The translations under genes were made by a program, and so were the position numbers. Below, piece after piece: positions 1 through 64,000 of a DNA stretch of 64,000 nt. The stretch lies in contig CALUKE010000004.1 of NCBI GenBank assembly GCA_944321165.1, positions 186,001 to 250,000 on the forward strand, given 5' to 3'. The notes beneath the pieces were generated by a model. The model searched no databases. It saw nothing but the letters and a program-made list of their open reading frames with translations, and was not told the origin of the DNA. The DNA is from an uncultured Odoribacter sp. GTDB lineage: Bacteria > Bacteroidota > Bacteroidia > Bacteroidales > Marinifilaceae. Position 1 is the first letter of the stretch. The number at the start of each line of letters is the position of its first letter.

Positions 1-303
1 TTTGACAAGCACCAATACCCCGTTGTCTTTGCCCCGCTGTCCCACGCCCCATTTCTCTGCCAACCGCTGCGCATAATCGCTCGGTTCATAACCATCCAGA
101 GATGCCACCGTCACAACAGCGATCTGAGTCGAAGAGGTATCATTGAAATGCCTTAACTTTTCTTCCAACATCCGCTGCTGCTGAGGAGAGAACAACTGAG
201 TGAAATCATTGACAATCCGCCGGGGACGCATGGGCTCCGGAAAATCCTGCGCCTGCAGACAAAGCGTCCAAAACAGAAATATATACGTAAACAACAGCTT
301 CAT
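1..303 (-). CDS. TPM-domain (YgcG-like) exported protein, 3' part missing
   Basis: Only the first 101 codons lie in the window; the reading frame runs off the left edge. The protein begins with a signal peptide (MKLLFTYIFLFWTLCLQAQ) followed by the start of a TPM domain, recognisable from the patterns 'VNDFTQLFSPQQQ', 'STQIAVVTVASLDGYEP' and 'AEKWGVGQRGKDNGVLVLV'. TPM proteins are membrane-associated periplasmic proteins of poorly settled function, often encoded next to LemA. The start lies 2 bp after the stop of the preceding TPM gene on the same strand, so the two are very probably cotranscribed and translationally coupled. A C-terminal membrane segment or glycine-rich tail, common in this family, would be outside the window. 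Confidence 0.85.
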   Translation of the reverse strand, partial: MKLLFTYIFLFWTLCLQAQDFPEPMRPRRIVNDFTQLFSPQQQRMLEEKLRHFNDTSSTQIAVVTVASLDGYEPSDYAQRLAEKWGVGQRGKDNGVLVLVK

Positions 304-305
304 GA

Positions 306-743
306 CTAATCTTTAAAAGAAATTTCATCCGGTAATTCATTCACATCATTCGCCTGATAAGGGAAAAAGGCCTTCAATTGCTGCCCGACAGCAGCAACCG
401 CCTCACAAATCCCCTCACAGACCTGCCCGTTTTTAAATCGCTCAACCATTCCATTCTTGATCCGATCCCAAAAATGTTCCGGTACTTTTGCATGGATACC
501 GGCATCACCCAAAATCGCCAATTTCTTGTCCTTCAGAGCAACATATATCAACACTCCGTTCCGCAAGGCAGTCTTGTGCATTTTCAGTTCGGCAAACACC
601 TGAGCCGCTCGGTCCAATACCTCCTTTTTCGAATGATTCTCAATGTGGACACGGATTTCACCCGAAGTATTTTTTTCTGCCTGCTGAATGGCAGCCACGA
701 TCCGGCTTTTTTGTTCAGCCGTAAAATACTTTGAAGGATTCAT
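306..743 (-). CDS. TPM-domain protein (short)
   Basis: A 145-residue protein made almost entirely of one TPM domain. Visible family patterns are 'NTSGEIRVHIE' near residue 25, 'RNGVLIYVALKDKKLAILGD' around residues 61-80 and a GI.EAV stretch near the C terminus. No signal peptide or membrane segment is evident, unlike the neighbouring TPM gene, so it may be cytosolic or associate with partner membrane proteins. It follows the LemA gene by about 40 bp and precedes the second TPM gene by 2 bp. The LemA-TPM-TPM order is a common Bacteroidetes arrangement. The biochemical role is not established. Confidence 0.85.
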   Translation of the reverse strand: MNPSKYFTAEQKSRIVAAIQQAEKNTSGEIRVHIENHSKKEVLDRAAQVFAELKMHKTALRNGVLIYVALKDKKLAILGDAGIHAKVPEHFWDRIKNGMVERFKNGQVCEGICEAVAAVGQQLKAFFPYQANDVNELPDEISFKD

Positions 744-784
744 GCATCACAGATTTTCAATAAGACAAAATACATGCTTCTCCA

Positions 785-1375
785 TCAGAACTCAACTTTC
801 GGAGCACTCTCGGCTCCTGCAGTCGCTTCAAAATAAGGCTTCGGCGTAAAACCGAACATACCGGCCACCAGATTCCGCGGGAATTGCCGCACAGAAGTAT
901 TATAAGCACGCGCCACCTCGTTGAACTTCCGACGTTCCACCGCAATCCGGTTTTCTGTTCCCTCAAGTTGCGCCTGCAAATCCAGAAAATTCTGATTGGC
1001 CTTCAGATCCGGATAATTTTCCGCCACCGCCATCAGACGGGACAAAGCCGAAGACAATTCTCCCTGAACCTGATTGAGTTGCTGAAGAGTCGCCTCATCC
1101 AGCTGATCAAGATTCAAACGAAGTTGCGTAGCCTTTGCCCGAGCCTCTACCACCTCTGTCAGGGTACTTTCCTCGTGTGCAGCATAGCCCTTTACCGTAT
1201 TCACCAAATTCGGAATCAAGTCCAAACGCCTCTGATACTGGTTTTCGACATTCGACCACTGAGCCTCGACTCCTTCACGCATGGTTACCATACCATTATA
1301 CGCTCCTTTAAACCAAAAGAAAATGCTGAGAACAATAACAGCAATAACAATAAGAACAATGTAACCTTTTTTCAT
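785..1375 (-). CDS. lemA: LemA family protein
   Basis: A 196-residue protein with one N-terminal membrane anchor (residues 5-23, hydrophobic after MKKG) followed by the helical LemA domain. Family hallmarks are 'GMVTMREGVEAQWSNVENQYQRR', 'DLIPNLVNTVKGYAAHE' and the C-terminal 'VRQFPRNLVAGMFGF'. LemA proteins are anchored with the helical part outside the inner membrane; their molecular function is unclear. The gene is the first of a LemA-TPM-TPM set and lies 42 bp downstream of the antiporter gene, so the whole leftward run may be one transcript. A second, more diverged LemA-like protein is encoded upstream of the antiporter. Confidence 0.92.
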   Translation of the reverse strand: MKKGYIVLIVIAVIVLSIFFWFKGAYNGMVTMREGVEAQWSNVENQYQRRLDLIPNLVNTVKGYAAHEESTLTEVVEARAKATQLRLNLDQLDEATLQQLNQVQGELSSALSRLMAVAENYPDLKANQNFLDLQAQLEGTENRIAVERRKFNEVARAYNTSVRQFPRNLVAGMFGFTPKPYFEATAGAESAPKVEF

Positions 1376-1417
1376 GTATCCGATTTTTTAATATCTACAA
1401 AATTAAAGAATTCTATG

Positions 1418-2356
1418 TCAATGTACAATCAACCAAATGAGATAATACAAATATCCGATCAGAAATACGGCCCCTTCCCAACGGCTGATCCGACGCCCTT
1501 TGCCTGTGAAGACAAATATGAATAACAAAACCGATGCCATCATGTTCACCCAAATGTCTGGCAGACTGTCCTCCGGGACCTGCAAAGGCATAATGCTGGC
1601 AGATGCCCCTAAAATCAAAAACGTATTGAAAATATTCGAACCGACGACATTCCCGATCGCAATATCGGCATTCCTTTTCCGGGCAGCAATGAGCGACGTG
1701 GCCAGTTCCGGCAAAGAAGTGCCGATTGAAACAATCGTCAAGCCGATAATCCGCTCAGAAATCCCGGCCAGCTGAGCCAGTTGAACCGCTCCATTCACCA
1801 ACAGACGACCGCCGCCAATCAAACCGATCAGTCCCAAAACAATAAACAGCAGAGATTTCCCCATTCCATACGGTTTTATGTCTACCTCCTCTGTCACTCC
1901 TCCCCGTTTGGCAATAAACAAGGTATAAGCAATAAAGACCACAAAAAAACAAAGCAGACAAAATCCCTCGGTCCGAGAAATCAAAGCATCCGGTTCCCCG
2001 ATCGCCAATATCAAAATCAACACGGAAGCCAGGATAGTCAAGGGAATCTCTACCCATGTCGTAGAACGCTTGATCCCGATCGGCGCACACAGGGCCGTCA
2101 CGCCCAATATAGCCAAAATATTAAAAATATTACTACCCAGAACATTTCCCAACGCCAGGGCAGAGTTCCCGTCCAGCGAAGAGATCATATTCACGACCAG
2201 TTCCGGAGTAGACGTTCCGAAAGCCACTACTGTCAACCCAATCACAATATTTGAAATCTTTAAACGGTGAGCCAGCGCAGCCCCTCCATCTACCAAGAAA
2301 TTAGCCCCGTAGACCAAAATGACAAAACCGACGATCAAATAAATTATGGCAACCAT
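1418..2356 (-). CDS. Calcium/sodium antiporter (CaCA family, YrbG-like)
   Basis: A 312-residue inner-membrane protein with about ten hydrophobic segments in two homologous halves. Each half carries an alpha-repeat signature of the CaCA superfamily: 'VAFGTSTPELVVN' with 'ALGNVLGSNIFNILAILG' in the N-terminal half and 'VSIGTSLPELATS' with 'AIGNVVGSNIFNTFLILG' in the C-terminal half. The acidic residue in each (S/T)PEL motif is the expected cation ligand. The likely reaction is exchange of Na+ or H+ against Ca2+. The gene follows the LemA-like gene by about 24 bp. The length matches the YrbG group. Confidence 0.93.
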   Translation of the reverse strand: MVAIIYLIVGFVILVYGANFLVDGGAALAHRLKISNIVIGLTVVAFGTSTPELVVNMISSLDGNSALALGNVLGSNIFNILAILGVTALCAPIGIKRSTTWVEIPLTILASVLILILAIGEPDALISRTEGFCLLCFFVVFIAYTLFIAKRGGVTEEVDIKPYGMGKSLLFIVLGLIGLIGGGRLLVNGAVQLAQLAGISERIIGLTIVSIGTSLPELATSLIAARKRNADIAIGNVVGSNIFNTFLILGASASIMPLQVPEDSLPDIWVNMMASVLLFIFVFTGKGRRISRWEGAVFLIGYLYYLIWLIVH

Positions 2357-2380
2357 CCAAAAACGAATAAAAAATGAAAA

Positions 2381-2887
2381 TCATGCCTTCTCCCAGCATG
2401 CTCTCGGAGTAAAATCGAACAAATTGGCAATGACATTGGAAGGTGTCGAACGAACTTGACGGTTATAGACAGTCACCGCCATTTCATAATCCCTGCGGGC
2501 CATCTTCAACGGCTCCTCCGTCTCATTCCATACCCGCTGCAAACGCAGAAAACAATCCGTATCCGACCCAACCATTCCTTCTTTTGCCAATGTCTGCAAA
2601 AATTTCTCCACCTCTGTTGAGCAAGCATCAAAAGCGGCTTTCTCGGCTTCAGACAAATGGGCGTATTCCATCCCTTGCCATTCGCCGATTTCCGAAACAA
2701 GATCTTTCTTCCGCGCGGCATATGGCTGGAGAAGCGCTACCACCTCCGGCAATAAATCAAATCTTTTTTTCAAACATCCGTCAATCACCAGCAAGGCCTG
2801 ATCCACCTTGTTTCGCTTATAAGACAATCTCTGATAAGCAACGATCGCATAGGAAAAAATAACCAGCAGAGCAAAAAGTGGGAACAT
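2381..2887 (-). CDS. LemA-like protein, diverged
   Basis: A 168-residue protein with an N-terminal hydrophobic anchor (residues 2-17) and a LemA-like helical body: 'YKRNKVDQALLVIDGCLKKRFDLLPEVVALLQPYA' in the middle of the first half, and a C-terminal 'YNRQVRSTPSNVIANLFDFTPRA' that mirrors the end of the canonical LemA. Similarity to the 196-residue LemA is clear at both ends and weak in the centre. It is the first gene of the leftward run. A candidate -7 box lies about 40 bp upstream, in the gap shared with the divergent LysE gene. Confidence 0.8.
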   Translation of the reverse strand: MFPLFALLVIFSYAIVAYQRLSYKRNKVDQALLVIDGCLKKRFDLLPEVVALLQPYAARKKDLVSEIGEWQGMEYAHLSEAEKAAFDACSTEVEKFLQTLAKEGMVGSDTDCFLRLQRVWNETEEPLKMARRDYEMAVTVYNRQVRSTPSNVIANLFDFTPRACWEKA

Positions 2888-2926
2888 GGACGATAAAATT
2901 TACAAATTCATCACTAATTTATGTCA

Positions 2927-2934
2927 CAAAATTA
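2927..2934 (-). promoter_or_regulatory. Candidate -7 box for the LemA/antiporter run
   Basis: The complement reads TAATTTTG, a full match to the Bacteroidetes TAnnTTTG element, 40 bp upstream of the LemA-like start. No convincing -33 TTTG was found at the right spacing. Confidence 0.35.
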
Positions 2935-2991
2935 ATTTATTTTGCAGAGAAGCATTATTTTTAACCGGAAATTATTGGAAAAGGCATTGAA

Positions 2992-3603
2992 ATGAATTTA
3001 GCAGGATTTATCAGCGCAGCCCTATTGCTGACCCTCATGCCGGGACCGGACATTCTTTTCGTCATCACACAGAGCATCACCCGGGGCCGGAAATCCGGCA
3101 TCGTCTTTGTCGCCGGTTTGTGCACCGGCCTGGTCGTACATATCACCGCCGTCAGTCTCGGAGTTTCCGTATTGTTGATGAATTCACCCGTCGCCTTTAC
3201 CCTGCTCAAGATGGCCGGTGCGGCCTATCTGCTCTACCTGAGTATCCGGGCCTTTCTCGGCCGGCATCAGAACCATTTCGAACTGCAGCCATCTGCCTCC
3301 GCCCAAGGCAAGCTTTACCGGAAAGGCATTCTAATGAACCTGCTGAATCCCAAGGTCATTCTGTTTTTCCTGGCCTTTTTCCCGCAATTCATCGACCCGG
3401 ACATCGGACAACCGGTATTTCAAATGCTCTGCTTGGGATTGATTTTTATGGTTCAGGCCTTTCTGATCTTCTCCCTTGTCGCCATCCTGGCCGACCGGCT
3501 CGCCCGACGACTGATGCAGCATCCCCGCATCGCTTTGGGTGTCAATATTGCAGAATCCCTGATCTATGCCTTGATCGGTCTCAGCATCCTGTTCGTTCAT
3601 TGA
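2992..3603 (+). CDS. LysE/RhtB family amino acid exporter
   Basis: A 203-residue inner-membrane protein with about six hydrophobic segments. The N terminus (FISAALLLTLMPGPDILFV) carries the 'MPGPD' signature of the LysE/RhtB superfamily, followed by 'TQSITRGRKSGIVFVAGLCTG' and 'KGILMNLLNPKVILFFLAFFPQF', also typical of RhtB proteins. These proteins export amino acids or related small metabolites; the substrate cannot be read from sequence. The gene is divergent from the LemA run and stands alone: the next rightward gene has its own candidate promoter. Confidence 0.92.
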   Translation: MNLAGFISAALLLTLMPGPDILFVITQSITRGRKSGIVFVAGLCTGLVVHITAVSLGVSVLLMNSPVAFTLLKMAGAAYLLYLSIRAFLGRHQNHFELQPSASAQGKLYRKGILMNLLNPKVILFFLAFFPQFIDPDIGQPVFQMLCLGLIFMVQAFLIFSLVAILADRLARRLMQHPRIALGVNIAESLIYALIGLSILFVH

Positions 3604-3654
3604 CACGACACGCCGATTTTTCACATTCTGTAGAGAAACCTTTTCATAATCCCA

Positions 3655-3697
3655 AAAATTAGGTATATTTGAAGTGGTTTAACTAAAATTAGGTATA
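3655..3697 (+). repeat. Two 13-bp direct repeats in the leader of the S-component/DUF362/polyferredoxin genes
   Basis: AAAATTAGGTATA occurs at 3655-3667 and again at 3685-3697, 30 bp apart. The first copy overlaps the candidate -7 box and the second ends just before the start codon, as expected of paired operator half-sites; this role is inference. Confidence 0.45.
3664..3671 (+). promoter_or_regulatory. Candidate -7 box TATATTTG
   Basis: A full match to TAnnTTTG lies 31 bp before the first ATG of the following gene. It suggests a separate promoter for the three-gene redox group. No clear -33 element was seen. Confidence 0.4.
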
Positions 3698-3701
3698 CAC
3701 T

Positions 3702-4220
3702 ATGATGATCGTTTCTCAATTTCGTCCGTTGAATCTTTCGGTAATCAACGTCCGGACCTATCTATTTGCCACTCTTTTCATTGCCGGGAACATCGTTCTT
3801 CCCCAGTTGTGCCATCTGATACCGGAAGGAGGAAAAATCTTCCTGCCGATTTATTTTTTCACCCTGATCGCAGCTTACAAATTCGGGCTGAAAGTAGGTT
3901 TGCTGACCGCCGTACTTTCTCCCCTGTGCAATCATCTGCTGTTCGGCATGCCACCGGCAGGCATGTTGCCGGTGCTGCTGGTGAAATCCTCCCTGCTGGC
4001 CGTATGTGCCGCCTGGGTCGCCAAACAGAGCAAAGCAGTTTCGCTGCTCCACGTCGCTGTGGTCGTTCTGGCCTACCAACTGTTCGGAGGTGTGGCAGAA
4101 TGGGCGCTGACCTCCCATTTCTCGGCAGCCATACAAGATTTCAAAATCGGTTTCCCGGGTATGCTGCTGCAGATCATCCTGGGCTGGGCCATTCTGAAGA
4201 AAATAGCCAACTACGCCTGA
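3702..4220 (+). CDS. ECF transporter S-component-like membrane protein
   Basis: A 172-residue, very hydrophobic protein with five or six membrane segments. 'IFLPIYFFTLIAAYKFGLKVGLLTAVLSPLCNHLLFGMP' resembles the core of ECF-type substrate-binding (S) components, which capture vitamins or metal cofactors. No ECF ATPase or T component is encoded nearby, so it would have to share a general energizing module or work alone. It leads a rightward group with the DUF362 protein (33-bp gap) and the polyferredoxin, suggesting a link to redox or cofactor supply. ATG codons at 3702 and 3705 are both possible starts. Family assignment is from overall pattern, so confidence is moderate. Confidence 0.65.
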   Translation: MMIVSQFRPLNLSVINVRTYLFATLFIAGNIVLPQLCHLIPEGGKIFLPIYFFTLIAAYKFGLKVGLLTAVLSPLCNHLLFGMPPAGMLPVLLVKSSLLAVCAAWVAKQSKAVSLLHVAVVVLAYQLFGGVAEWALTSHFSAAIQDFKIGFPGMLLQIILGWAILKKIANYA

Positions 4221-4252
4221 CACGACACCACTGAACCCAAAAACATACAAAC

Positions 4253-5182
4253 ATGGACCGACGAGAATTTTTAAAAGCATTGGCCTTGACCGGAGCTGCC
4301 GTAACCATGAAATGGGACGGCGTCATGGACATCATGGCCCAGGAGAACCATACCTCCGGAACATATGATCTGGTAGCCGTCATGGGAGGCGAACCGGCAG
4401 AGATGTTCCGGAAAGCCATCGCGGAATTCGGAGGCATCGGCAAATTTGTCAAAGCTGGTCAGAAAGTGGTCGTCAAACCCAACATCGGCTGGGACAAAGT
4501 ACCGGAACTGGCCGGAAATACCAACCCGGAACTGATTACGGAAATCATTCGGCAGTGTTTCGACGCCGGAGCCAAGGAAGTGGTGGTATTCGACCATACC
4601 TGCGATGACTGGCGCAAATGCTACCAGAACAGCGGCATCGAAGAGGCCGCCAAAGCAGCCGGCGCCAAAGTCATGCCGGCACACGAAGAATCATATTACC
4701 GGGAGATCGAACTTCCCCGGGCGAAGAACCTGAAAAAGGCCAAAGTACATACAGCCATCCTCGACTGCGACGTATGGATCAACGTCCCCATCCTGAAAAA
4801 CCACGGTGGCGCAAAAATGACCATCTCCATGAAAAACCACATGGGCATCGTCTGGGACCGGGGCTTCTTCCATTCAAACGACCTGCAGCAATGCATTGCG
4901 GATATCTGCACCATCCATAAACCGGCCGTACTGAACGTAGTCGATGCCTATCGCATCCTGAAAACCAATGGTCCGCGAGGGAAATCAGAAGCCGACGTCG
5001 TTCTGACCAAGGGACTGTTCATGTCTCCGGACATCGTCGCCGTTGACACCGCCGCCACGAAATTTTTCAACCAGATCGAAAAAATGCCGCTGGAAGTGGT
5101 CGGCCACCTGGCCAAAGGCGAGGAGTTAAAAATCGGGACAATGGACATCGATCGTTTAAACATCAAACGGATAAAAATCTAA
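4253..5182 (+). CDS. Tat-exported DUF362 protein
   Basis: A 309-residue protein with a twin-arginine-type leader (MDRREFLKALALTGAA) followed by a DUF362 domain. Visible patterns include 'KAGQKVVVKPNIGWDKVPE', 'ITEIIRQCFDAGAKEVVVFDH', 'IDVPILKNH'-like 'WINVPILKNHGGAKMTISMKN' and 'VDAYRILKTNGPRG'. DUF362 proteins are commonly found beside ferredoxins, and some are fused to 4Fe-4S domains; their reaction is not established. It is followed after 9 bp by a polyferredoxin gene, so the pair probably forms an extracytoplasmic redox unit with electrons supplied across the membrane. Confidence 0.88.
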   Translation: MDRREFLKALALTGAAVTMKWDGVMDIMAQENHTSGTYDLVAVMGGEPAEMFRKAIAEFGGIGKFVKAGQKVVVKPNIGWDKVPELAGNTNPELITEIIRQCFDAGAKEVVVFDHTCDDWRKCYQNSGIEEAAKAAGAKVMPAHEESYYREIELPRAKNLKKAKVHTAILDCDVWINVPILKNHGGAKMTISMKNHMGIVWDRGFFHSNDLQQCIADICTIHKPAVLNVVDAYRILKTNGPRGKSEADVVLTKGLFMSPDIVAVDTAATKFFNQIEKMPLEVVGHLAKGEELKIGTMDIDRLNIKRIKI

Positions 5183-5191
5183 CCAACACCT

Positions 5192-6703
5192 ATGCTGAAA
5201 AAGATACGCCTCCTGCTCGCTCTCGTGATCGGTTTCACGATCACGTGCTGCTTTCTGGATTTTGCAGGCCTCACCGACGGCTGGCCCAACCTGGCCAGAT
5301 GGCAATTTGTTCCGGCCCTGCTGGCCGGCAGCCTTGTCGTGGTCATCACGCTGCTTGTACTCACGCTGCTGTTCGGACGTATTTACTGTTCCGTCATTTG
5401 CCCGTTAGGCATTTTTCAGGATGTCATCGCCTGGATTTCCAAAAAAACAAACCGGAAAAAGAAATATGCCTTCAGCCGGGAGAAGCGTCTGCTGCGATAC
5501 GGGATATTGGGAATCGTCATCCTGGCGTTCCTGCTGGGAGGCACAGTTTTGCTGAGTCTGCTCGATCCGTACAGTGCCTTCGGACGCATGACTGTCAATG
5601 TCTTCCGACCGGTCTACCAGGGAGCCAACAATCTGCTGGCCGGCGTATTCAACCACTTCGGCAATTATACCTTTTACCACGTCCAGATATACGTGCTGAG
5701 CACCGCCTCCCTGCTCATCGGCCTGCTGACCTTCGGGGCTGTCGGCTGGCTGGCCTGGAAACACGGGCGCACCTGGTGCAACACCCTCTGTCCGGTAGGT
5801 ACCCTTTGGGGCTTCCTGTCCCGTTACTCCCTCTGGAAAGTAACGATCGACCGACAAAATTGCATCTCCTGCGGTTTATGCGAACGCAAATGCAAAGCCG
5901 CCTGCATCGACAGTCGGGAGGGACAGATCGACCACAGCCGGTGCGTGGACTGCTTCGACTGTCTATCAACCTGCCATAAACAGGCTATTCACTACCGTTT
6001 TCTCGGTAAAACCAAACCGACGGAAACTTCCCCCGACTCCTCCAAACGACAATTCGTCGCCACCCTCGCCGCCCTGTCCCTGAGTATTCCGGCCAAAGCC
6101 CTGACACAAGCCGCGCCGCTTTCCAACAGCAACAAAGCCTGGCACAAGCAACACCCGCTGAGTCCTCCCGGTTCCCGAAGCGCCGAACACCTGCTGGCTC
6201 ACTGTACGGCCTGCCATCTCTGCATTGCCAAATGTCCCTCCCGGGTACTTAAACCGGCTCTGTTCGAATACGGCGCAGGAGGTATGATGCAGCCCAAAAT
6301 GGACTTCGAGCACGGCTTCTGCAATTTCGACTGCACCGTATGTTCTGAGGTATGTCCCAACGGCGCCCTGTTGCCGTTGAGCAAGGAAGAAAAACACAAA
6401 CTGCAAATGGGACGGGTGGTTTTTGTCATCGACAACTGCATCGTCCATACCGACGAAACCAGCTGCGGCGCCTGCTCGGAGCACTGTCCCACTCAGGCCG
6501 TCAGCATGGTTCCCTATAAAAATGGCCTGACAATTCCCTCGGTAAATCCCGACATCTGTGTCGGCTGCGGCGGCTGCGAATACGTCTGCCCCGTCCGTCC
6601 TTTCCGGGCTATTTACATCGAAGGGAATCCGGTTCACCAACAGGCCAAAGCATTCCAGGAAGCCGAACGCAAAGAGGTCATCCTCGACGATTTCGGATTC
6701 TAA
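5192..6703 (+). CDS. Membrane polyferredoxin (NapH-like) fused to a second ferredoxin region
   Basis: A 503-residue protein. Residues 1-210 hold about four or five membrane segments with two NapH-type Cys motifs ('YCSVICP' near 65-71, 'WCNTLCP' near 195-201). Residues 224-262 hold a dicluster ferredoxin ('CISCGLCERKC', 'CVDCFDCLSTC'). Residues 284-305 look like a second twin-arginine-like hydrophobic leader ('SSKRQFVATLAALSLSIP'). Residues 338-470 hold further Cys motifs ('CTACHLCIAKCP', 'CTVCSEVCP', 'CGACSEHCP', 'CVGCGGCEYVCP'). It looks like a NapH-like electron-transfer protein joined to a NapG/NapF-like one. It follows the DUF362 gene directly and probably passes electrons from the membrane to that protein. 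The substrate is unknown; no nitrate reductase gene is nearby. Confidence 0.88.
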   Translation: MLKKIRLLLALVIGFTITCCFLDFAGLTDGWPNLARWQFVPALLAGSLVVVITLLVLTLLFGRIYCSVICPLGIFQDVIAWISKKTNRKKKYAFSREKRLLRYGILGIVILAFLLGGTVLLSLLDPYSAFGRMTVNVFRPVYQGANNLLAGVFNHFGNYTFYHVQIYVLSTASLLIGLLTFGAVGWLAWKHGRTWCNTLCPVGTLWGFLSRYSLWKVTIDRQNCISCGLCERKCKAACIDSREGQIDHSRCVDCFDCLSTCHKQAIHYRFLGKTKPTETSPDSSKRQFVATLAALSLSIPAKALTQAAPLSNSNKAWHKQHPLSPPGSRSAEHLLAHCTACHLCIAKCPSRVLKPALFEYGAGGMMQPKMDFEHGFCNFDCTVCSEVCPNGALLPLSKEEKHKLQMGRVVFVIDNCIVHTDETSCGACSEHCPTQAVSMVPYKNGLTIPSVNPDICVGCGGCEYVCPVRPFRAIYIEGNPVHQQAKAFQEAERKEVILDDFGF

Positions 6704-6736
6704 AAACAGCGGCTGTCTTGAGACAGCCGCTGTTTT
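6703..6736. terminator. Bidirectional terminator between polyferredoxin and SulP genes
   Basis: A perfect 16-bp inverted repeat (AAAACAGCGGCTGTCT and its complement) with a minimal loop sits between two convergent genes. It starts at the last base of the polyferredoxin stop codon and has A/T runs on both sides. Confidence 0.9.
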
Positions 6737-6739
6737 CAC

Positions 6740-8422
6740 TCACTGCTTTTCAGCCAGGACCTCTCCCGCCCGTTTCAAGGCTTCGTGAATATCACTGCAT
6801 ATATTCTCCTCTCCGATTAGCCGGGAAAAGGAAGATTTCACCAACGTCTCCCGAACCCGTTCATTGACGCCGGAAAGTATGATTTGTATCCGCTCTTTGG
6901 AAGACAGACGGTAAAGACTCTCCAGGTTATGCAAACCGGTCGTATCCATAAAAGGTACCTTCCGCATCCGGATAATACGGATTTCCGGTTTGTCTCCGAT
7001 GGTCTTCATACACTCATCGAATTTATTGGCCACTCCGAAAAAGAAAGGACCGTCGATTTCATACACTTCCACTCCTTTCGAAACGACCAATTTTTCCTCT
7101 TCATGATATATCTCTCCTTCCCGGGAAAGATCCAGCTGATCCTTCGACACAGTGATACGCGTCACCTCACTCATCCGTTTCATAAACAGCACCAGTGCCA
7201 ACAGCAGACCGATCTCGATGGCAATCGTCAGATCGAAGATCACAGTCAAGAGAAAAGTAGTCAGCAATACCGCCACATCCGATTTCGAATTTTTCATCAA
7301 CGACTTGAAAGTCCGCCACTCACTCATATTATAAGAAACGATGACCAGCACCCCGGCCAGACAGGCCATCGGAATATGCTTCGTCAAAGGACCGAGAAAC
7401 AGCAGGATCAGCAACAGGACAACCGCATGGATCAAACCGGCTACCGGCGTTTTTCCGCCATTATTGATATTGGTCATGGTTCTGGCAATCGCTCCCGTAG
7501 CCGGAATACCGCCGAAAAAGGGCACCACGATATTGGCGGCTCCTTGAGCCATCAATTCGGTATTGGAATTGTGCTTGTGACCGGTCACCCCGTCGGCCAC
7601 TGTCGCCGACAACAGAGATTCGATCGCCCCGAGTATGGCAATGGTAAAAGCGGCCGGCAACAATTGATTGATGGTTTCTATATTGAACAACAACTTGTTC
7701 GGTGTCGGCAGACTGGCATTGATTTCAAAGCGGTCTCCAATCGTCTCCAGACCGGTCACATTCCAATGGTGACGCAGAAGATAACTGACAACCGTCATTA
7801 CAATAATCGCAATCAAAGAACCCGGTATCTTCTTCGAAAATTTCGGCGTAACCAAGATCAGCAATACACTGCCCACGCCAACCGCCAAAGCAAGCCAATT
7901 GGTAGTACCGAAACTCTGAAAATAAGCGATCCATTTAGAAATAAAATCAGCCGGCACTTCCGTCATCGTCAAACCGAACAGATCCTTGATCTGAGTCGTA
8001 AAAATCGTCAGCGCGATACCACTGGTAAATCCGACGACAATCGGATACGGAATAAAACGGATAATCGTTCCCAACTTGAAAGCCCCCATCAATACCAACA
8101 TGATACCTGCCATAACCGTGGCAATCGCCAGACCTTCAATCCCGAATTGCTGGATAATCCCGTAAACAATCACGATAAAAGCTCCCGTAGGACCTCCGAT
8201 CTGAACATGACTTCCTCCCAAAAAGGAGATGATAAAACCGGCAATAATCGCCGTAATCAATCCCTGTTCAGGACTGACGCCCGAAGCGATACCGAAAGCG
8301 ATGGCCAATGGCAAAGCCACAATTCCCACAATAATCCCGGCCATCAGATCGGCCAAAAATTTTTCCTTGTTGTAATTTTTCAGGACATCGAACAATACAG
8401 GCTGAAAATCAAGATGTTTCAT
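6740..8422 (-). CDS. SulP family anion transporter with STAS domain
   Basis: The chosen start gives 560 residues. The open frame extends 33 codons further to an ATG at 8521, but that extension is AT-rich, not typical of the family, and a candidate -7 box lies inside it. 'FDVLKNYNKEKFLADLMAGIIVGIVALPLAIAFG' is the classic SulP N terminus; later 'GPTGAFIVIVYG' and 'ATGAIARTMTNINNGGKTPVAGLIHA' match the transmembrane core of ten or more segments. The C-terminal 110 residues form a STAS domain ('VYEIDGPFFFGVANKFDE', 'FMDTTGLHNLESLYRL'). SulP proteins import sulfate, bicarbonate, dicarboxylates or other anions; the substrate cannot be fixed from sequence. Confidence 0.93.
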   Translation of the reverse strand: MKHLDFQPVLFDVLKNYNKEKFLADLMAGIIVGIVALPLAIAFGIASGVSPEQGLITAIIAGFIISFLGGSHVQIGGPTGAFIVIVYGIIQQFGIEGLAIATVMAGIMLVLMGAFKLGTIIRFIPYPIVVGFTSGIALTIFTTQIKDLFGLTMTEVPADFISKWIAYFQSFGTTNWLALAVGVGSVLLILVTPKFSKKIPGSLIAIIVMTVVSYLLRHHWNVTGLETIGDRFEINASLPTPNKLLFNIETINQLLPAAFTIAILGAIESLLSATVADGVTGHKHNSNTELMAQGAANIVVPFFGGIPATGAIARTMTNINNGGKTPVAGLIHAVVLLLILLFLGPLTKHIPMACLAGVLVIVSYNMSEWRTFKSLMKNSKSDVAVLLTTFLLTVIFDLTIAIEIGLLLALVLFMKRMSEVTRITVSKDQLDLSREGEIYHEEEKLVVSKGVEVYEIDGPFFFGVANKFDECMKTIGDKPEIRIIRMRKVPFMDTTGLHNLESLYRLSSKERIQIILSGVNERVRETLVKSSFSRLIGEENICSDIHEALKRAGEVLAEKQ

Positions 8423-8451
8423 ACTATTTTTCACTATTTGATAACAGCCGG

Positions 8452-8459
8452 CAAAATTA
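8452..8459 (-). promoter_or_regulatory. Candidate -7 box for SulP gene
   Basis: The complement reads TAATTTTG 30 bp upstream of the ATG at 8422. A transcript from here could not encode the longer version of the protein, which supports the internal start. Confidence 0.45.
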
Positions 8460-8565
8460 TACAAAAAACTCAAAAAATTAAAAATTATCTGAAAAAGATC
8501 ACGGACTTGCAACTTTTCCATTTAAAAAGAAAAGCAGAGAATGTCCTAAAAAATCACTTTTTTTA

Positions 8566-8573
8566 TAATTTTG
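8566..8573 (+). promoter_or_regulatory. Candidate -7 box for purF-like gene
   Basis: TAATTTTG lies 25 bp before the start codon, in the divergent gap with the SulP gene. Confidence 0.45.
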
Positions 8574-8598
8574 CCCTTTCTAATCAAATGACTACTAT

Positions 8599-10017
8599 AT
8601 GAGCGGATTTTTTGGTTGCGTATCACGCAAAGAATGTGTTGCCGATGTTTTCTACGGTACAGACTATCATTCCCACCTGGGAACAAAAAAGGCCGGTATG
8701 GCTTTCTACAACGGAGAAGATTTTGTTCGGTCGATTCACAGCATAGAAAGTGCTTACTTCCGGAATAAATTCGAACCCGACCTGGAACGCTTCATCGGCT
8801 CCTATTTAGGAATCGGGGTTATCAGCGACCTGGAATCGCAACCCATCACAGTCACCTCCCACCTGGGACGCTTCGCTGTCGTAAATGTAGGCCGCATCGA
8901 CAATCTGGAAGAAATATCCGCCCAACTACTGAAAGAAAAGATCCATTTTGCAGAGATGTCCGGATCGGCCATCAATCCGACAGAAGTCATCAGCATTCTG
9001 ATCAACCAGGGAGAGACTTTTAAGGAAGGTATCGAAAATGTCTACCGGACCGTCAAAGGTTCCTGTTCTTTCCTGATCCTGACCGACAGCTGCATCTATG
9101 CCGCCCGGGATAAATTCGGACGAACCCCCATCATCATCGGGAAAAACGAATTCGGCTATGTCGTAGCCAGCGAAAGCTCTTCATTCACCAATTTAGGCTA
9201 CAACATCGTCCGGGACTTGGGTCCCCACGAAGCCGTTCGGGTATCGAAAGACGGCATCACCCCGATTATCTCGGCCGGTTGCCGCAAACAGATCTGTTCC
9301 TTCCTGTGGGTATACTACGGTTATCCCTCCGCCTATTACGAAGGCATCAACGTCGAAGATGCCCGCTACCGTTGCGGAGCGGCCATGGCCCAGCGGGACG
9401 AACTGACCCCCGATTTTGCTGCCGGCATTCCGGATTCCGGCGTAGGACATGCCATCGGCTACGCCAACGAAAAGCATATCCCCTACAAAAGGCCTTTTGT
9501 AAAATATACCCCGACCTGGCCCCGCAGCTTCATGCCCCAAAACCAGAACATGCGGGATCTGGTGGCCAAAATGAAACTGCTGCCGAACGAGGCGTTCACC
9601 CGGGACGCTAAAATCGTATTCCTGGACGACTCCATCGTACGGGGCACTCAATTGAAAGACAACGTCGTAAAACTGCGGGAATGCGGAGTCAAAGAAGTTC
9701 ACATCCGTATTGCCTGCCCGCCGCTGATCTATCCTTGCTGCTTCCTGAACTTCTCAACTTCCCGCTCGACTTTCGATCTGTTCGCCCGCCGGGTCATCCG
9801 GGATCTGGAAGGCACCTCCCAGCTGACCGAAGAAATATTGAAACCGTATTCCGATCCGGACTCCGAGAAATACAAGGAAATGGTGAAAGTGATGTGCCAG
9901 CATCTGCAACTGGACTCTCTCCAATTCCAGCGTTTGGACGATCTGGTAAAAGCCATCGGTTTACCGAAAGAACAACTTTGCACACACTGCTGGGATAATT
10001 CCAGTTATATGGAATAA
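8599..10017 (+). CDS. Amidophosphoribosyltransferase-like protein lacking catalytic Cys2
   Basis: A 472-residue PurF-type protein with an N-terminal class II glutamine amidotransferase fold and a C-terminal phosphoribosyltransferase domain. The PRPP-binding loop is intact (residues 339-351, 'IVFLDDSIVRGTQ'), and 'WVYYGYPSAYYEG' and 'IPDSGVGHAIGYA' match the family. The N terminus begins M-S-G-F-F-G-C, whereas a working PurF has Cys directly after the initiator Met as the glutaminase nucleophile. Here position 2 is Ser and the nearest Cys is residue 7. The protein may use free ammonia, may be a regulator, or may act with a partner glutaminase. From memory, a PurF-like paralogue without Cys2 is widespread in Bacteroidetes, so this is probably not a mutation. 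It stands alone, with its own promoter and terminator. Confidence 0.85.
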   Translation: MSGFFGCVSRKECVADVFYGTDYHSHLGTKKAGMAFYNGEDFVRSIHSIESAYFRNKFEPDLERFIGSYLGIGVISDLESQPITVTSHLGRFAVVNVGRIDNLEEISAQLLKEKIHFAEMSGSAINPTEVISILINQGETFKEGIENVYRTVKGSCSFLILTDSCIYAARDKFGRTPIIIGKNEFGYVVASESSSFTNLGYNIVRDLGPHEAVRVSKDGITPIISAGCRKQICSFLWVYYGYPSAYYEGINVEDARYRCGAAMAQRDELTPDFAAGIPDSGVGHAIGYANEKHIPYKRPFVKYTPTWPRSFMPQNQNMRDLVAKMKLLPNEAFTRDAKIVFLDDSIVRGTQLKDNVVKLRECGVKEVHIRIACPPLIYPCCFLNFSTSRSTFDLFARRVIRDLEGTSQLTEEILKPYSDPDSEKYKEMVKVMCQHLQLDSLQFQRLDDLVKAIGLPKEQLCTHCWDNSSYME

Positions 10018-10041
10018 ATCTCCGGCCCGTACCTTTCTCTG

Positions 10042-10089
10042 ACTCCATCAAAAAATTTCCTGATTGACAGGAACTGTAAATGATGGAGT
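10042..10089 (+). terminator. Terminator after purF-like gene
   Basis: ACTCCATCA at 10042-10050 pairs with TGATGGAGT at 10081-10089, with a smaller TTCCTG/CAGGAA hairpin inside, and is followed by a run of T residues. Confidence 0.75.
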
Positions 10090-10141
10090 TTTTTTTGGCC
10101 CTTTTTAAATCATTTTTTAACCATAGAAGTGTTAATTTTAC

Positions 10142-10149
10142 TATTTTTG
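10142..10149 (+). promoter_or_regulatory. Candidate -7 box TATTTTTG for the beta-galactosidase gene
   Basis: A full match to TAnnTTTG lies 32 bp before the start codon and downstream of the preceding terminator. No clear -33 box was found. Confidence 0.45.
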
Positions 10150-10169
10150 GACTGAAATTGTCGTGTTAA

Positions 10170-13274
<3,105 letters not shown>

Positions 13275-13291
13275 AACAGACCGAAGCCAGG

Positions 13292-13324
13292 AACAGAGGA
13301 AACTCCGACGGAGTTTCCTCTGTT
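13292..13324 (+). terminator. Terminator after beta-galactosidase
   Basis: A perfect 15-bp stem (AACAGAGGAAACTCC and complement) with a 3-nt loop is followed by a T run. Confidence 0.92.
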
Positions 13325-13439
13325 TTTATATCTGATTTTCAATGATTTTAAAAATATTCCTGATTTTTTTTGAAAAAAATTCTTTTCCCATTCAATGAAA
13401 AGCATCCTCTTTCCGTATTCGTAATAAAAGGAAACAGAC

Positions 13440-14579
13440 ATGCTGAATCATCAAGACATCGACTCCCTGTTATTAAAATACCTGTTGCAGGAAACCACAC
13501 CGGCAGAAAACGAGTCTGTAGAAAAATGGCTCAAGGAACAACCGGAACATACCCATTATTTCAGGCAGTTCCAAAAATGCCACCTTCACCTGCAGGCAGC
13601 TCTGCAATCCGAACAAATCCAGGGCCGCTACCCGGAATTCGCCCGTAAAATGCACCGCAGGACAATCCTGCGCCGCCTGTCCCGCATCGCCGCCATTCTC
13701 CTGCTCATTTTAGGGAGTGGCCTCTGTCTCTATCTTTTACGTTCTCCCGAACAAACAGAAGCGCTTTCGCTGGCAGAAACCACCATCCATCCCGGTTCCT
13801 CACAGGCCATTCTGCACCTGTCTTCCGGACAAAGTATTCCCGTTCATACCACCTCCCGACAATTGCAGGAAGAGGATGGAACCATCATCCGGATCAGCGA
13901 CCAGGGAAGCCTGAATTATTCACAAGCCGCCAATGAAACGGGATCTGATCTGATCAATCGCTTGGAGATTCCCCGAGGCGGAGAATTTAAAATCAGACTG
14001 GCCGACGGTACAGAAATCTGGCTGAACGCAGAAAGCGAATTGCAATACCCGACGGCCTTCTCAAGCGCCGAAAGAACAGTAAGACTCCGGGGAGAGGCCT
14101 ATTTCAAGGTCGCCAAAGATCCCGACCGTCCCTTTCTGGTAGAAGTCGGAGCTATCAAAATCAAAGTCTACGGTACCCAGTTCAACATCAACACCCAATA
14201 CCGGGACCACATCGAAACCGTATTGGTCAGCGGCAGTATCAGCATCGAGCACCAAGGCCAGGAAACCCGGTTGCAACCGTCCCAGAAAGCGGAATACCGT
14301 TCCTCCGGCGAACTCATCATCGAAGAGGTCAACCCGCTTCCTTACATCGCCTGGAAAGACGGCAACTTCCTGTTCCAGAACGAATCCCTGGAAACAATCA
14401 TGGAAAAGCTCTCCCGCTGGTATGATCTGGAGGTATTTTATGCCAACGAAGAAGTGAAAAAAATCCGTTTATCCGGAATGTTGGAAAGATATAAAAACGC
14501 CGAAGAGCTTTTTCAACATTTTGAAAAAATCTCGAAAGCCCGTTTTAGCACCCGAGGAAATACGGTCACCGTACAGTAA
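13440..14579 (+). CDS. FecR-type anti-sigma factor, without adjacent sigma gene
   Basis: A 379-residue protein. The cytoplasmic N terminus (about 1-75, 'LLKYLLQETTPAENESVEKWLKEQPEH') is the sigma-binding part. One membrane segment follows near residues 81-100. The periplasmic FecR domain contains 'IPRGGEFKIRLADGTEIWLNAESELQYP' and 'RTVRLRGEAYFKVAKDPDRPFLVEV'. The C terminus is a DUF4974/STN-like domain ('LETIMEKLSRWYDLEVFYANEEVKKI'). In the usual circuit the SusC STN domain signals to FecR, which releases an ECF sigma factor. Here no sigma gene lies upstream; the preceding gene is a terminated beta-galactosidase. The start is preceded by AAAAGGA. It is followed after 111 bp by its SusC. Confidence 0.93.
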   Translation: MLNHQDIDSLLLKYLLQETTPAENESVEKWLKEQPEHTHYFRQFQKCHLHLQAALQSEQIQGRYPEFARKMHRRTILRRLSRIAAILLLILGSGLCLYLLRSPEQTEALSLAETTIHPGSSQAILHLSSGQSIPVHTTSRQLQEEDGTIIRISDQGSLNYSQAANETGSDLINRLEIPRGGEFKIRLADGTEIWLNAESELQYPTAFSSAERTVRLRGEAYFKVAKDPDRPFLVEVGAIKIKVYGTQFNINTQYRDHIETVLVSGSISIEHQGQETRLQPSQKAEYRSSGELIIEEVNPLPYIAWKDGNFLFQNESLETIMEKLSRWYDLEVFYANEEVKKIRLSGMLERYKNAEELFQHFEKISKARFSTRGNTVTVQ

Positions 14580-14690
14580 GGCACCTAACACCAAACAGCC
14601 GGAGATGCACCACCATCCCCAGCTGTCACTCGATAAAAAGACAGCCTACAAGCAGCAGCTGTCCATTGTTTTACCTCAAAATACAAATTT

Positions 14691-17600
14691 ATGGAATGTA
14701 AACGAATCTTTGTCCATTCGGACCTAAAAAGATTAAAAATTGTCAGAATCATGAAGCTGTTCTCCATTTTTATGCTGGTATTCACCTTAGGAAGTCACGC
14801 TTCCGTTTATTCACAAGACCAGTTAATTTCTTTAAACCTGAAGCAATGCGATATCAATACGCTGCTGCAAGAAATATGGAAACAAACCGGCCTGCGCTTC
14901 GTCTATAACGAACAGGACATCACCGGTCTGAAACAGCTGGATGTCCAAGCCGATCAACAGAAGGTAAAAGATGTTCTCGAACGGGTATTCAAAAACACTC
15001 CTTATCAATGCTCTTACGAAAACGATGTCATTTACATCCTCCCTCGTCCGGCAGCCACTCTTCCGCAAAGCAAAGAAGAACGGGTCATTCTTTCCGGGAA
15101 GATCACCGATAAAAACGGTCAGCCCCTCCCCGGAGTAACCGTCTTCCTTGGAAATTCAGACATCGGAACCTCTTCCGACATCGAAGGCAATTATCAATTG
15201 TCCATACCGAAAGGGACCGCCGTCGACATCATCTACTCCTTCATCGGCATGAAAAGAGTAAGCTATCACTTCCCGGCAACGGACAATGTCCATCACAATG
15301 TAGTATTGGAAGAAGACAACGTAAAACTGCAGGATGTCGTCGTTATCGGTTACGGCACAAAATCGAAACGCGATGTCACCAGCTCCGTTTCTTCCGTTTC
15401 GGCAGAAGACATGCAAAAATTCAACAACGGAGCCGCCTCCTTTGACAACCTGCTGGGTGGAGCCATCAAAGGTGTCCTGGTACAGCAAAGCTCCGGGAAA
15501 CCGGGTTCTGCGTCCACCATCAATGTCCGGGGAATCACCTCTCCGGTATCCGGAAGTACGAACGAACCGCTGTACGTCATCGACGGAGTACCTTTCTTCG
15601 CCACCAAAAACGAAGATGCACTGAATCCTCTGTTGGGCATTTCCCCCAACGACATCGAAAGCATCGACATACTGAAAGATGCTGCCGCCACCTCCATTTA
15701 CGGATCACGGGGTGCCAACGGAGTGATCATCGTCAATACCAAAAACGGGCAGCGGAATCAGAAAATGCGCATCAACGCCGGCTACACCCTGTCCATCGGT
15801 AATCCGGTAAAAACCTACAAACCGTTGAACCGCCAGGAATACCTGGACCTGCAGGACAACATCATCCGCAACACCCTCCAGGCAGTCAATCAGGGACAAA
15901 TCGACCCCTACGAACTGGCCTACTCCGCTCCCGGTTTTATGGACCAGGCCACGGCTGAAATGTTCTACATGCCTTACGTCGATTTAGGTATCCGGCAAAG
16001 CTACGATGAATCCGGAAATCTGACCTTCCAGTACGACGGGCTGAACGAAAGCTATTTCGGCACTGCCGATACCGACTGGGTCAAGGAAACACAGAACAAA
16101 AATGCCCTTACCCACCAATACAACGTAGGTCTATATGGAGGTTCCGAACGGACGAATTACTCCTTCTCCTTCAATGCCATCAACCAGGACGGCACATACA
16201 TCAATGAAAAACTGGAACGCTACGGAGCACGCCTTGCCCTGGATTCAGACATTTCAAACCGTTTCAAGGCCGGAGCATCCCTGAACTACACCTATAGCAA
16301 GCGCAAACTCGGCAGCGACCTCTCCTATATGGGCAGTACCAAAGAATGGATTTTCCGGCCGGACGTGCCGGTAAAAAATGAAGACGGATCCTGGTATGCC
16401 CCGGACGGAGCCATGCTCTATTATTCTTTCTGCACCCTGGCCAATCCGGTAGCAGCCCGTCAAAAACAAAACAAAAACCAGTCGCATCAATTCATCGGAA
16501 GCAGTTATCTGGAATATAAAATTCTGGAAGGGCTGAAAATCCGGGGAGACATCAACCTCTCTGTTTACAACGACCACGGCGACATGTTCTATCCCAGTTA
16601 TACCATGGACGACATGTACAGTTTTTACGGAATGGACCCGCTGAATATGGGCATAGACAGCCGCAACCAGATTGCCAACAGCTCCATCAATTTCCGGGCG
16701 GACTACGAATTGAGGAAAAACAGACACCACGCCCAGTTCATGGTGGGATACGCCTGGGATCGCACCTTTACGGAAAATTCATTTTTCTCGTTCAGCAACT
16801 ATCCGGACGACGAGGTACTGACCAATATCTCTTCTGCCGGCAATCTCGACACCTATTCCGGAAGCAAGAGCAGCAGCGGTCTGAACTCCGTATACGCACG
16901 TGCCAGCTACAATTATAATGACAAATACCTGGCAGAAGTGAATTTCCGTTCCGATGCCTCTTCCAAATTCGGTCCCGGCAACAAACGTGCCTATTTCCCG
17001 GCCCTTTCCTTAGGATGGCGGATGAGCGAAGAAAAATTCCTGAAAAACGCCGCTTTCCTGAGCGACCTGAAACTGCGTTTCAGCATCGGACAAACCGGGT
17101 CCACCAATGTAGACGATTTCACCTACCGTCAGTTCTTCACCCGCAGCAGCAGCGTCCTCTACGAAGGCACTCCGGGCATCATTCCCAGTACCACCTTCCC
17201 GAACAACGATATACGCTGGGAAATGACTACCGAATACAATGGAGGTCTCGACTTCTCATTCTTCGGATACCGGCTGTTCGGTAGCATCGACGCCTACTAC
17301 CGTTTCACCGACGGAGCCCTGGCCCCCTCTCCGCTGCCATTGGAAACAGGAGCAACCACCTTCTACTCCAACCTCATCGACATGTCAAACCGAGGCATCG
17401 AATTCGAAATCGGCGGACACATCCTCCAGAACGACCAGGTAACGTGGACCTCGAAATTCAACCTCTCCTTCAACCGGAACAAAGTGGAAAAATTCAACAA
17501 TGCCAACCTGAACGAATATCAGACCAAAGCCTACAAAGAGGGAGAACCGGCCGGTATCCTGCAAGGCTATGTCGTAGAAAAAATCTTCCAGGACGCCGAA

Positions 17601-18260
17601 GAAATCGCCAGACTGAACCAGAAAGCCCACGAACTGCATCCGGAAGTCGAATACTATCAAAATGCGACCACCGGTGTCGGCGATTACAAATACAAAGACC
17701 TGAACAACGACGGCATCATCACCAGCGAAGACCAGACGATCATCGCCACTCCCGAACCGAAATTCTTCGGCGGTTTTCTGAATACCGTCACTTACAAGAA
17801 TTTCACGTTCACTGCCGCCTTCCAGTTCTCTCAGGGCACCAAGTCCTACCTCAGCCAGCTTTCCATGGATGCCTATGGCATGTTGGGACAAAATATCTAC
17901 CGCGAACTGTACGGGAAAACCTGGTCTCCGTCGCACACCGATGCGAAATACGCCCGGCTGGTCGTCAACGATCCCAGCAATAACAGTCGGATTTCTGATA
18001 AATACGTATTCAACACATCCTATCTTCGGCTGAAAAACATCAGTCTTTCCTACTCGGTACCGCAGCGTATCCTGAACAAATTCAATATCCAGTCGGCCAT
18101 GATCTTCGCTTCCATGAGCAACCTCTGGACATTGACGCAATGGCCGGGACTCGATCCGGAAATGTTGAACACCTCGGCCGGTTTAGCCGGATACACGACC
18201 AACGATGATCCTTATCCGCTGAGTAAAACATTCTCCGTAGGCATCAAACTGGAATTTTAA
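14691..18260 (+). CDS. SusC/RagA-type TonB-dependent transporter with STN signalling domain
   Basis: A 1189-residue outer-membrane protein. A charged leader precedes the hydrophobic signal segment (about 21-38). Then come an STN domain (about 48-118, 'LNLKQCDINTLLQEIWKQTGLRF'), a carboxypeptidase-like beta-sandwich (132-208, 'SGKITDKNGQPLPGVTVFLG'), the TonB box region ('LQDVVVIGYGT' near 213-223), a plug ('DAAATSIYGSRGANGVIIVNT') and a 22-strand-type barrel ending in phenylalanine. The STN domain indicates control through a FecR anti-sigma factor, and the FecR gene lies directly upstream. With the downstream SusD it should form a lidded import complex. The cargo is unknown; no carbohydrate-active enzyme is within the operon, so a peptide-like cargo is possible. 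Confidence 0.95.
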   Translation: MECKRIFVHSDLKRLKIVRIMKLFSIFMLVFTLGSHASVYSQDQLISLNLKQCDINTLLQEIWKQTGLRFVYNEQDITGLKQLDVQADQQKVKDVLERVFKNTPYQCSYENDVIYILPRPAATLPQSKEERVILSGKITDKNGQPLPGVTVFLGNSDIGTSSDIEGNYQLSIPKGTAVDIIYSFIGMKRVSYHFPATDNVHHNVVLEEDNVKLQDVVVIGYGTKSKRDVTSSVSSVSAEDMQKFNNGAASFDNLLGGAIKGVLVQQSSGKPGSASTINVRGITSPVSGSTNEPLYVIDGVPFFATKNEDALNPLLGISPNDIESIDILKDAAATSIYGSRGANGVIIVNTKNGQRNQKMRINAGYTLSIGNPVKTYKPLNRQEYLDLQDNIIRNTLQAVNQGQIDPYELAYSAPGFMDQATAEMFYMPYVDLGIRQSYDESGNLTFQYDGLNESYFGTADTDWVKETQNKNALTHQYNVGLYGGSERTNYSFSFNAINQDGTYINEKLERYGARLALDSDISNRFKAGASLNYTYSKRKLGSDLSYMGSTKEWIFRPDVPVKNEDGSWYAPDGAMLYYSFCTLANPVAARQKQNKNQSHQFIGSSYLEYKILEGLKIRGDINLSVYNDHGDMFYPSYTMDDMYSFYGMDPLNMGIDSRNQIANSSINFRADYELRKNRHHAQFMVGYAWDRTFTENSFFSFSNYPDDEVLTNISSAGNLDTYSGSKSSSGLNSVYARASYNYNDKYLAEVNFRSDASSKFGPGNKRAYFPALSLGWRMSEEKFLKNAAFLSDLKLRFSIGQTGSTNVDDFTYRQFFTRSSSVLYEGTPGIIPSTTFPNNDIRWEMTTEYNGGLDFSFFGYRLFGSIDAYYRFTDGALAPSPLPLETGATTFYSNLIDMSNRGIEFEIGGHILQNDQVTWTSKFNLSFNRNKVEKFNNANLNEYQTKAYKEGEPAGILQGYVVEKIFQDAEEIARLNQKAHELHPEVEYYQNATTGVGDYKYKDLNNDGIITSEDQTIIATPEPKFFGGFLNTVTYKNFTFTAAFQFSQGTKSYLSQLSMDAYGMLGQNIYRELYGKTWSPSHTDAKYARLVVNDPSNNSRISDKYVFNTSYLRLKNISLSYSVPQRILNKFNIQSAMIFASMSNLWTLTQWPGLDPEMLNTSAGLAGYTTNDDPYPLSKTFSVGIKLEF

Positions 18261-18285
18261 GTCAAACTTTTAAACAAGCATTCGT

Positions 18286-19698
18286 ATGAAACTAATCCAT
18301 ATCATCGGTATCCTCCTGTTCACCAGTCTCTTTTCAGCCTGCGACCTGATAGGCGACATCGACAACATAAAACCCCAATATCAACTGGAGGAAGACAATT
18401 ACGTCACCAATACCAAAAGTGCCGAACAAGCATTGAACGGCGTCTACCAAAGCTGGAGAGCCTGGGGCATTTCCCCCTTCCGGGTACATCTTTCGGTACT
18501 CTCCGGAGGCATCACCACGGTCGGCGAGATTTCCGGTATCTCCGGTTTTTCGACCAACGATGTCGAAATCGACAACATCGCCATACAGGATTTATACAGC
18601 AGTCTCTACAATACCATCAATTCGGCCAACTACCTGATCGAAGCATTGGAAGCCGGCCGCGCCATCGGTTTGGATCCGACCCGGAAAGACGAGATCATCG
18701 GAGAATGCAAATTCCACCGGGCCATGGCTCATTTCATGCTATTGCGTCAATTCGGACAATTCTACGACGAACAATCGGAATACGGCATCGTCCTGCGCAA
18801 AGAACCCTATCGTCCAGGCACTGCCATTGCCAAACGCGATAAGGTGGCAGACTGCTATGCTTTCATTCTACAGGATCTCTCCGATGCCAGCGACAAGGCA
18901 CCCGAAGCGCTGACCGCCGGTTCCCGGATCACCCGTCTGACAGCCAAAGCCCTCAAGGCCCGGGTACTGCTTTATCAGAAAAATTACTCCCAGGCAGCCC
19001 AGCTGGCCCAGGAGGTAATCAACGAAGCCCCGAATTACGGATATGGTCTGGAAACAAACGACTGGTCGCAACTGTTTCTGTTGCACTACAATCATCCGGA
19101 AGTGCTGTTTGCCCCCTACACCTACGGGGCTGAAGAAAATTGTGCCATCAGCATCGAACGAACCATGACCAGTGCTTACACCAATACCCTCTCCTCCGAA
19201 TGGGCCGCCCAATCGGGAGACCTGGAAGCCGATCCGAGATTTGCCGCCACTTTCCAGAACTCCAGTTCCAAAACCGGCAACGGGAAATATCCCTATGCGG
19301 CCAGTGACCGCAACTCTGTCGGAAACGGTTATATCTTCATCCGCCTGGGAGAAGTATACCTCATCCACGCAGAAGCGGAAGCCCGCCAGGGAAGCGCCCA
19401 CTATGCAGAAGCCCGGGCCAGTCTGAAAACCGTCACCGACCGGGCCGGATATCCGGAAGACCTGGTCGACAACATCCCGGACAATAAACTGCTGGAAGCC
19501 ATCCGTCAACACAAATGGCTCGAACTGGTGGCAGAAAATGGCGAAGAATGGTTCGACCTGGTCCGTTACACCCAATCCGGAGATTTAGCCTACGGAAGTG
19601 TCAAATCCTCGCTGACAAGCGAATGGCAGCTGATACTCCCCATCCCGGAAAAAGCCCGTTCAGGAAATAAACTTTTAACCCAAAATCCACAATATTAA
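18286..19698 (+). CDS. SusD/RagB-type surface lipoprotein
   Basis: A 470-residue lipoprotein with a lipobox ending at Cys19 ('SLFSAC'). The SusD fold is supported by 'SAEQALNGVYQSWRAWG' near the N terminus, 'ECKFHRAMAHFMLLRQFGQFYDE', 'RLTAKALKARVLLYQKNYSQAAQLAQEVI' and the C-terminal 'FIRLGEVYLIHAEAEARQGSAHYAEAR'. It forms the ligand-binding lid over the SusC protein encoded 25 bp upstream. It is slightly shorter than many SusD proteins. The next gene begins 4 bp after its stop codon. Confidence 0.94.
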   Translation: MKLIHIIGILLFTSLFSACDLIGDIDNIKPQYQLEEDNYVTNTKSAEQALNGVYQSWRAWGISPFRVHLSVLSGGITTVGEISGISGFSTNDVEIDNIAIQDLYSSLYNTINSANYLIEALEAGRAIGLDPTRKDEIIGECKFHRAMAHFMLLRQFGQFYDEQSEYGIVLRKEPYRPGTAIAKRDKVADCYAFILQDLSDASDKAPEALTAGSRITRLTAKALKARVLLYQKNYSQAAQLAQEVINEAPNYGYGLETNDWSQLFLLHYNHPEVLFAPYTYGAEENCAISIERTMTSAYTNTLSSEWAAQSGDLEADPRFAATFQNSSSKTGNGKYPYAASDRNSVGNGYIFIRLGEVYLIHAEAEARQGSAHYAEARASLKTVTDRAGYPEDLVDNIPDNKLLEAIRQHKWLELVAENGEEWFDLVRYTQSGDLAYGSVKSSLTSEWQLILPIPEKARSGNKLLTQNPQY

Positions 19699-19702
19699 TT
19701 AC

Positions 19703-20893
19703 ATGAGAAAAATTATTTTATCATTCACTTGTTTGGCAGGACTCTGCGCCTGCCAAACCCAACACGACGGTTACACCATAAACGGTCGCATTGCCGGTAA
19801 CAGCGAAGGCATGAAAGTACAATTGATGGATGAAACGGATTATCCGCCGACCGTCATCGACAGTACAGTCATCCGGCAAGGAAAATTCCAGCTGAAAGGC
19901 AAGATCGAACAGCCGGGCAGATACCTGTTGGCCATCGACAAAACCGGCGCAGGCGATCCGGCCGATATGCTGGCCAGCCGTTTCTACCTGGAAAATGCCG
20001 ACATCAGCTATTCCGGTCATATCGACAGCCTGCGCACCTTCTATTGGAGCGATGAAAGTTTCCGCAAGGATCCGGTCATCCGGGGGTCCGCCTCCCAGGA
20101 TCTGTTCATGCAATACCTGAACAGCACCGCCGCCCTGCGCAAAGAAAGCAGCGACATCAACCAGCAATATTACGAGAGTTACCTGCAACCGGCCCTGTCA
20201 GGACAATTCAACACCGAAGCCGGTATCGCTCTCATCAAGCGACAAAACGAAATCACCCGGCAAATCGAAGTCGCCCAATGGGAATTCATCGAAAAAAATC
20301 CCGGCACGATCGTGGGTTACGACCTGGCCCTGCAATTCCTGCAAGGGATGTACGTCAATCTGACGGCACCACAACTTTCCCGGCTCGCTGACATCATCTC
20401 CGGAGCCTGGAGCGCCCGGCCGGACATGGTCGAAAACTTTAAAGCCCTTGTCGAAAAAGCCAGGAAGATGGCCATCGGAGAAAAATACCAGGACATCGAA
20501 CTGATGAATCCGGCAGGAGAAATGGTCAAACTCTCCGAACATGTACCCGCCGGCAAATACGTCATGTTGGAATTCTGGGCCTCCTGGTGCGGTCCCTGCC
20601 GGGGAGAAATTCCTCACCTCCGCCATGTTTACCAGGAATACCGGGACAAGGGCTTCGAGATCGTCAGCATCTCCGTGGACGAGAACAAGGCTGACTGGGA
20701 AAAAGCCATGAAAGAAGAAAAAATGGTCTGGCCGCAACTGTGCGATCCTCAGGGGCTCCAGGGAACCGTCACACAAACCTATAATATCACCGGCGTCCCG
20801 ACCTGTCTCATCCTCGATCCCGAAGGTCGCATCTTTAAAACCGACATGCGGGGAGCAGCCCTGGACGAAGTATTACAGGAACTGTACCCATAA
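19703..20893 (+). CDS. TlpA-like thioredoxin lipoprotein with DUF4369-type N terminus
   Basis: A 396-residue lipoprotein (lipobox LCAC, Cys17). The N-terminal part resembles DUF4369 ('YTINGRIAGNSEGMKVQLMD'), the middle is helical, and the C-terminal 140 residues are an AhpC/TSA-TlpA thioredoxin domain with active site C296-G-P-C299 in 'FWASWCGPCRGE'. Such proteins reduce disulfides in the periplasm. Their frequent place downstream of SusCD suggests help in processing or folding cysteine-containing cargo or partner proteins. It is the last gene of the operon and is followed directly by a terminator. Confidence 0.92.
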   Translation: MRKIILSFTCLAGLCACQTQHDGYTINGRIAGNSEGMKVQLMDETDYPPTVIDSTVIRQGKFQLKGKIEQPGRYLLAIDKTGAGDPADMLASRFYLENADISYSGHIDSLRTFYWSDESFRKDPVIRGSASQDLFMQYLNSTAALRKESSDINQQYYESYLQPALSGQFNTEAGIALIKRQNEITRQIEVAQWEFIEKNPGTIVGYDLALQFLQGMYVNLTAPQLSRLADIISGAWSARPDMVENFKALVEKARKMAIGEKYQDIELMNPAGEMVKLSEHVPAGKYVMLEFWASWCGPCRGEIPHLRHVYQEYRDKGFEIVSISVDENKADWEKAMKEEKMVWPQLCDPQGLQGTVTQTYNITGVPTCLILDPEGRIFKTDMRGAALDEVLQELYP

Positions 20894-20927
20894 AGCAAAA
20901 ACCTCCGGATTCCCGGAGGTTTTTGCT
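20894..20927. terminator. Bidirectional terminator between TlpA-like and lipoprotein genes
   Basis: A perfect 15-bp stem (AGCAAAAACCTCCGG and complement) with a 4-nt loop separates two convergent genes and contains A/T runs on both arms. Confidence 0.92.
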
Positions 20928-20942
20928 TTCCTTACATCGGCA

Positions 20943-21710
20943 TCAATAAGAATAAACAGATCCCTTATAAGTGATCTGCAAAGAACGATTGTTGTCGGAA
21001 AGTACTTTCATCTCCGCTTTCACAATTTCTTCCTGTCGGGAAAAAGTATCCTTCAGCCTCAAATACAGCAGCCCCTTGTCGAACAGATACCTGCTGTCAG
21101 AAAAACGAATCAGGGACTCTGCGATTTCAAAATTCAGCAAACTCGCATCCTCGGCCAAACTCCGGCCTGCACCGGAAACCACCCAGTCTCCGTCATAAAA
21201 ATTACGGGGAATCCCTTCACTGTTATAATCGATCTTCAACTGAGCATCAGACACCCAGTTCCGATTGATCACCGTTGCTACGGAAAAATTCCAGCTTCTC
21301 AGGTTCGAACAGACAATGGTCACCGTCCCCTCATAGGGAGGAGCATAACCGATGATTTTCCATTCTGCCGTCTCGGTCGTCAACGCCAGATCATCCGTGA
21401 TGATCCGGAAAACGGTATCCTGTCCCTTCAGGCCCACCCATTCCTGATCGCTCATCCGGCAAAGATCATATTCCGGAAAAGTTTCTCTCATTTCCCCGCC
21501 GCACTTCTCCAAATCCGTCAAATAGGCATTCATCCGCAAGGCCAGATCCCAAAAAGACATCAGAGAAGCCATATTACTTTCCACATAATCGTAATTCTGC
21601 TTCCCGGTCTGATATCCCGTATGAGCATCGTAACCGTCCTCTTCCGAACAGGCGCTCGTCACTTCCACCAGCACAAACAACGACAACAAATAAAACAAAA
21701 ACCTAATCAT
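20943..21710 (-). CDS. Lipoprotein of unknown function
   Basis: The start at 21710 gives 255 residues with a clear lipoprotein signal (hydrophobic 2-15, lipobox ending at Cys21, 'EVTSACSEEDG'). An upstream in-frame ATG at 21755 would add 15 residues without a signal function. The mature part is mostly beta-strand in character ('TVTIVCSNLRSWNFSVATVINRNW', 'LLYLRLKDTFSRQEEIVKAEMK'), with an N-terminal helix. I do not recognise a family. It lies about 100 bp downstream of the CYTH gene on the same strand and could be the last gene of that operon, although the gap allows its own promoter. Confidence 0.75.
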   Translation of the reverse strand: MIRFLFYLLSLFVLVEVTSACSEEDGYDAHTGYQTGKQNYDYVESNMASLMSFWDLALRMNAYLTDLEKCGGEMRETFPEYDLCRMSDQEWVGLKGQDTVFRIITDDLALTTETAEWKIIGYAPPYEGTVTIVCSNLRSWNFSVATVINRNWVSDAQLKIDYNSEGIPRNFYDGDWVVSGAGRSLAEDASLLNFEIAESLIRFSDSRYLFDKGLLYLRLKDTFSRQEEIVKAEMKVLSDNNRSLQITYKGSVYSY

Positions 21711-21808
21711 TTTTAAGCGCACAATATTTTGTGTAAAATTACAAAAAATATCCAAACAAACAAAATAAAAAATCAGGTCCGTTTTCCAAGATTGTGATTT
21801 TCAGAGAG

Positions 21809-22279
21809 TCACGACCATTTTCTGTAGGGACACCGGGCCAGACTGGCATTGTAATAGCGCCGATCACCGGTCACTTCCGGTCCTAACCACTCGGGGTGTT
21901 CGAAAGACTCATCCCCGCTTTTCAGTTCGACCTCCGCCACCACCAGGCCCTCGTTTTCGCCCAGAAACTCATCCACCTCGAAGAGATGAGTGCCGACCGG
22001 CACCAGGTGGCGAATCTTATCGATCACCCCCGGTTCGCACAGTGCCAGCAATTCCCGGGCTTCGCCGGCAGGGATCTCCTTTTCCCATTCATAGCGACTC
22101 AGCCCGGAAACATCGCTCTTTCCCTTGATCGTCAGATAGCCCTTCTCTCCCTTCAGGCGCACCCGTACCGTCCGTTCAGGCACCGAGGAAAGATATCCCT
22201 GTGTGATCCGCACAGACTGCCGGACCTGTGACTGAAAGGCGCCCCGTACCAAAAACTTTCTTTCAATTTCCTGTGCCAT
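21809..22279 (-). CDS. CYTH-domain protein (triphosphate tunnel metalloenzyme family)
   Basis: A 156-residue protein that is one CYTH domain. The defining N-terminal ExExK motif is present as 'EIERKFLV' (residues 4-11), followed by 'ITQGYLSS', 'TVRVRLKGEKGYLTIKGKS', 'YEWEKEIP' and 'FEVDEFLGENEGLVVAEVELKS', the alternating charged strands that line the tunnel. Family members hydrolyse tripolyphosphate or nucleoside triphosphates; a few are adenylate cyclases. This size is typical of the stand-alone bacterial group. It begins 6 bp after the stop of the 2231-residue aminotransferase/kinase-like gene, so the two are almost certainly cotranscribed and probably act on related phosphorylated compounds. 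Confidence 0.9.
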   Translation of the reverse strand: MAQEIERKFLVRGAFQSQVRQSVRITQGYLSSVPERTVRVRLKGEKGYLTIKGKSDVSGLSRYEWEKEIPAGEARELLALCEPGVIDKIRHLVPVGTHLFEVDEFLGENEGLVVAEVELKSGDESFEHPEWLGPEVTGDRRYYNASLARCPYRKWS

Positions 22280-22285
22280 CGTTTT

Positions 22286-25200
22286 TTATTTTTTCTTTCC
22301 GCGCACCGCGGTTTTCTTTTCCTTTTCCACCTCCGCTACCGGATTCCGTTCTGCCTCCAGGAATCTCACCACCGCATACTTCGCCGCAGCAATTGTTTCC
22401 CGGTTCACCTTCTCGATCACACTGCCGCGGGCCACATCCTCCGTCGTCACATACCCCTCCATCAGCAGCAGCTGCACGATCATATTGTTGACATTCGTCT
22501 CCTCGCTATATCCTTCGGCTACATACAGCTTCTCCATATGCTCGGCAAACTCCCGGGCAAATTCGGGGTAGTTCGGCAGACTCATCAGCTCTTCGAACGT
22601 CTCGCTGAAACTGCTCAACTCGATATTCAGGTTCGGATTCACCAGCAGCGGACTGAATTCCTGCTTCGGATCTACCGGCCGGAAATTCACCAGATTGCCC
22701 ATATCCACCTTTTTCGTAATATCGTCCATACGCCGGTAATCCGCCTTCTTCATGTTCTCCAGCTGATAGATAAAGAAATTATACCGCCACAGTTCCGAAC
22801 TGTTCATCTCTCCTTTGAAAATATGGCGATACTTCTCGTTCAACAGCCGTTTCACCCGAATCTTCCCTTCGTTGATCTCCGGCCGGTTGATCCGTACCTC
22901 CTGGATCATCCGTTTCAGTTCCATCGCCGCCTTCTGCGGTCCGGTGATTTCCCGTCCCTTCTTGCCGATCTCCGTCGACAGCATGCCGCACTGGATATTC
23001 CGGGCTTTTCCCCGGCCGTCGGCCCCGCCCCGCATCACCCGCACCAGGTTCATCACCGATTCCAGCTGTCCCTCCTCGGCAACAAAAGGCTGTCCGCCGG
23101 GGGTACTGGCCAGCGAGTCGAAGATGGCGCTGAACATCCGGCGGTCGATCCGCATCTCCGTCGTTTCCCCTTCTCCATATGCCACCGTCGCGATGAAACG
23201 GTTCTGAATCATATCGAACGCCACCGTCCGGATCGTATACACCACTCCGTCCCGTTTGAACTGCTTGCCGTCGAAAATCAGATTCACCACCTCCGTCAGG
23301 TTGATCTTGTCCAGCAGCTTATACGAAGAGGCCAGGTAATACTGCTTCTCGCTCTCCACATAATCCCAGTCCAGGATATCGTCCAGGTAATTCCCGTGCC
23401 GGGCCATCACCTCCACGATGTGCTTATCCGCCGTATAGCGTTTCAACGTCCGCTGGAAATTCGGTCCGTCCTGACTGGTCGCCTTCTCCTTCCGTTCGCC
23501 GTGAGCATCCATATACAGCAAAAAATTCTCCGGATTATCCACCCGCGTAATTCCGGCCTCCTCCTTCGAATAATTGCCGGCACTCAGCATGATATCGATC
23601 TTGTACGGCATCGTAATGTCGCACATGCCGCTCACCGTACTCCGTGAGTTCAGGTCCTCCACATTGCTGTCGGCGCTGCTCTCGAACAGGTACTTATAAT
23701 ATTTGATATAATCCGGGTCGAAATCCGTCGTTCGCGAAAAATCGCCCACTTCCGTCCCGATGCCGTACAGATTGCCCTCGGCATCCTGGAATTCGTGGAA
23801 CATATCCCCCGCAATCAGTTTCACGGAGCGCACCCCCTCCAGGTTATTCCTCAGCCATTTCAGGATAAAGGCCGCGATCATCTCTGACTTTCCAACCCCG
23901 CTGTCTCCGTTGATTTCCACGACAAAAATGCTGCCGTCGTTTTCCTCCACGGCAAACAGCGAGCCGTGCCGCGGATTGCCTCCGATCTCCTTGATCTTCT
24001 CGTTGATCACCGTCAGCCGGGGTTTCTTCACATCCCCGAAATAATCCACCTTCTGTTTCAACGGCGTCACAATCGTCTTGATATTCCCGTTCGGTCCCGG
24101 AATATCGAAATAACCGATCTGCGGGAAAGAAATCAACTTCTCCGGAGCCCCCAGAAAACTGATCACATCCGGTACGAAACGGGTGATATCCTCCAGCGAG
24201 ATATCCTCCGTATAATTCAGGCGGTAATTATCCGTCAGGTACTTCAGATAGCCTTTCTGGAAAATCACCAGTTCCTTCACCATCCCGTGTTTCACCACCT
24301 TGCAGCGGTAATCGTCCGAATCCATATTACCGATAAAACGGGCCAGGCGGTGGATAAAAAATGCCGAATCCGGCCGCAGGTCCAGCAGCTTCAGATAATC
24401 ATTCGGTCCTGCCTCCTCCGTCAGTTCCTTCGGCCGGGTCGTCAGGCGGTCCACCTTGTGGAAGGGATACTCCCGTTTCTTCGCATCCGTCACGATGCGG
24501 GTATGCTCCTGCACCGGCTGTTCCGACGAGATCACCCCGCACTTCTGCATCAGCTCATTGATCCATTTCATCCGACCGCCGTCGAAGGTCTCCAGCACCT
24601 TGTTCTCCATCTCGAATCCCTTGTAAATAGAGATGCCGTGTTGCACCATCTCGTTCACACTCGAATTCTGTTTCATAAACGCCGTTTCCACCAGCCGCAC
24701 CAGGGTATGCGTATAGCGCTTGTAATAATCCGTCCCCTTCGTGCGCTTGATCATACTGATATAAAACAGCACCACTTTCCGGCTCACCCGGTGGATCTCC
24801 TTCTCCGCCACCTTGATATCCCGGCGGCGCATGATATAGTCATTCACATCCTTCAGTTGCGAAGGCATGATCTCCGTAATAAACTCCTCGGTAAACATCT
24901 TCACCTCCCCGTCCTCGCAGGCCTCGATCCGGTCGCTGAAATACTTCAGCTTGGCCGACACCAGACGGTAAAACGAGTGGTCGTTATGCAGCAGATAGAG
25001 GAACAGAATCTGGTCCGTCACCGCCATATGCTCCCGGTGGATTCCCGCCGCAATCGAATCCATGATATAGCCCATGCAGCGTTGTGCCAGCAGAGTCTCC
25101 CGGAACTCCGGCAGCGCCCGCAGGCGGTTGATAAACTCATCCACCCAGATCTGCAGGTTCAGATCGCTCAGCCGGATGCCGATGATCTCCTCGAACATCT

Positions 25201-28200
25201 CCCCGGCCACCCGCACGATCTCCTTCCTGCTGGGTTCCAGACTTTCCTTCTCAAACGGCAAGTTGAAATGCAGCAAGATCTCGCGGATATACTTCTTGAG
25301 GATCACATTGATTCCTTCCAGTTTCGACTTGTCCAGTTCGGGATGGCCCGTCGCGTCGATCGCCAGAATCTTCACCTTGCTGTCCGAAAACAGCAGGTGT
25401 TCCATCTCGATCAGGATCTCCCGCATCACATTCTTCTCCATCGGATCATCCAACACATTGTAATTCGGCTGGAACGTCTTCTTATTCGTGATATACTTCA
25501 AGATCACCGCCTTGCTGTACTTCGAGCTCACCGTATTGAAATCCAGGTCCGCAATCGCCGGTATCTGCTTATAGATCTGTGCCAGCAGATTCTCATACAC
25601 CTTGGTAAAGGCCGAGCTGCGGATAAACTCAAACACATCCCGGCACGAACCGATCTTGTCGCCGTGCAGTTCGATCACCGAATTCACCGAGCGGTCGATG
25701 GTCGTAATACTCACCCCGCTGCGTTCCGGAGAGGCATGATACAGCGTCCGGATATCCCGGATCTGCAAAGACGGAGCCTTATCCTTCCGGTACTTCGCCG
25801 ACAGCGGATAATCCGCGATCACCTCATCGATCAGCTCCTGCACCTTCGCACAGGCAAACAGCTCCTCCAGAATCACCTGGCTCTCCACCTCCTTATAGGC
25901 CGGATCCTGCCGTTTCGCCGCAAAGCGGGTCCAGTACTTCACAAAAATCGTAAACCCGTCCTCCAGTTCATACTTAAACACCTGCTTGCTCTCCTCCGTA
26001 TCCGCCAGGAAACCGCCGATCGCAAAGCGCACCAGTCCCGTCGGGTAGGGTACTGCCGCAATTCCCCGGTGCAACGCCAGATACTGGCAGAAACAGAGCA
26101 GATCGGCATACGAGCATCCCTCTCCCACCCGGAAATTAAACAGATAAGAGCCGTCCGAGGGCAGGCAGGTCACCTCCGTCCCCTCAAACCGCGCCAACAC
26201 CCGGGCCGCCACCTCCTTCGCCCAACTCATCCGCTGCAGCGACTCCGTACGGAAATTCTTATTCACCCGGAAGCGGTTCAGGTTCTCCACCAACCGTTTC
26301 TGATAATAGACAAAAAACGGTTCCTGGTGATACTTAAAATCATCCGGCAGCGCCAGAATATCCAGTTTATCCAGAGCCACCAGTTCATCCAGCAGAAACA
26401 GGTAGAGGGGACTGCCCTCAAAACCGGCCGTCTTGTGCAGCTGCCGGTTCGCCACGCTGTTGGCATTCGACTGCTCGGTCCGTCCGATCTGGTCATTGAT
26501 AAAGCGCACCAGTGTCTCCTTGATCTTAAATCGGGAGGCATTCTTCGGCAACTCGCTTTCCAGGGTATCCTTGATTTTCTTCGCCACCTGGGCAATCTCC
26601 AGCAGGTTATTCAACATCAGCAGCGAATTGTTATTGCCGTGCGAGCTGGCGTTGTGCTGACGGACAAACTCCGCCACCGCAGCTGCCTGCGGTGTCACGG
26701 CCAGGGCCCCCAAGCGGTCGCCGGTGGCCGACAGATTCTTGGTCGTCGACAGCGACGACACCGCCCGGATATTCGACTGGGCGTTGATATTATTGATGAT
26801 ATAACGTGAAATCGTCCGCCATTTCGGCATTTGCTTATCCGTCACTTTCACACTGTCCGCATACGCCTCGTCCAGGAAAAGGGTGATCTTACAGGTATTC
26901 ATCAGCTTCAGGAAAGCATTCAGCACCTCCGTATTGAAATCCGTATACCCCGTCGGATTGTTCGGATCATTGATCAGGATCGTCGTATTCTCGCAGAACA
27001 GATCCCACAGACTACCGCTGTCATCGAACAGCGACAGCGTCGACTTGATGCGCAACAGTTTGTCCGTCAAGCGCTCATACGCTAACCGTCCGTCCGGCAG
27101 GTTCTCGATCTCTATATCGAACGGATTGATATCGAAGGCATCGTCCGGCAGCAGGTCCTTATACTCCCAGGCCTGCATTGCATTGTATATAATATACGGT
27201 TTCGGTCTTCCGTTCGGGTTAAACAGCAGATCCCGGATAATCATCTGCACCGAATCGGACACCGACGTCTGCTCCAGATTACCCAGGGCCGACAGGAACT
27301 CCTTCACCACATTCTGGTCCGCCTCGGGCAGCGCCCGGTACTTCTCCCGGATGCCCAGGTCATTCAGGAAATTGTCATACCGTCCCTTGTTGTTCGCATC
27401 GTTATCCACCTTCGTGATATAGGCCTGATATTTCTCCAGAAACAGGTTGATGCCGAAATTCTTGTGGAAATGATTTTTCAGCGTCCGTTCATAATTACTG
27501 GGGATAATACCCAAAATCAGCTCACAGGCCTTATACACCTTCTCTTCCAGCCGGTGCAACGGTTTCTGCAACAGATAACTCCCAAAAGTGCGGATCTGGT
27601 TCCGTCCTCCCCCCTCCAGCACACTCAGCACCTGTATCTGCGGGCTGTCGGAATAAAAATACTGCCGGATGCGGCTTTCGAACTCATCGATCAGCTCGCG
27701 GGTCTGCACCTGCCGTTTCTCCTCCTTGTGGCAATTCTCCAGAAAATAGATAAAATCCCGCAGTTTCTCCAGCGAATACTTATCCTGCACGATCTTGCGC
27801 GAAAACATATCCAGTTTGAACACATTCAGGCGTTTCACGGCATCCTCCGTCGTTCCGATCTGTTCCGTCAGGATCTGCCGGATTTCCGCCTCATACTCCC
27901 GGATCTGCGCCTCGATCTTCTCCCGGAACTCCACTAAGAAAGAAGGGTTCACATTCTCCAGGATCAGCCGCAGATTCAGCTGCGTATTCGCCGGCGACCC
28001 CAGTTTCTTCGTATGCACCTTGTTCAATGTATTGATAATGCCGTTGTGGAAACAGAACACCAACGACGTATTCGAACTGCGCGATTCCCGCGAATCGTCC
28101 ACGATCACCAGACGGGTCAGCAGCGGGAACCACTTCTCTCCGGAAAAGGGGTTCACCCGCATGTGACGGGCCTTCACCACAAACACCGAAGTCGTATCCA

Positions 28201-28981
28201 CGCTCATCCGTTCGAACAGCTCCTCTGCCGACGGATTCTCCATCACCTGCACACTGTTTCGGCCAAACACATCACCCCGGATCAGGCTCACCGCCTTATC
28301 CGCATTTCCCGACACCACCGTCGTGATCATCCCGTTCAGTCCCTTGAAATTCACGGCCCAACGCATCCGGTTCAGAAAGTCCGCCTTCTCCGCTCCCGTC
28401 GTGTAGTGGGTACTCTGGCTGATCATCTGCTCAAGCGTATCCATCAGGTAATTCCAGTGGGCCTCATTCAGATCGCCCGTCACCCCAATCACATCGCGAT
28501 ACTTCCGCAGGTCGCGCACCTGGCCACCCAGCTGCACCTGCGAAATAAACTCGATGTGACTGCTGCGCACCGGGGGTATCCCCACCGAAAAATCATGTGT
28601 ATCCTTGATATTCTTCAGGAGAATCTTCTCATCCGGATTCACCGTTTCCGTATCCAGGCACTCATTGATCTTCCTGACAAACTCTGCCCGCCGTCCGCTC
28701 AGTTCGAATGCCTTCGAATCATTATGCGGACAAAGCATCAGCGACACATCCGTATAGCCCGGAATATCCTCCCGGAACTTCAGCAGATAGCGGTTGATCT
28801 CCGACTGCTGTGCCGTCGGATCATCCGGTTCCTCAAAACAAAGCTTTACAAAACTGGTCAGGTTGTCATAAATATGCCGCGGCAGAAAAATCTCTGCCCG
28901 TTCCCCCAACGATTCATAAAGATTCAATAATTGCCGGGCCTCATTGCTCAGAAACGCCCTCGGTTCTCCTTTGATTTTCAT
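22286..28981 (-). CDS. Giant fusion protein: fold-type I PLP aminotransferase plus HPrK/PEPCK-like P-loop domain
   Basis: A 2231-residue protein without signal peptide or membrane segment. Residues 1-590 are of unknown, largely helical character. Residues about 590-1000 are a class I/II aminotransferase-like domain: 'NDPNNPTG' (671-678), 'LFLDEAYADS' (701-710, with D704 and Y707), PLP lysine K748 in 'LSTTKNLSATGDRLG', phosphate-binding R756 and the substrate carboxylate arginine R985 in 'TGLVRFAIGG'. All key residues are kept, so it should bind PLP. Residues 1000-1660 are helical and unassigned. Residues about 1670-1900 hold a Walker A 'GDSGVGKSE' (1692-1700), whose form recalls HPr kinase, followed by 'LIAGDMFHEF' and 'IDIMLSAGNY', which recall the PEPCK/HPrK superfamily. 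The C terminus ends in a Lys-rich tail. The substrate and reaction are unknown. It is followed by a CYTH gene and preceded by an attenuator-like leader. Confidence 0.88.
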   Translation of the reverse strand: MKIKGEPRAFLSNEARQLLNLYESLGERAEIFLPRHIYDNLTSFVKLCFEEPDDPTAQQSEINRYLLKFREDIPGYTDVSLMLCPHNDSKAFELSGRRAEFVRKINECLDTETVNPDEKILLKNIKDTHDFSVGIPPVRSSHIEFISQVQLGGQVRDLRKYRDVIGVTGDLNEAHWNYLMDTLEQMISQSTHYTTGAEKADFLNRMRWAVNFKGLNGMITTVVSGNADKAVSLIRGDVFGRNSVQVMENPSAEELFERMSVDTTSVFVVKARHMRVNPFSGEKWFPLLTRLVIVDDSRESRSSNTSLVFCFHNGIINTLNKVHTKKLGSPANTQLNLRLILENVNPSFLVEFREKIEAQIREYEAEIRQILTEQIGTTEDAVKRLNVFKLDMFSRKIVQDKYSLEKLRDFIYFLENCHKEEKRQVQTRELIDEFESRIRQYFYSDSPQIQVLSVLEGGGRNQIRTFGSYLLQKPLHRLEEKVYKACELILGIIPSNYERTLKNHFHKNFGINLFLEKYQAYITKVDNDANNKGRYDNFLNDLGIREKYRALPEADQNVVKEFLSALGNLEQTSVSDSVQMIIRDLLFNPNGRPKPYIIYNAMQAWEYKDLLPDDAFDINPFDIEIENLPDGRLAYERLTDKLLRIKSTLSLFDDSGSLWDLFCENTTILINDPNNPTGYTDFNTEVLNAFLKLMNTCKITLFLDEAYADSVKVTDKQMPKWRTISRYIINNINAQSNIRAVSSLSTTKNLSATGDRLGALAVTPQAAAVAEFVRQHNASSHGNNNSLLMLNNLLEIAQVAKKIKDTLESELPKNASRFKIKETLVRFINDQIGRTEQSNANSVANRQLHKTAGFEGSPLYLFLLDELVALDKLDILALPDDFKYHQEPFFVYYQKRLVENLNRFRVNKNFRTESLQRMSWAKEVAARVLARFEGTEVTCLPSDGSYLFNFRVGEGCSYADLLCFCQYLALHRGIAAVPYPTGLVRFAIGGFLADTEESKQVFKYELEDGFTIFVKYWTRFAAKRQDPAYKEVESQVILEELFACAKVQELIDEVIADYPLSAKYRKDKAPSLQIRDIRTLYHASPERSGVSITTIDRSVNSVIELHGDKIGSCRDVFEFIRSSAFTKVYENLLAQIYKQIPAIADLDFNTVSSKYSKAVILKYITNKKTFQPNYNVLDDPMEKNVMREILIEMEHLLFSDSKVKILAIDATGHPELDKSKLEGINVILKKYIREILLHFNLPFEKESLEPSRKEIVRVAGEMFEEIIGIRLSDLNLQIWVDEFINRLRALPEFRETLLAQRCMGYIMDSIAAGIHREHMAVTDQILFLYLLHNDHSFYRLVSAKLKYFSDRIEACEDGEVKMFTEEFITEIMPSQLKDVNDYIMRRRDIKVAEKEIHRVSRKVVLFYISMIKRTKGTDYYKRYTHTLVRLVETAFMKQNSSVNEMVQHGISIYKGFEMENKVLETFDGGRMKWINELMQKCGVISSEQPVQEHTRIVTDAKKREYPFHKVDRLTTRPKELTEEAGPNDYLKLLDLRPDSAFFIHRLARFIGNMDSDDYRCKVVKHGMVKELVIFQKGYLKYLTDNYRLNYTEDISLEDITRFVPDVISFLGAPEKLISFPQIGYFDIPGPNGNIKTIVTPLKQKVDYFGDVKKPRLTVINEKIKEIGGNPRHGSLFAVEENDGSIFVVEINGDSGVGKSEMIAAFILKWLRNNLEGVRSVKLIAGDMFHEFQDAEGNLYGIGTEVGDFSRTTDFDPDYIKYYKYLFESSADSNVEDLNSRSTVSGMCDITMPYKIDIMLSAGNYSKEEAGITRVDNPENFLLYMDAHGERKEKATSQDGPNFQRTLKRYTADKHIVEVMARHGNYLDDILDWDYVESEKQYYLASSYKLLDKINLTEVVNLIFDGKQFKRDGVVYTIRTVAFDMIQNRFIATVAYGEGETTEMRIDRRMFSAIFDSLASTPGGQPFVAEEGQLESVMNLVRVMRGGADGRGKARNIQCGMLSTEIGKKGREITGPQKAAMELKRMIQEVRINRPEINEGKIRVKRLLNEKYRHIFKGEMNSSELWRYNFFIYQLENMKKADYRRMDDITKKVDMGNLVNFRPVDPKQEFSPLLVNPNLNIELSSFSETFEELMSLPNYPEFAREFAEHMEKLYVAEGYSEETNVNNMIVQLLLMEGYVTTEDVARGSVIEKVNRETIAAAKYAVVRFLEAERNPVAEVEKEKKTAVRGKKK

Positions 28982-29002
28982 TGTACGGTTTTAGTTTATC
29001 AA

Positions 29003-29033
29003 TCAAAAAAAAAGCCCGCCTTTCAGCGAGCTT
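29003..29033 (-). terminator. Intrinsic terminator in the leader of the giant gene (attenuator)
   Basis: On the minus strand AAGCTCGC (29033-29026) pairs with GCGGGCTT (29019-29012; one G-T wobble) around a 6-nt loop, followed by about eight T residues. Only about 20 nt separate the T run from the start codon of the giant gene, too little for a promoter, so transcription of that gene must pass through this terminator. Confidence 0.7.
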
Positions 29034-29036
29034 CCC

Positions 29037-29126
29037 TTATTCCTTCCCTTCTTTTATGCCAACAGAAGCCCGCAACGTAATTCTACGTTTAAAATTATCA
29101 TTGCGTTTCATCATGGTTGACATCAT
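29037..29126 (-). CDS. Possible 29-residue leader peptide
   Basis: A short open frame begins MMSTMMKRNDNFKRR and ends GIKEGKE, stopping 3 nt before the terminator stem. It is basic, with four Arg and five Lys codons. A GAGGAAAA sequence lies about 10 nt upstream of the first ATG as a possible ribosome-binding site. Its codons 18-21 contain GCGGGCTT, an exact copy of the 3' arm of the terminator. It could be a regulatory leader peptide or a small protein in its own right. Translation is not proven. Confidence 0.4.
   Translation of the reverse strand: MMSTMMKRNDNFKRRITLRASVGIKEGKE
29066..29073 (-). promoter_or_regulatory. Antiterminator arm in the giant-gene leader
   Basis: The minus strand reads GCGGGCTT, identical to the terminator's 3' arm, and could pair with AAGCTCGC (29033-29026) instead, preventing the terminator. 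A small AACGTA/TACGTT hairpin (29074-29089) lies just upstream. The remaining gap up to 29316 shows a near-consensus -7 box (complement of 29155-29162, one mismatch) and nothing else I can assign. Confidence 0.45.
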
Positions 29127-29316
29127 AAGAATATCGTTTTCCTCAATTTTGGTACAATATTAAAAATTAATATGCTAAAAATGAAGCCCTTGTTAAAGAA
29201 AAGCAAACTTTTTGTTAGAAAACGTTTGAAAAAACCAGAAACATACAAGATGTATAATTTACAACATCCACTGGTTATATATTTCTACCAATATCAATGA
29301 AAACGTCAGTTTCATC

Positions 29317-30285
29317 CTATTTCTCATCCATCTCAATACTTTCTATTTCCTCCGCAGACAATTGCGTATACTTTGCTATCACCTCTACCGGTACTCCATC
29401 CGCCTTCATACGTTTTGCCATCTCCAGACGTTCTGTACTCCGTCCCTGTTCCATTCCTTGAGCCATGCCCTTTTCGATCCCTTGAGCCATGCCTTGAGCC
29501 ATGCCCTGAGCCATGCCTTGAGCCATTCCCTGAGCCATTCCCTTTTCGATCCCCTGAGCCATACCCTTCCGTTCCGCCTCGCTGACAATCGTCTTCTCCA
29601 CGCGTACTGCATCCCAGAACTCGTCATATCCCAGCAACTGTGCATCGCTGAAAGCCGATTCCTCAATCTGGTCCACCGCCTTCTTTATCTCCGGATTATC
29701 CATCAAATCCTGAGGGATCTGCCGTGTCTGTTCATCAATCTCCGTCAGATAGCGCAGCCACAACACCTGCATCTTCTTCTCATGGTAAGTATGCGCCTTG
29801 AACTTCGGCAACTCCACAAAAATGAAACGCAATCCTTCGATGATACGATCCGAATGCTCCATGCACACAATACGGTAATCATGATAATACTCCTCCACCT
29901 CCGGAGCAAAAATATCATTCACCAGGTTCAAGGAATAGACCGGCTGAAGCAGCTCATACTTCTCCTTACCGTCCAGCTGTCTCACATAAGCCTTTGAAGC
30001 ATTGAACAGCACCCTTTGCATGAAAGCCGGTGACCACAGCATCTGCATCTCAACGATAAACTGTCGTCCTTTTCTGTCGCGGCACCTCACATCCACGATG
30101 CTGTTTTTCTTCAATGGTGTATCAGGCACCAGTTCCGCAGGCAAATACTCGATCTCTTCTATTTCCTCTTCAGGAGTTTCGAAAGGCAACAATGCATTCA
30201 GCAAGCTCCGAATCAAGTCCGGATGCTCACCAAACACCTTTTTGAAAGTCAGGTCGGCTTTGGGATTCAAGTATCTCATATCCAA
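29317..30285 (-). CDS. Rpn family PD-(D/E)XK nuclease (recombination-promoting / 'putative transposase' family)
   Basis: A 322-residue protein with the typical Rpn N terminus 'YLNPKADLTFKKVFGEHPDL' and a nuclease core 'KKNSIVDVRCRDRKGRQFIVEMQ', giving D65 and E79-x-Q81 as the probable catalytic set of the PD-(D/E)XK fold. The central part ('MQRVLFNASKAYVRQL', 'VYSLNLVNDIF') matches the family. The tail (about 236-280) is a low-complexity run of GMAQ and GIEK units before a final helix. Rpn proteins nick DNA and promote recombination; many are annotated as transposases but have no terminal repeats, and none were seen here. It appears to be a single-gene unit: a candidate -7 box (complement TATTTTTG, 30306-30313) lies 21 bp upstream. 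Confidence 0.9.
   Translation of the reverse strand: MDMRYLNPKADLTFKKVFGEHPDLIRSLLNALLPFETPEEEIEEIEYLPAELVPDTPLKKNSIVDVRCRDRKGRQFIVEMQMLWSPAFMQRVLFNASKAYVRQLDGKEKYELLQPVYSLNLVNDIFAPEVEEYYHDYRIVCMEHSDRIIEGLRFIFVELPKFKAHTYHEKKMQVLWLRYLTEIDEQTRQIPQDLMDNPEIKKAVDQIEESAFSDAQLLGYDEFWDAVRVEKTIVSEAERKGMAQGIEKGMAQGMAQGMAQGMAQGMAQGIEKGMAQGMEQGRSTERLEMAKRMKADGVPVEVIAKYTQLSAEEIESIEMDEK
29455..29575 (-). repeat. 12-bp tandem repeats inside the Rpn gene
   Basis: About eight near-identical 12-bp units (variants of GAGCCATGCCTT on the plus strand) encode GMAQ, with two GIEK variants. The unit length keeps the frame, so copy-number change would alter protein length without breaking it. Confidence 0.85.
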
Positions 30286-30305
30286 GTTCCTTTATATTCG
30301 TTATA

Positions 30306-30313
30306 CAAAAATA
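30306..30313 (-). promoter_or_regulatory. Candidate -7 box for the Rpn gene
   Basis: The complement reads TATTTTTG, a full TAnnTTTG match, 21 bp upstream of the start codon and just beyond the polysaccharide-operon terminator. Confidence 0.35.
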
Positions 30314-30355
30314 AAGATTAATCCCGACAAGCCCAAACAGATACCCAACAAAAAA

Positions 30356-30387
30356 CGGGCGGAGCCGCCTCTCAGCCACTCCGCCCG
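30356..30387 (-). terminator. Terminator of the polysaccharide operon
   Basis: CGGGCGGAG and CTCCGCCCG form a 9-bp GC-rich stem 24 bp beyond the rfbB stop codon. On the minus strand it is followed by a T run, as expected for the end of a long leftward transcript. Confidence 0.85.
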
Positions 30388-30410
30388 CCTTTTTCACACC
30401 GAATGCCTCA

Positions 30411-31550
30411 TCACTTCCCGTACATCGTCTCATAGTACTTCTGATAATCCCCACTCGTCACGTTATCCATCCATTCCTGATTCTCCAAATACCAGCGCAC
30501 GGTCTTCTCTATGCCTTCCTCGAACTGCAGGCTCGGCTCCCAGCCCAGCTCCTGCTGAAGTTTCGTCGAGTCGATGGCATAGCGCATGTCGTGGCCCAGA
30601 CGGTCGGTGACGTAGGTGATCAGATTCATATCCTCACCCTCTTTGCGTCCCAGCAGGCGGTCGACGGTGTTGATCACGACTTTGATGATGTCGATGTTTT
30701 TCCATTCGTTGAAGCCGCCGATGTTGTAGGTCTCAGCAATTTTACCGTTGTGGAAGATGACGTCGATGGCACGGGCATGGTCTTCTACATAGAGCCAGTC
30801 GCGGACGTTTTCTCCCTTACCGTAGACGGGCAGCGGCTTGCGGTGGCGGATGTTGTTGATGAAGAGCGGGATCAGTTTTTCGGGAAACTGGTAGGGACCG
30901 TAGTTGTTGGAGCAGTTGGTGATGATGGTGGGCATCCCGTAGGTGTCGTGATAGGCCCGTACGAAGTGGTCGCTGCTGGCTTTGCTGGCACTGTAGGGAC
31001 TGTGCGGATTGTACTTTGTCGTCTCATAGAAGAATTCTTCGCCGTAGGCCAGGTGGTGTTTGCCCGAAGAGGCTTTTGTCGTAAACGGAGGTTCGATGCC
31101 CTCGGGATGAGTCATCTCCAGGGCCCCGTATACTTCGTCGGTGGAGATGTGGTAGAAGCGCTTGCCTTCGTATTTTTCCGGCAAGGATTCCCAGTAGAGC
31201 TTGGCTGCCTGCAACAGGCTCAGGGTGCCCATAACGTTGGTGCGGGCGAAGGTGAAGGGGTCTTTGATGGAGCGGTCGACGTGACTCTCTGCTGCCAGGT
31301 GGATGATGCCGTCTATCTGTTCTTCCTGCATCAATTTGTAGAAGGCGTCGAAGTCGCAGATGTCCATCTTGACGAATTTGTAATTGGGTTTATCCTCTAC
31401 ATCCTTGAGGTTGGCGAGGTTGCCCGCATAAGTGAGCTTGTCGAGGTTGATGATGCGGTAGTCGGGGTATTTGTTGACGAAGAGGCGAACGACGTGGCTG
31501 CCGATGAAACCGGCTCCGCCGGTGATGATGATATTTTTTGTCATTTTCAT
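30411..31550 (-). CDS. rfbB: dTDP-glucose 4,6-dehydratase
   Basis: A 379-residue extended SDR enzyme that converts dTDP-glucose to dTDP-4-keto-6-deoxyglucose. The NAD-binding motif is 'GGAGFIGSH' (11-19). The catalytic residues are T137-D138-E139 in 'ISTDEVYG' and Y186/K190 in 'YSASK'. 'LAAESHVDRSI' is also diagnostic. The stretch before the YxxxK motif carries a modest insertion (about 150-180), which I believe is common in Bacteroidetes RfbB. The gene is the last of the leftward operon, 5 bp after rfbA. Its codon use is clearly more GC-rich than the upstream polysaccharide genes, suggesting it is resident while the others were acquired. Confidence 0.96.
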   Translation of the reverse strand: MKMTKNIIITGGAGFIGSHVVRLFVNKYPDYRIINLDKLTYAGNLANLKDVEDKPNYKFVKMDICDFDAFYKLMQEEQIDGIIHLAAESHVDRSIKDPFTFARTNVMGTLSLLQAAKLYWESLPEKYEGKRFYHISTDEVYGALEMTHPEGIEPPFTTKASSGKHHLAYGEEFFYETTKYNPHSPYSASKASSDHFVRAYHDTYGMPTIITNCSNNYGPYQFPEKLIPLFINNIRHRKPLPVYGKGENVRDWLYVEDHARAIDVIFHNGKIAETYNIGGFNEWKNIDIIKVVINTVDRLLGRKEGEDMNLITYVTDRLGHDMRYAIDSTKLQQELGWEPSLQFEEGIEKTVRWYLENQEWMDNVTSGDYQKYYETMYGK

Positions 31551-31555
31551 TATTA

Positions 31556-32452
31556 TTAAATGAGATCTTTCTTTTCAAATTCATCCGCTCTCCTCATCAA
31601 ATACTGTCCATATGGATTTTTCAACATCGACTGTGCCAATTCACGCATCTTTGCTGGGTTAATCCACCCTTGATTCAAGGCGATCCCTTCTAAACAAGCA
31701 ATCTTCAATCCCTGCCGTTTCTCAATCACCTCCACAAAAGTCGATGCCTCACTCAAAGAATCATGTGTCCCTGTATCCAGCCAAGCAAACCCACGTCCCA
31801 ACAGCTGCACCTTCAACTCCTGATCATGCAAAAACTGCTGATTCACCGTCGTAATTTCCAACTCACCTCGAGCAGAGGGTTTGATACTTTTGGCTACTTT
31901 TACTACCCTATTCGGATAAAAATACAATCCCACAACCGCATAATTTGATTTCGGCTGAATTGGTTTTTCTTCAATACTCAACACATTTCCATCTCGATCA
32001 AATTCAGCAACGCCATAACGTTCTGGATCGTCTACCCAATAACCAAATACAGTCGCTTTCCCCTCTATTTCTGCCCGTATTACAGCATCGTTTAACATTC
32101 GAGTAAAAAAACTTCCATAAAAAATATTATCACCCAATACTAAACAAACAGCATCCTCACCAATAAATGTCTCTCCTATAATAAATGCTTGTGCCAATCC
32201 ATCTGGGCTCGGTTGTTCCGCATATTCAAAATGTACCCCATAATCCGAACCATCGCCCAATAGACGTTTAAAACCAGGCAAATCTTGCGGTGTCGAAATG
32301 ATAAGAATTTCACGAATTCCTGCCAACATCAATACAGAGATAGGATAATAAATCATTGGCTTATCAAAAATAGGAAGTAATTGCTTGCTCACCCCCTTAG
32401 TGATCGGATACAAACGAGTCCCGCTACCTCCAGCTAATACTATACCTTTCAT
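31556..32452 (-). CDS. rfbA: Glucose-1-phosphate thymidylyltransferase
   Basis: A 298-residue nucleotidyltransferase that makes dTDP-glucose from dTTP and glucose-1-phosphate. The N terminus '[18 protein letters not shown]' followed by '[16 protein letters not shown]' is the classic signature. '[10 protein letters not shown]' contains the metal-binding Asp, and '[11 protein letters not shown]' marks the C-terminal part. It directly precedes rfbB and the pair supplies dTDP-4-keto-6-deoxyglucose. No rfbC or rfbD is present, so the pathway here does not lead to rhamnose within this locus; the DegT aminotransferase in the operon points to a 4-amino sugar instead. Confidence 0.96.
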
Positions 32453-32539
32453 AATTTAAATCTTACATATTATATACAAAGGTTGAAAACTAATATTATA
32501 AAAATTGACAATATTCCCAAATTATATACTTACTAAAGA

Positions 32540-33337
32540 CTAACTACACCTCCTATATCTCCAACTATCCAATTTATTTTTAAATATTTTCATAACATGA
32601 TTAGGAAGAAAAAGGAAATAAAATATAACGTAACTTTTAAATTTTGAATATTTTAAATACTCTCTATAGATTTTAATATTATACTGAATTAAATTAAATT
32701 TATTAGAAGATAGTGAATTAGGCAATATTCTATACTTCCAAAGTGGTTTATTTATAGAATAGGCATACTTTGAATATCGAGATATTTGTAACCACATAGC
32801 CCAATCTTGTCGTTTTCGAATATTAGGCATATAAAGTTTCCCAATCCGTTTGGTATCATATATCACTCCTGGAGTACCAATGTTACAACCGATCTTCAGT
32901 TGATTGTGAGAAATACGTCTAGGTTTATACGACACCCCTGTCACATTGAGTTTTTCATCAGCATATTCAAAAGCTGTAAAAATAAACTCATAGTTATACT
33001 TACGAATAAAGTCCATCTGCATTTGCAATTTCTCAGGATACCACCAATCATCTCCATCCAAAAAAGCAATATATCGTCCTCTAGCTTCCATAATAGAATT
33101 ATTTCGTGCAGCACCAGCCCCACGATTCTTTTCCTGACAAAACAATTTTATTCTATTATCCTTTTCACAATAAGATTTAATAATATCAACAGTATTATCT
33201 GTAGAGCAATCATCAGTTATCAAAAGCTCCCAATCTGTATATGTTTGGAATAGGACAGATTCTATTGTTTCAGCTATATACTTTTCTAAATTGTAAGAAG
33301 GAAGTATAATAGATACCAAATTATCTATTTCAGTCAT
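32540..33337 (-). CDS. Family 2 glycosyltransferase
   Basis: A 265-residue GT-A fold enzyme. 'VSIILPSYNLEKYIAETIESVLFQTYTDWELLITDDCSTD' is the typical GT2 start and 'GAGAARNNSIMEARGRYIAFLDGDDWWYPEKL' contains the DxD-type metal site. The C terminus is basic and likely membrane-associated. It probably adds one sugar to the lipid-linked repeat unit on the cytoplasmic face. Donor and acceptor are unknown. It is AT-rich like its neighbours. Confidence 0.92.
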   Translation of the reverse strand: MTEIDNLVSIILPSYNLEKYIAETIESVLFQTYTDWELLITDDCSTDNTVDIIKSYCEKDNRIKLFCQEKNRGAGAARNNSIMEARGRYIAFLDGDDWWYPEKLQMQMDFIRKYNYEFIFTAFEYADEKLNVTGVSYKPRRISHNQLKIGCNIGTPGVIYDTKRIGKLYMPNIRKRQDWAMWLQISRYSKYAYSINKPLWKYRILPNSLSSNKFNLIQYNIKIYREYLKYSKFKSYVIFYFLFLPNHVMKIFKNKLDSWRYRRCS

Positions 33338-33350
33338 ATTATTAATCTAA

Positions 33351-34646
33351 TTATAAACGTCCGTCTACCTCATCTCGGGCACATACCCCTTTTACATCAT
33401 AAACGACCCCATCATTAGACTTCAAAAGTGCTCTTATATTCAATTCTTTAAATTCATTATGAGCCACAGCTAAGATAACAGCATCATATTTTTCTTCTGA
33501 TAATTCGTTTATTATTTCAATACCATATTCATGTTTTACATTCTTAGCATCAGCCCAAGGATCATAAACAACAATATTTTGTGTATATTCTTGCAAGGTA
33601 TTATAGATATCCACAACCTTTGTATTTCTAATATCAGGACAATTCTCCTTAAAAGTAATACCAAGAATCAATATCTTAGCATCTTTGACTAACACACCTT
33701 TCTTATTCATCAATTTGATAACTTGATTTCCCACATAATCACCCATACCGTCATTCAACCGACGAGCTGAAAACATTACACGAGGGAGTACACCATATAC
33801 CTGTGCCTTTTGAATCAAATAATAAGGGTCTACACTAATACAATGTCCACCGACTAATCCAGGTTTTAATTTGATAAAGTTCCACTTAGAAGCAGCAGCA
33901 TCTAATACATCATTAGTATCAATTCCCATCGCATTAAAGATTTTAGCTAATTCATTCATGAATGCAATATTAACGTCACGTTGAGAATTCTCTATAATCT
34001 TAGAAGCCTCAGCAACTTTAATAGAAGGAGCTTTGTGAGTACCATTTACCAATACTGAATTATACACACTATCTACTAAATCGGCTACTTCAGGAGTAGA
34101 ACCAGAAGTTACTTTTTTTATCTTTTCTACGGTATGTTCTTTGTCCCCTGGATTAATTCGTTCAGGAGAATAACCAGCATAGAAATCAACATTAAACTTT
34201 AATCCACTTACACGCTCAACCACTGGCAAACATTCTTCTTCCGTCACTCCAGGATAAACAGTCGATTCATATACTACAACATCACCCTTAGAAATCACCT
34301 TTCCTACCGTCTCACTAGCTTCCCATAAAGGTCGCAAGTCCGGTCGATTGTTATGATCCACTGGAGTTGGAACAGCCACTACATAAAAATTGCAATTTCT
34401 AATTTTTTCCAAATCTGTAGTGCATATAAAGCTATACTTAGTAATGGCCTTTTGCAATAAATCATCAGTAACTTCCAAGGTCGTATCATGCCCAGCCATT
34501 AAAGCATCCACACGTGCCTGATTCATATCAAAACCTATCGTTTGATATTTAGTAGAGAAAAGTCGGGCCAAAGGTAGCCCTACGTAACCGAGACCAATTA
34601 CGGCAATTTTAATCGAATCCATAATATTTAATCTAAAAAATGACAA
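33351..34646 (-). CDS. UDP-sugar 6-dehydrogenase (WbpO/TviB-like)
   Basis: A 431-residue nucleotide-sugar dehydrogenase. 'IAVIGLGYVGLPLARLFSTKY' is the NAD-binding Rossmann motif, 'YESTVYPGVTEEECLPV' and 'GYSPERINPGDKEHTV' follow, and the catalytic cysteine lies in 'LVGGHCISVDPYYL'. The C-terminal domain has 'ILGITFKENCPDIRNTKV'. The 'PERINPGD' form resembles the group that oxidises UDP-HexNAc to UDP-HexNAcA (WbpO, TviB) more than UDP-glucose dehydrogenase. It would provide an acidic sugar for the polysaccharide. The open frame begins a few codons before the likely start at 'MDSIKIAVIG' (34622). Confidence 0.93.
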   Translation of the reverse strand: MSFFRLNIMDSIKIAVIGLGYVGLPLARLFSTKYQTIGFDMNQARVDALMAGHDTTLEVTDDLLQKAITKYSFICTTDLEKIRNCNFYVVAVPTPVDHNNRPDLRPLWEASETVGKVISKGDVVVYESTVYPGVTEEECLPVVERVSGLKFNVDFYAGYSPERINPGDKEHTVEKIKKVTSGSTPEVADLVDSVYNSVLVNGTHKAPSIKVAEASKIIENSQRDVNIAFMNELAKIFNAMGIDTNDVLDAAASKWNFIKLKPGLVGGHCISVDPYYLIQKAQVYGVLPRVMFSARRLNDGMGDYVGNQVIKLMNKKGVLVKDAKILILGITFKENCPDIRNTKVVDIYNTLQEYTQNIVVYDPWADAKNVKHEYGIEIINELSEEKYDAVILAVAHNEFKELNIRALLKSNDGVVYDVKGVCARDEVDGRL

Positions 34647-34650
34647 ATTT

Positions 34651-35913
34651 CTACAATGACATTACATATAAACCACGCTTTCCTGTTCGTGGAGAATCAA
34701 AACAAAGATATTTTCCAGAAGAAGAGACTCTTGGATGTAGATCACATGCTATATGGCATTTAAAATCCTTTGTTTGAAACTTTTTGGGTGAATAAGCACT
34801 CAGTAATAGTTCTGCCCTGTCTGTTTTTAAATCTATTTTATAAATCTTTGCCATTCTATACCGATCTGGATAAGTATCTGTAACAAACAATGTATCTGTT
34901 ATAAATGATTGATGTCCATCAGAATTCAAAACATCCTTTGCTATAAAATGGTAATGTTTAACATCGTTCATATCAAACAATACATGGCTATTTCTTCCAT
35001 CTAATATACAAGAAGCCAACAATTGATTACAATTATTCCAAACATAATGTGATCCAGATTCTTGAGATGGTAACTCTATCACTTTACAATTTTTCAGATC
35101 ATATACCATTATCTTTGTTAACCGCTTCATATAATTCCCTTCAATAGGAATTCTTCTATACAAAAAAGAAATATATCGACCATCTTTAGAAAACTCTGTA
35201 TGAGTAACAAAATGGAGATAACCATTCATATAACATTCATCAGAATATGTTGCTAGCTCCGCCAACGACAGCAACAACCTACGTTCTCCTGTTTTTAAAT
35301 CCAATAAAAACAAACCTGTTTCTTTAGGGGCCACTTGGTCTATCAATCCACAATCCTCATAAGGATATCCATATCCAGGCATACACCGTTCCAGACGTTC
35401 ATAACTAAAAGTAGTTGCTAATGTTTGAGTAGCATCTTTGTAAATTGCATCGATGGGATAATTTACAATACACTCCTCTTTTGAGTTAACATCTACAATC
35501 TTAGAGATAATACGATTATTTTCCATCGTATTATAAATTACTTTCGTATCGTCTAACCATTGTAAACGACAACCTTTATGAAAATTCCAAGCGTAAGAAA
35601 TACCAATTTGATGAAAATCTCCTATTACTCCATCTTTGAAATCAAAATAACCAACTTCTATGCCTTCCCCTGTATACGGCATCCGTAAATCAAATAAATT
35701 ATGACAAGCCAACAATTTAGTATCATCCGAGGAAAATGGGTTTACATCATGAAAACCAAAGAAATAATCTTCTTTATATTGATATTTGTTAAAGAAAAAT
35801 TCTTTTTTTCTAGGAAGAAAATCGAAAAGATTTTGATACAAATTACGAACAAATTGTTTTAGCTTAGGATTCCTTCTAACGAAGTTATATACATATAATT
35901 CTATTTTATTCAT
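34651..35913 (-). CDS. Predicted beta-propeller protein in the polysaccharide operon, function unknown
   Basis: A 420-residue protein without signal peptide or membrane segment. After a basic N-terminal helix it shows repeated strand patterns typical of WD40/TolB-like beta-propellers: 'FGFHDVNPFSSDDTKLLACH', 'CRLQWLDDTKVIYNTMENN', 'FSKDGRYISFLYRRI', 'SHYVWNNCNQLLASCI' and 'CDLHPRVSSSGKYLCFDSPRTGKRGLYVM'. I do not recognise a characterised family. It overlaps the upstream glycosyltransferase gene by one base, so it is coupled to the operon. It may be a carbohydrate-modifying enzyme or a scaffold; nothing in the sequence decides. Confidence 0.8.
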   Translation of the reverse strand: MNKIELYVYNFVRRNPKLKQFVRNLYQNLFDFLPRKKEFFFNKYQYKEDYFFGFHDVNPFSSDDTKLLACHNLFDLRMPYTGEGIEVGYFDFKDGVIGDFHQIGISYAWNFHKGCRLQWLDDTKVIYNTMENNRIISKIVDVNSKEECIVNYPIDAIYKDATQTLATTFSYERLERCMPGYGYPYEDCGLIDQVAPKETGLFLLDLKTGERRLLLSLAELATYSDECYMNGYLHFVTHTEFSKDGRYISFLYRRIPIEGNYMKRLTKIMVYDLKNCKVIELPSQESGSHYVWNNCNQLLASCILDGRNSHVLFDMNDVKHYHFIAKDVLNSDGHQSFITDTLFVTDTYPDRYRMAKIYKIDLKTDRAELLLSAYSPKKFQTKDFKCHIACDLHPRVSSSGKYLCFDSPRTGKRGLYVMSL

Positions 35914-36719
35914 TATTTTTTAATTAAAATACCAATATAGAACGATTTTAAAGCAGAAAAAAAAGATATTTTATTACAATAATCAGAATGTTTTTTTATC
36001 AAAAAATATAAGCCAGCTACAATAGCCAACGACCTTCCTCCACGTAATCTACGAGCAAAATATCCCCAATCTTCAAAATATTCTTTTGTAAAAATGAATT
36101 GGGACCATTGTGATGTTTCAAATGAAACAGTACCAATACAAATCGGATAATAAAAAATCGTTAAAGATTTTGCTAAACAATTGTGAAGAAATATTTTCTC
36201 TTCACCACCAGCCTTTGTCACTCCGGAGCCTATATTCTCATCAAAAAAAATTTTTCTTCTTTTTATCGAATCAAGATTAAATGCAATTTGTACACTAGAA
36301 ATCTTAAGAGCTGTTTTATAATTAATTCTCATTGGAACTGACCAGAATTTCTTTTTAATATAAGCATTTGAAGCAAAAACTAATTTAAATGCAGCAATAT
36401 CCAACTTTGAATTCTGCTCAAACACCTTAATTATTTTATCTTCATAATCATCCTCAAAATATTCATCATCATCACATATTAAGCAAATGTCACCAGAAGC
36501 ATTACGAATAGCCATATTTCTACTACGTGACAAACCTCTTTCTGTTGTACTAATAAATTTCGCCTTACACCTTCTCCCTTTCTTATTATAAAATATAAAT
36601 TCATCAACCTTATCTATATCACATTGATTAATTACTAACACATCACTCTGTATATTAGAACGTTTAATAATAGATGTATCAGTCTGATACATACACGAAA
36701 GTAAAACCTCCAATTTCAT
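35913..36719 (-). CDS. Family 2-like glycosyltransferase
   Basis: A 268-residue protein with a GT-A type core: 'EVLLSCMYQTDTSII' at the N terminus, 'TTERGLSRSRNMAIRNASGDICLICDDDEYFEDDYEDKI' with an acidic metal-binding cluster, and a C-terminal 'KAGGEEKIFLHNCL' stretch where the catalytic base would lie. It is more diverged than the other GT2 in the operon. It likely acts on the lipid-linked repeat unit. Donor sugar is unknown. Confidence 0.85.
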   Translation of the reverse strand: MKLEVLLSCMYQTDTSIIKRSNIQSDVLVINQCDIDKVDEFIFYNKKGRRCKAKFISTTERGLSRSRNMAIRNASGDICLICDDDEYFEDDYEDKIIKVFEQNSKLDIAAFKLVFASNAYIKKKFWSVPMRINYKTALKISSVQIAFNLDSIKRRKIFFDENIGSGVTKAGGEEKIFLHNCLAKSLTIFYYPICIGTVSFETSQWSQFIFTKEYFEDWGYFARRLRGGRSLAIVAGLYFLIKKHSDYCNKISFFSALKSFYIGILIKK

Positions 36720-36772
36720 AATATATATTTTTACAGATTATTTAATTAGTATATTCATTTTAAGTTTCAAAA

Positions 36773-37831
36773 TCAAGGCAATCTAATTAATCGTTCAATA
36801 CGAGTATAATTATTTCCCACCATTCCAATCTCTCTAACACTTACAAACAACAAAAGCAATAAAAGCCCCCAAATATATCTTCGTTTTATCAGACTTCTTT
36901 GCATAGTCTTACTCCAGATTAATGTCATTATAAACATTCCAAACGCTAACAATCTATTATAAATAACATTTGTATCAAGTGGTAATAAAAATAAGAAAAA
37001 GGACACAAATACAATTCCTAATAAATATCGTATTAGAATAACCACATATCGATCATTATTATCATAAAATCGATATATAGTATATATTAAAAAAAGAAAC
37101 TGGCAAAGGACGCTAAATAAAGCTATAAACTGGAAAATAATATGTCGATTATCGAACTCCCCTTCTTTTTCCGCATACCACTGTAAATATAATATTGATG
37201 AATATGTTGATGTTGAATTCAAAACGGCATAAAATAATATAGACAAAAATGGTATTAAGATCAGATACAACAACACATTCTTTTTATTGACAGGCATAAT
37301 ACAAAAAGGCAATAATGCAACAAAGATTATAGCTGATTTATGTATAAAAAGAGAGGAAAAAACACATACTAATCCAAATAAAAAACGCTTTTTACATAAT
37401 AACAACAATCCCCATACGCATACGCTCATCGCTAAAGGTTGTCGAATCCAACACAAATGTGCCTGTAAACAAAACAATGTATAATATACAACAAAATATT
37501 TTGTATTTAATTTAGCAGATTTTGCAATTAATATAAATAAAATAGCTATAAAAGAAAAAGCAATAAAACGAAAATCATCTATATCTCCATGTACACAATT
37601 AGCAAGCCACACCCACAATGGTTCTATTGAAACATAAGCGAACGGATTCAAATAGGCTGTAGCTACAACTTCTTCATAAGGTTCATAATCATCCGTAAAA
37701 TAGCCCCACGTTCCCAACGCAATAAATACACCAAACCAAAATAACACAAAAAAGCGATTACTCGATCGAGTAAAATCTAAGAATAGAGTTAAAAAGGCAA
37801 AAAAAAGAACAATTAAATAAATAAAATACAT
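36773..37831 (-). CDS. EpsG-like polysaccharide polymerase (Wzy role)
   Basis: A 352-residue protein with about ten membrane segments. The order of 'FVLFWFGVFIALGTWGYFTDDYEPYEE', 'PLWVWLANCV', 'QAHLCWIRQPLAMSVCVWGLLLL' and 'SSLFIHKSAIIFVALLPF' fits the EpsG family; the RQ..A and H-K pair are the commonly kept polar residues. As the only polymerase candidate in the operon it should join repeat units at the outer face of the inner membrane. It partners with the flippase encoded at the start of the operon. Confidence 0.87.
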   Translation of the reverse strand: MYFIYLIVLFFAFLTLFLDFTRSSNRFFVLFWFGVFIALGTWGYFTDDYEPYEEVVATAYLNPFAYVSIEPLWVWLANCVHGDIDDFRFIAFSFIAILFILIAKSAKLNTKYFVVYYTLFCLQAHLCWIRQPLAMSVCVWGLLLLCKKRFLFGLVCVFSSLFIHKSAIIFVALLPFCIMPVNKKNVLLYLILIPFLSILFYAVLNSTSTYSSILYLQWYAEKEGEFDNRHIIFQFIALFSVLCQFLFLIYTIYRFYDNNDRYVVILIRYLLGIVFVSFFLFLLPLDTNVIYNRLLAFGMFIMTLIWSKTMQRSLIKRRYIWGLLLLLLFVSVREIGMVGNNYTRIERLIRLP

Positions 37832-37840
37832 AACAAAAAG

Positions 37841-38917
37841 TTATAATCCACTTAAATACTTAACCCAAGCTTCCCAATTCGTCTCTTTCTCAGAAAATTG
37901 TAGATTATAATTCAATATACGATCCTCATCACTTAAAGGAATCAAAAAATCATCATCTAATGATGACAATTTAAAGACTCTAAATGATTTACTTATTATG
38001 TGATCAAAGTTTTTTCCTGTTATATAAATCTTTTTTCCAAGTATTAACATAGTATAGATAGCACCTAAACCTGATTGGTCCTTTCTACCACAAATATATA
38101 CATCACATTTATTCATATATTGCAAATAAGATCTTTCATCCATGTAATTTACATCTGGATAAAAATCATCGCCAAATAAACACTTCCCATAATTTATCAA
38201 ATCTTCTCGTTTTTTTTGTGAAGTAGTAGAACCATACTGCAACATGCAATGTATTTCAATTTTTCCAACAAATCGGCTCAGAATATTCAAAAGTTCAAAA
38301 TAAGAATCTATGCAATTAGCACTATTCCCTAAGTATATCACAGGCTTATCGTTATCATAATGCAAAGCTCTTAGCTGATCATAGACATCACGTAACCGTT
38401 GACAATTCTCCGAATAATACGGCAATACAACTATATTCTTCAGTGCAAAATCACGTGTTAATGTTAATCTATCACCATCCAACAAAACAATAGTTGTTCG
38501 AAAATGATGATATATCCAACGTTTGAATGGTGTAAATATAACCGATTTCCAATTTCTATAATTGATACTTGACCCCTGCCCCCAACATACCCAATTAAGA
38601 TTTTTAACACATAAACGAACAAATGAGAACATACATCCATAGGATACACCATGTAATAAATATGGTTCCACCTTATGAAAATCAACAAATTCTTTAAGTT
38701 CTTTTGGAGTTTCGACACATTTATATTCTAAATAGGACAAAGAATTTAACAAATCACAATATTTTTGTTTTATATTATTACTTATACTCCCATAAAAAAG
38801 AAAAAAAGGCTTTATCACATCTAATTTAGCTTCTTTATATAATACAACAAATGATCTTACTATACCTAAATTAAGTTGATATGCTTCTAAATTCAACTTG
38901 AATACATGTATAATCAT
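37841..38917 (-). CDS. WecF-like glycosyltransferase (4-acetamido-4,6-dideoxygalactose transferase family)
   Basis: A 358-residue protein resembling the WecF/Glyco_transf_56 family: 'LLHGVSYGCMFSFVRLCVKNLNWVCWGQG' in the N-terminal half, 'PVIYLGNSANCIDSYFELLNIL' in the middle and 'DVYICGRKDQSGLGAIYTMLILGKKIYITGKN' near the C terminus. WecF transfers Fuc4NAc from dTDP-Fuc4NAc onto a lipid-linked acceptor. This fits the operon's RfbA, RfbB and DegT proteins, which could make dTDP-4-amino-4,6-dideoxy sugars. The assignment rests on pattern memory, so the exact sugar is inference. A 224-bp gap separates it from the preceding gene. Confidence 0.75.
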   Translation of the reverse strand: MIIHVFKLNLEAYQLNLGIVRSFVVLYKEAKLDVIKPFFLFYGSISNNIKQKYCDLLNSLSYLEYKCVETPKELKEFVDFHKVEPYLLHGVSYGCMFSFVRLCVKNLNWVCWGQGSSINYRNWKSVIFTPFKRWIYHHFRTTIVLLDGDRLTLTRDFALKNIVVLPYYSENCQRLRDVYDQLRALHYDNDKPVIYLGNSANCIDSYFELLNILSRFVGKIEIHCMLQYGSTTSQKKREDLINYGKCLFGDDFYPDVNYMDERSYLQYMNKCDVYICGRKDQSGLGAIYTMLILGKKIYITGKNFDHIISKSFRVFKLSSLDDDFLIPLSDEDRILNYNLQFSEKETNWEAWVKYLSGL

Positions 38918-39001
38918 ATTATAGATTTTACGTTAATACTTAATAGATGATTGTTAAAATAAATTCAAAACAACTTCTGCAATTTCTATTTTTGATATAC
39001 T

Positions 39002-39067
39002 TCATAAGAAAAGAAAGTTTCTTTTGAAAACCTTTCTATATAAAGCTCTCAAAAAAACAGACTTCAT
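39002..39067 (-). pseudogene. Possible remnant: 21-codon N-terminal fragment in a 224-bp gap of the operon
   Basis: The short open frame begins MKSVFLRALYRKVFKR and stops after 21 codons. It resembles the basic, amphipathic N termini of polysaccharide transferases, so it may be what is left of a deleted gene. The rest of the gap (38918-39141) contains a 17-nt palindrome (AAAAGAAAGTTTCTTTT) and no other recognisable signal. This is weak evidence. Confidence 0.2.
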
Positions 39068-39141
39068 TTTTAAAATTTATTAGTATGGGTTACGTAAATA
39101 TACATTATATTTTTTGAGGGGGACACTTATAGTTTGTCATT

Positions 39142-39801
39142 CTAACTATTAAAAGGTATAGCTAACACCTTTTCTTTAAAACGATAAAAAATCGTAGTAT
39201 CATCACCAGTATTTTTATCTACAATCATACCAGCCTGTATTGTGTTTCGATTCCCAATTGTAATATTCGGAACAGTTGTAGATTTAACTCCCCAAAAATT
39301 ATCATTCCCGACTTTTGTATGCCCACAAATAATTGACGTCGAAAAAAAATTACAATCACCAATAATAGAATCATGGCTTATAATAGTCTGTGACGTTAAT
39401 AAATTAAAATCACCTAATATTACATTTGGACCTACCATGACATAAGGACCTATCAAATTTCCAATACCAATTTTCACTGTTCGGGCAATAATAGCTGTAG
39501 GATGTATCAAATTCAAAAATTTACCGTTTCGCGCACAAATATCTTGTATCAGAAATCTTTTAGCCTTGGGATTACTAAATGCTAAGACAAAATAATCATT
39601 TTCTTCTATCACATAATCTTTCCACACACCTAAAAAAGGCTTCTCAAATTTATAATTATTCCAACCTTCTATACCAGACTCGTCAGTAGTAATATATCCT
39701 TTTATCACAAGTTCTGCATCTTTTCCCCAATCACTATCTTCAATATAAGATGTATATTCCGCCGCTACTGCCCCAGTTCCAAAAAATACAATATTTTTCA
39801 T
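39142..39801 (-). CDS. NeuD/PglD-like sugar acyltransferase
   Basis: A 219-residue protein with an N-terminal nucleotide-sugar-binding Rossmann-like part ('NIVFFGTGAVAAEYTSYIED') and a C-terminal left-handed beta-helix of hexapeptide repeats ('IIARTVKIGIGNLIGPYVMVGPNVILGDFNLL', 'GDCNFFSTSIICGHTKVGNDNFWGVKS'). The family transfers acetyl or other acyl groups to amino or hydroxy groups of nucleotide sugars. Its start codon overlaps the stop of the MBL hydrolase gene by 4 bp, which ties it to the acyl-building set. It is one of two candidates (with the GNAT protein) for placing the unusual acyl group on the dTDP-amino sugar. Confidence 0.87.
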   Translation of the reverse strand: MKNIVFFGTGAVAAEYTSYIEDSDWGKDAELVIKGYITTDESGIEGWNNYKFEKPFLGVWKDYVIEENDYFVLAFSNPKAKRFLIQDICARNGKFLNLIHPTAIIARTVKIGIGNLIGPYVMVGPNVILGDFNLLTSQTIISHDSIIGDCNFFSTSIICGHTKVGNDNFWGVKSTTVPNITIGNRNTIQAGMIVDKNTGDDTTIFYRFKEKVLAIPFNS

Positions 39802-40439
39802 TTTTCCATCATTTTCTTTAAATCGTAATTATCCAAATTAAACATTTCTCCATGGCCAGCACAAACTATATATTTTTTCCCTTTCAACCTCTCATATTGA
39901 TTCATCGATAATACTAATGCCTCTTTTGACCCGGAATACAATTTAGTAACAGTCTTTATGTCACGTATCAATGTATCACCTGTAAACAACCATTGCCCTA
40001 TAATAAAACTAATACTGGCATTCGTATGCCCATTAGAAGGAAATAATAAGATGCTATATCCTCCCCATGAAAATATTGTATTAGGAGCAGATACTTCCAA
40101 TGCCAATTCACCATGCACAACAAATCCTTTTTGGTCTTGAAACATTGATAAATTTCGTTTGGCACTTTGAATATATTCAAAGCAAAGAGAGGAACAAATC
40201 AACTTAGCACGATATTTATTGATAAAAAAGTTGCACCCAGCAATATGGTCAAAATGTTCATGCGTCAAAATTATATATTCAGGTGATAATTTCTCTCCGT
40301 ATAGCCAAGCTTCTATCTCAGAACAATCTCCACTTCCAGGATCAACTAAAAGACATCTATCACTTTCTGTTTTATCAAACAGAACATAGCAATTCGAAGA
40401 TATGGGTTGATTAATAAATCTATGTAGTTGCAATGCCAT
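39798..40439 (-). CDS. MBL-fold metallohydrolase (glyoxalase II / thioesterase-like)
   Basis: A 213-residue metallo-beta-lactamase-fold hydrolase. The metal-binding motif HxHxDH is 'LTHEHFDHIAGC'; 'SNGHTNASISFIIGQWLFTGDTL' supplies the later His and Asp ligands and 'VCAGHGEMF' the last His. Members often hydrolyse thioesters. Next to two carrier proteins and a ketosynthase it may release or proofread acyl-carrier thioesters; this is inference. It starts 2 bp after the SDR gene. Confidence 0.88.
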   Translation of the reverse strand: MALQLHRFINQPISSNCYVLFDKTESDRCLLVDPGSGDCSEIEAWLYGEKLSPEYIILTHEHFDHIAGCNFFINKYRAKLICSSLCFEYIQSAKRNLSMFQDQKGFVVHGELALEVSAPNTIFSWGGYSILLFPSNGHTNASISFIIGQWLFTGDTLIRDIKTVTKLYSGSKEALVLSMNQYERLKGKKYIVCAGHGEMFNLDNYDLKKMMEK

Positions 40440-40441
40440 TA

Positions 40442-41191
40442 TTACCCTGTTATATCCACCGTTCTTCCGCCATCAATCACTAATTGTTGTCCTGTTATCC
40501 ATCGTGCCTTTTCAGACAACAAGAAGTTCACACCGTCTGCAATATCCTGCGGATGACCGAATCCTAAGGGATAAGTAGCTTTCATACGTTCCTCCACTTC
40601 TTTATTGGCAAAAATATCCATTGTCATATCAGTAAAAACAGCGCCAGGTAAAATAGAATTAACCCGTACATTAGGGGCCAACTCTACAGCCATACTGCGC
40701 ATAAACGCGTCAAGCGCCCCTTTGGAAGAAGCATAAACATTAAATGCTTTCGCTCCTCGATTGCTGATATTGCTGGAAATATAAACAATACTACGAAGCC
40801 CTCCCTTGTTCCACTTTTTAGATGAAAGAACTTTAGTAATCAGCATCGCCGATACAACATTGGTATTAAATGTTTCTTGAATATTAATGAGAGACTGGCT
40901 CCGAAGTGGAAGCATCTTCATCAACCCTGCACAATGAACATACCCTTCTATTATTACTTCATTTTCCAAAAGAAAATGTTGCAAATGTTCTTCCAGCTTT
41001 TCGACCTGTACTAAATCTTCCTGCCAAACCAAACATTTATTGTGAAGGGAGCAAATATTCTTTACTTCATTCAGACGATCTAAATTGCGCCCATGAAGAA
41101 TGACTGGATAATTCTCTGACAAACTTATAGCTACAGATTTTCCTATACCTGAAGATGCTCCGGTAACCAATACATATTTTTCCATATCCAT
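40442..41191 (-). CDS. SDR oxidoreductase (3-oxoacyl-ACP reductase-like)
   Basis: A 249-residue short-chain dehydrogenase. 'VLVTGASSGIGKSVAISL' is the NAD(P)-binding motif, 'IVYISSNISNRGA' contains the catalytic Ser and 'NVYASSKGALDAF' the Y/K pair. 'ELAPNVRVNSILPGAVFTDMT' and the C-terminal 'ARWITGQQLVIDGGRTVDI' are FabG-like. It most likely reduces the beta-keto group formed by the KAS III-like protein. A fragment of a second SDR lies between this gene and the upstream ACP gene. Confidence 0.92.
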   Translation of the reverse strand: MDMEKYVLVTGASSGIGKSVAISLSENYPVILHGRNLDRLNEVKNICSLHNKCLVWQEDLVQVEKLEEHLQHFLLENEVIIEGYVHCAGLMKMLPLRSQSLINIQETFNTNVVSAMLITKVLSSKKWNKGGLRSIVYISSNISNRGAKAFNVYASSKGALDAFMRSMAVELAPNVRVNSILPGAVFTDMTMDIFANKEVEERMKATYPLGFGHPQDIADGVNFLLSEKARWITGQQLVIDGGRTVDITG

Positions 41192-41196
41192 AAAAT

Positions 41197-41247
41197 TTAT
41201 CGCGCTGTAAAGCCACCGTCCACACTCAACAACTGTCCTTCATTCTT
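41197..41247 (-). pseudogene. C-terminal remnant of a second SDR gene
   Basis: Directly after the ACP stop codon, in the same frame, the minus strand encodes KNEGQLLSVDGGFTAR followed by a stop. GQLLSVDGGFT is the characteristic end of FabG-type SDR proteins. No start or body of the gene remains. It indicates a deletion that removed most of an SDR gene between the ACP gene and the intact SDR gene. Confidence 0.65.
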
Positions 41248-41472
41248 TCAAGCTTTCTTTGATTCAATCAAACTCCACAATCCCGCTATGGTATTGGCTC
41301 CATTAATTTCTGCAGCATTTAGAACCACGCCATAGTTTTCATTAGCCATTGCAATAATAGACAATATCGTCAAAGAATCCCAAGCCTCGAAAGACTTCAA
41401 TTCATCAGCCTCATTCACTACATCTACCTCCAGCAATTCAGCTATTTGCTCCAAAAAATTTTCCATAATCAT
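41248..41472 (-). CDS. Acyl carrier protein (second of two)
   Basis: A 74-residue carrier protein. 'FEAWDSLTILSIIAMANENYGVVL' holds the phosphopantetheine attachment Ser in the D-S-L motif, followed by the typical helix III region ('NGANTIAGLWSLIES'). It lies directly against the KAS III-like gene. Two different ACPs in one operon suggest that each carries a different substrate, for example starter and extender. Confidence 0.92.
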   Translation of the reverse strand: MIMENFLEQIAELLEVDVVNEADELKSFEAWDSLTILSIIAMANENYGVVLNAAEINGANTIAGLWSLIESKKA

Positions 41473-42537
41473 TTAAAAGTTTATTGTTTGACAAAAATCT
41501 AATTTTCCCATTCTCAACAGAAGTGCAGCCCAAGTAAGTCCGACTCCAAAACCGGACAAGCAAAGTTGCATCTCTTGTTTCTCCAGTTTTTCTCCTATAT
41601 TAAATGTTATATTGGTTGGAATAGTTGCACCACTAGAATTACCAAAATTTTCCACAATGTTATTGGGCATTTTTTCCCGAGGAATTTCCAATTTATCTGC
41701 TAATTTCTGCAACATAAACCGATTGGGTTGATGGAACATATAATAATCCACTCTATTTTTTTCTACAGAGGCCCGCTCCAAAAGTTCATCTATCATAGGA
41801 GGAACTTCTACCTGAACGAAATTAAATACCTCATCACCTTTCATGACAAGATTGTCCAAACTACGGAAATTACCATTTATATCTTCATGCATTTCCGCCG
41901 TTTCAGATGTAGATGGTTGCCGAAAACCTCCGGCAGGTATCATCAATGCATCTGCACGACTACCATCCATCTTGATAGTCCCCCATATCGTACTATTTTC
42001 TTCAGTTCGTTCAACAATAGTAATGGAAGCACCGTCACCAATCAATGGATTGCTGTTACGATCTCGTTTGGAGACTTTACGACTCAACACATCGGCATTC
42101 AATAACACAACCTTACGAACAGTGGGTTGTTCAAGAAGCATAAAGGCTTGAATCAAACCTAACACAAAACCAGCGCAACCTTGGTTGATATCCATACAAA
42201 TCATATCTTGTTTCAGCCCCATCTTACCTTGAATAACGTTACTCGTCGGTGGCATGAAATAATCAGGCGATTGCGTCACCAAAATCAAAGCATCGATATC
42301 CTCACGTTTCAATTTTCCTTGCTGAAACAAATGTTCCAAACCGTGGCAACACAAATCAGATACACAAACGCCTTCATCAACAATGCGATGTTTGTTATAT
42401 CCCATAGCCATTTTCAACTTTAAAGATTTAGCCGTGGAAAAATTATAATTTCCCATTTCTTCTTCAAAATGGACTTCTCGGGAAGGCAACACCGTAAGTA
42501 TACCAGTAATCTTCTTATTTTTGAATAGTAAATCCAT
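41473..42537 (-). CDS. 3-oxoacyl-ACP synthase III (KAS III)-like protein
   Basis: A 354-residue thiolase-fold enzyme with the KAS III Cys-His-Asn triad: C121 in 'MDINQGCAGFVLGL', the His in 'YMFHQPNRFM' and the Asn in 'VENFGNSSGATIP'. 'DALILVTQSPDYFMPPTSNVIQ' is also typical. The enzyme should condense an acyl-thioester starter with a malonyl-type extender on an ACP. It is flanked by ACP genes on both sides, overlapping one by a base. Such a synthase in a polysaccharide operon implies local synthesis of a special acyl group rather than fatty-acid metabolism. Confidence 0.92.
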   Translation of the reverse strand: MDLLFKNKKITGILTVLPSREVHFEEEMGNYNFSTAKSLKLKMAMGYNKHRIVDEGVCVSDLCCHGLEHLFQQGKLKREDIDALILVTQSPDYFMPPTSNVIQGKMGLKQDMICMDINQGCAGFVLGLIQAFMLLEQPTVRKVVLLNADVLSRKVSKRDRNSNPLIGDGASITIVERTEENSTIWGTIKMDGSRADALMIPAGGFRQPSTSETAEMHEDINGNFRSLDNLVMKGDEVFNFVQVEVPPMIDELLERASVEKNRVDYYMFHQPNRFMLQKLADKLEIPREKMPNNIVENFGNSSGATIPTNITFNIGEKLEKQEMQLCLSGFGVGLTWAALLLRMGKLDFCQTINF

Positions 42538-42767
42538 TATTTCACTCCATTTTTTTGCAACAGACTGATAATATTATCTACCGAAGAAAAATTCTCAGGC
42601 AAAACATCTACGCCATCAATGGAAATGCCGAACTGAGAATCAAGTTCATTGACGAGATTAATCACATCAAATGAGTCAAGCATACCTTCTTCAATAAAAT
42701 TAACCGGTTCATTAAAATCAAACTCCGGACGTAATTCATTCAGAATTGCAATGATTTTTTCTTTCAT
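42537..42767 (-). CDS. Acyl carrier protein (first of two)
   Basis: A 76-residue carrier protein with the attachment Ser in 'EEGMLDSFDVINLVNELDSQFG', a form close to D-alanyl/aminoacyl carrier proteins (DltC-like). It overlaps the KAS III-like gene by one base and comes after the GNAT and AMP-ligase genes. It is the best candidate to be loaded by the DltA-like ligase. Confidence 0.92.
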   Translation of the reverse strand: MKEKIIAILNELRPEFDFNEPVNFIEEGMLDSFDVINLVNELDSQFGISIDGVDVLPENFSSVDNIISLLQKNGVK

Positions 42768-42812
42768 ACTTTTTGTCCTTATCTTAATATTTACAAAGAA
42801 TATAATTTAAAG

Positions 42813-43628
42813 TTAGCACTTTATAGCAGGTTTAACCAATACATAATCAAATAAATTTTCTGGATTAAAGCCATAGTGGCGATAACGTTTGATAGCATTT
42901 TCATTGTTGGCAATTACCCAAAACAGCTGACGTCTGGTAGCATGTCCAGCACGTAAAAATTCATTAAATAGTTTGGAACCGATTTTCTTATCTCGGCATT
43001 CTGGCAAAACGAACCAATAACGTAAATAAAGAGTCATACCGTTTACTTCAAAAATTATAAAACCGCAGATTTTACTACCTTCACGAAACACCAGTACACA
43101 CTGATTAGATATAAAATCCATTATTTCTTCATAACATGGTAATTGTTCAGACAGTGGATTGAAAAAAGAATGAAGTAAATCTAATATAGATTGGCAGTCA
43201 CTCTTTTCTGCAAAATCAACTCTCGTATCACTTAGTTCATCATATTCCACAATTCCTACACGACACATCCTATACAAAGTTTCATATTCGTTAAAACCAT
43301 GTTCAAGAAAGAGTCTTTTTAGATTTACAATCGTCTCATCACCGACAATATCTACCACAAGTTGCTTGGGAAACATGGGAAGAAAAATCTTCAGACTATC
43401 AGCTAAACATTCTTTGGTTGCAGTAATAAAAAACAAACTATTTACTGTATCTGTAAGATGAAGAAGAAAATGACACCCCCAAAAAGACATAGAGAATAAC
43501 TCCCCTTTTTGTATCCATATTGAATGTCTTTTCTTATCCAAAAAGAAATTAGTCAAATATCCCTTACGCAAAGAACGAATATCATTAACAAGGATATTTA
43601 TCTTCTCAAAAGAATCTACCTTATCCAT
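42813..43628 (-). CDS. GNAT-family N-acyltransferase
   Basis: With the start at 43628 the protein has 271 residues and overlaps the AMP-ligase gene by only 8 bp (ATG inside ...ATGGATAA). The longer open frame would overlap by 68 bp. The C-terminal 150 residues are a GNAT domain: 'VLVFREGSKICGFIIFEVNGMTLYLRYWFVLPECRDKKIGSKLFNEFL' contains the acyl-CoA/pantetheine-binding turn, followed by 'QLFWVIANNENAIKRYRHYGFNPE'. The N-terminal half is unassigned. Given its place beside ACP genes it may use an ACP- or CoA-bound acyl donor to acylate an amino sugar. Confidence 0.85.
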   Translation of the reverse strand: MDKVDSFEKINILVNDIRSLRKGYLTNFFLDKKRHSIWIQKGELFSMSFWGCHFLLHLTDTVNSLFFITATKECLADSLKIFLPMFPKQLVVDIVGDETIVNLKRLFLEHGFNEYETLYRMCRVGIVEYDELSDTRVDFAEKSDCQSILDLLHSFFNPLSEQLPCYEEIMDFISNQCVLVFREGSKICGFIIFEVNGMTLYLRYWFVLPECRDKKIGSKLFNEFLRAGHATRRQLFWVIANNENAIKRYRHYGFNPENLFDYVLVKPAIKC

Positions 43629-45141
43629 TGACTTGCTTATTATAGAACAAACGGTCAATCTTGCCATTTGTATTTCTCTGCAATTCATCTAAACGATGGT
43701 AAACAGTAGGTAACATGTATTTAGGTAACTCTTGCCCTATTCTTTTACGAAACTCTGCCGGAGAGATTTCTTCCGAAGACTCGTAAAACAAAGTTATTTC
43801 CTTTTTAGCAAAATTATAAACCACACAGCCGTTTTTCACCAATTTGAGTTTATTGATGATGATATGTTCTATCTCACCCAGTTCAGTACGGTATCCCATG
43901 TGTTTAATCAACGTATCTTTTCTACCTTTAAAAACAATCTCGCCTCTTTCGTTGATAGTAACAATATCCCCTGTTCGATAAATAATTTCCGGATAAGAAG
44001 AGTTTAACGGATTTTGAACAAAAGCAGCAGCAGTTTTTTCCGGGTTATTGTAATAACCCATTGCAAGGGACGTTCCCCGTACGCACAACTCACCTTCTGC
44101 ACCAAAACCTGTTATTCGTTCATTGCCCTCATCCAATATAAGAATATCCGTATTACGACAAGGAAAACCTATAGGAATTGGTTCGTCATCCTTAATTTCA
44201 CGATTTACGATAAAGTACGTACAATCAAGTGTAATCTCAATAGGACCATAAAGATTAGCGAACAATGTTTGAGGTAGCATTTTGTGCCAATAGTTAAACT
44301 GCTTAGTAGGGAAAACCTCACCAGCAAACCATACAGTTTTTAAAGCTGGCAAATGAATAGCAGAAAGCAAATCCATATTTGCAATATTTACCATAATAGT
44401 AGGTACCCAAAACAAGAAAGTAGCTTTATGCTCCTCCAAAAGTTTTAAGATAGAAGCTGGGAATGCAGACAGATGTTCTGGAATCACAACAATTGTGCTT
44501 GATTTTGCCATCAACATGCATAACTCAAAACTATATATATCAAACACTAACGGCGATAAAGATCCTATTACTTCATCGTCCGTGAAACTAAACGTATCTA
44601 AAGCCCATTCAGTAAAATCAAAGAAACTTTTATGATTGAGTACTACGCCTTTAGGAGTTCCTGTTGAGCCGGATGTATTAATGATACACAAGGGATCGGT
44701 ATCAATCAAACTACCAAGATTAGCTAAAATTTCTGTTTGATTCACCACTTTAGTGAAATCCACTTCATCCAAATTTATGACCTGAATATCGGCAGGAAGT
44801 ACATCTGTTATATTTTTCAAATATTGATTATTAGTGATAATAGCGCCAGGGCAAATCAAATCTACAATATTTTTTAGACGCTCAGCAGGATACTTCACAT
44901 CCAGATTCATATAGAAATTTCCCGAATAAATAATTGCTAAATCTGCACAAACGCTCTCAATACTTTTATTCAAAAAAACAGCTACAGGTTTTTTAAAACA
45001 ATCAATAGTTGACGCAAGTACCAATGCATTTGTTCGGAGCTGGAGAAATGTAACAGATCGTTCACGATCAATCACAGCCTGCTTTTGAGGACATTTTTTA
45101 ACTGTATCTTCAAAATATTCTATTAAATTTATTTTCATCAT
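43621..45141 (-). CDS. AMP-forming ligase (D-alanine--carrier protein ligase DltA-like)
   Basis: A 506-residue adenylation enzyme. The P-loop motif is 'IINTSGSTGTPKGVVLNHKS', followed by 'FANLYGPIEITLDCTYF', 'IYRTGDIVTINERGEIVFKGRKDTLIKHMGYRTELGEIE' and the C-terminal catalytic Lys region 'RNTNGKIDRLFYN'. It should activate an amino or carboxylic acid as adenylate and load it onto the DltC-like ACP encoded downstream. DltB and DltD are absent, so it is not a D-alanylation system for teichoic acid. Confidence 0.93.
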   Translation of the reverse strand: MMKINLIEYFEDTVKKCPQKQAVIDRERSVTFLQLRTNALVLASTIDCFKKPVAVFLNKSIESVCADLAIIYSGNFYMNLDVKYPAERLKNIVDLICPGAIITNNQYLKNITDVLPADIQVINLDEVDFTKVVNQTEILANLGSLIDTDPLCIINTSGSTGTPKGVVLNHKSFFDFTEWALDTFSFTDDEVIGSLSPLVFDIYSFELCMLMAKSSTIVVIPEHLSAFPASILKLLEEHKATFLFWVPTIMVNIANMDLLSAIHLPALKTVWFAGEVFPTKQFNYWHKMLPQTLFANLYGPIEITLDCTYFIVNREIKDDEPIPIGFPCRNTDILILDEGNERITGFGAEGELCVRGTSLAMGYYNNPEKTAAAFVQNPLNSSYPEIIYRTGDIVTINERGEIVFKGRKDTLIKHMGYRTELGEIEHIIINKLKLVKNGCVVYNFAKKEITLFYESSEEISPAEFRKRIGQELPKYMLPTVYHRLDELQRNTNGKIDRLFYNKQVNG

Positions 45142-45168
45142 TCAGTTTTATTTTTATTAGATACGAAA

Positions 45169-46278
45169 TTAAACTATTTGCTCTATAACTTTTTCTATAT
45201 CAACATCATTCAAAGTATGATACATTGGCAAACAGATAACACTTTCTGCCATTTTTACTGCTTCTGGCAAATTATCCGGATGAGCACTCGCTAATCCTCT
45301 ATATGTACTGAAAGTACTGATTAAAGGATAAAAATAACGACGTCCAAGAACATTGTGCTCCTTCATCTTAAAATAGAGTTCATCACGCGTCATACCATAT
45401 TTCTCCGCATCCACAAAAATGGGAAAATAGGAATAATTGTGCTTTACACCCGGTATATCATCGAAGAAAGTAATTCCTTCAACATTGCGCAAAGCTTCGC
45501 GATATTTAATAGCAACCTGATGACGAGCTTCGATAGCCCTATCAACCTGCTTTAAATTCAACAACCCATACGCAGCACGAACTTCATCCATCTTACTGTT
45601 AATACCCGGAGCAACCACTTCTGTCTCTCCTGCAAATCCGAAATTTTTCAAATAATCGATTCGTTTCTTCGTCTGTTCGTCATGCATCACCAATGCTCCT
45701 CCTTCAATCGTATTATAAACCTTCGTCGCATGAAAACTAAGTGTGGACATATCACCAGCATTTAAAATACTTTTTCCGTTCACCTCGACACCAAAAGCAT
45801 GTGCTGCATCATAAATTACTTTTAAACCGTATTTATCGGCAATTTCCTGTATACGTTTCGTATCACAAGGTTTTCCATAAACATGTACCGGCATAATAGC
45901 CGTTGTTTTCGAAGTAATCGCTGCTTCTATTTTATCCGGATCTAAATTCCCTGTTGCTGGATCAATATCAACAAAGACAGGTTTGATCCCATTCCACCAG
46001 AGGGAATGGGTCGTTGCCACAAAACTATAAGGAGTTGTAATCACTTCCCCCGTGATTCGTAAGGCTTGCAAAGCAGTTATTAAAGGCAAAGTTCCATTAG
46101 TAAACAAGCTGATATAAGGAACTTTCAAATACTCACACAACGCCGCTTCAAGCCGACAATGAAATGAGCCATTATTGGTAATCCATTTGTTATTCCATAT
46201 CTCTTTAAGTAATTCATGAAATTCATCAAGATCTGGCAATAAAGGAGAGGTAACTGTAATCTGTTGATTGTTATTCAT
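45169..46278 (-). CDS. DegT/DnrJ/EryC1/StrS sugar aminotransferase
   Basis: A 369-residue PLP enzyme. PLP-binding residues are visible: 'YDAAHAFG' (Asp157 region) and the Schiff-base Lys186 in 'LSFHATKVYNTIEGGA'. 'TTPYSFVATTHSLWWNGIKPVFVDID' is typical. The usual substrate is a 4-keto or 3-keto nucleotide sugar. With RfbA and RfbB in the same operon the likely substrate is dTDP-4-keto-6-deoxyglucose, giving a dTDP-4-amino-4,6-dideoxyhexose; the WecF-like transferase suggests the galacto form. It is the second gene of the operon. Confidence 0.94.
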   Translation of the reverse strand: MNNNQQITVTSPLLPDLDEFHELLKEIWNNKWITNNGSFHCRLEAALCEYLKVPYISLFTNGTLPLITALQALRITGEVITTPYSFVATTHSLWWNGIKPVFVDIDPATGNLDPDKIEAAITSKTTAIMPVHVYGKPCDTKRIQEIADKYGLKVIYDAAHAFGVEVNGKSILNAGDMSTLSFHATKVYNTIEGGALVMHDEQTKKRIDYLKNFGFAGETEVVAPGINSKMDEVRAAYGLLNLKQVDRAIEARHQVAIKYREALRNVEGITFFDDIPGVKHNYSYFPIFVDAEKYGMTRDELYFKMKEHNVLGRRYFYPLISTFSTYRGLASAHPDNLPEAVKMAESVICLPMYHTLNDVDIEKVIEQIV

Positions 46279-46287
46279 AATTACAAA

Positions 46288-47721
46288 TTAATTATTTCGA
46301 ATAAATGCTATTAACTCCCGGCGATCTTTTGATCCGGTCAAATAAGTAATTAATATAAAATAGAAGAATCCGACAAAAATACCTGTAACAAGTTTTAATC
46401 CATTGGTAGGTATAAAGTAAATCGTAATATAAACGATTACCCCCATTGACAAAGAATAAAATAAAGTAGGGACAAGATCTTTCATCTGGCGTAAAAAACC
46501 AACTTGAATCAATTTTCCAGTATAATAAGTATTGATTATCAGAGCAATCACAGAACTAAATATTGTTCCTATACTCATTGCAATCAATCCCATGGGAACA
46601 GTAATACAAAGAATAAGAACTCCTATAATTTTCTTGTAAATTTCCAATTTAAGGAAAAGATCGCTACGTCCTTTTACCTGCAAAAGATTCAAATTTATAG
46701 CATGAATAGGATACCACATCATACTAAAACAAAGTATTTGTAACAAAACAGCAGTGAATATCCACTGCTCTTTCAATAACAAAATCACCAAAGGGCGAGC
46801 GACAGCCGATAAACCGATCATCATAGGAAAAATTACAAAAGCCGATAAACGTAAAAAACGGCGATATACATCTCTTAGGCGCTCATCATCATCTTGGATA
46901 GAACAAAGGATAGGAAAAGTAACCCGTTGAATGATTCCCGTAATATTCGAAGAAGGAAAATCTCCGAATTGTTGTGCACGGGTATAATACCCTAAATCAG
47001 TTGCTTTAAAAATTTTTCCGATAACAATCAAATAAATATTTTGGTAAAGTGTATTCAAAATTCCTGCCCCAGCCAATTTAGAACCAAAACTGAACAATTC
47101 CCGAAATGATTTCCAAGAATATTCACAGGACGGACGCCAAGGAGAAAAAATCCAAAGAAGCAAAGCATTCACACAGAGATTCACCAATTGCTGCACAACA
47201 ATAGCCCAAACACCATAGCCTCCGTAAACCATTCCAACCCCCACGATACCAGACACAATTGCAGCTGAAAATGAAGCTTTTGTCTGTGTTTTAAAATCAA
47301 TTTCAACCGTCAAAAGTGCACGCTGAACCACTACCCAAGAATTAATAAATACACTCAATGAAATTACACGAGTAATGGACGTAAGTTGCGGTTCATCGTA
47401 AAAATCTGCAATCAAAGGCGCACAAAAGAATAGTATCAGATAAAGCAAAGCCCCGACCACAATATTGAAATAAAAAACAGTAGAATTATCTACCTGCCGA
47501 CGATCTTGTTTTCGTATCAACGCTTGTGAAAAACCACTATCAATCAAAGATTGAGAAATGGCAATAAATATGGCCAACATTCCTATAAGCCCATAATCTT
47601 CAGGAGTTAAGATACGAGCCATGATAATCATTACAATAAATTGAATCCCCTGTACAGAAAAACGCTCAATACTGCTCCAAAGCGTTCCTTTAAAAGTTTT
47701 ATGTTTTAATGATTCTGTCAT
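46288..47721 (-). CDS. Wzx-type repeat-unit flippase
   Basis: The ATG at 47721 gives 477 residues; the open frame can be extended to a TTG at 47733, which is less likely. The protein has about 12 to 14 membrane segments. 'HKTFKGTLWSSIERFSVQGIQFIVMIIMARILTPEDYGLIGM' followed by 'IDSGFSQALIRKQ' is the WzxC/MOP-superfamily N terminus. 'LGYYTRAQQFGDFPSSNITGIIQRVTFP' is also typical. It moves the lipid-linked repeat unit across the inner membrane. It is the first gene of the leftward operon, after a long untranslated leader. Confidence 0.95.
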   Translation of the reverse strand: MTESLKHKTFKGTLWSSIERFSVQGIQFIVMIIMARILTPEDYGLIGMLAIFIAISQSLIDSGFSQALIRKQDRRQVDNSTVFYFNIVVGALLYLILFFCAPLIADFYDEPQLTSITRVISLSVFINSWVVVQRALLTVEIDFKTQTKASFSAAIVSGIVGVGMVYGGYGVWAIVVQQLVNLCVNALLLWIFSPWRPSCEYSWKSFRELFSFGSKLAGAGILNTLYQNIYLIVIGKIFKATDLGYYTRAQQFGDFPSSNITGIIQRVTFPILCSIQDDDERLRDVYRRFLRLSAFVIFPMMIGLSAVARPLVILLLKEQWIFTAVLLQILCFSMMWYPIHAINLNLLQVKGRSDLFLKLEIYKKIIGVLILCITVPMGLIAMSIGTIFSSVIALIINTYYTGKLIQVGFLRQMKDLVPTLFYSLSMGVIVYITIYFIPTNGLKLVTGIFVGFFYFILITYLTGSKDRRELIAFIRNN

Positions 47722-48004
47722 TCTAATTGACAATTTTTCTTTTGAAAACTTTCATATCATACAACAAAAAGATTTCAAAATTATACGCCTTTCTTTAAAA
47801 ATATGAGCATAATTTGCAATTTACACTAAAAATCGCTTTTTAGAGAACTCCAAACTAAAAATGAAATACTAAATTAGAATTTAACTGGAATTTTAAGGCA
47901 AATTGTCTCCTGTGAATTTATTTAAAATAAATCCCGAATAAATTTGTTTAAACATTGATAATTAAGACGTTGTTTTTAGAAAAGATCCCGTTCAGGTGCG
48001 CTTC

Positions 48005-48040
48005 GCGGTCCTCAGTGTCATGTTTACTGAGGATCGGCCG
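48005..48040 (-). promoter_or_regulatory. Hairpin at the 5' end of the polysaccharide operon leader
   Basis: TCCTCAGT (48009-48016) pairs with ACTGAGGA (48026-48033) around a 9-nt loop; GCGG/CCGC outside can extend it across a 4-nt bulge. It begins about 10 nt after the inferred transcription start and could be the site at which UpxY loads onto RNA polymerase. That role is inference. Confidence 0.5.
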
Positions 48041-48051
48041 CTCACTTTGGG

Positions 48052-48083
48052 CAAAATTAGTCTTTTATTTTCCCTTAGACAAG
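48052..48083 (-). promoter_or_regulatory. Candidate promoter of the polysaccharide operon
   Basis: On the minus strand a -33-like CTTG (complement of 48080-48083; consensus TTTG, one mismatch) is followed after 20 nt by a perfect -7 box TAATTTTG (complement of 48052-48059). Spacing is right for Bacteroidetes. Confidence 0.55.
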
Positions 48084-48227
48084 AGAAGTATTGCCTTTTC
48101 ATCTTTTTTAAAAAAGTTATAACAATTTCGTTATTGGTATCAATTTTAAAGAATTAACCCAATGAATTAGATGGCAATCGTTTACATAAAATTTTACTCA
48201 TATAAAAAGAGTTTAAAAAAGAAATTC

Positions 48228-48235
48228 TAATTTTG
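48228..48235 (+). promoter_or_regulatory. Candidate -7 box for upxY
   Basis: TAATTTTG lies 58 bp before the upxY start codon. A matching -33 element was not found. Confidence 0.45.
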
Positions 48236-48293
48236 TCACAGCAATAACAAAAAATCTGAACAGATCAGAGCCAGTAAATTAGAACCGACATCG

Positions 48294-48818
48294 ATGAAAA
48301 CAGAACAGGATATCCATTGGCATGCAGTTTTTACGGCTTCACGGGCAGAAAAAAAGGTCAGGGAACGGTTGGAAGAAGAAGGAATCGAATGTTTTCTGCC
48401 GGTGCAGACGGTGGTGAGACAGTGGACCTACCGGAAAGCCCGGGTGGAGGTACCGGTGATTGCAGGAATGATCTTTGTGCGGGTGAGCCGGCAGGAACAG
48501 ATAAGGGTGTTGCAAACAAGAGGGGTGGTGGCTTTCCTGCGATTGAAAGGTAGCGTGGGAGCGGCAGTGATTCCGGACCGGCAGATGGAGACATTCCGGT
48601 TTTTGCTGGATTTCTCGGAGGAGGCCGTGGAAATGACGAACGAGGAGATACAGCCCGGCGATTGGGTGCAGGTAGTGAAAGGACCGCTGAAAGGCATGGA
48701 GGGAGAATTGATCAGCCGCTCGGGCCAGACGAAAGTGATGGTACGCATCGACTGGCTGGGCTGTGCCATGGTGAATATACCGGTAAGTTTTGTGGAAAGA
48801 ATGAAATCAATGGAATGA
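48294..48818 (+). CDS. upxY: UpxY-like NusG-family antiterminator
   Basis: A 174-residue NusG paralogue. The NGN domain (about 8-110) shows 'WHAVFTASRAEKKVRERLEEEGIECFLPVQTVVRQW' and 'PVIAGMIFVRVSRQEQIRVLQTRGVVAFLR'; a KOW motif follows at about 123-140 ('PGDWVQVVKGPLKGMEGEL'). UpxY proteins prevent early termination in the leader of the capsule operon they belong to. In Bacteroides the gene is normally the first of that operon and followed by upxZ. Here it points away from the operon, no upxZ is present, and topB starts 4 bp after its stop. Its composition is GC-rich, unlike the polysaccharide genes. Confidence 0.92.
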   Translation: MKTEQDIHWHAVFTASRAEKKVRERLEEEGIECFLPVQTVVRQWTYRKARVEVPVIAGMIFVRVSRQEQIRVLQTRGVVAFLRLKGSVGAAVIPDRQMETFRFLLDFSEEAVEMTNEEIQPGDWVQVVKGPLKGMEGELISRSGQTKVMVRIDWLGCAMVNIPVSFVERMKSME

Positions 48819-48822
48819 GCCT

Positions 48823-50928
48823 ATGAAGATGTGTATTGCAGAGAAACCGAGTGTGGCCAAGGAAATCGCCCATGTACTGGGGGCAACAGCCCGCCGGAAT
48901 GGCTATCTGGAAGGGAACGGCTATTGGGTGACCTGGACGTTCGGACATCTGTGTACATTGCAGGAACCGGGAGAGTATACGGAAAAATGGCAGAAATGGA
49001 ACATGGGAGTACTGCCGATGATCCCGTCGAAATTCAGAATCCGCCTGATCGAGGACGAAGGAATCAAAAAACAGTTTGCCGTGATCGAGGAGCTGGTGAG
49101 TAAGGCGGAACTGGTGATCAACTGCGGGGATGCCGGCCAGGAGGGAGAACTGATCCAACGCTGGGTGCTGACGAAGGCGAAGTGCGGCGTACCGGTCAAA
49201 CGGCTCTGGATCTCTTCGCTGACGGAGGAAGCTATCCGGGAAGGATTCGACAAACTGATGGACGCCAAGGAATTCGATACACTGTATGCGGCAGGATCGG
49301 CCCGGGCCATCGGCGACTGGCTGCTGGGCATGAATGCCACGCGGGCCTATACGCTGAAGTACGGCACCGGCAAGAATGTGCTGTCGATCGGACGGGTACA
49401 GACCCCGACACTGGCCCTGGTGGTGGAACGCCAAAAGGCCATCGAACAGTTCCGGCCGGAAACGTACTGGGAAATCCGGACCAGTTACCGGGAAGGCATC
49501 TTTACCAGCCAGCACGGACGGTTCAACCGGAAAGAAGAAGCGGAGGCATTTTTAGAGAAAATCAAACCGCAGGAACTGGAGATTCTCAGCATCGAACGGA
49601 AGAAAGCCATGGAACATCCGCCCAAACTGTTCGACCTGACGCTGCTGCAGGTGGAGTGTAACCGGAAGTTCGCCTATACGGCCGAAAATACCTTGAAAAT
49701 CATTCAGTCGCTGTATGAGAAGAAACTGACGACCTATCCCCGCGTCGATACGAATTTCCTGCCGAACGACCAATATAATAAGGTACCCCGCATCCTGCAG
49801 GGACTGAAACCCTATGAGGCCCTCGTCCGACCGATATTGGCGGAAAAGAAGATCCGGAAATCGCCCAAGGTGTTCAACGACAAGAAGATCACGGATCACC
49901 ACGCCATCATCCCGACGGGTGTATTCAGCTATGACCTGACGCCGGAGGAGAAACGGGTGTACGACCTGGTGGCCCGCCGCTTTATCGCGGTCTTTTATCC
50001 GGACTGCGAAATTGCCAATATCACGGTGATGGCCCGGATCGGCGAAGAGGAGTTCAAAGCTACCGGCAAGCAGATCATCGACCCGGCCTGGCGGGTGGTA
50101 TTCGGTAACCCGACGGAAAAGCAAAACGAAGAAAATGTTCTGCCTGCATACGAAAAGGGAGAACACGGACCACACACGCCGGAATTGCAGGAGAAGCAGA
50201 CACAGCCACCGAAGTATTACACGGAAGCGGATCTGCTGAGAGCCATGGAAACAGCCGGCAAACAGGTGGAAGACGAGGAATTGCGCGACCTGATGAAGGA
50301 AAACGGCATCGGCCGCCCATCGACCCGCGCCAATATCATAGAAACCCTGTTCAAACGACAGTATATCCGCAAGGACAAAAAACGAATCCTGGCCACACAG
50401 ACCGGTATGGAACTGATCGATACGATCCAGAATGAACTGCTGAAATCTGCCGAGCTGACGGGACAGTGGGAAAAGAAACTGCGGATGATTGAAGACGGTA
50501 CCTACCAGGTGAATGATTTTATGGAGGAACTGAAAGCCATGGTGAATGAAATCGTCCATTTCGTACGCCATGCCTCGACCAAGACCATTGCCGTGGAAAC
50601 ACCACCTTCCACAGAAAAAGAGGAGAAAGCGCCCCCTCCAAAAACCGTCCAGGAACCGACCGTATTGACATGTCCGAAATGCGGGGCCGGCGAAGTGGTA
50701 AAAGGAAAAACCGCCTGGGGCTGTACCCGCTACGGGAAGTCCTGCGATTTCCTGATCCCGCTGGAGATTGCCGGGAAAAAACTGACCCCGAAACAGGTGG
50801 AAACCCTCATCCAGAAGGGGAAAAGCGGCAAGATCAGCGGATTCAAGGATGCGGGAGGAGAAAGCTTCAGCGGCATCCTTCGCCTGGATGAAACGAAAAC
50901 GGTACGAATAGACCGGACGCAAAAATAA
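48823..50928 (+). CDS. topB: DNA topoisomerase III (type IA)
   Basis: A 701-residue type IA topoisomerase. The TOPRIM domain starts with 'MCIAEKPSVAKEIAHVLGA' and contains 'NCGDAGQEGELIQRW' (metal-binding acidic residues, about 100-113). 'LGMNATRAYTL' and 'SIGRVQTPTLALVVERQ' belong to the core, and the catalytic tyrosine is Y305 in 'KLTTYPRVDTNFLP'. 'GIGRPSTRANIIETL' lies near residue 495. The C terminus holds a zinc-ribbon ('CPKCGAGEV' ... 'GCTRYGKSCDF') and a second repeat-like tail. It relaxes or decatenates DNA via single-strand passage. The 4-bp gap after upxY suggests cotranscription. No conjugation genes are present. Confidence 0.95.
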   Translation: MKMCIAEKPSVAKEIAHVLGATARRNGYLEGNGYWVTWTFGHLCTLQEPGEYTEKWQKWNMGVLPMIPSKFRIRLIEDEGIKKQFAVIEELVSKAELVINCGDAGQEGELIQRWVLTKAKCGVPVKRLWISSLTEEAIREGFDKLMDAKEFDTLYAAGSARAIGDWLLGMNATRAYTLKYGTGKNVLSIGRVQTPTLALVVERQKAIEQFRPETYWEIRTSYREGIFTSQHGRFNRKEEAEAFLEKIKPQELEILSIERKKAMEHPPKLFDLTLLQVECNRKFAYTAENTLKIIQSLYEKKLTTYPRVDTNFLPNDQYNKVPRILQGLKPYEALVRPILAEKKIRKSPKVFNDKKITDHHAIIPTGVFSYDLTPEEKRVYDLVARRFIAVFYPDCEIANITVMARIGEEEFKATGKQIIDPAWRVVFGNPTEKQNEENVLPAYEKGEHGPHTPELQEKQTQPPKYYTEADLLRAMETAGKQVEDEELRDLMKENGIGRPSTRANIIETLFKRQYIRKDKKRILATQTGMELIDTIQNELLKSAELTGQWEKKLRMIEDGTYQVNDFMEELKAMVNEIVHFVRHASTKTIAVETPPSTEKEEKAPPPKTVQEPTVLTCPKCGAGEVVKGKTAWGCTRYGKSCDFLIPLEIAGKKLTPKQVETLIQKGKSGKISGFKDAGGESFSGILRLDETKTVRIDRTQK

Positions 50929-50993
50929 AGGACGAAAATTGATCGAATCTTAAAAAAAATGTAACTTTATCCTGTTTAAACGGCAAACAAACA

Positions 50994-51530
50994 ATGAACA
51001 TCAGCCATCTCAACTCATTCAAAACCATCTTTCAGGAATTGTATCCGGATATGGTCAGGATTGCGTTGTTTTATGTTCACGACCTGCCGATTGCCGAAGA
51101 TATCGCCCAGGAAGTTTTTGCCCGACTTTGGGAAAAACAGGAAAAACTGAATAGCATCGACCACATTAAAAGTTATCTTACCTATGCCGTGAAAAACCGG
51201 TGTCTGAATTATCTGGAACACCAGCAGGTAGTCAGCCGCTATCAACAGGAATATGTCCAATCGCTCTCAGAAGAAGATTCCACGGAAGAGTTCATACAAA
51301 CGGTACAGACGTTCCTGACCCAACTGCCGGAAAAAAGACGCAAAATTTTAGAAATGAGTATTGTCGAAGGCAAATCTTATCAGGAAATCGCCGACCAGGA
51401 AAGCATTTCCATCAACACGGTCAAAGACCATATCAAAAAAGCCTACGCTTTCTTGCGGGAAAATATCCAGCAAAAAATACAGGATTTTATCCTTTTCTTT
51501 GCCTTAAAATCAGCGACCTGCACAAAATAA
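50994..51530 (+). CDS. ECF sigma-70 family RNA polymerase sigma factor
   Basis: A 178-residue extracytoplasmic-function sigma factor. Region 2 is 'DLPIAEDIAQEVFARLWEKQEKLNSIDHIKSYLTYAVKNRCLN' and region 4 is 'LPEKRRKILEMSIVEGKSYQEIADQESISINTVKDHIKKAYAFLRE'. It matches the Bacteroidetes SusCD-linked group. It should be held by the FecR protein encoded next and released when the SusC transporter senses cargo. A one-mismatch -7 box (TAACTTTA, 50962-50969) lies 24 bp upstream. The following gene is unusually far away because of an inserted palindromic element. Confidence 0.93.
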   Translation: MNISHLNSFKTIFQELYPDMVRIALFYVHDLPIAEDIAQEVFARLWEKQEKLNSIDHIKSYLTYAVKNRCLNYLEHQQVVSRYQQEYVQSLSEEDSTEEFIQTVQTFLTQLPEKRRKILEMSIVEGKSYQEIADQESISINTVKDHIKKAYAFLRENIQQKIQDFILFFALKSATCTK

Positions 51531-51608
51531 AAACAAGGAAAAGCCATTTTTTTCATTTTCCCAACCACCCTATCCGCCCTTTTCCCTGTCTTTTTGTTGT
51601 GTGAAGCT

Positions 51609-51860
51609 AAAAAAACGTTCGATTATTTGGGCTTAAAAGCAGTTTTCGTCAGCGTAATTGCAAAGACTTTGGGAACATCCCGGAATAAACGTCATTTTCG
51701 AGGAGATGCGAATGTCCGAATCCCGGTGTCTGAGCCGAAGGCGAGTTCCGGGATTCAATGAGCAGCGAGGTAGAAAATAGTGCATGTAGGGCCGTACACA
51801 AAGTTTTTGCAATGAAGCGAAAAGAAGAGCGGAAATGACAAAAAAAAGGAACGTTTTTTT
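51609..51860. repeat. MITE-like or structured palindromic element between sigma factor and FecR
   Basis: The outer arms AAAAAAACGTTC (51609-51620) and GAACGTTTTTTT (51849-51860) are perfectly complementary. Inner arms ATTGCAAAGACTTTG (51657-51671) and CAAAGTTTTTGCAAT (51799-51813) match at 14 of 15 positions. A central hairpin GAATCCCGG/CCGGGATTC lies at 51718-51756. The element fills most of the gap between the two genes and no coding function is visible. A clear target-site duplication was not found, so it could also be a regulatory RNA structure. Confidence 0.55.
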
Positions 51861-51888
51861 AGGGGAAAACATCAAAGGCAGGAAAAAT

Positions 51889-53028
51889 ATGCATACGGAT
51901 ATTGAACATATAATAGAAAAATGGCTTTCCAACCGAGAAAACATCACGGCGGAAGAGCAACGGATTTTCGACACCTGGATGCAGGAAGGGAAAAATCGAG
52001 AAAAATTCTATGAATTGAAACGCCTCCAATCGGCCATATATGCCATAGGGAAAAGCAAAGAGATCGATCAGGAAAAAGGCTGGAAAAAAGTGCACAAACA
52101 AATCAGACGGTCTGGACAACGGCTCCGACTGCTGCCCTATGCGGCGGCAGCCATGCTGATTCTCTCTCTCGGGGTGGCCATCAGCCTGCTGAAAAACCCG
52201 TCCACGGAATCACAACCGCTGGCCCAAGAGGACCAACCGGGCAACCGCAAGCAGGTCGTACTGACCCTCTCCTCCGGGCAGCAGATCTCTTTATCGGACA
52301 CTCTGCAACCCACATTGGAAGAATATGGAGCCACCATCAGCCAGGAAGGGAGCCAATTGGTATACAGTCAGGCAGACAGTACTTCGCTGCCGGTATACAA
52401 CACCATCACGATTCCCCGGGGCGGTGAATATAAACTGACCCTCTCAGACCAGACGGTTGTCTGGCTGAATTCCGAAAGCCAGCTGACCTATCCGGTGGCG
52501 TTCAAAGGAGATACCCGCGAACTGCAATTGATCGGAGAAGCCTTTTTCGAGGTCAGCAAAGATTCTCTGAGACCGTTCATCGTCCATACCGCCAGTTTCG
52601 ACATCCGGGTGACCGGTACTGAATTCAACGTCCGCTCCTATCCGGATGAAAAAAGCAGTGCCACCCTGGCGGAAGGCAGTATCCAGCTGGAAAAAAACAA
52701 AGAGGTATACCGGTTGAATCCTGGCCAACAGGCCTACCTCCAGGGAGAAGAGGTAAAAGTGAAAGAGGTCCATCTGGAAGAAGCCATCGCCTGGCGGTAC
52801 GATGCCTTTGCCTTCAAGGAAACGCCCCTGGAAGAAATCATGAATGAACTGAGCCGCTGGTACGATGTCGATATTTTCTATCTGAATCCGGAAGTCAAAC
52901 AACTTCATTTTACCGCCTGGTTCCGACGGAACAGCAGCCTGACGGAAGTCATCGAAACCTTGAAGAAAACCCAGAAAATAAACATAGAAGTAAAAGGAAA
53001 AACAATTACAGTAAAGAAACAGTCTTAA
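51889..53028 (+). CDS. FecR-type anti-sigma factor
   Basis: The start at 51889 gives 379 residues beginning MHTDIEHIIEKWLS. The open frame reaches an ATG at 51835, but that extension lies in the palindromic element. The N-terminal cytoplasmic part (about 1-75) binds the sigma factor. One membrane segment follows ('LLPYAAAAMLILSLGVAISLL'). The periplasmic FecR domain includes 'IPRGGEYKLTLSDQTVVWLNSESQLTYP' and 'GEAFFEVSKDSLRPFIVHTASFDIRVTGTEFNV'. The C-terminal DUF4974-like part is 'LEEIMNELSRWYDVDIFYLNPEVKQ'. Sigma, FecR, SusC and SusD are in the standard order. Confidence 0.94.
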   Translation: MHTDIEHIIEKWLSNRENITAEEQRIFDTWMQEGKNREKFYELKRLQSAIYAIGKSKEIDQEKGWKKVHKQIRRSGQRLRLLPYAAAAMLILSLGVAISLLKNPSTESQPLAQEDQPGNRKQVVLTLSSGQQISLSDTLQPTLEEYGATISQEGSQLVYSQADSTSLPVYNTITIPRGGEYKLTLSDQTVVWLNSESQLTYPVAFKGDTRELQLIGEAFFEVSKDSLRPFIVHTASFDIRVTGTEFNVRSYPDEKSSATLAEGSIQLEKNKEVYRLNPGQQAYLQGEEVKVKEVHLEEAIAWRYDAFAFKETPLEEIMNELSRWYDVDIFYLNPEVKQLHFTAWFRRNSSLTEVIETLKKTQKINIEVKGKTITVKKQS

Positions 53029-53065
53029 AAATCAGAAACATGTAAAACTATCTAACAACAAAATT

Positions 53066-56000
53066 ATGAATTTTTTATTTAAAATGAAATTAGCTTGTCT
53101 GATTATGATTCTGAGCCTTTCCAGTCTGCAGGCCAAGGTATGGTCGCAACAGGAACGACTGAATCTGAAATTCAACGACATGAACATCGTTCAGGTGTTC
53201 GAAGTATTGCAACAAAAAACAAAACTGAAGTTTGTCTTCAACCACGAAAATGTGCAGCAATACCGAGTAAACGCCGACATCCGCAACAAAACCCTGGAAG
53301 AAATTCTTGACCAGGTGTTTGCCGACAAACCCCTGAAATACGAAATCACCGCAGAACATGTGATCATTTCCAAAACATCAATGCCTTCCAATGTACCACA
53401 AACAACGGAAGCCATTGAAATCACAGGTATTGTAGTAGATGAAAACGGTAGTGCTCTTCCCGGCGTGACAATCATGATCAAAGGGACCACTTTAGGAACA
53501 GCCACTGACATCGAAGGTAAATTTACCCTGAAACTGCCGGAAACAGAAGCTTCACAAACTCTTCTTTGCTCTTTCGTCGGCATGAAAAGCAAGGAGATCA
53601 AACTGGTCAAAGGACAGACCAATTACAAGATCACTTTGGAAGAAGAAGCACAGGCATTGGACGATGTTGTAGTGACTGGATATTTTCAACGGAAGAAAGT
53701 CAGTCAGACCGGTTCGGAAGTAGTTGTTGACGGCGAAGAATTGAAAAAGGTAGGTGCCCTCAACCTATTGCAGGCCATCTCTTCATTCGACCCGGGAGTC
53801 CGGACACTGGAGAACAATGAATTCGGTAGCGACCCGAACCGGATGCCGGAAATCACCGTGCGTGGTGAGAAAGGTTTCGACTTGCGCAGCGAAGCCGATG
53901 ATTCCCGTACCAATCCCAATGCCCCGCTGTATATCATGGATGGAATCGAGGTTTCTGCCGAAACTGTATATGACATGGACATGAACCGAATTGCGTCCAT
54001 CTCCATCCTAAAAGACGCTTCTGCAACCTCACTCTACGGATCCCGCGGAGCCAACGGAGTAATCCTGGTGACCACCATCCGCCCCAAACCCGGAGAACTT
54101 CAGGTGACCCTGAACGGAACCTTTAACATTTCCGTACCGGACCTCCGTTCTTACAACCTGATGAATGCCCGCGAAAAACTGGAATACGAACGCCTGGCCA
54201 AAGTGTATACCCAACCCTACGGCAACAAAGAAGAACAGACTTTACTGGATATCAAATACAACAACATTCTGGCAGAGATAGAGAGAGGGGTAGATACCTA
54301 CTGGCTTTCACAACCTTTGACCACCTCTGTCAACCAACGGTACAGTGCCTATCTGGAAGGCGGTGACGAACATTTCCGCTACGGGATCAACCTGAAATAT
54401 GACAAAGACAAAGGAGTCATGATCGGTTCCGGACGTGAGAAATACGGCATCAATGTATATTTCCAATATGATATTGCACAGAAATTGATTGCCCGGAATG
54501 ACATCATGGTGGACGATGTTAAAGCGACCAACTCCCCGTACGGAGATTTCTACCAGTATGCACAGATGAACCCGTACGAACGGATTTATGATCCGGAAAC
54601 GGGCGAAATGAAACGGGACTTTGATTCCAACGGGACCGTTATACGCAACCCGCTGATCAATGCCTCCCTGCCGAATACCGATTATGAAAAATATACACAG
54701 ATTCGGGACAATTTCCAGTTACAGTGGTGGGCCACCTCTCATTTGATGTTTAAGGGCAATATCGCCATCACCAAACAAATGGATCGAGACGAAGCTTACC
54801 TGTCGGCAGAATCCGTTGAATTTGACGGAGTGACCGATGCAGAAGACAAAGGAAGCTATACCATTTCCAATGGAACCAGTATCGATATTGAAGGAAATAT
54901 CACGGCCAACTACAACAATAATTTGTTTGACAAACTCTCCGTCAGTGTCGGAGTCGGCGCTGAGATACTGACTTCCCGCCTGGAATCGGACGGTTACGTT
55001 GCCACCGGTTTTCTGAACGACAAACTGATTTATCCGTCATACGCACTGCAATTCAAGGACTCTTCCACACCGTCCGGCAGTTTCGATAAATCCAAATCGG
55101 TCGGATTCCTGGGCAATGTCAATTTAAACTGGGACAACCGTTACATCCTGGACTTCTCATACCGTACGGACGGTTCCAGCCGATTCGGCCGCGAATCCCG
55201 TTTTGCTCCGTTCTGGTCAGTCGGAGCCGCCTGGAACTTAAACCACGAAAGTTTCTGGACCGGCAGCGGTTATATGAAAATACGCGCCTCCGTAGGTAGT
55301 ACCGGATCGACCAACTTCTCCGCCGACCAGGCCATGACCCGATTCACTTTTGACAATGATTCCGAATACAACGGAATATACGGAGGAGTTATCAATGCAT
55401 ACGGCAACCCGGCTCTGAAATGGCAGAATGTCATGAAATACAACATAGGAACCGAGCTGAGCGTCTGGAGAGATATTATCTCCCTGAACTTCGACGCCTA
55501 TCTGGAACGGACCGAGAATCTGTTGCTGAACATCGACGTAGCTCCTTCGAGCGGCTTCTCCTCCTATACAGAGAATATGGGATCCTTGGATAATAAAGGT
55601 ATCGAAGCCCGTCTGCGCCTGAACCTGATCAACAACCGGACAAAAGATCTGAACTGGAGCGTGACCTTCAGCGCTGCCCACGAACGGAATAAGATCCGGA
55701 AACTGTCCAATGCCATGAAAGCCATGAACGACGAAGCGTTGGAATTGGAAAACAACCAGGGAGGCAGCGAAGTATTCCGCATGTATGAAGTGGGACGTTC
55801 GCAGACGGCATTGATGGTGGTCCGCTCCATGGGTATCGATCCGGCAACCGGAAACGAAGTGTATATCAAACGAGACGGCTCGCTGACATTCGAATATGAC
55901 CCGAATGACAAAGTAGAAGTCGGCGACATGAATCCCAAACTGCAGGGATATTTCAACAGCAACCTGACCTGGAAAGGATTCAACCTCTACCTGAATTTCG

Positions 56001-56383
56001 GATATGAAATGGGAGCCAAACAATTCAACTCCACCTTAGCCACCAAAGTGGAGGGTAGCGATCCGGCCTACAACGCAGACAAACGGGTATTGTATGACCG
56101 CTGGCAAAAACCGGGCGACAAAGCCATGTTCCGCCGTATTGACGACCAGTCAACGGTTTATCAGTCTACCCGTCTGGTTCAGAAGAACAACTTCCTGAAA
56201 CTTTCCAGTCTGTCGCTGTCTTACGATCTTCCCCGGAATATCCTGGACAAATTGTTTATCGAACGTTGCAAGTTCACCTTCTCGATGACCGACGTATTCC
56301 GTCTGGCAACCATCAAACAGGAAAGAGGAACCTCTTATCCTTTTGCGAGAACCGTTTCTTTAGGATTTAATTTAACATTTTAA
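53066..56383 (+). CDS. SusC/RagA-type TonB-dependent transporter with STN domain
   Basis: A 1105-residue outer-membrane transporter. A signal peptide (about 1-27) precedes an STN domain (32-103, 'LNLKFNDMNIVQVFEVLQQKTKLKFVFNHENV'), a carboxypeptidase-like sandwich (118-192, 'ITGIVVDENGSALPGVTIMIKGTTLG'), the TonB box ('LDDVVVTGYF') and a plug ('ILKDASATSLYGSRGANGVILVTT'). The barrel ends in 'GFNLTF'. The STN domain is the contact to FecR. Plug sequence 'GEKGFDLRSEADDSRTNPNAPLYIMDGIEV' is of a form seen in a SusC subgroup. Cargo is unknown; the associated lipoproteins do not include a glycan-degrading enzyme. Confidence 0.95.
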   Translation: MNFLFKMKLACLIMILSLSSLQAKVWSQQERLNLKFNDMNIVQVFEVLQQKTKLKFVFNHENVQQYRVNADIRNKTLEEILDQVFADKPLKYEITAEHVIISKTSMPSNVPQTTEAIEITGIVVDENGSALPGVTIMIKGTTLGTATDIEGKFTLKLPETEASQTLLCSFVGMKSKEIKLVKGQTNYKITLEEEAQALDDVVVTGYFQRKKVSQTGSEVVVDGEELKKVGALNLLQAISSFDPGVRTLENNEFGSDPNRMPEITVRGEKGFDLRSEADDSRTNPNAPLYIMDGIEVSAETVYDMDMNRIASISILKDASATSLYGSRGANGVILVTTIRPKPGELQVTLNGTFNISVPDLRSYNLMNAREKLEYERLAKVYTQPYGNKEEQTLLDIKYNNILAEIERGVDTYWLSQPLTTSVNQRYSAYLEGGDEHFRYGINLKYDKDKGVMIGSGREKYGINVYFQYDIAQKLIARNDIMVDDVKATNSPYGDFYQYAQMNPYERIYDPETGEMKRDFDSNGTVIRNPLINASLPNTDYEKYTQIRDNFQLQWWATSHLMFKGNIAITKQMDRDEAYLSAESVEFDGVTDAEDKGSYTISNGTSIDIEGNITANYNNNLFDKLSVSVGVGAEILTSRLESDGYVATGFLNDKLIYPSYALQFKDSSTPSGSFDKSKSVGFLGNVNLNWDNRYILDFSYRTDGSSRFGRESRFAPFWSVGAAWNLNHESFWTGSGYMKIRASVGSTGSTNFSADQAMTRFTFDNDSEYNGIYGGVINAYGNPALKWQNVMKYNIGTELSVWRDIISLNFDAYLERTENLLLNIDVAPSSGFSSYTENMGSLDNKGIEARLRLNLINNRTKDLNWSVTFSAAHERNKIRKLSNAMKAMNDEALELENNQGGSEVFRMYEVGRSQTALMVVRSMGIDPATGNEVYIKRDGSLTFEYDPNDKVEVGDMNPKLQGYFNSNLTWKGFNLYLNFGYEMGAKQFNSTLATKVEGSDPAYNADKRVLYDRWQKPGDKAMFRRIDDQSTVYQSTRLVQKNNFLKLSSLSLSYDLPRNILDKLFIERCKFTFSMTDVFRLATIKQERGTSYPFARTVSLGFNLTF

Positions 56384-56395
56384 TGTGAATCAGAT

Positions 56396-57844
56396 ATGAG
56401 AAAAACATATACCATCATCATCGGATTGATCCTGTCACTGACTTCCTGTAACAACTGGCTGGATGTCGAACTGGACAACAAAGTGGACGATGATAAATTA
56501 TTCAGTACGGCCCAGGGATTCAAAGAAGCGCTGGCCGGAGTGTACAGCGAGCTGTCCAAGTCCGACATGTACGGTCAGCGCCTGACCATGGAATACATTG
56601 ACCTGTGCGCCCAATATTATTCCTACAGCAGTGTATCCGCGACATACGAATACTGGAAGGATTTCGATTATCAGAACAGTGGGGTTAAAAACACGATCGC
56701 TTCATTCTGGAGCCGTCTTTACCGAAACATCGGACAGTTGAACTGTATTTTGGAATGGACCGACAAAAACCGGGATGTACTGAGCGAATCCGAAAGAAAT
56801 CAGATTCGCGGGGAAGCATTGGGATTAAGAGCTTATCTGCATTTTGACCTTTATCGCCTGTTCTCTCCGGATGTCAAATACTCCCCCAAAGCAGACGGCA
56901 TCCCCTACAACAAAGAATTCGGCGTATCCCTTCCCCCCATGTACAGTGCAGAAGAGGTGGTACAACTGGTGATCAACGACCTGAAAGAAGCAGAAACCTG
57001 TCTGGCCAATGACCCCATCACCACGGTGGTTCCTTATGAAATCAAATCGCCGGTGGAAGGCGGAGCCGATGTGGTGGATGCGGCAGCCAAAGACCAGGCA
57101 GACCAATATGTAGCCCGTATGAACCTGTACGGAGTAAAAGCCATGCTGGCCCGTGCCTACCAAGCCCGCGGAGAATATACCAAAGCCATCGAACAGGCAA
57201 AAGAAGTGATTGAATGCGGAAAATTCAGATTATTGGACTTTTCCAGCGTAGACCAGAGCGAAACCAATGTAGACCTGCTGTTTTCAGATGAACATATTTT
57301 CTCGCTGCGTAACCGGGAATTGGATGTGTACAGCAAAAATTTGCACCAACAAAAAGTATCCGGAGGTGTCACCACCATGACCCCACTGCCGTTCTCGGAA
57401 ACTTCAGCGTTATACGAAAGCAACAACGATGACGTACGCTATGCCAAATGGTTCGATCTGGGTACCTTTGTCAAATTCGTACCGGATTCTACCAATGTTT
57501 ATTCCGAAAAGATGCCGATGATCAAACTGTCGGAGATGTACTTGTTAATTGCCGAATGTGCCTATCATACCGATAAAGAGACAGCCCTGGAATACATCAA
57601 CGAACTGCGCGACCATCGCATCCGTAACAACCAGCACTGGACCTATCTGACCCAGAACTATATTCTGGAAGAGATGAAACGGGAATATATCGGGGAAGGA
57701 CAATTGTGGTATGTATACAAACGGAACAATTTCTCTCTACCCGGACACAGCGCCAGTGGCGGCGAAATTGAAGCGAGCGACAAAATTTATGTATTCCCCT
57801 TCCCGGATGCGGAAATCGAGGATGGCCACAGAACACAACGATAA
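56396..57844 (+). CDS. SusD/RagB-type surface lipoprotein
   Basis: A 482-residue lipoprotein with lipobox Cys18 ('SLTSCNNWLDVE'). 'TAQGFKEALAGVYSELSKSDMYGQ', 'EALGLRAYLHFDLYRLFSPD', 'NLYGVKAMLARAYQARGEYTKAIEQAKEVIE' and 'MPMIKLSEMYLLIAECAYHTDKETALEYINELRDHR' match the SusD fold with its TPR-like helices. It pairs with the upstream SusC as lid. It is followed by three further lipoproteins, which probably sit in or on the same outer-membrane complex. Confidence 0.94.
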   Translation: MRKTYTIIIGLILSLTSCNNWLDVELDNKVDDDKLFSTAQGFKEALAGVYSELSKSDMYGQRLTMEYIDLCAQYYSYSSVSATYEYWKDFDYQNSGVKNTIASFWSRLYRNIGQLNCILEWTDKNRDVLSESERNQIRGEALGLRAYLHFDLYRLFSPDVKYSPKADGIPYNKEFGVSLPPMYSAEEVVQLVINDLKEAETCLANDPITTVVPYEIKSPVEGGADVVDAAAKDQADQYVARMNLYGVKAMLARAYQARGEYTKAIEQAKEVIECGKFRLLDFSSVDQSETNVDLLFSDEHIFSLRNRELDVYSKNLHQQKVSGGVTTMTPLPFSETSALYESNNDDVRYAKWFDLGTFVKFVPDSTNVYSEKMPMIKLSEMYLLIAECAYHTDKETALEYINELRDHRIRNNQHWTYLTQNYILEEMKREYIGEGQLWYVYKRNNFSLPGHSASGGEIEASDKIYVFPFPDAEIEDGHRTQR

Positions 57845-57872
57845 CCCATATAATCACTTAAAAGCATAGATC

Positions 57873-58625
57873 ATGAAGAAAATTTTTATCATATCATTAT
57901 TCGGTTATCTGTTGTTCGGCATGACCGGATGTGACCAGGAAATTGATTTTCCCTACCAAGGCAAAGACCGGATTCAATTCCGCCACTATACGACAGATTG
58001 GAACGGGAACCGGACTTACAGCGATTCGCTGGTATTTTCTTTCGGTCTCCGGCCGGAGGAGATTACCATCGATACGGCTAAAATCGTGATGGAGTATTTG
58101 GGAGCCGGATCAGATCAGGAACGTACCTATTACGTAACGGTGGTGGCAGACTCCACCAATGCAGAGGCCGGAGTACATTACGAAGCCATTGACAGAGAGC
58201 AGACTTTCCGCCCGGGCGAACTGACGGATACCCTGAAAATCATCATTTACAGAGAAAACCTGAGCACCAGCTTCCGGAATCCGCAAACCGTCCGTCTGGA
58301 CCTGAAACTGGAAGCCAGTGAAGATTTTGACCTGGGTCTGGAAGGCGGCCTGTATAAAAAGGTCCTGTTGAACAATTATCTGTCCGAACCGGACTGGTGG
58401 GAAGAGAATTTCTGGGGAGGCTTGGGCTATTACCATCCGAAAAAATGGCAAATTCTGATCTCTTTCAACGAAGAGTTCGCCAATCAAAGCAGTTGTCCAT
58501 TTGACGGGAATAATGAAGGGAAAACCTATCAGCAAGGCCTGGAAAGATATTTAAGTTCCGTTCCGACATTTGACGATGAAACCGGAGAACGTCTATATAT
58601 GTATGAAATGGTTCCTCAAGAATAA
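57873..58625 (+). CDS. DUF4843 lipoprotein
   Basis: A 250-residue lipoprotein (lipobox Cys20, 'FGMTGCDQEIDFPYQGKDRIQF'). The body resembles DUF4843: 'SDSLVFSFGLRPEEITIDTAKIVMEYLG', 'VVADSTNAEAGVHYEAIDREQTFRPGELTDTLKIIIYRE' and 'YLSEPDWWEENFWGGLGYYHPKKW'. It contains Calx-beta-like strand patterns. Such proteins are frequent third genes of SusCD operons and are likely surface-exposed cargo-binding accessories. Gap to SusD is 28 bp. Confidence 0.88.
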   Translation: MKKIFIISLFGYLLFGMTGCDQEIDFPYQGKDRIQFRHYTTDWNGNRTYSDSLVFSFGLRPEEITIDTAKIVMEYLGAGSDQERTYYVTVVADSTNAEAGVHYEAIDREQTFRPGELTDTLKIIIYRENLSTSFRNPQTVRLDLKLEASEDFDLGLEGGLYKKVLLNNYLSEPDWWEENFWGGLGYYHPKKWQILISFNEEFANQSSCPFDGNNEGKTYQQGLERYLSSVPTFDDETGERLYMYEMVPQE

Positions 58626-58638
58626 TCACAATTAAAGC

Positions 58639-60312
58639 ATGAATACAATGAAACATATCGGATTTTTATATATCATGATCATCGGCATGCTGGTTGCCAG
58701 TTGCTACAAAGATCTGGGCAATTATGACTATCGCGAGATCAATGAACTGGAAGTAGACAGCATTCTTTCGCAGTATGCACGCGATGTGGACGACAGTCTG
58801 GTGATCCGGCCCGTGCTGAAAGGCTCCTTGTACAGCGACACCAGCCGCTTCTCTTATGCCTGGGAAATCGACGGGACGACCGTCGCCGAGAGCCATGACC
58901 TGCAAATAGTCATCAATATGAGGCCCGGCATGAAATATTCCCGTTATATCGTGACAGACAAAGAAACCGGCGTAAAAAAATACCACGAATTTCAATTGAA
59001 TGTCAGCTCCTCCACGGCAGGAGACTTGATCATGGTATTGAGCAAATATCAGGGACGTTCCGAACTGTCGTATTTGCGTTTGGACAAACCGGCCAACTGG
59101 GCGGTGAATTATTATCAGGACCGTTACGAAGAACCGCTGGGCACCAATCCACAGCAATTAACCATCTGTTATCTGGAGTCATCCAAGGGCAGTCCATTCG
59201 TGAATAGCTATGGACGTGTAATGGTATTGACCGACCATGAGATCAAACTATTGGATAAAAGTACTCTCATGCTGGATACCATTTCTCCTACCTTAACCCA
59301 GGAAGCTTATACCGGTTTAGCCACTTATCCGAAACCGGACATTGAACGGTATGAACCGGAATTTATTACAGAAGCCATTTATATCTGGCGTTATGTTACT
59401 TACGGCGCACAGGAATGGACCTACAACATGCAGATTTCTGCCGGACATCTGTATACGGCTTCCATGGCCAGTGCAGTATGGTCATCCAACTGGTCGTATG
59501 ATAAAGAAAGCCCTTACAAAGATGGTTACTTCGATGCATTCGGTTATTGGGATGAAATGAACGACACCCCCAATGATCACAATATTCAAATGGGATATGA
59601 ACCGGGCGATTTTATACTCTTTGACAAGAATCACGGACGTTTTGCCTATGCCAGTGTTTACGGCTCCGTCTATTCCATCGAAGAAGAGGATGTAAAAGCA
59701 TTCCCGAATTACAATTTATTGTGGGGAGCGGCAACCAGCCGACCCAATACGACCAGTATCGCCGTATTAAATAACGGAGATCAATGCCGCATGGTTCTGC
59801 TACAAAGCGGAACAGCTGCCTCCGGAAAAGGAACCACCAAAAAACTGGTAGGAGAAATGGGCGCCGGAAACACCATGAATGCCAATTCCAGTTTCTACAT
59901 GATGAAATACAACGAATATCTGCTGTATGCCACCGGAAACAAACTGTACCGTTACAATACACTGGACATCACCTCCGGCACGGCCCCCAATGAAACCCGA
60001 AACAAAGTATTCGACCTGACACAATTCGGCTATGATGCATCGGCCGTCATCACGGATATCTGTGTTTCGCGTACGGAAAAAACCCTGTTGGTGGGAGTTT
60101 CCCGCTATGGCGATGATGCAGAAGCCATGGGCGAGGAAGCCAAAGGGGACATTCTCTATTTTGATCTGAATTCCAGCACGATGGACATTCAGTATAACGA
60201 AGAAAAATCGCACAAGGGAGTGGCCGGTATTCCGGTGGATGTAGAAATCAAATACCAGACACATTACCGGAATGGGATTGATCGGAATGGAGTGTTACAG
60301 GACAACATCTAA
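58639..60312 (+). CDS. PKD-like family lipoprotein
   Basis: A 557-residue lipoprotein with lipobox Cys22 ('MLVASCYKDLGNYDYREINE'). 'CYKDLGNYDY' is the hallmark of the PKD-like lipoproteins found in Bacteroidetes SusCD operons. An N-terminal PKD-like fold ('RFSYAWEIDGTTVAESHDLQIVINMRPGMKYSRYIVTDKETGVKKYHEFQLNV') is followed by a longer region with propeller-like repeats ('GDFILFDKNHGRFAYAS', 'ITDICVSRTEKTLLVGVSRYG'). It probably binds cargo at the cell surface. ATG codons at 58639 and 58648 are both usable; the spacing to the signal peptide favours neither. Confidence 0.87.
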   Translation: MNTMKHIGFLYIMIIGMLVASCYKDLGNYDYREINELEVDSILSQYARDVDDSLVIRPVLKGSLYSDTSRFSYAWEIDGTTVAESHDLQIVINMRPGMKYSRYIVTDKETGVKKYHEFQLNVSSSTAGDLIMVLSKYQGRSELSYLRLDKPANWAVNYYQDRYEEPLGTNPQQLTICYLESSKGSPFVNSYGRVMVLTDHEIKLLDKSTLMLDTISPTLTQEAYTGLATYPKPDIERYEPEFITEAIYIWRYVTYGAQEWTYNMQISAGHLYTASMASAVWSSNWSYDKESPYKDGYFDAFGYWDEMNDTPNDHNIQMGYEPGDFILFDKNHGRFAYASVYGSVYSIEEEDVKAFPNYNLLWGAATSRPNTTSIAVLNNGDQCRMVLLQSGTAASGKGTTKKLVGEMGAGNTMNANSSFYMMKYNEYLLYATGNKLYRYNTLDITSGTAPNETRNKVFDLTQFGYDASAVITDICVSRTEKTLLVGVSRYGDDAEAMGEEAKGDILYFDLNSSTMDIQYNEEKSHKGVAGIPVDVEIKYQTHYRNGIDRNGVLQDNI

Positions 60313-60331
60313 CAAATAAACGACAAATATT

Positions 60332-62125
60332 ATGAAAAAATATTGGATATTGAGTTTACTTTTCCCCATGTTACTGCTCTTCTCGTGCATGGAGGATACC
60401 AGTGCCTATCTGCCTCAAGACAAAGAAAACGTGAAGGTAGATGATGTAAACAATGAGCAGGGCGACAATGAAGACGAAGATGAAGTGTTGCCGGAAGGCC
60501 AGCTGGTGCCGGGCATTCACCTGGTCAAGTTGAATGTCACGCTTCCCAGCGGTGAAACGGAAGAACGCCGTTTTAAATACTATATGCCTATCTCGATCGA
60601 TGCCAGTCGTCCGATCTCTTTAATCTTCGAATTCCACGGCAGCTGGAGTTTTGATGCCGGCGTACAGCCCTCCGATCCGATCGCCGGTATTACAACGAGT
60701 TATACACTGATACAGCATGCCATCCAGGAGAACTGCGTCATCTGTTATCCGGCCGGAACCGCTGAATATCAGGATGACGGCAGCGGAGCGGTGAACTGGG
60801 CAAACAGTGAACGCCACCTGCCTTTTGTAGACGCCATGATCGAGTATTTCAAAGGTTGTACCCCAACCATCGATGCCAACCGCATTTATTCAACCGGTCA
60901 GTCCAGCGGAGCCATCTTCTCTTTTGTACTGGCTTTTGAACGTTCGGAAGTATTCGCAGCCATTACCCCACGGGCCGGTCAGATGAAAATAGAAGAAGGA
61001 GCCACCCTGCCGACAAGAGCCGTTCCGATCCGGGTATTTGCCGGGACGGACGACGATATCGTCCTACACAGTGCCGTTATCGAGAATATGACCGCCTGGG
61101 CAGAAAAGATCGGAGGCTATTTCCCGTCTGACATGGTATTCACGGAAGATTCCATCGAAATAGAAAACTACAAGAAAGTGGATACCCGCATCTGGAGCGG
61201 AGGAAAAGCTGATTATCAAATATACAGCTTGAAAGAAGAAGGACACGGCATATACGACTATTACTGTATGCCTTATATGTGGGAATTCATGTCATCCCAT
61301 ACCTTGGACGGTACGACCACTAATTTGTATATTACCTCTGAGTTAAAAGAAATTACCGCACAATGCGGAGAAACCATTTCCTTTAACATCAATTATACGG
61401 ATGGCGCGACCATCCAGATAGACCAGGAACCCAAAGGATGGAATCTGCAGTTGAATGGGAAAACCGTAACCCTGACCGGACCGAAAGATTTTTACGGAGA
61501 CGTAGACCGGAACGGAAAAATCGTATTGAGTGTTTCTCAGAACGGAGGCAATACCTCTTTGGAAATACCGGTAACCCTGACTGCGCCGAAAAACTATTTC
61601 GAAATCGGAGACATCTATTACAATGAAAATTTTGATCCCATTGGCGTAGTATGTTGGGTAAACAATGCCAACATCAAAGAAGCCAAGATTATCGGTCTGG
61701 AAAACAGCAGCAATAGAAGAAGCGGAATCTTCAACGGAGATTTTGTCACTTCGGATTTGGAGGATGGAGAGGCCAATACGGCAAAATATGTTCAGGAGAA
61801 TATCGATGCCAATTTAGGTTCAACAGCAGAAAACAGTGCCTTCATCTGGGCCGCGGAGTACAATTATAAAGGAGAGGGCAACTGGTATCTACCTGCCATC
61901 AATGAAGTCATGACAGTTTATAACAACAAAGCCCTCATCAAACCGGTATTGGAAAAACTTGGCGCTTCTTTACCAAGCTCTTATTGTTTATCTTCAACCA
62001 TCACGATAGAAGACGGAGTAAAGACTTATCACGAATTCAATTTCAGCAGCGGTAAAGTCGTGTTGGAAAAGAGCACCTATCCGGATCCGGCTATTCTGAT
62101 GAAAAAAGTAACAATGAATAAATAA
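60332..62125 (+). CDS. Secreted esterase-like lipoprotein with extra C-terminal domain
   Basis: A 597-residue lipoprotein (lipobox Cys19, 'LLLFSCMEDTSAY') with an acidic linker (about 30-55). Residues 60-330 are an alpha/beta-hydrolase of the PHB-depolymerase/LpqC type: 'RPISLIFEFHGSW', nucleophile S191 in 'YSTGQSSGAIFSF', 'VFAGTDDDIVLH' near the catalytic Asp and a late His in 'LKEEGHGIYDYY'. Residues 335-430 look like a beta-sandwich domain ('ITAQCGETISFNINYTDGATIQI'). The last 160 residues resemble DUF1566/Lcl-type domains ('FIWAAEYNYKGEGNWYLPAINEVMTVYNN'). It could hydrolyse ester links in the cargo taken up by this SusCD locus. Confidence 0.82.
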   Translation: MKKYWILSLLFPMLLLFSCMEDTSAYLPQDKENVKVDDVNNEQGDNEDEDEVLPEGQLVPGIHLVKLNVTLPSGETEERRFKYYMPISIDASRPISLIFEFHGSWSFDAGVQPSDPIAGITTSYTLIQHAIQENCVICYPAGTAEYQDDGSGAVNWANSERHLPFVDAMIEYFKGCTPTIDANRIYSTGQSSGAIFSFVLAFERSEVFAAITPRAGQMKIEEGATLPTRAVPIRVFAGTDDDIVLHSAVIENMTAWAEKIGGYFPSDMVFTEDSIEIENYKKVDTRIWSGGKADYQIYSLKEEGHGIYDYYCMPYMWEFMSSHTLDGTTTNLYITSELKEITAQCGETISFNINYTDGATIQIDQEPKGWNLQLNGKTVTLTGPKDFYGDVDRNGKIVLSVSQNGGNTSLEIPVTLTAPKNYFEIGDIYYNENFDPIGVVCWVNNANIKEAKIIGLENSSNRRSGIFNGDFVTSDLEDGEANTAKYVQENIDANLGSTAENSAFIWAAEYNYKGEGNWYLPAINEVMTVYNNKALIKPVLEKLGASLPSSYCLSSTITIEDGVKTYHEFNFSSGKVVLEKSTYPDPAILMKKVTMNK

Positions 62126-62126
62126 T

Positions 62127-63317
62127 ATGAAAAAATTACTGTTCAGTTTATTGTTTATAGCGATTCTGCTTCCTGCCACCGCGCAGGAAAGCGGAATCCG
62201 CTTTTTCCACGGCAGCTGGGAAGAGGCGCTGGAACTGGCAAAGAAAGAGAAAAAGAAGATCTTTATCGACTTTTTTACGGAATGGTGCGGTCCCTGCCTG
62301 AATATGGCACTGACGGTGTTCCCGCTACCGGAGGTCGGAGAGGTGTACAATAAAAATTTCGTCTGTCTGAAAATCGATGCCGAGAAGGGCGAAGGACGCG
62401 AACTGGCCAAAAAATATGAAGTGCATTCATACCCTTCGTATGTTTTTGTCAACCCCAAAACCCAGGAAATGATCCACCGGAGCGGAGGCAACAAGCCGGT
62501 GGCAGATTTCATCGCCGATGTGGAAGGAGCTCTGAATCCCAAACTCAGTTCCATATACCTCCAGAAAGTATATGAAAGCGGGAAATATGACATCGATTTC
62601 CTGTGCAACTACATCCGCATGCAGAAAGTGTCCGGAAACAGAAATGTACAGAAAGATTTCGACAAAATCATAGAAATGGGCGGCAAGCTGACAGACCCCC
62701 AGGTGTGGGCCATCTATGAGGAATGTGTGGGAGGCTATCAGAATCCATACCTGAAACAGGTATCTGACCATTACGAGGAGTTCGTACAACTGTTTGGGAA
62801 GGAAGCGGTAGACCGAAAACTGGCGGAAGCCACGGCATACGCTCCGGCAGAAGTCACCCGATCTCTGTGCGAATTTGAAGGAAAATACTACAATTTGAAA
62901 ATGGCGGAACTGACGGCCCTGTTCCGGCAAAGCAATCAGGACAAGGCCTGGGAAATGGTAGACCAGTTAATCCAGGACCCCCAGATAGATCAGATAAAAT
63001 TTGTCAAGCAACTCGCTTTTTATACCCGCATAAACCCCAAATACCAGGACGACGAACTCTCCTTCGAACAATTGGCCCAAAAAATCAAATATACCCGTTA
63101 CGTGGCCTACAACATGTATGATCGGGACGACGCATATACGCATTACAGCTATGCCGCCGCACTCGAATATTTGATTGAACGCGCCCAGAAAGAAGGGAAA
63201 CAAATCCCGGCATTCATTTTCGAGACTCCGGAATTAGGCAAAGCGGAATATGACATGAGGCATCCGTTGCTGAAACCGAAACCCAGTTATAAAAATACGG
63301 CAAAAGGAGGCAAATAA
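62127..63317 (+). CDS. Exported thioredoxin-family protein
   Basis: A 396-residue protein with a signal peptide (MKKLLFSLLFIAILLPATAQ). Residues 25-135 form a thioredoxin fold with active site C54-G-P-C57 in 'FTEWCGPCLNM' and the cis-proline in 'VHSYPSYVFVNP'. Residues 150-395 are helical, likely repeats, of unassigned function ('YNLKMAELTALFRQSNQDKAWEMVDQL'). It begins 1 bp after the esterase gene's stop. Together with the TlpA-like protein of the first SusCD locus, it suggests that disulfide reduction matters for both uptake systems. Confidence 0.9.
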   Translation: MKKLLFSLLFIAILLPATAQESGIRFFHGSWEEALELAKKEKKKIFIDFFTEWCGPCLNMALTVFPLPEVGEVYNKNFVCLKIDAEKGEGRELAKKYEVHSYPSYVFVNPKTQEMIHRSGGNKPVADFIADVEGALNPKLSSIYLQKVYESGKYDIDFLCNYIRMQKVSGNRNVQKDFDKIIEMGGKLTDPQVWAIYEECVGGYQNPYLKQVSDHYEEFVQLFGKEAVDRKLAEATAYAPAEVTRSLCEFEGKYYNLKMAELTALFRQSNQDKAWEMVDQLIQDPQIDQIKFVKQLAFYTRINPKYQDDELSFEQLAQKIKYTRYVAYNMYDRDDAYTHYSYAAALEYLIERAQKEGKQIPAFIFETPELGKAEYDMRHPLLKPKPSYKNTAKGGK

Positions 63318-63339
63318 TATAACTCCATTCCTATTCAAA

Positions 63340-63379
63340 AAGCCTTTGGGGTACGGATAATCCATTGCCCCAAAGGCTT
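63340..63379. terminator. Bidirectional terminator between thioredoxin and porin genes
   Basis: AAGCCTTTGGGG and its perfect complement form a 12-bp stem with a 16-nt loop between convergent genes, with A/T runs at both ends. Confidence 0.88.
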
Positions 63380-64000
63380 AAAAACTAAATTGCAGACGAG
63401 CCTGGATCAGACTGAAATCATCCTCGCCCATGGGCGAATCCGCTCCCACCATCATATAGGTATAATTGATTTTCGCCGCCAGATATTTATTGAAGAAATA
63501 GTTCATACCCACGGAAAGATCCGATAAACGTCCTCCCCGGATACCGGCATCATTGAGGTCGACAACATCATAGCGACACAGCAGTTCGAGGCTTTTCGGA
63601 TCCGGATTGACAATCATACCGGTCGTCGCATTGTAGTTGTGTTTCTCGCCCAACAACATGTAACCGGCCTGCACATACCAGCCTTGGCCATTGTAGTTAT
63701 CGGACTGAAAACGGTTCAGATGGTTCAGGAAATACTGTCCCTGAAAATACCATTTTTCATAAAGCACGATCATTTCCAGATCGAGTTTCCATTCGTTGAT
63801 GAGCCGGTCGACCGTCGCATTCACATAAGCGTTGTCATCCTTGGCCAAGAGATCGGTCGGTACTCCGGCACTCAAGGTCACACTTTCCCGTCCGCTGCTG
63901 AACAGAGGTGCCACGCTGAGATGAATCAGCTTCCGATCCCGCATCACCGGCCGTGCAATCCATTTGGCAGCAATGGAATAGCCCTGATCAAAAGTCTTTG
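63378..64000 (-). CDS. Phosphate-selective-porin-like outer-membrane protein, 5' part missing
   Basis: The frame stays open to the right edge, so the N terminus is outside the window; an internal ATG near 63944 is not the true start. The visible 206 codons show the alternating strand pattern of an OprP/OprO-type beta-barrel: 'FDQGYSIAAKWIARPVM', 'LIHLSVAPLFSSGRES', 'LEMIVLYEKWYFQGQYFLNHLNRF', 'GWYVQAGYMLLG', 'ELLCRYDVVDLND' and a final strand ending in phenylalanine ('LIQARLQFSF'). Such porins pass phosphate, polyphosphate or other anions. No phosphate-uptake gene is visible nearby. Confidence 0.82.
   Translation of the reverse strand, partial: KTFDQGYSIAAKWIARPVMRDRKLIHLSVAPLFSSGRESVTLSAGVPTDLLAKDDNAYVNATVDRLINEWKLDLEMIVLYEKWYFQGQYFLNHLNRFQSDNYNGQGWYVQAGYMLLGEKHNYNATTGMIVNPDPKSLELLCRYDVVDLNDAGIRGGRLSDLSVGMNYFFNKYLAAKINYTYMMVGADSPMGEDDFSLIQARLQFSF

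Follow-up and report, generated by a model that had tools for sequence, protein, structure and literature searches.

A 2231-residue fusion of a fold-type I aminotransferase and a PEPCK-like module in Bacteroidota, a possible single-chain link between aspartate and phosphoenolpyruvate

Fold-type I aminotransferases (PF00155; AspAT, ACC synthase and KAT II among them) have a common fold and carry NPxG, D, Y, K, R and R in canonical order. In the ATP/GTP-dependent phosphoenolpyruvate carboxykinases (PEPCK; PF01293, PF00821), docking places Tyr235, Asn403 and Arg405 at the substrate (PMC4631375) and Lys244 binds Mn (PMC7948413). HPr kinase/phosphorylase (HPrK; PF07475) belongs to the same P-loop clan, with a GxSGxGKSE loop and a His ahead of it. 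The protein described here combines an aminotransferase domain with a module of the HPrK/PEPCK clan in one chain; literature searches returned no description of such an aminotransferase/PEPCK-like fusion.

The fusion is encoded in the window, the whole 64,000-nucleotide stretch of uncultured Odoribacter DNA that was analysed, by a single unbroken ATG open reading frame on the minus strand (22286–28981, 2231 aa), as the initial annotation had proposed. Full-length relatives (n = 75, about 2200–2320 aa, 46–92% identical) share its architecture and occur in Odoribacter, Alistipes, Marinilabiliaceae and other Bacteroidota, from gut and marine settings. The dN/dS between the Odoribacter fusion and its two nearest relatives is about 0.03 (0.02–0.05 per segment, where computable). 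Because 75 full-length relatives keep one architecture and invariant motifs under this constraint, the fusion is genuine and not an accidental joining. The motif residues that the same annotation had listed (NPTG 675–678, D704, Y707, K748, R756, R985 and GDSGVGKSE 1692–1700) all lie where it had placed them, and its central claim, that one chain holds both a complete fold-type I aminotransferase and a distinct P-loop module of the HPrK/PEPCK clan, is supported by profiles, predicted folds and invariance.

The first module, residues about 480–1025 (25907–27544), appears from its profile matches and predicted fold to be an intact fold-type I aminotransferase. Pfam PF00155 (Aminotran_1_2) matches residues 665–798 with E = 2.6e-10 (40.5 bits, cut-off 19.7), and each of the eight members of the alignment used for this search has a match with E no higher than 0.1 (3.7e-12 for the best). 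PDB profile matches include ACC synthase (1iax, E = 4e-5) and AspAT (1o4s), and a fold search with the predicted domain returns 1vp4 (E = 3e-6) and many other aminotransferases; identity to aminotransferase structures is about 10–14%. The residue set is invariant in 75/75 full-length sequences: N675, P676 and G678 of the NPTG motif (26948–26959), D704 and Y707 of DEAY (26861–26872), expected to contact the PLP ring, K748 (26738–26740), the expected Schiff-base lysine, R756, in the place of the phosphate arginine, and R985 (26027–26029), the expected α-carboxylate arginine. Residue 677 is T in 47 sequences and S in 26. The spacing from K748 to R756 is that of AspAT. Unlike the described enzymes, the domain is embedded in a 2231-residue chain with an additional N-terminal region of 450 residues and has an insertion of about 110 residues between K748 and R985. 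This insertion, and the presence of aspartate β-decarboxylase and ACC synthase structures among the fold matches, would suit a PLP domain that performs β-decarboxylation, elimination or cyclization instead of transamination. We consider such chemistry very unlikely, as ordinary aminotransferases score equally in the unspecific fold ranking and TIGR03801, the aspartate decarboxylase model, is absent from the NCBIfam matches. In addition, 60 genomes of the class searched for aspartate β-decarboxylase gave nothing above the cut-off of that family, and membership in it was rejected.

The second module, in its widest sense residues about 1290–2030 (22892–25114, approximate boundaries) with a core at 1541–1838, is below all Pfam cut-offs: no family is significant over the P-loop region, PF01293 and PF00821 are unmatched by the fusion, and a PDB sequence-profile search yields no PEPCK match. 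The relationship to PEPCK is instead suggested by predicted structure and motif order. In a fold search with the predicted C-terminal half, each of the best 50 PDB matches is a PEPCK, with E from 3e-4 to 4e-3 over a partial alignment. Since this alignment spans just a portion of the chain, the Foldseek TM-scores to PEPCK stay low (about 0.25 of target). The model of the PEPCK part is of modest quality (pLDDT 76, pTM 0.66), with 1746–1813 poorly predicted. In hhalign the YFGDVKK motif, H1672, the P-loop and the D1726 region fall on their PEPCK equivalents with a score of 44.1, against 27.5 ± 3.7 (maximum 35.5) in 60 column-permuted controls. Y1647, K1652 and K1653 of YFGDVKK (24023–24043), all three invariant, correspond to Tyr235, Lys243 and Lys244 (rat numbering), and H1672 (23966–23968, 75/75) to the metal ligand His264. 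The P-loop, GDSGVGKSE (residues 1692–1700, 23882–23908; GLSGTGKTT in PEPCK), is invariant in 75/75 sequences at G1692, D1693, S1694, G1695, G1697, K1698, S1699 and E1700, position 1696 being V in 71 and A in four. D1726 (23804–23806, 75/75) corresponds to the metal ligand Asp311, so that equivalents of the Mn-binding Lys, His and Asp of PEPCK are all invariant (K1653, H1672, D1726). The second acidic residue of the PEPCK kinase-2 motif, Asp310, is missing and is replaced by G1725 in 75/75. N1778 and R1780 of NSR (23642–23650) correspond to the substrate residues Asn403 and Arg405, an equivalence aligned only through the standalone family described below; N1778 is invariant in a 67-row alignment and R1780 in 75/75. 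Tyr235, Asn403, Arg405 and Lys244 of PEPCK all have conserved equivalents in the fusion. Candidates for the R-loop Arg87, the substrate arginine of PEPCK, are the invariant R1495, R1503, R1545 and R1559, in a region where the N-domain alignment is not reliable. The lid has diverged (HGERKEKATSQ in the fusion, GYTAK.AGTE in PEPCK), and the whole chain is much larger than PEPCK.

The initial annotation had called this module HPrK/PEPCK-like and had suggested that the protein may phosphorylate an amino-acid-derived compound. In a rival reading along these lines, an HPrK-like kinase would phosphorylate a hydroxyl group of such a compound or of a protein. The clan assignment stands. The P-loop has the GxSGxGKSE form of HPrK, and hhalign over the P-loop scores slightly higher for HPrK (51.0) than for PEPCK (44.1), but the HPrK match spans only about 48 columns, permuted controls reach 50.9 and the likeness is confined to the P-loop neighbourhood. 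The HPrK profile reaches E = 0.02 at best, in two of eight members, and PF07475 is unmatched by the fusion of the window. The Y.G..KK...H motif ahead of the P-loop is found in 75/75 fusions and 18/18 PEPCK but in 0/24 HPrK, the PEPCK-type motif arises by chance in 24 of 200000 shuffles, and HPrK is absent from the top 50 fold matches. Our refined reading, from predicted fold and motif, is that "PEPCK-like" describes the module better than "HPrK-like", and a hydroxyl-directed HPrK-type kinase seems to us highly improbable. The fold matches and the motif make carboxykinase-type chemistry on an oxaloacetate-like acid likelier than phosphorylation of an amino-acid hydroxyl; of the multifunctional enzyme proposed earlier, to build and phosphorylate an amino-acid-derived compound, the multifunctionality is retained.

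A family of standalone Bacteroidales proteins (576–587 aa) is homologous to residues 1541–1838 of the fusion (hhalign E = 2e-23) and probably to the entire 1290–2030 region. These proteins lack the aminotransferase, retain DDM at the position of GDM in the fusion, and have no Pfam match above cut-off, scoring 11–17 bits, below cut-off, with the PEPCK profiles. DUF4914 (PF16260) overlaps weakly with the standalone proteins only (E = 0.07–0.2), and a PDB profile search with their alignment returned repeat-protein noise only. They are found mostly in genomes without pckA: five of the seven genomes with a standalone homologue lack it, compared with 4/60 relatives (Fisher p = 2e-4, a test that ignores kinship, three of the five pckA-less genomes being of one family). 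In three genomes the standalone gene adjoins ppc (PEP carboxylase). Most fusion genomes checked also have an ordinary pckA, and the fusion is therefore not simply their PEPCK.

We infer two active, coupled catalytic modules, one for aspartate/oxaloacetate transamination and one for an oxaloacetate/PEP carboxykinase-type step, a proposal drawn from sequence and models that we hold to be evenly balanced. The aminotransferase would act on an amino acid, with aspartate the likeliest, and yield a 2-oxo acid, for which oxaloacetate is the best candidate. The PEPCK-like core, in which K1653, H1672 and D1726 would bind a divalent metal, would decarboxylate and phosphorylate this acid with NTP to give phosphoenolpyruvate. 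The enzyme could equally well run the other way and make aspartate from PEP and CO2. Covalent linkage may allow unstable oxaloacetate to be handed between the modules without release. Points against this proposal are G1725 in place of Asp310, an Arg87 that has no assigned counterpart, the ordinary pckA in most fusion genomes, a neighbourhood that lacks any conserved pathway gene, the modest model of the PEPCK part with its low TM-scores and the missing PEPCK match in PDB sequence profiles. The same two modules might act on another β-carboxy- or β-sulfo-2-oxo acid, for example from cysteate through 3-sulfopyruvate to PEP and sulfite, or in reverse. PEPCK structures with bound β-sulfopyruvate are among the fold matches, and the divergent lid, the lost Asp and the ordinary pckA of most carriers argue for an altered substrate; however, the PEPCK substrate Tyr and Asn-x-Arg are kept and the neighbourhood survey revealed no linked sulfonate or other pathway gene, and we judge another substrate unlikely.

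That survey of homologues found no conserved operon or adjoining pathway gene, and the few recurrent neighbour clusters are mostly lineage-specific. A CYTH gene that had been offered as a substrate clue adjoins the fusion in 2/82 loci, both in Odoribacter, and a functional link was rejected since adjacency is limited to these two. Of the roughly 1200 residues previously left unassigned, the PEPCK-like module accounts for roughly 1290–2030, whereas 1–480, 1030–1290 and 2031–2231 remain, and about 900 residues have no family assignment. Residues 1–450 (27632–28981) are predicted to form a mostly helical region with a small α/β core (strands 218–310; AF2 pLDDT 83); they match no Pfam family above its cut-off and no PDB profile. 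A suggestive motif order at 120–340 raised the idea of a second, degenerate aminotransferase domain that forms a pseudo-dimer, which was rejected (hhalign E = 0.3–0.5, no Pfam or PDB profile match). Structure prediction makes 1030–1290 (25112–25894) a helical linker and 2031–2231 (22289–22891) a C-terminal tail. The unassigned sequence, the unconserved operon and the replacement of the PEPCK Asp by G1725 would fit a large regulatory or scaffolding protein that binds ligands at one or both sites but does not turn them over, sensing amino-acid or PEP status; MocR regulators provide a precedent for aminotransferase domains as sensors (PMC5320631). Against this, the Schiff-base Lys, the metal Lys, His and Asp and the Walker A Lys are invariant in 75/75, and profile searches of the fusion recognized no DNA-binding or signalling domain; we regard a non-catalytic role as improbable.

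Our boldest reading, a little less secure than the coupling of two catalytic modules, is of a previously undescribed single-chain enzyme, at least in the literature searched, that may convert aspartate, or a similar amino acid such as cysteate, to PEP, with the oxo acid transferred inside the protein to a carboxykinase site of divergent type. It would be the large form in a PEPCK-like family, and the small forms would take the place of PEPCK in some Bacteroidales. If this is correct, one covalent machine joins aspartate to the PEP–oxaloacetate node of central metabolism in Bacteroidota of gut and marine habitats, Odoribacter and Alistipes among them, and offers a direct, testable case of oxaloacetate channelling. 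The comparison also exposes an unannotated PEPCK-like family, which may explain genomes that seemingly lack PEPCK.

Read on the minus strand, the fusion gene (28981 to 22286) has 2231 codons and no stop, and every residue that the initial annotation had named as evidence for an aminotransferase and a P-loop lies where it was placed. Its sole Pfam match is PF00155 (residues 665–798, E = 2.6e-10), accompanied by only weak aminotransferase-type matches in NCBIfam. dN/dS is about 0.03, similar across all segments where it could be computed. Across 75 aligned full-length proteins the aminotransferase residue set and the P-loop are invariant except for T677 and V1696; outside the far C-terminus, variability is highest in 1251–1400, which separates the two catalytic halves, a pattern that fits a linker. 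The fusion is a real, well-conserved architecture.

Searching PDB sequences with a 66-sequence profile gives ACC synthase at E = 4e-5 and AspAT, over two stretches, at E = 0.005; the AF2 model of residues 1–1170 (pLDDT 83, pTM 0.83) retrieves fold-type I aminotransferases with Foldseek (best E = 3e-6). Residues 496–522, poorly predicted in this model, contain NHFHKNFGINLFLEKY, nearly all of it invariant; they may form an arm crossing to the partner subunit, as in fold-type I aminotransferase dimers.

For the AF2 model of residues 1045–2215 (pLDDT 76, pTM 0.66), the top 50 PDB matches are all PEPCK (E = 3e-4 to 4e-3). When hhalign aligns residues 1600–1960 with 18 Bacteroidota PEPCKs, YFGDVKK falls on PEPCK YGGEMKK, H1672 on the metal His, P-loop on P-loop, and the region of D1726 on the kinase-2 acids. 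The score, 44.1, exceeds all 60 column-permuted controls (maximum 35.5); that against HPrK, 51.0, is barely above its own (maximum 50.9). The motif Y.G..KK...H...P-loop occurs in 75/75 fusions, 18/18 PEPCKs, 8/8 standalone PEPCK-like proteins and 0/24 HPrKs, and, when the upstream stretch is shuffled 200000 times, arises in 24 of the shuffles. We take the conserved Y1647, K1653, N1778 and R1780 to be the counterparts of Tyr235, Lys244, Asn403 and Arg405. In PCK1, Lys244 binds Mn and the R-loop Arg87 is essential (PMC7948413), and docking places oxaloacetate in contact with Arg87, Asn403, Arg405 and Tyr235 (PMC4631375). The fusion has Gly at the Asp310 position and a changed lid, and a counterpart of Arg87 could not be placed; given these differences, the module could act on another substrate, sulfopyruvate for example, or serve in sensing.

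Standalone proteins of 576–587 residues (L009:6447-8177, minus strand; L010:5329-7062, plus strand; further loci L239, L240, L242, L244, L245 and L246) occur in seven Bacteroidales genomes. They are homologous to the core of the PEPCK-like module (hhalign E = 2e-23, 279 columns), align weakly along 1285–2033, and stay below cut-off in both Pfam and NCBIfam. PF01293 pckA is absent from five of the seven genomes, all 98–100% complete, versus 4/60 relatives (Fisher p = 2e-4); three of the five come from a single family and, among the 60 relatives, one overlaps, so the association is indicative only. The standalone gene adjoins PEP carboxylase (ppc) in three genomes (G054, G611 and G782), a context that links the family to the PEP/oxaloacetate node; in G054 it shares one orientation with ppc and an aroA-like gene, both of which we named by eye. 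PEP carboxylase is absent from the window's genome.

Fusion homologues retain full length. Matches occur in 11 genomes among 60 relatives (the window's genus and O. laneus included), in three of 395 phylum-wide, the window's own among them, and at some level in 35 of 344 order-wide. Among these 35, 16 have a single full-length copy, another has a nearly complete one at a contig edge, and in another the gene is split into two halves lying on separate contigs. Two carriers, G599 (99% complete) and G606 (97% complete), lack any match to PF01293 pckA. Scanning GTDB contigs gave 80 loci, in Alistipes/Rikenellaceae, Odoribacter, Marinilabiliaceae, Ancylomarina and Flavobacteriia bins and a few Ignavibacteria, Chlorobiota and Calditrichaceae bins. 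In a quick tree, flagged by the tool for several long branches, Odoribacter, Rikenellaceae and Marinilabiliaceae copies each form their own group, the last also taking one Chlorobiota-labelled bin and one labelled only Bacteroidales; inheritance therefore looks mostly vertical inside families and patchy from one family to another. In genome G002 the fusion gene is followed, about 1.5 kb further downstream, by a short ORF (L011:14826-15032; G002:C1:3617825-3618031) that is 71% identical to fusion residues 1452–1524, perhaps a remnant of a second copy.

No gene recurs beside the fusion across families in the surveyed loci. The CYTH gene (21809-22279), on the same strand 6 bases downstream, is adjacent in the window and Odoribacter sp. 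Z80 (L036) only, not at other Odoribacter loci. A PD-(D/E)XK family (PF12784) transposase-like gene (29317-30285) lies just upstream; the remaining neighbours are polysaccharide and SusD/thioredoxin genes. RidA clears reactive by-products of PLP enzymes, and a RidA-like gene is convergent with the fusion, 25–28 bases past its end, in four loci of one tree clade (L053:13889-14266, L058:14454-14831, L086:6859-7236 and L087:16695-17072); others lie nearby in L070, L077 and L081.

What computation establishes is the sequence, its conservation, the predicted folds and the active-site residues; activity, substrate, direction and channelling we infer. Most likely, the aminotransferase domain would carry out PLP-dependent transamination between aspartate and oxaloacetate, and NTP-dependent decarboxylating phosphorylation to PEP would follow in the same chain, or both steps would run in reverse. 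Each part comes from a known superfamily; what is new is their combination, apparently undescribed in the literature searched, and the PEPCK-like subfamily. Since most carriers of the fusion also have ordinary pckA (17 of the 19 checked that are well assembled), it has some additional role.

Follow-up and report, generated by a model that had tools for sequence, protein, structure and literature searches.

Results

Genes and features at the locus

On its minus strand, the window (the whole stretch of DNA analyzed, 64,000 nucleotides from an uncultured Odoribacter sp.) carries a very large gene, here termed the giant gene, preceded by a leader with a short open reading frame (uORF), several complementary segments, and an intrinsic terminator. 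The features, in the order in which they would be transcribed, are as follows.

29155 to 29162, minus strand: -7-like promoter box, TAATATTG
29037 to 29126, minus strand: leader ORF (uORF), MMSTMMKRNDNFKRRITLRASVGIKEGKE, 29 codons, with its ATG at 29126 and its TAA at 29039 to 29037
29116 to 29123, minus strand: segment 1, 5' strand of the outer stem P1, AUGUCAAC (from the RNAalifold consensus and pair counts)
29099 to 29109, minus strand: segment 1, inner part, GAAACGC in the window and a GAAGCU-like arm in relatives
29074 to 29089, minus strand: inner hairpin P2, AACGTA-GAAT-TACGTT, abutting arm 2 and 100% paired in five species
29065 to 29073, minus strand: segment 2 (arm 2), GCGGGCTTC, within uORF codons 18 to 21
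29056 to 29063, minus strand: 3' strand of P1, GUUGGCAU (from the RNAalifold consensus and pair counts)
29026 to 29034, minus strand: segment 3 (arm 3), GAAGCTCGC, common to antiterminator and terminator
29005 to 29019, minus strand: segment 4 (arm 4), GCGGGCTT with nine T, the intrinsic terminator, its stem 100% paired in five species
22286 to 28981, minus strand: giant gene, the presumed target of control; its product (2231 aa) includes an aminotransferase-fold stretch and also a P-loop

Homologues of the giant protein are 50 to 93% identical to it over the full length. The sole recognized stretch, an aminotransferase class I/II region (residues 665 to 798), is found in 11/11 of them; an invariant P-loop, GDSGVGKSE, lies at residues 1692 to 1700, with a weak resemblance to HPr kinase in 2/11. 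A PDB profile search gave one weak match, to ACC synthase (E value of 0.0087), structure predictions for two parts of the protein were of low or middling confidence, and a fold search matched aminotransferases only at E values of 0.01 and above. Nothing convincing came from a search of a defense library. The gene is patchy in Bacteroidales (16/295 genomes of the order), and the genes downstream of it are not conserved among relatives. In the window, a CYTH-domain protein (21809 to 22279, minus strand) is encoded directly after the giant gene on the same strand; a CYTH-like ORF, recognized by eye, follows it in one relative, G005, and in none of the others inspected. Directly upstream of the leader lies a gene for an Rpn-family nuclease with a MAQGxEKG-type repetitive tail (29317 to 30276, minus strand); in the other four species that carry a leader, this gene does not precede the giant gene.

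At base level, the ORF, the arms, the T run, the start of the giant gene, and the repeated arm in codons 18 to 21 are all as the original prediction had described them. Eight of the 29 uORF codons specify Lys or Arg, and the stop codon ends 3 nt 5' of AAGCTCGC (29033 to 29026). A TGAAAG loop separates AAGCTCGC from the terminator 3' arm GCGGGCTT (29019 to 29012), the nine T of the T run occupy 29013 to 29005, and 23 nt lie between the T run and the giant gene ATG (28981). The arm GCGGGCTT is copied exactly at 29073 to 29066, and a repeat search lengthened the match to 13 nt (85% identity; 29073 to 29061 versus 29019 to 29007). A simple terminator scan did not list this terminator, probably because the stem takes in the T run. 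The prediction had proposed three arms; we found four segments, and segment 1, the inner hairpin, and the position of the stop codon at segment 3 had been missed.

A putative promoter in front of the uORF

The box 5' of the uORF resembles the Bacteroidetes -7 element, TAnnTTTG (PMC7366714), and TTAATATTG is conserved at this place in 5/5 leaders. Judging from the box, transcription would start at about 29148, and the coordinates of the element should reach about 29162 to take it in. The intrinsic terminator thus appears to lie between the promoter and the gene that it would serve, as expected of an attenuator. With a promoter-like box 5' of the ORF and a terminator 3' of it, expression of the giant gene would require readthrough, as had been proposed from the sequence.

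The box, the ORF, and the terminator could also form a complete small unit, i.e., a separate gene that specifies a small RNA or a small basic protein and ends at a terminator of its own, the giant gene being transcribed from another start. We consider this very unlikely. A start between terminator and gene, which would also have contradicted the original prediction, is not suggested by the window, where those 23 nt hold no promoter-like box, nor by the other species, where this distance ranges from 23 to about 72 nt with no conserved box within it. Moreover, the leader peptide is weakly conserved, and the leader is always fixed to the giant gene and was never found elsewhere in the genomes searched.

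The leader is linked to the giant gene

A DNA search of 59 relatives gave only three strong matches to the leader beyond the window itself; weaker matches were short and probably due to chance. A covariance model was searched against 56 genomes of the family and 295 of the order (about 350 Bacteroidales genomes). Five leaders scored 97 to 107 bits, and the next best match scored 42. The best other matches that were inspected among the family and order genomes were rejected as leaders, being plain terminators after genes or having no leader, and arm 2 was found in none of them. The leader is thus present exactly once in each of five species from two genera (G000, G002, G005, G029, and G066), and it precedes the giant gene in 5/5. 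The gene upstream of it is different every time: the Rpn nuclease in the window and, in the other four, an opposite-strand gene (with metK beyond), a SusD-like gene, an unassigned 252-aa ORF, and a porin-like gene (names assigned by eye). Since all five upstream genes differ, it is the giant gene that the leader accompanies. No such leader was seen at giant-gene homologues in Rikenellaceae, Marinilabiliales, UBA7332, or others inspected.

The leader is absent from a congener, G004, in which the giant gene start, located at a contig end, is 95% identical over 43 residues. There, TAGTTTTG stands at the corresponding place, directly before the giant gene. The last 130 nt of this contig (C142, locus L107) therefore look like a natural leaderless version, with the promoter-like box abutting the giant gene.

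The arrangement of the arms goes beyond what chance would give. The pattern CGGGCTTCT-N20-50-AAGCTCGC occurs once per genome in 5/56 family genomes, each time before the giant gene, and the reversed control pattern has one match across all 56. Among 87 distinct terminators taken from the window and the loci of relatives, the only ones with an identical 8-mer of the 3' arm 12 to 90 nt upstream were those of the leader family (3 cases) and one in a low-complexity duplication. The region from 29160 to 28995 folds at -46.3 kcal/mol versus -29.5 kcal/mol in dinucleotide shuffles (z score of -5.1; 0/200 equally good).

The repeated arm, whose absence from close homologues would have spoken against the prediction, is present in them. 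Arm 2 has a single letter changed in G005 (7/8 letters kept) and none in the other species, arm 3 is identical across the five species apart from the first base in G029, and arm 4 has one letter changed in G066. The mutually exclusive antiterminator and terminator that had been proposed are accordingly kept in all five.

Four segments with competing pairings

RNAalifold, run without a prior structure on an alignment of the five leaders only, joins the start-codon region to the bases after arm 2 in an outer stem. It also yields a GAAGCU-like arm, located where the ORF begins and paired with arm 2, as well as the inner hairpin and the terminator; in the window, the inner part of segment 1 includes CGCAATG, which pairs with CGTTGCG. 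In this 1:2 fold with the inner hairpin, 85.5% of the cells pair and 6/22 pairs have double changes; deriving the structure from the same five sequences biases the first figure, and the double changes less. The covariation score is 0.268, versus 0.168 in shuffles (0/500) and 0.045 to 0.132 when the structure is slid along the alignment. In G029, two compensatory pairs turn the inner hairpin from AACGTA/TACGTT into AACGCG/CGCGTT; in G066, one U-G pair of the terminator stem is replaced by U-A. In every species, the duplex of segments 1 and 2 is stronger than the average for dinucleotide shuffles, with 18, 31, 6, 34, and 0 of 300 shuffles equally good.

Covariation of the arms had been put forward as a check of the prediction. 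It is borne out for the 1:2 fold with the inner hairpin by the six double-change pairs. The antiterminator GCGGGCTTC:GAAGCTCGC is likewise maintained, with 95.6% of its cells paired in the five species, and covariation in 2:3 is out of reach because arms 2 and 3 hardly vary. The leader is thus a real and conserved element. It is linked to a single gene and has the build of a leader-peptide attenuator, with four segments in 1:2, 2:3, and 3:4 pairing, an antiterminator that competes for an arm of the terminator, and an anti-antiterminator (1:2) close to the ORF start.

A terminator could also act without any regulation, as a fixed partial brake on a costly 6.7-kb gene that reduces its expression, the arm copy being a leftover of duplication. 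The terminator is indeed the most conserved part of the leader, and G004 lives without a leader. However, arm 2, the inner hairpin, the 1:2 pairing, and a spacing of 30 to 34 nt are kept in five species despite a diverged upstream half, and we regard this explanation as improbable.

Without a ribosome, the equilibrium probability of 2:3 is 0.02 in G066, 0.16 in the window, and 0.82 to 0.98 in the others (G005, G002, and G029). These last three leaders thus favor 2:3 before arm 4 exists, and the 1:2 state would therefore need kinetic precedence if a lack of translation is to lead to termination; its order in the transcript allows it to form first. The inner hairpin followed by GCGGGCTTCT and a G (29063 to 29089, minus strand) fits a hairpin-type RNA polymerase pause (G-10, Y-1, G+1). 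This pattern is seen in the window and in G002 and not in the other three leaders; such a pause could time polymerase and ribosome. In addition, P1, arm 2, and arm 3 (29026 to 29123, minus strand) are ordered as in an H-type pseudoknot, with a linker rich in purines, and judged from this order, a stacked pseudoknot antiterminator is possible.

The uORF as a possible track for ribosomes

The frame containing arm 2 is open from an ATG in 5/5 species, over 25 to 35 codons, and the other two frames contain 1 to 6 stops over the same stretch. Arm 2 is in the identical reading frame in 5/5 leaders. When the upstream DNA is shuffled, a frame this open arises with a probability of 0.11 to 0.32 per leader, so that the five open frames together are suggestive and not proof. 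The peptide is weakly conserved, with 40, 26, and 42 changes at the three codon positions and 13 synonymous versus 51 nonsynonymous codon differences. The exceptions are Lys-Arg and Leu-Arg-Ala-Ser, whose letters double as the inner hairpin and arm 2. Since the peptide varies freely and the letters that are kept serve the RNA, the ORF may matter as a track for ribosomes rather than for its product. No run of codons for one amino acid was found in the five leader ORFs, and only Lys-Arg is common to all of them; because this codon run was tested and not found, we do not claim a link to classical amino acid attenuators. The distance from Lys-Arg to arm 2 shows no indel, and the stop codon starts -11 to +9 nt from arm 3 in the five species.

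We modeled the RNA up to arm 3 with a ribosome footprint masked, using offsets of 11, 13, and 15. In this model, the pairing of 2:3 is 0.8 to 1.0 in 5/5 leaders as long as the A site has not passed the conserved Arg in Lys-Arg, and it drops near zero within one or two codons past this residue.

The RNA could also switch independently of translation, a ligand, a protein, or a small RNA stabilizing the 5' fold and the ORF being incidental. The two forms would be 1:2 (OFF) and an H-type pseudoknot with P1 and arm 2:arm 3 stacked (ON), and the likeness to fluoride and preQ1 riboswitches would lie in such a pseudoknot opposing a terminator through a shared arm. The succession of P1 strand, inner hairpin, arm 2, P1 strand, linker, and arm 3 has the order required, 0 to 2 nt separate arm 2 from P1 in the alignment, and the RNA pairs compensate in a leader with a weakly conserved peptide. 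Unlike in those riboswitches, there is no Rfam match at the gathering score (none anywhere in the window), the reading frame is kept open in 5/5 leaders, and the P1 sequence is unconserved. A ligand-sensing version also sits poorly with an upstream half that has few of the invariant unpaired bases usually kept in natural ligand pockets. We therefore hold a translation-independent switch to be rather unlikely, if less so than a fixed terminator.

Discussion

Proposed mechanism

We conclude that the element is likely a transcription attenuator and, with somewhat less confidence, that it is probably read by the ribosome, four segments controlling the giant gene. The sequences establish the parts, their conservation, their tie to the giant gene, and compensatory changes in 1:2 and in the inner hairpin; that termination takes place in vivo, that the ORF is translated, and in which direction control runs are inferences. 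Transcription would start near 29148. With no ribosome loaded, segment 1, in the start-codon region, would pair with segment 2 and the bases that follow, leaving segments 3 and 4 to build the terminator about 20 nt upstream of the giant gene. If a ribosome were held on the first 13 to 15 codons, up to the conserved Lys-Arg, it would remove segment 1 and leave segment 2 free, so that 2:3 would form first and RNA polymerase would read on into the giant gene. Once the ribosome had moved on, it would cover segment 2 and the terminator would win. Candidate signals are the general speed or initiation of translation, a charged tRNA, or a drug.

The leader departs most from the classical layout in having its stop codon at segment 3. 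A ribosome paused there would mask arm 3 and so block both hairpins. This suggests, quite tentatively, a logic of three states, in which a stall at Lys-Arg leads to readthrough, a ribosome in mid-ORF leads to termination, and one that has reached the stop codon leads to readthrough again. If true, such a leader would respond to the status of translation instead of to a single amino acid, and a giant protein in Bacteroidota would be under its control.

Ribosomes of Bacteroidota hardly use Shine-Dalgarno pairing, and transcription-translation coupling is little studied there. A compact leader kept in five species, together with a leaderless relative, offers a good test of ribosome-steered termination in this phylum. 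The leader also offers a first handle on when the orphan 2231-aa protein is made.

Comparison with known systems

The leader appears to belong to a known regulatory type, and what is unusual is its target and the position of its stop codon. Drug-sensing uORFs, such as that of topAI in E. coli (PMC12121999) and the erm leaders, are likewise short and basic, with a stalled ribosome that could alter the downstream fold. They differ in that our leader has no known link to a drug and has Lys-Arg-Lys/Arg at the decision point in only 4/5 species.

The closest parallel in architecture is with the trpL/hisL-type attenuators of Proteobacteria, which also combine a short ORF, 1:2, 2:3, and 3:4 segments, an intrinsic terminator, and, as predicted for the leader here, a decision made by the ribosome footprint. 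In contrast to these, the leader described here has no run of one codon, carries an extra hairpin inside 1:2, has its stop codon at segment 3 rather than before or in segment 2, and precedes a gene that does not look like part of an amino acid operon. In trpL, the stop comes earlier, and a ribosome waiting there favors termination.

Leader-peptide attenuation is textbook knowledge in Proteobacteria and thinly documented in Bacteroidota. The statement in the original prediction that few examples exist in this phylum is roughly fair: attenuation by leader peptides was suggested at amino acid operons of Flavobacterium psychrophilum from transcriptome maps (PMC9723704), and leader-like small ORFs in long 5' untranslated regions of Bacteroides thetaiotaomicron were suggested to act by attenuation (PMC7366714). 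Those cases share with ours the phylum, a short ORF in a long 5' leader, and a proposed attenuation. Whereas they concern amino acid operons or unvalidated small ORFs, the leader reported here stands before a single orphan giant gene and has structural support from five species.
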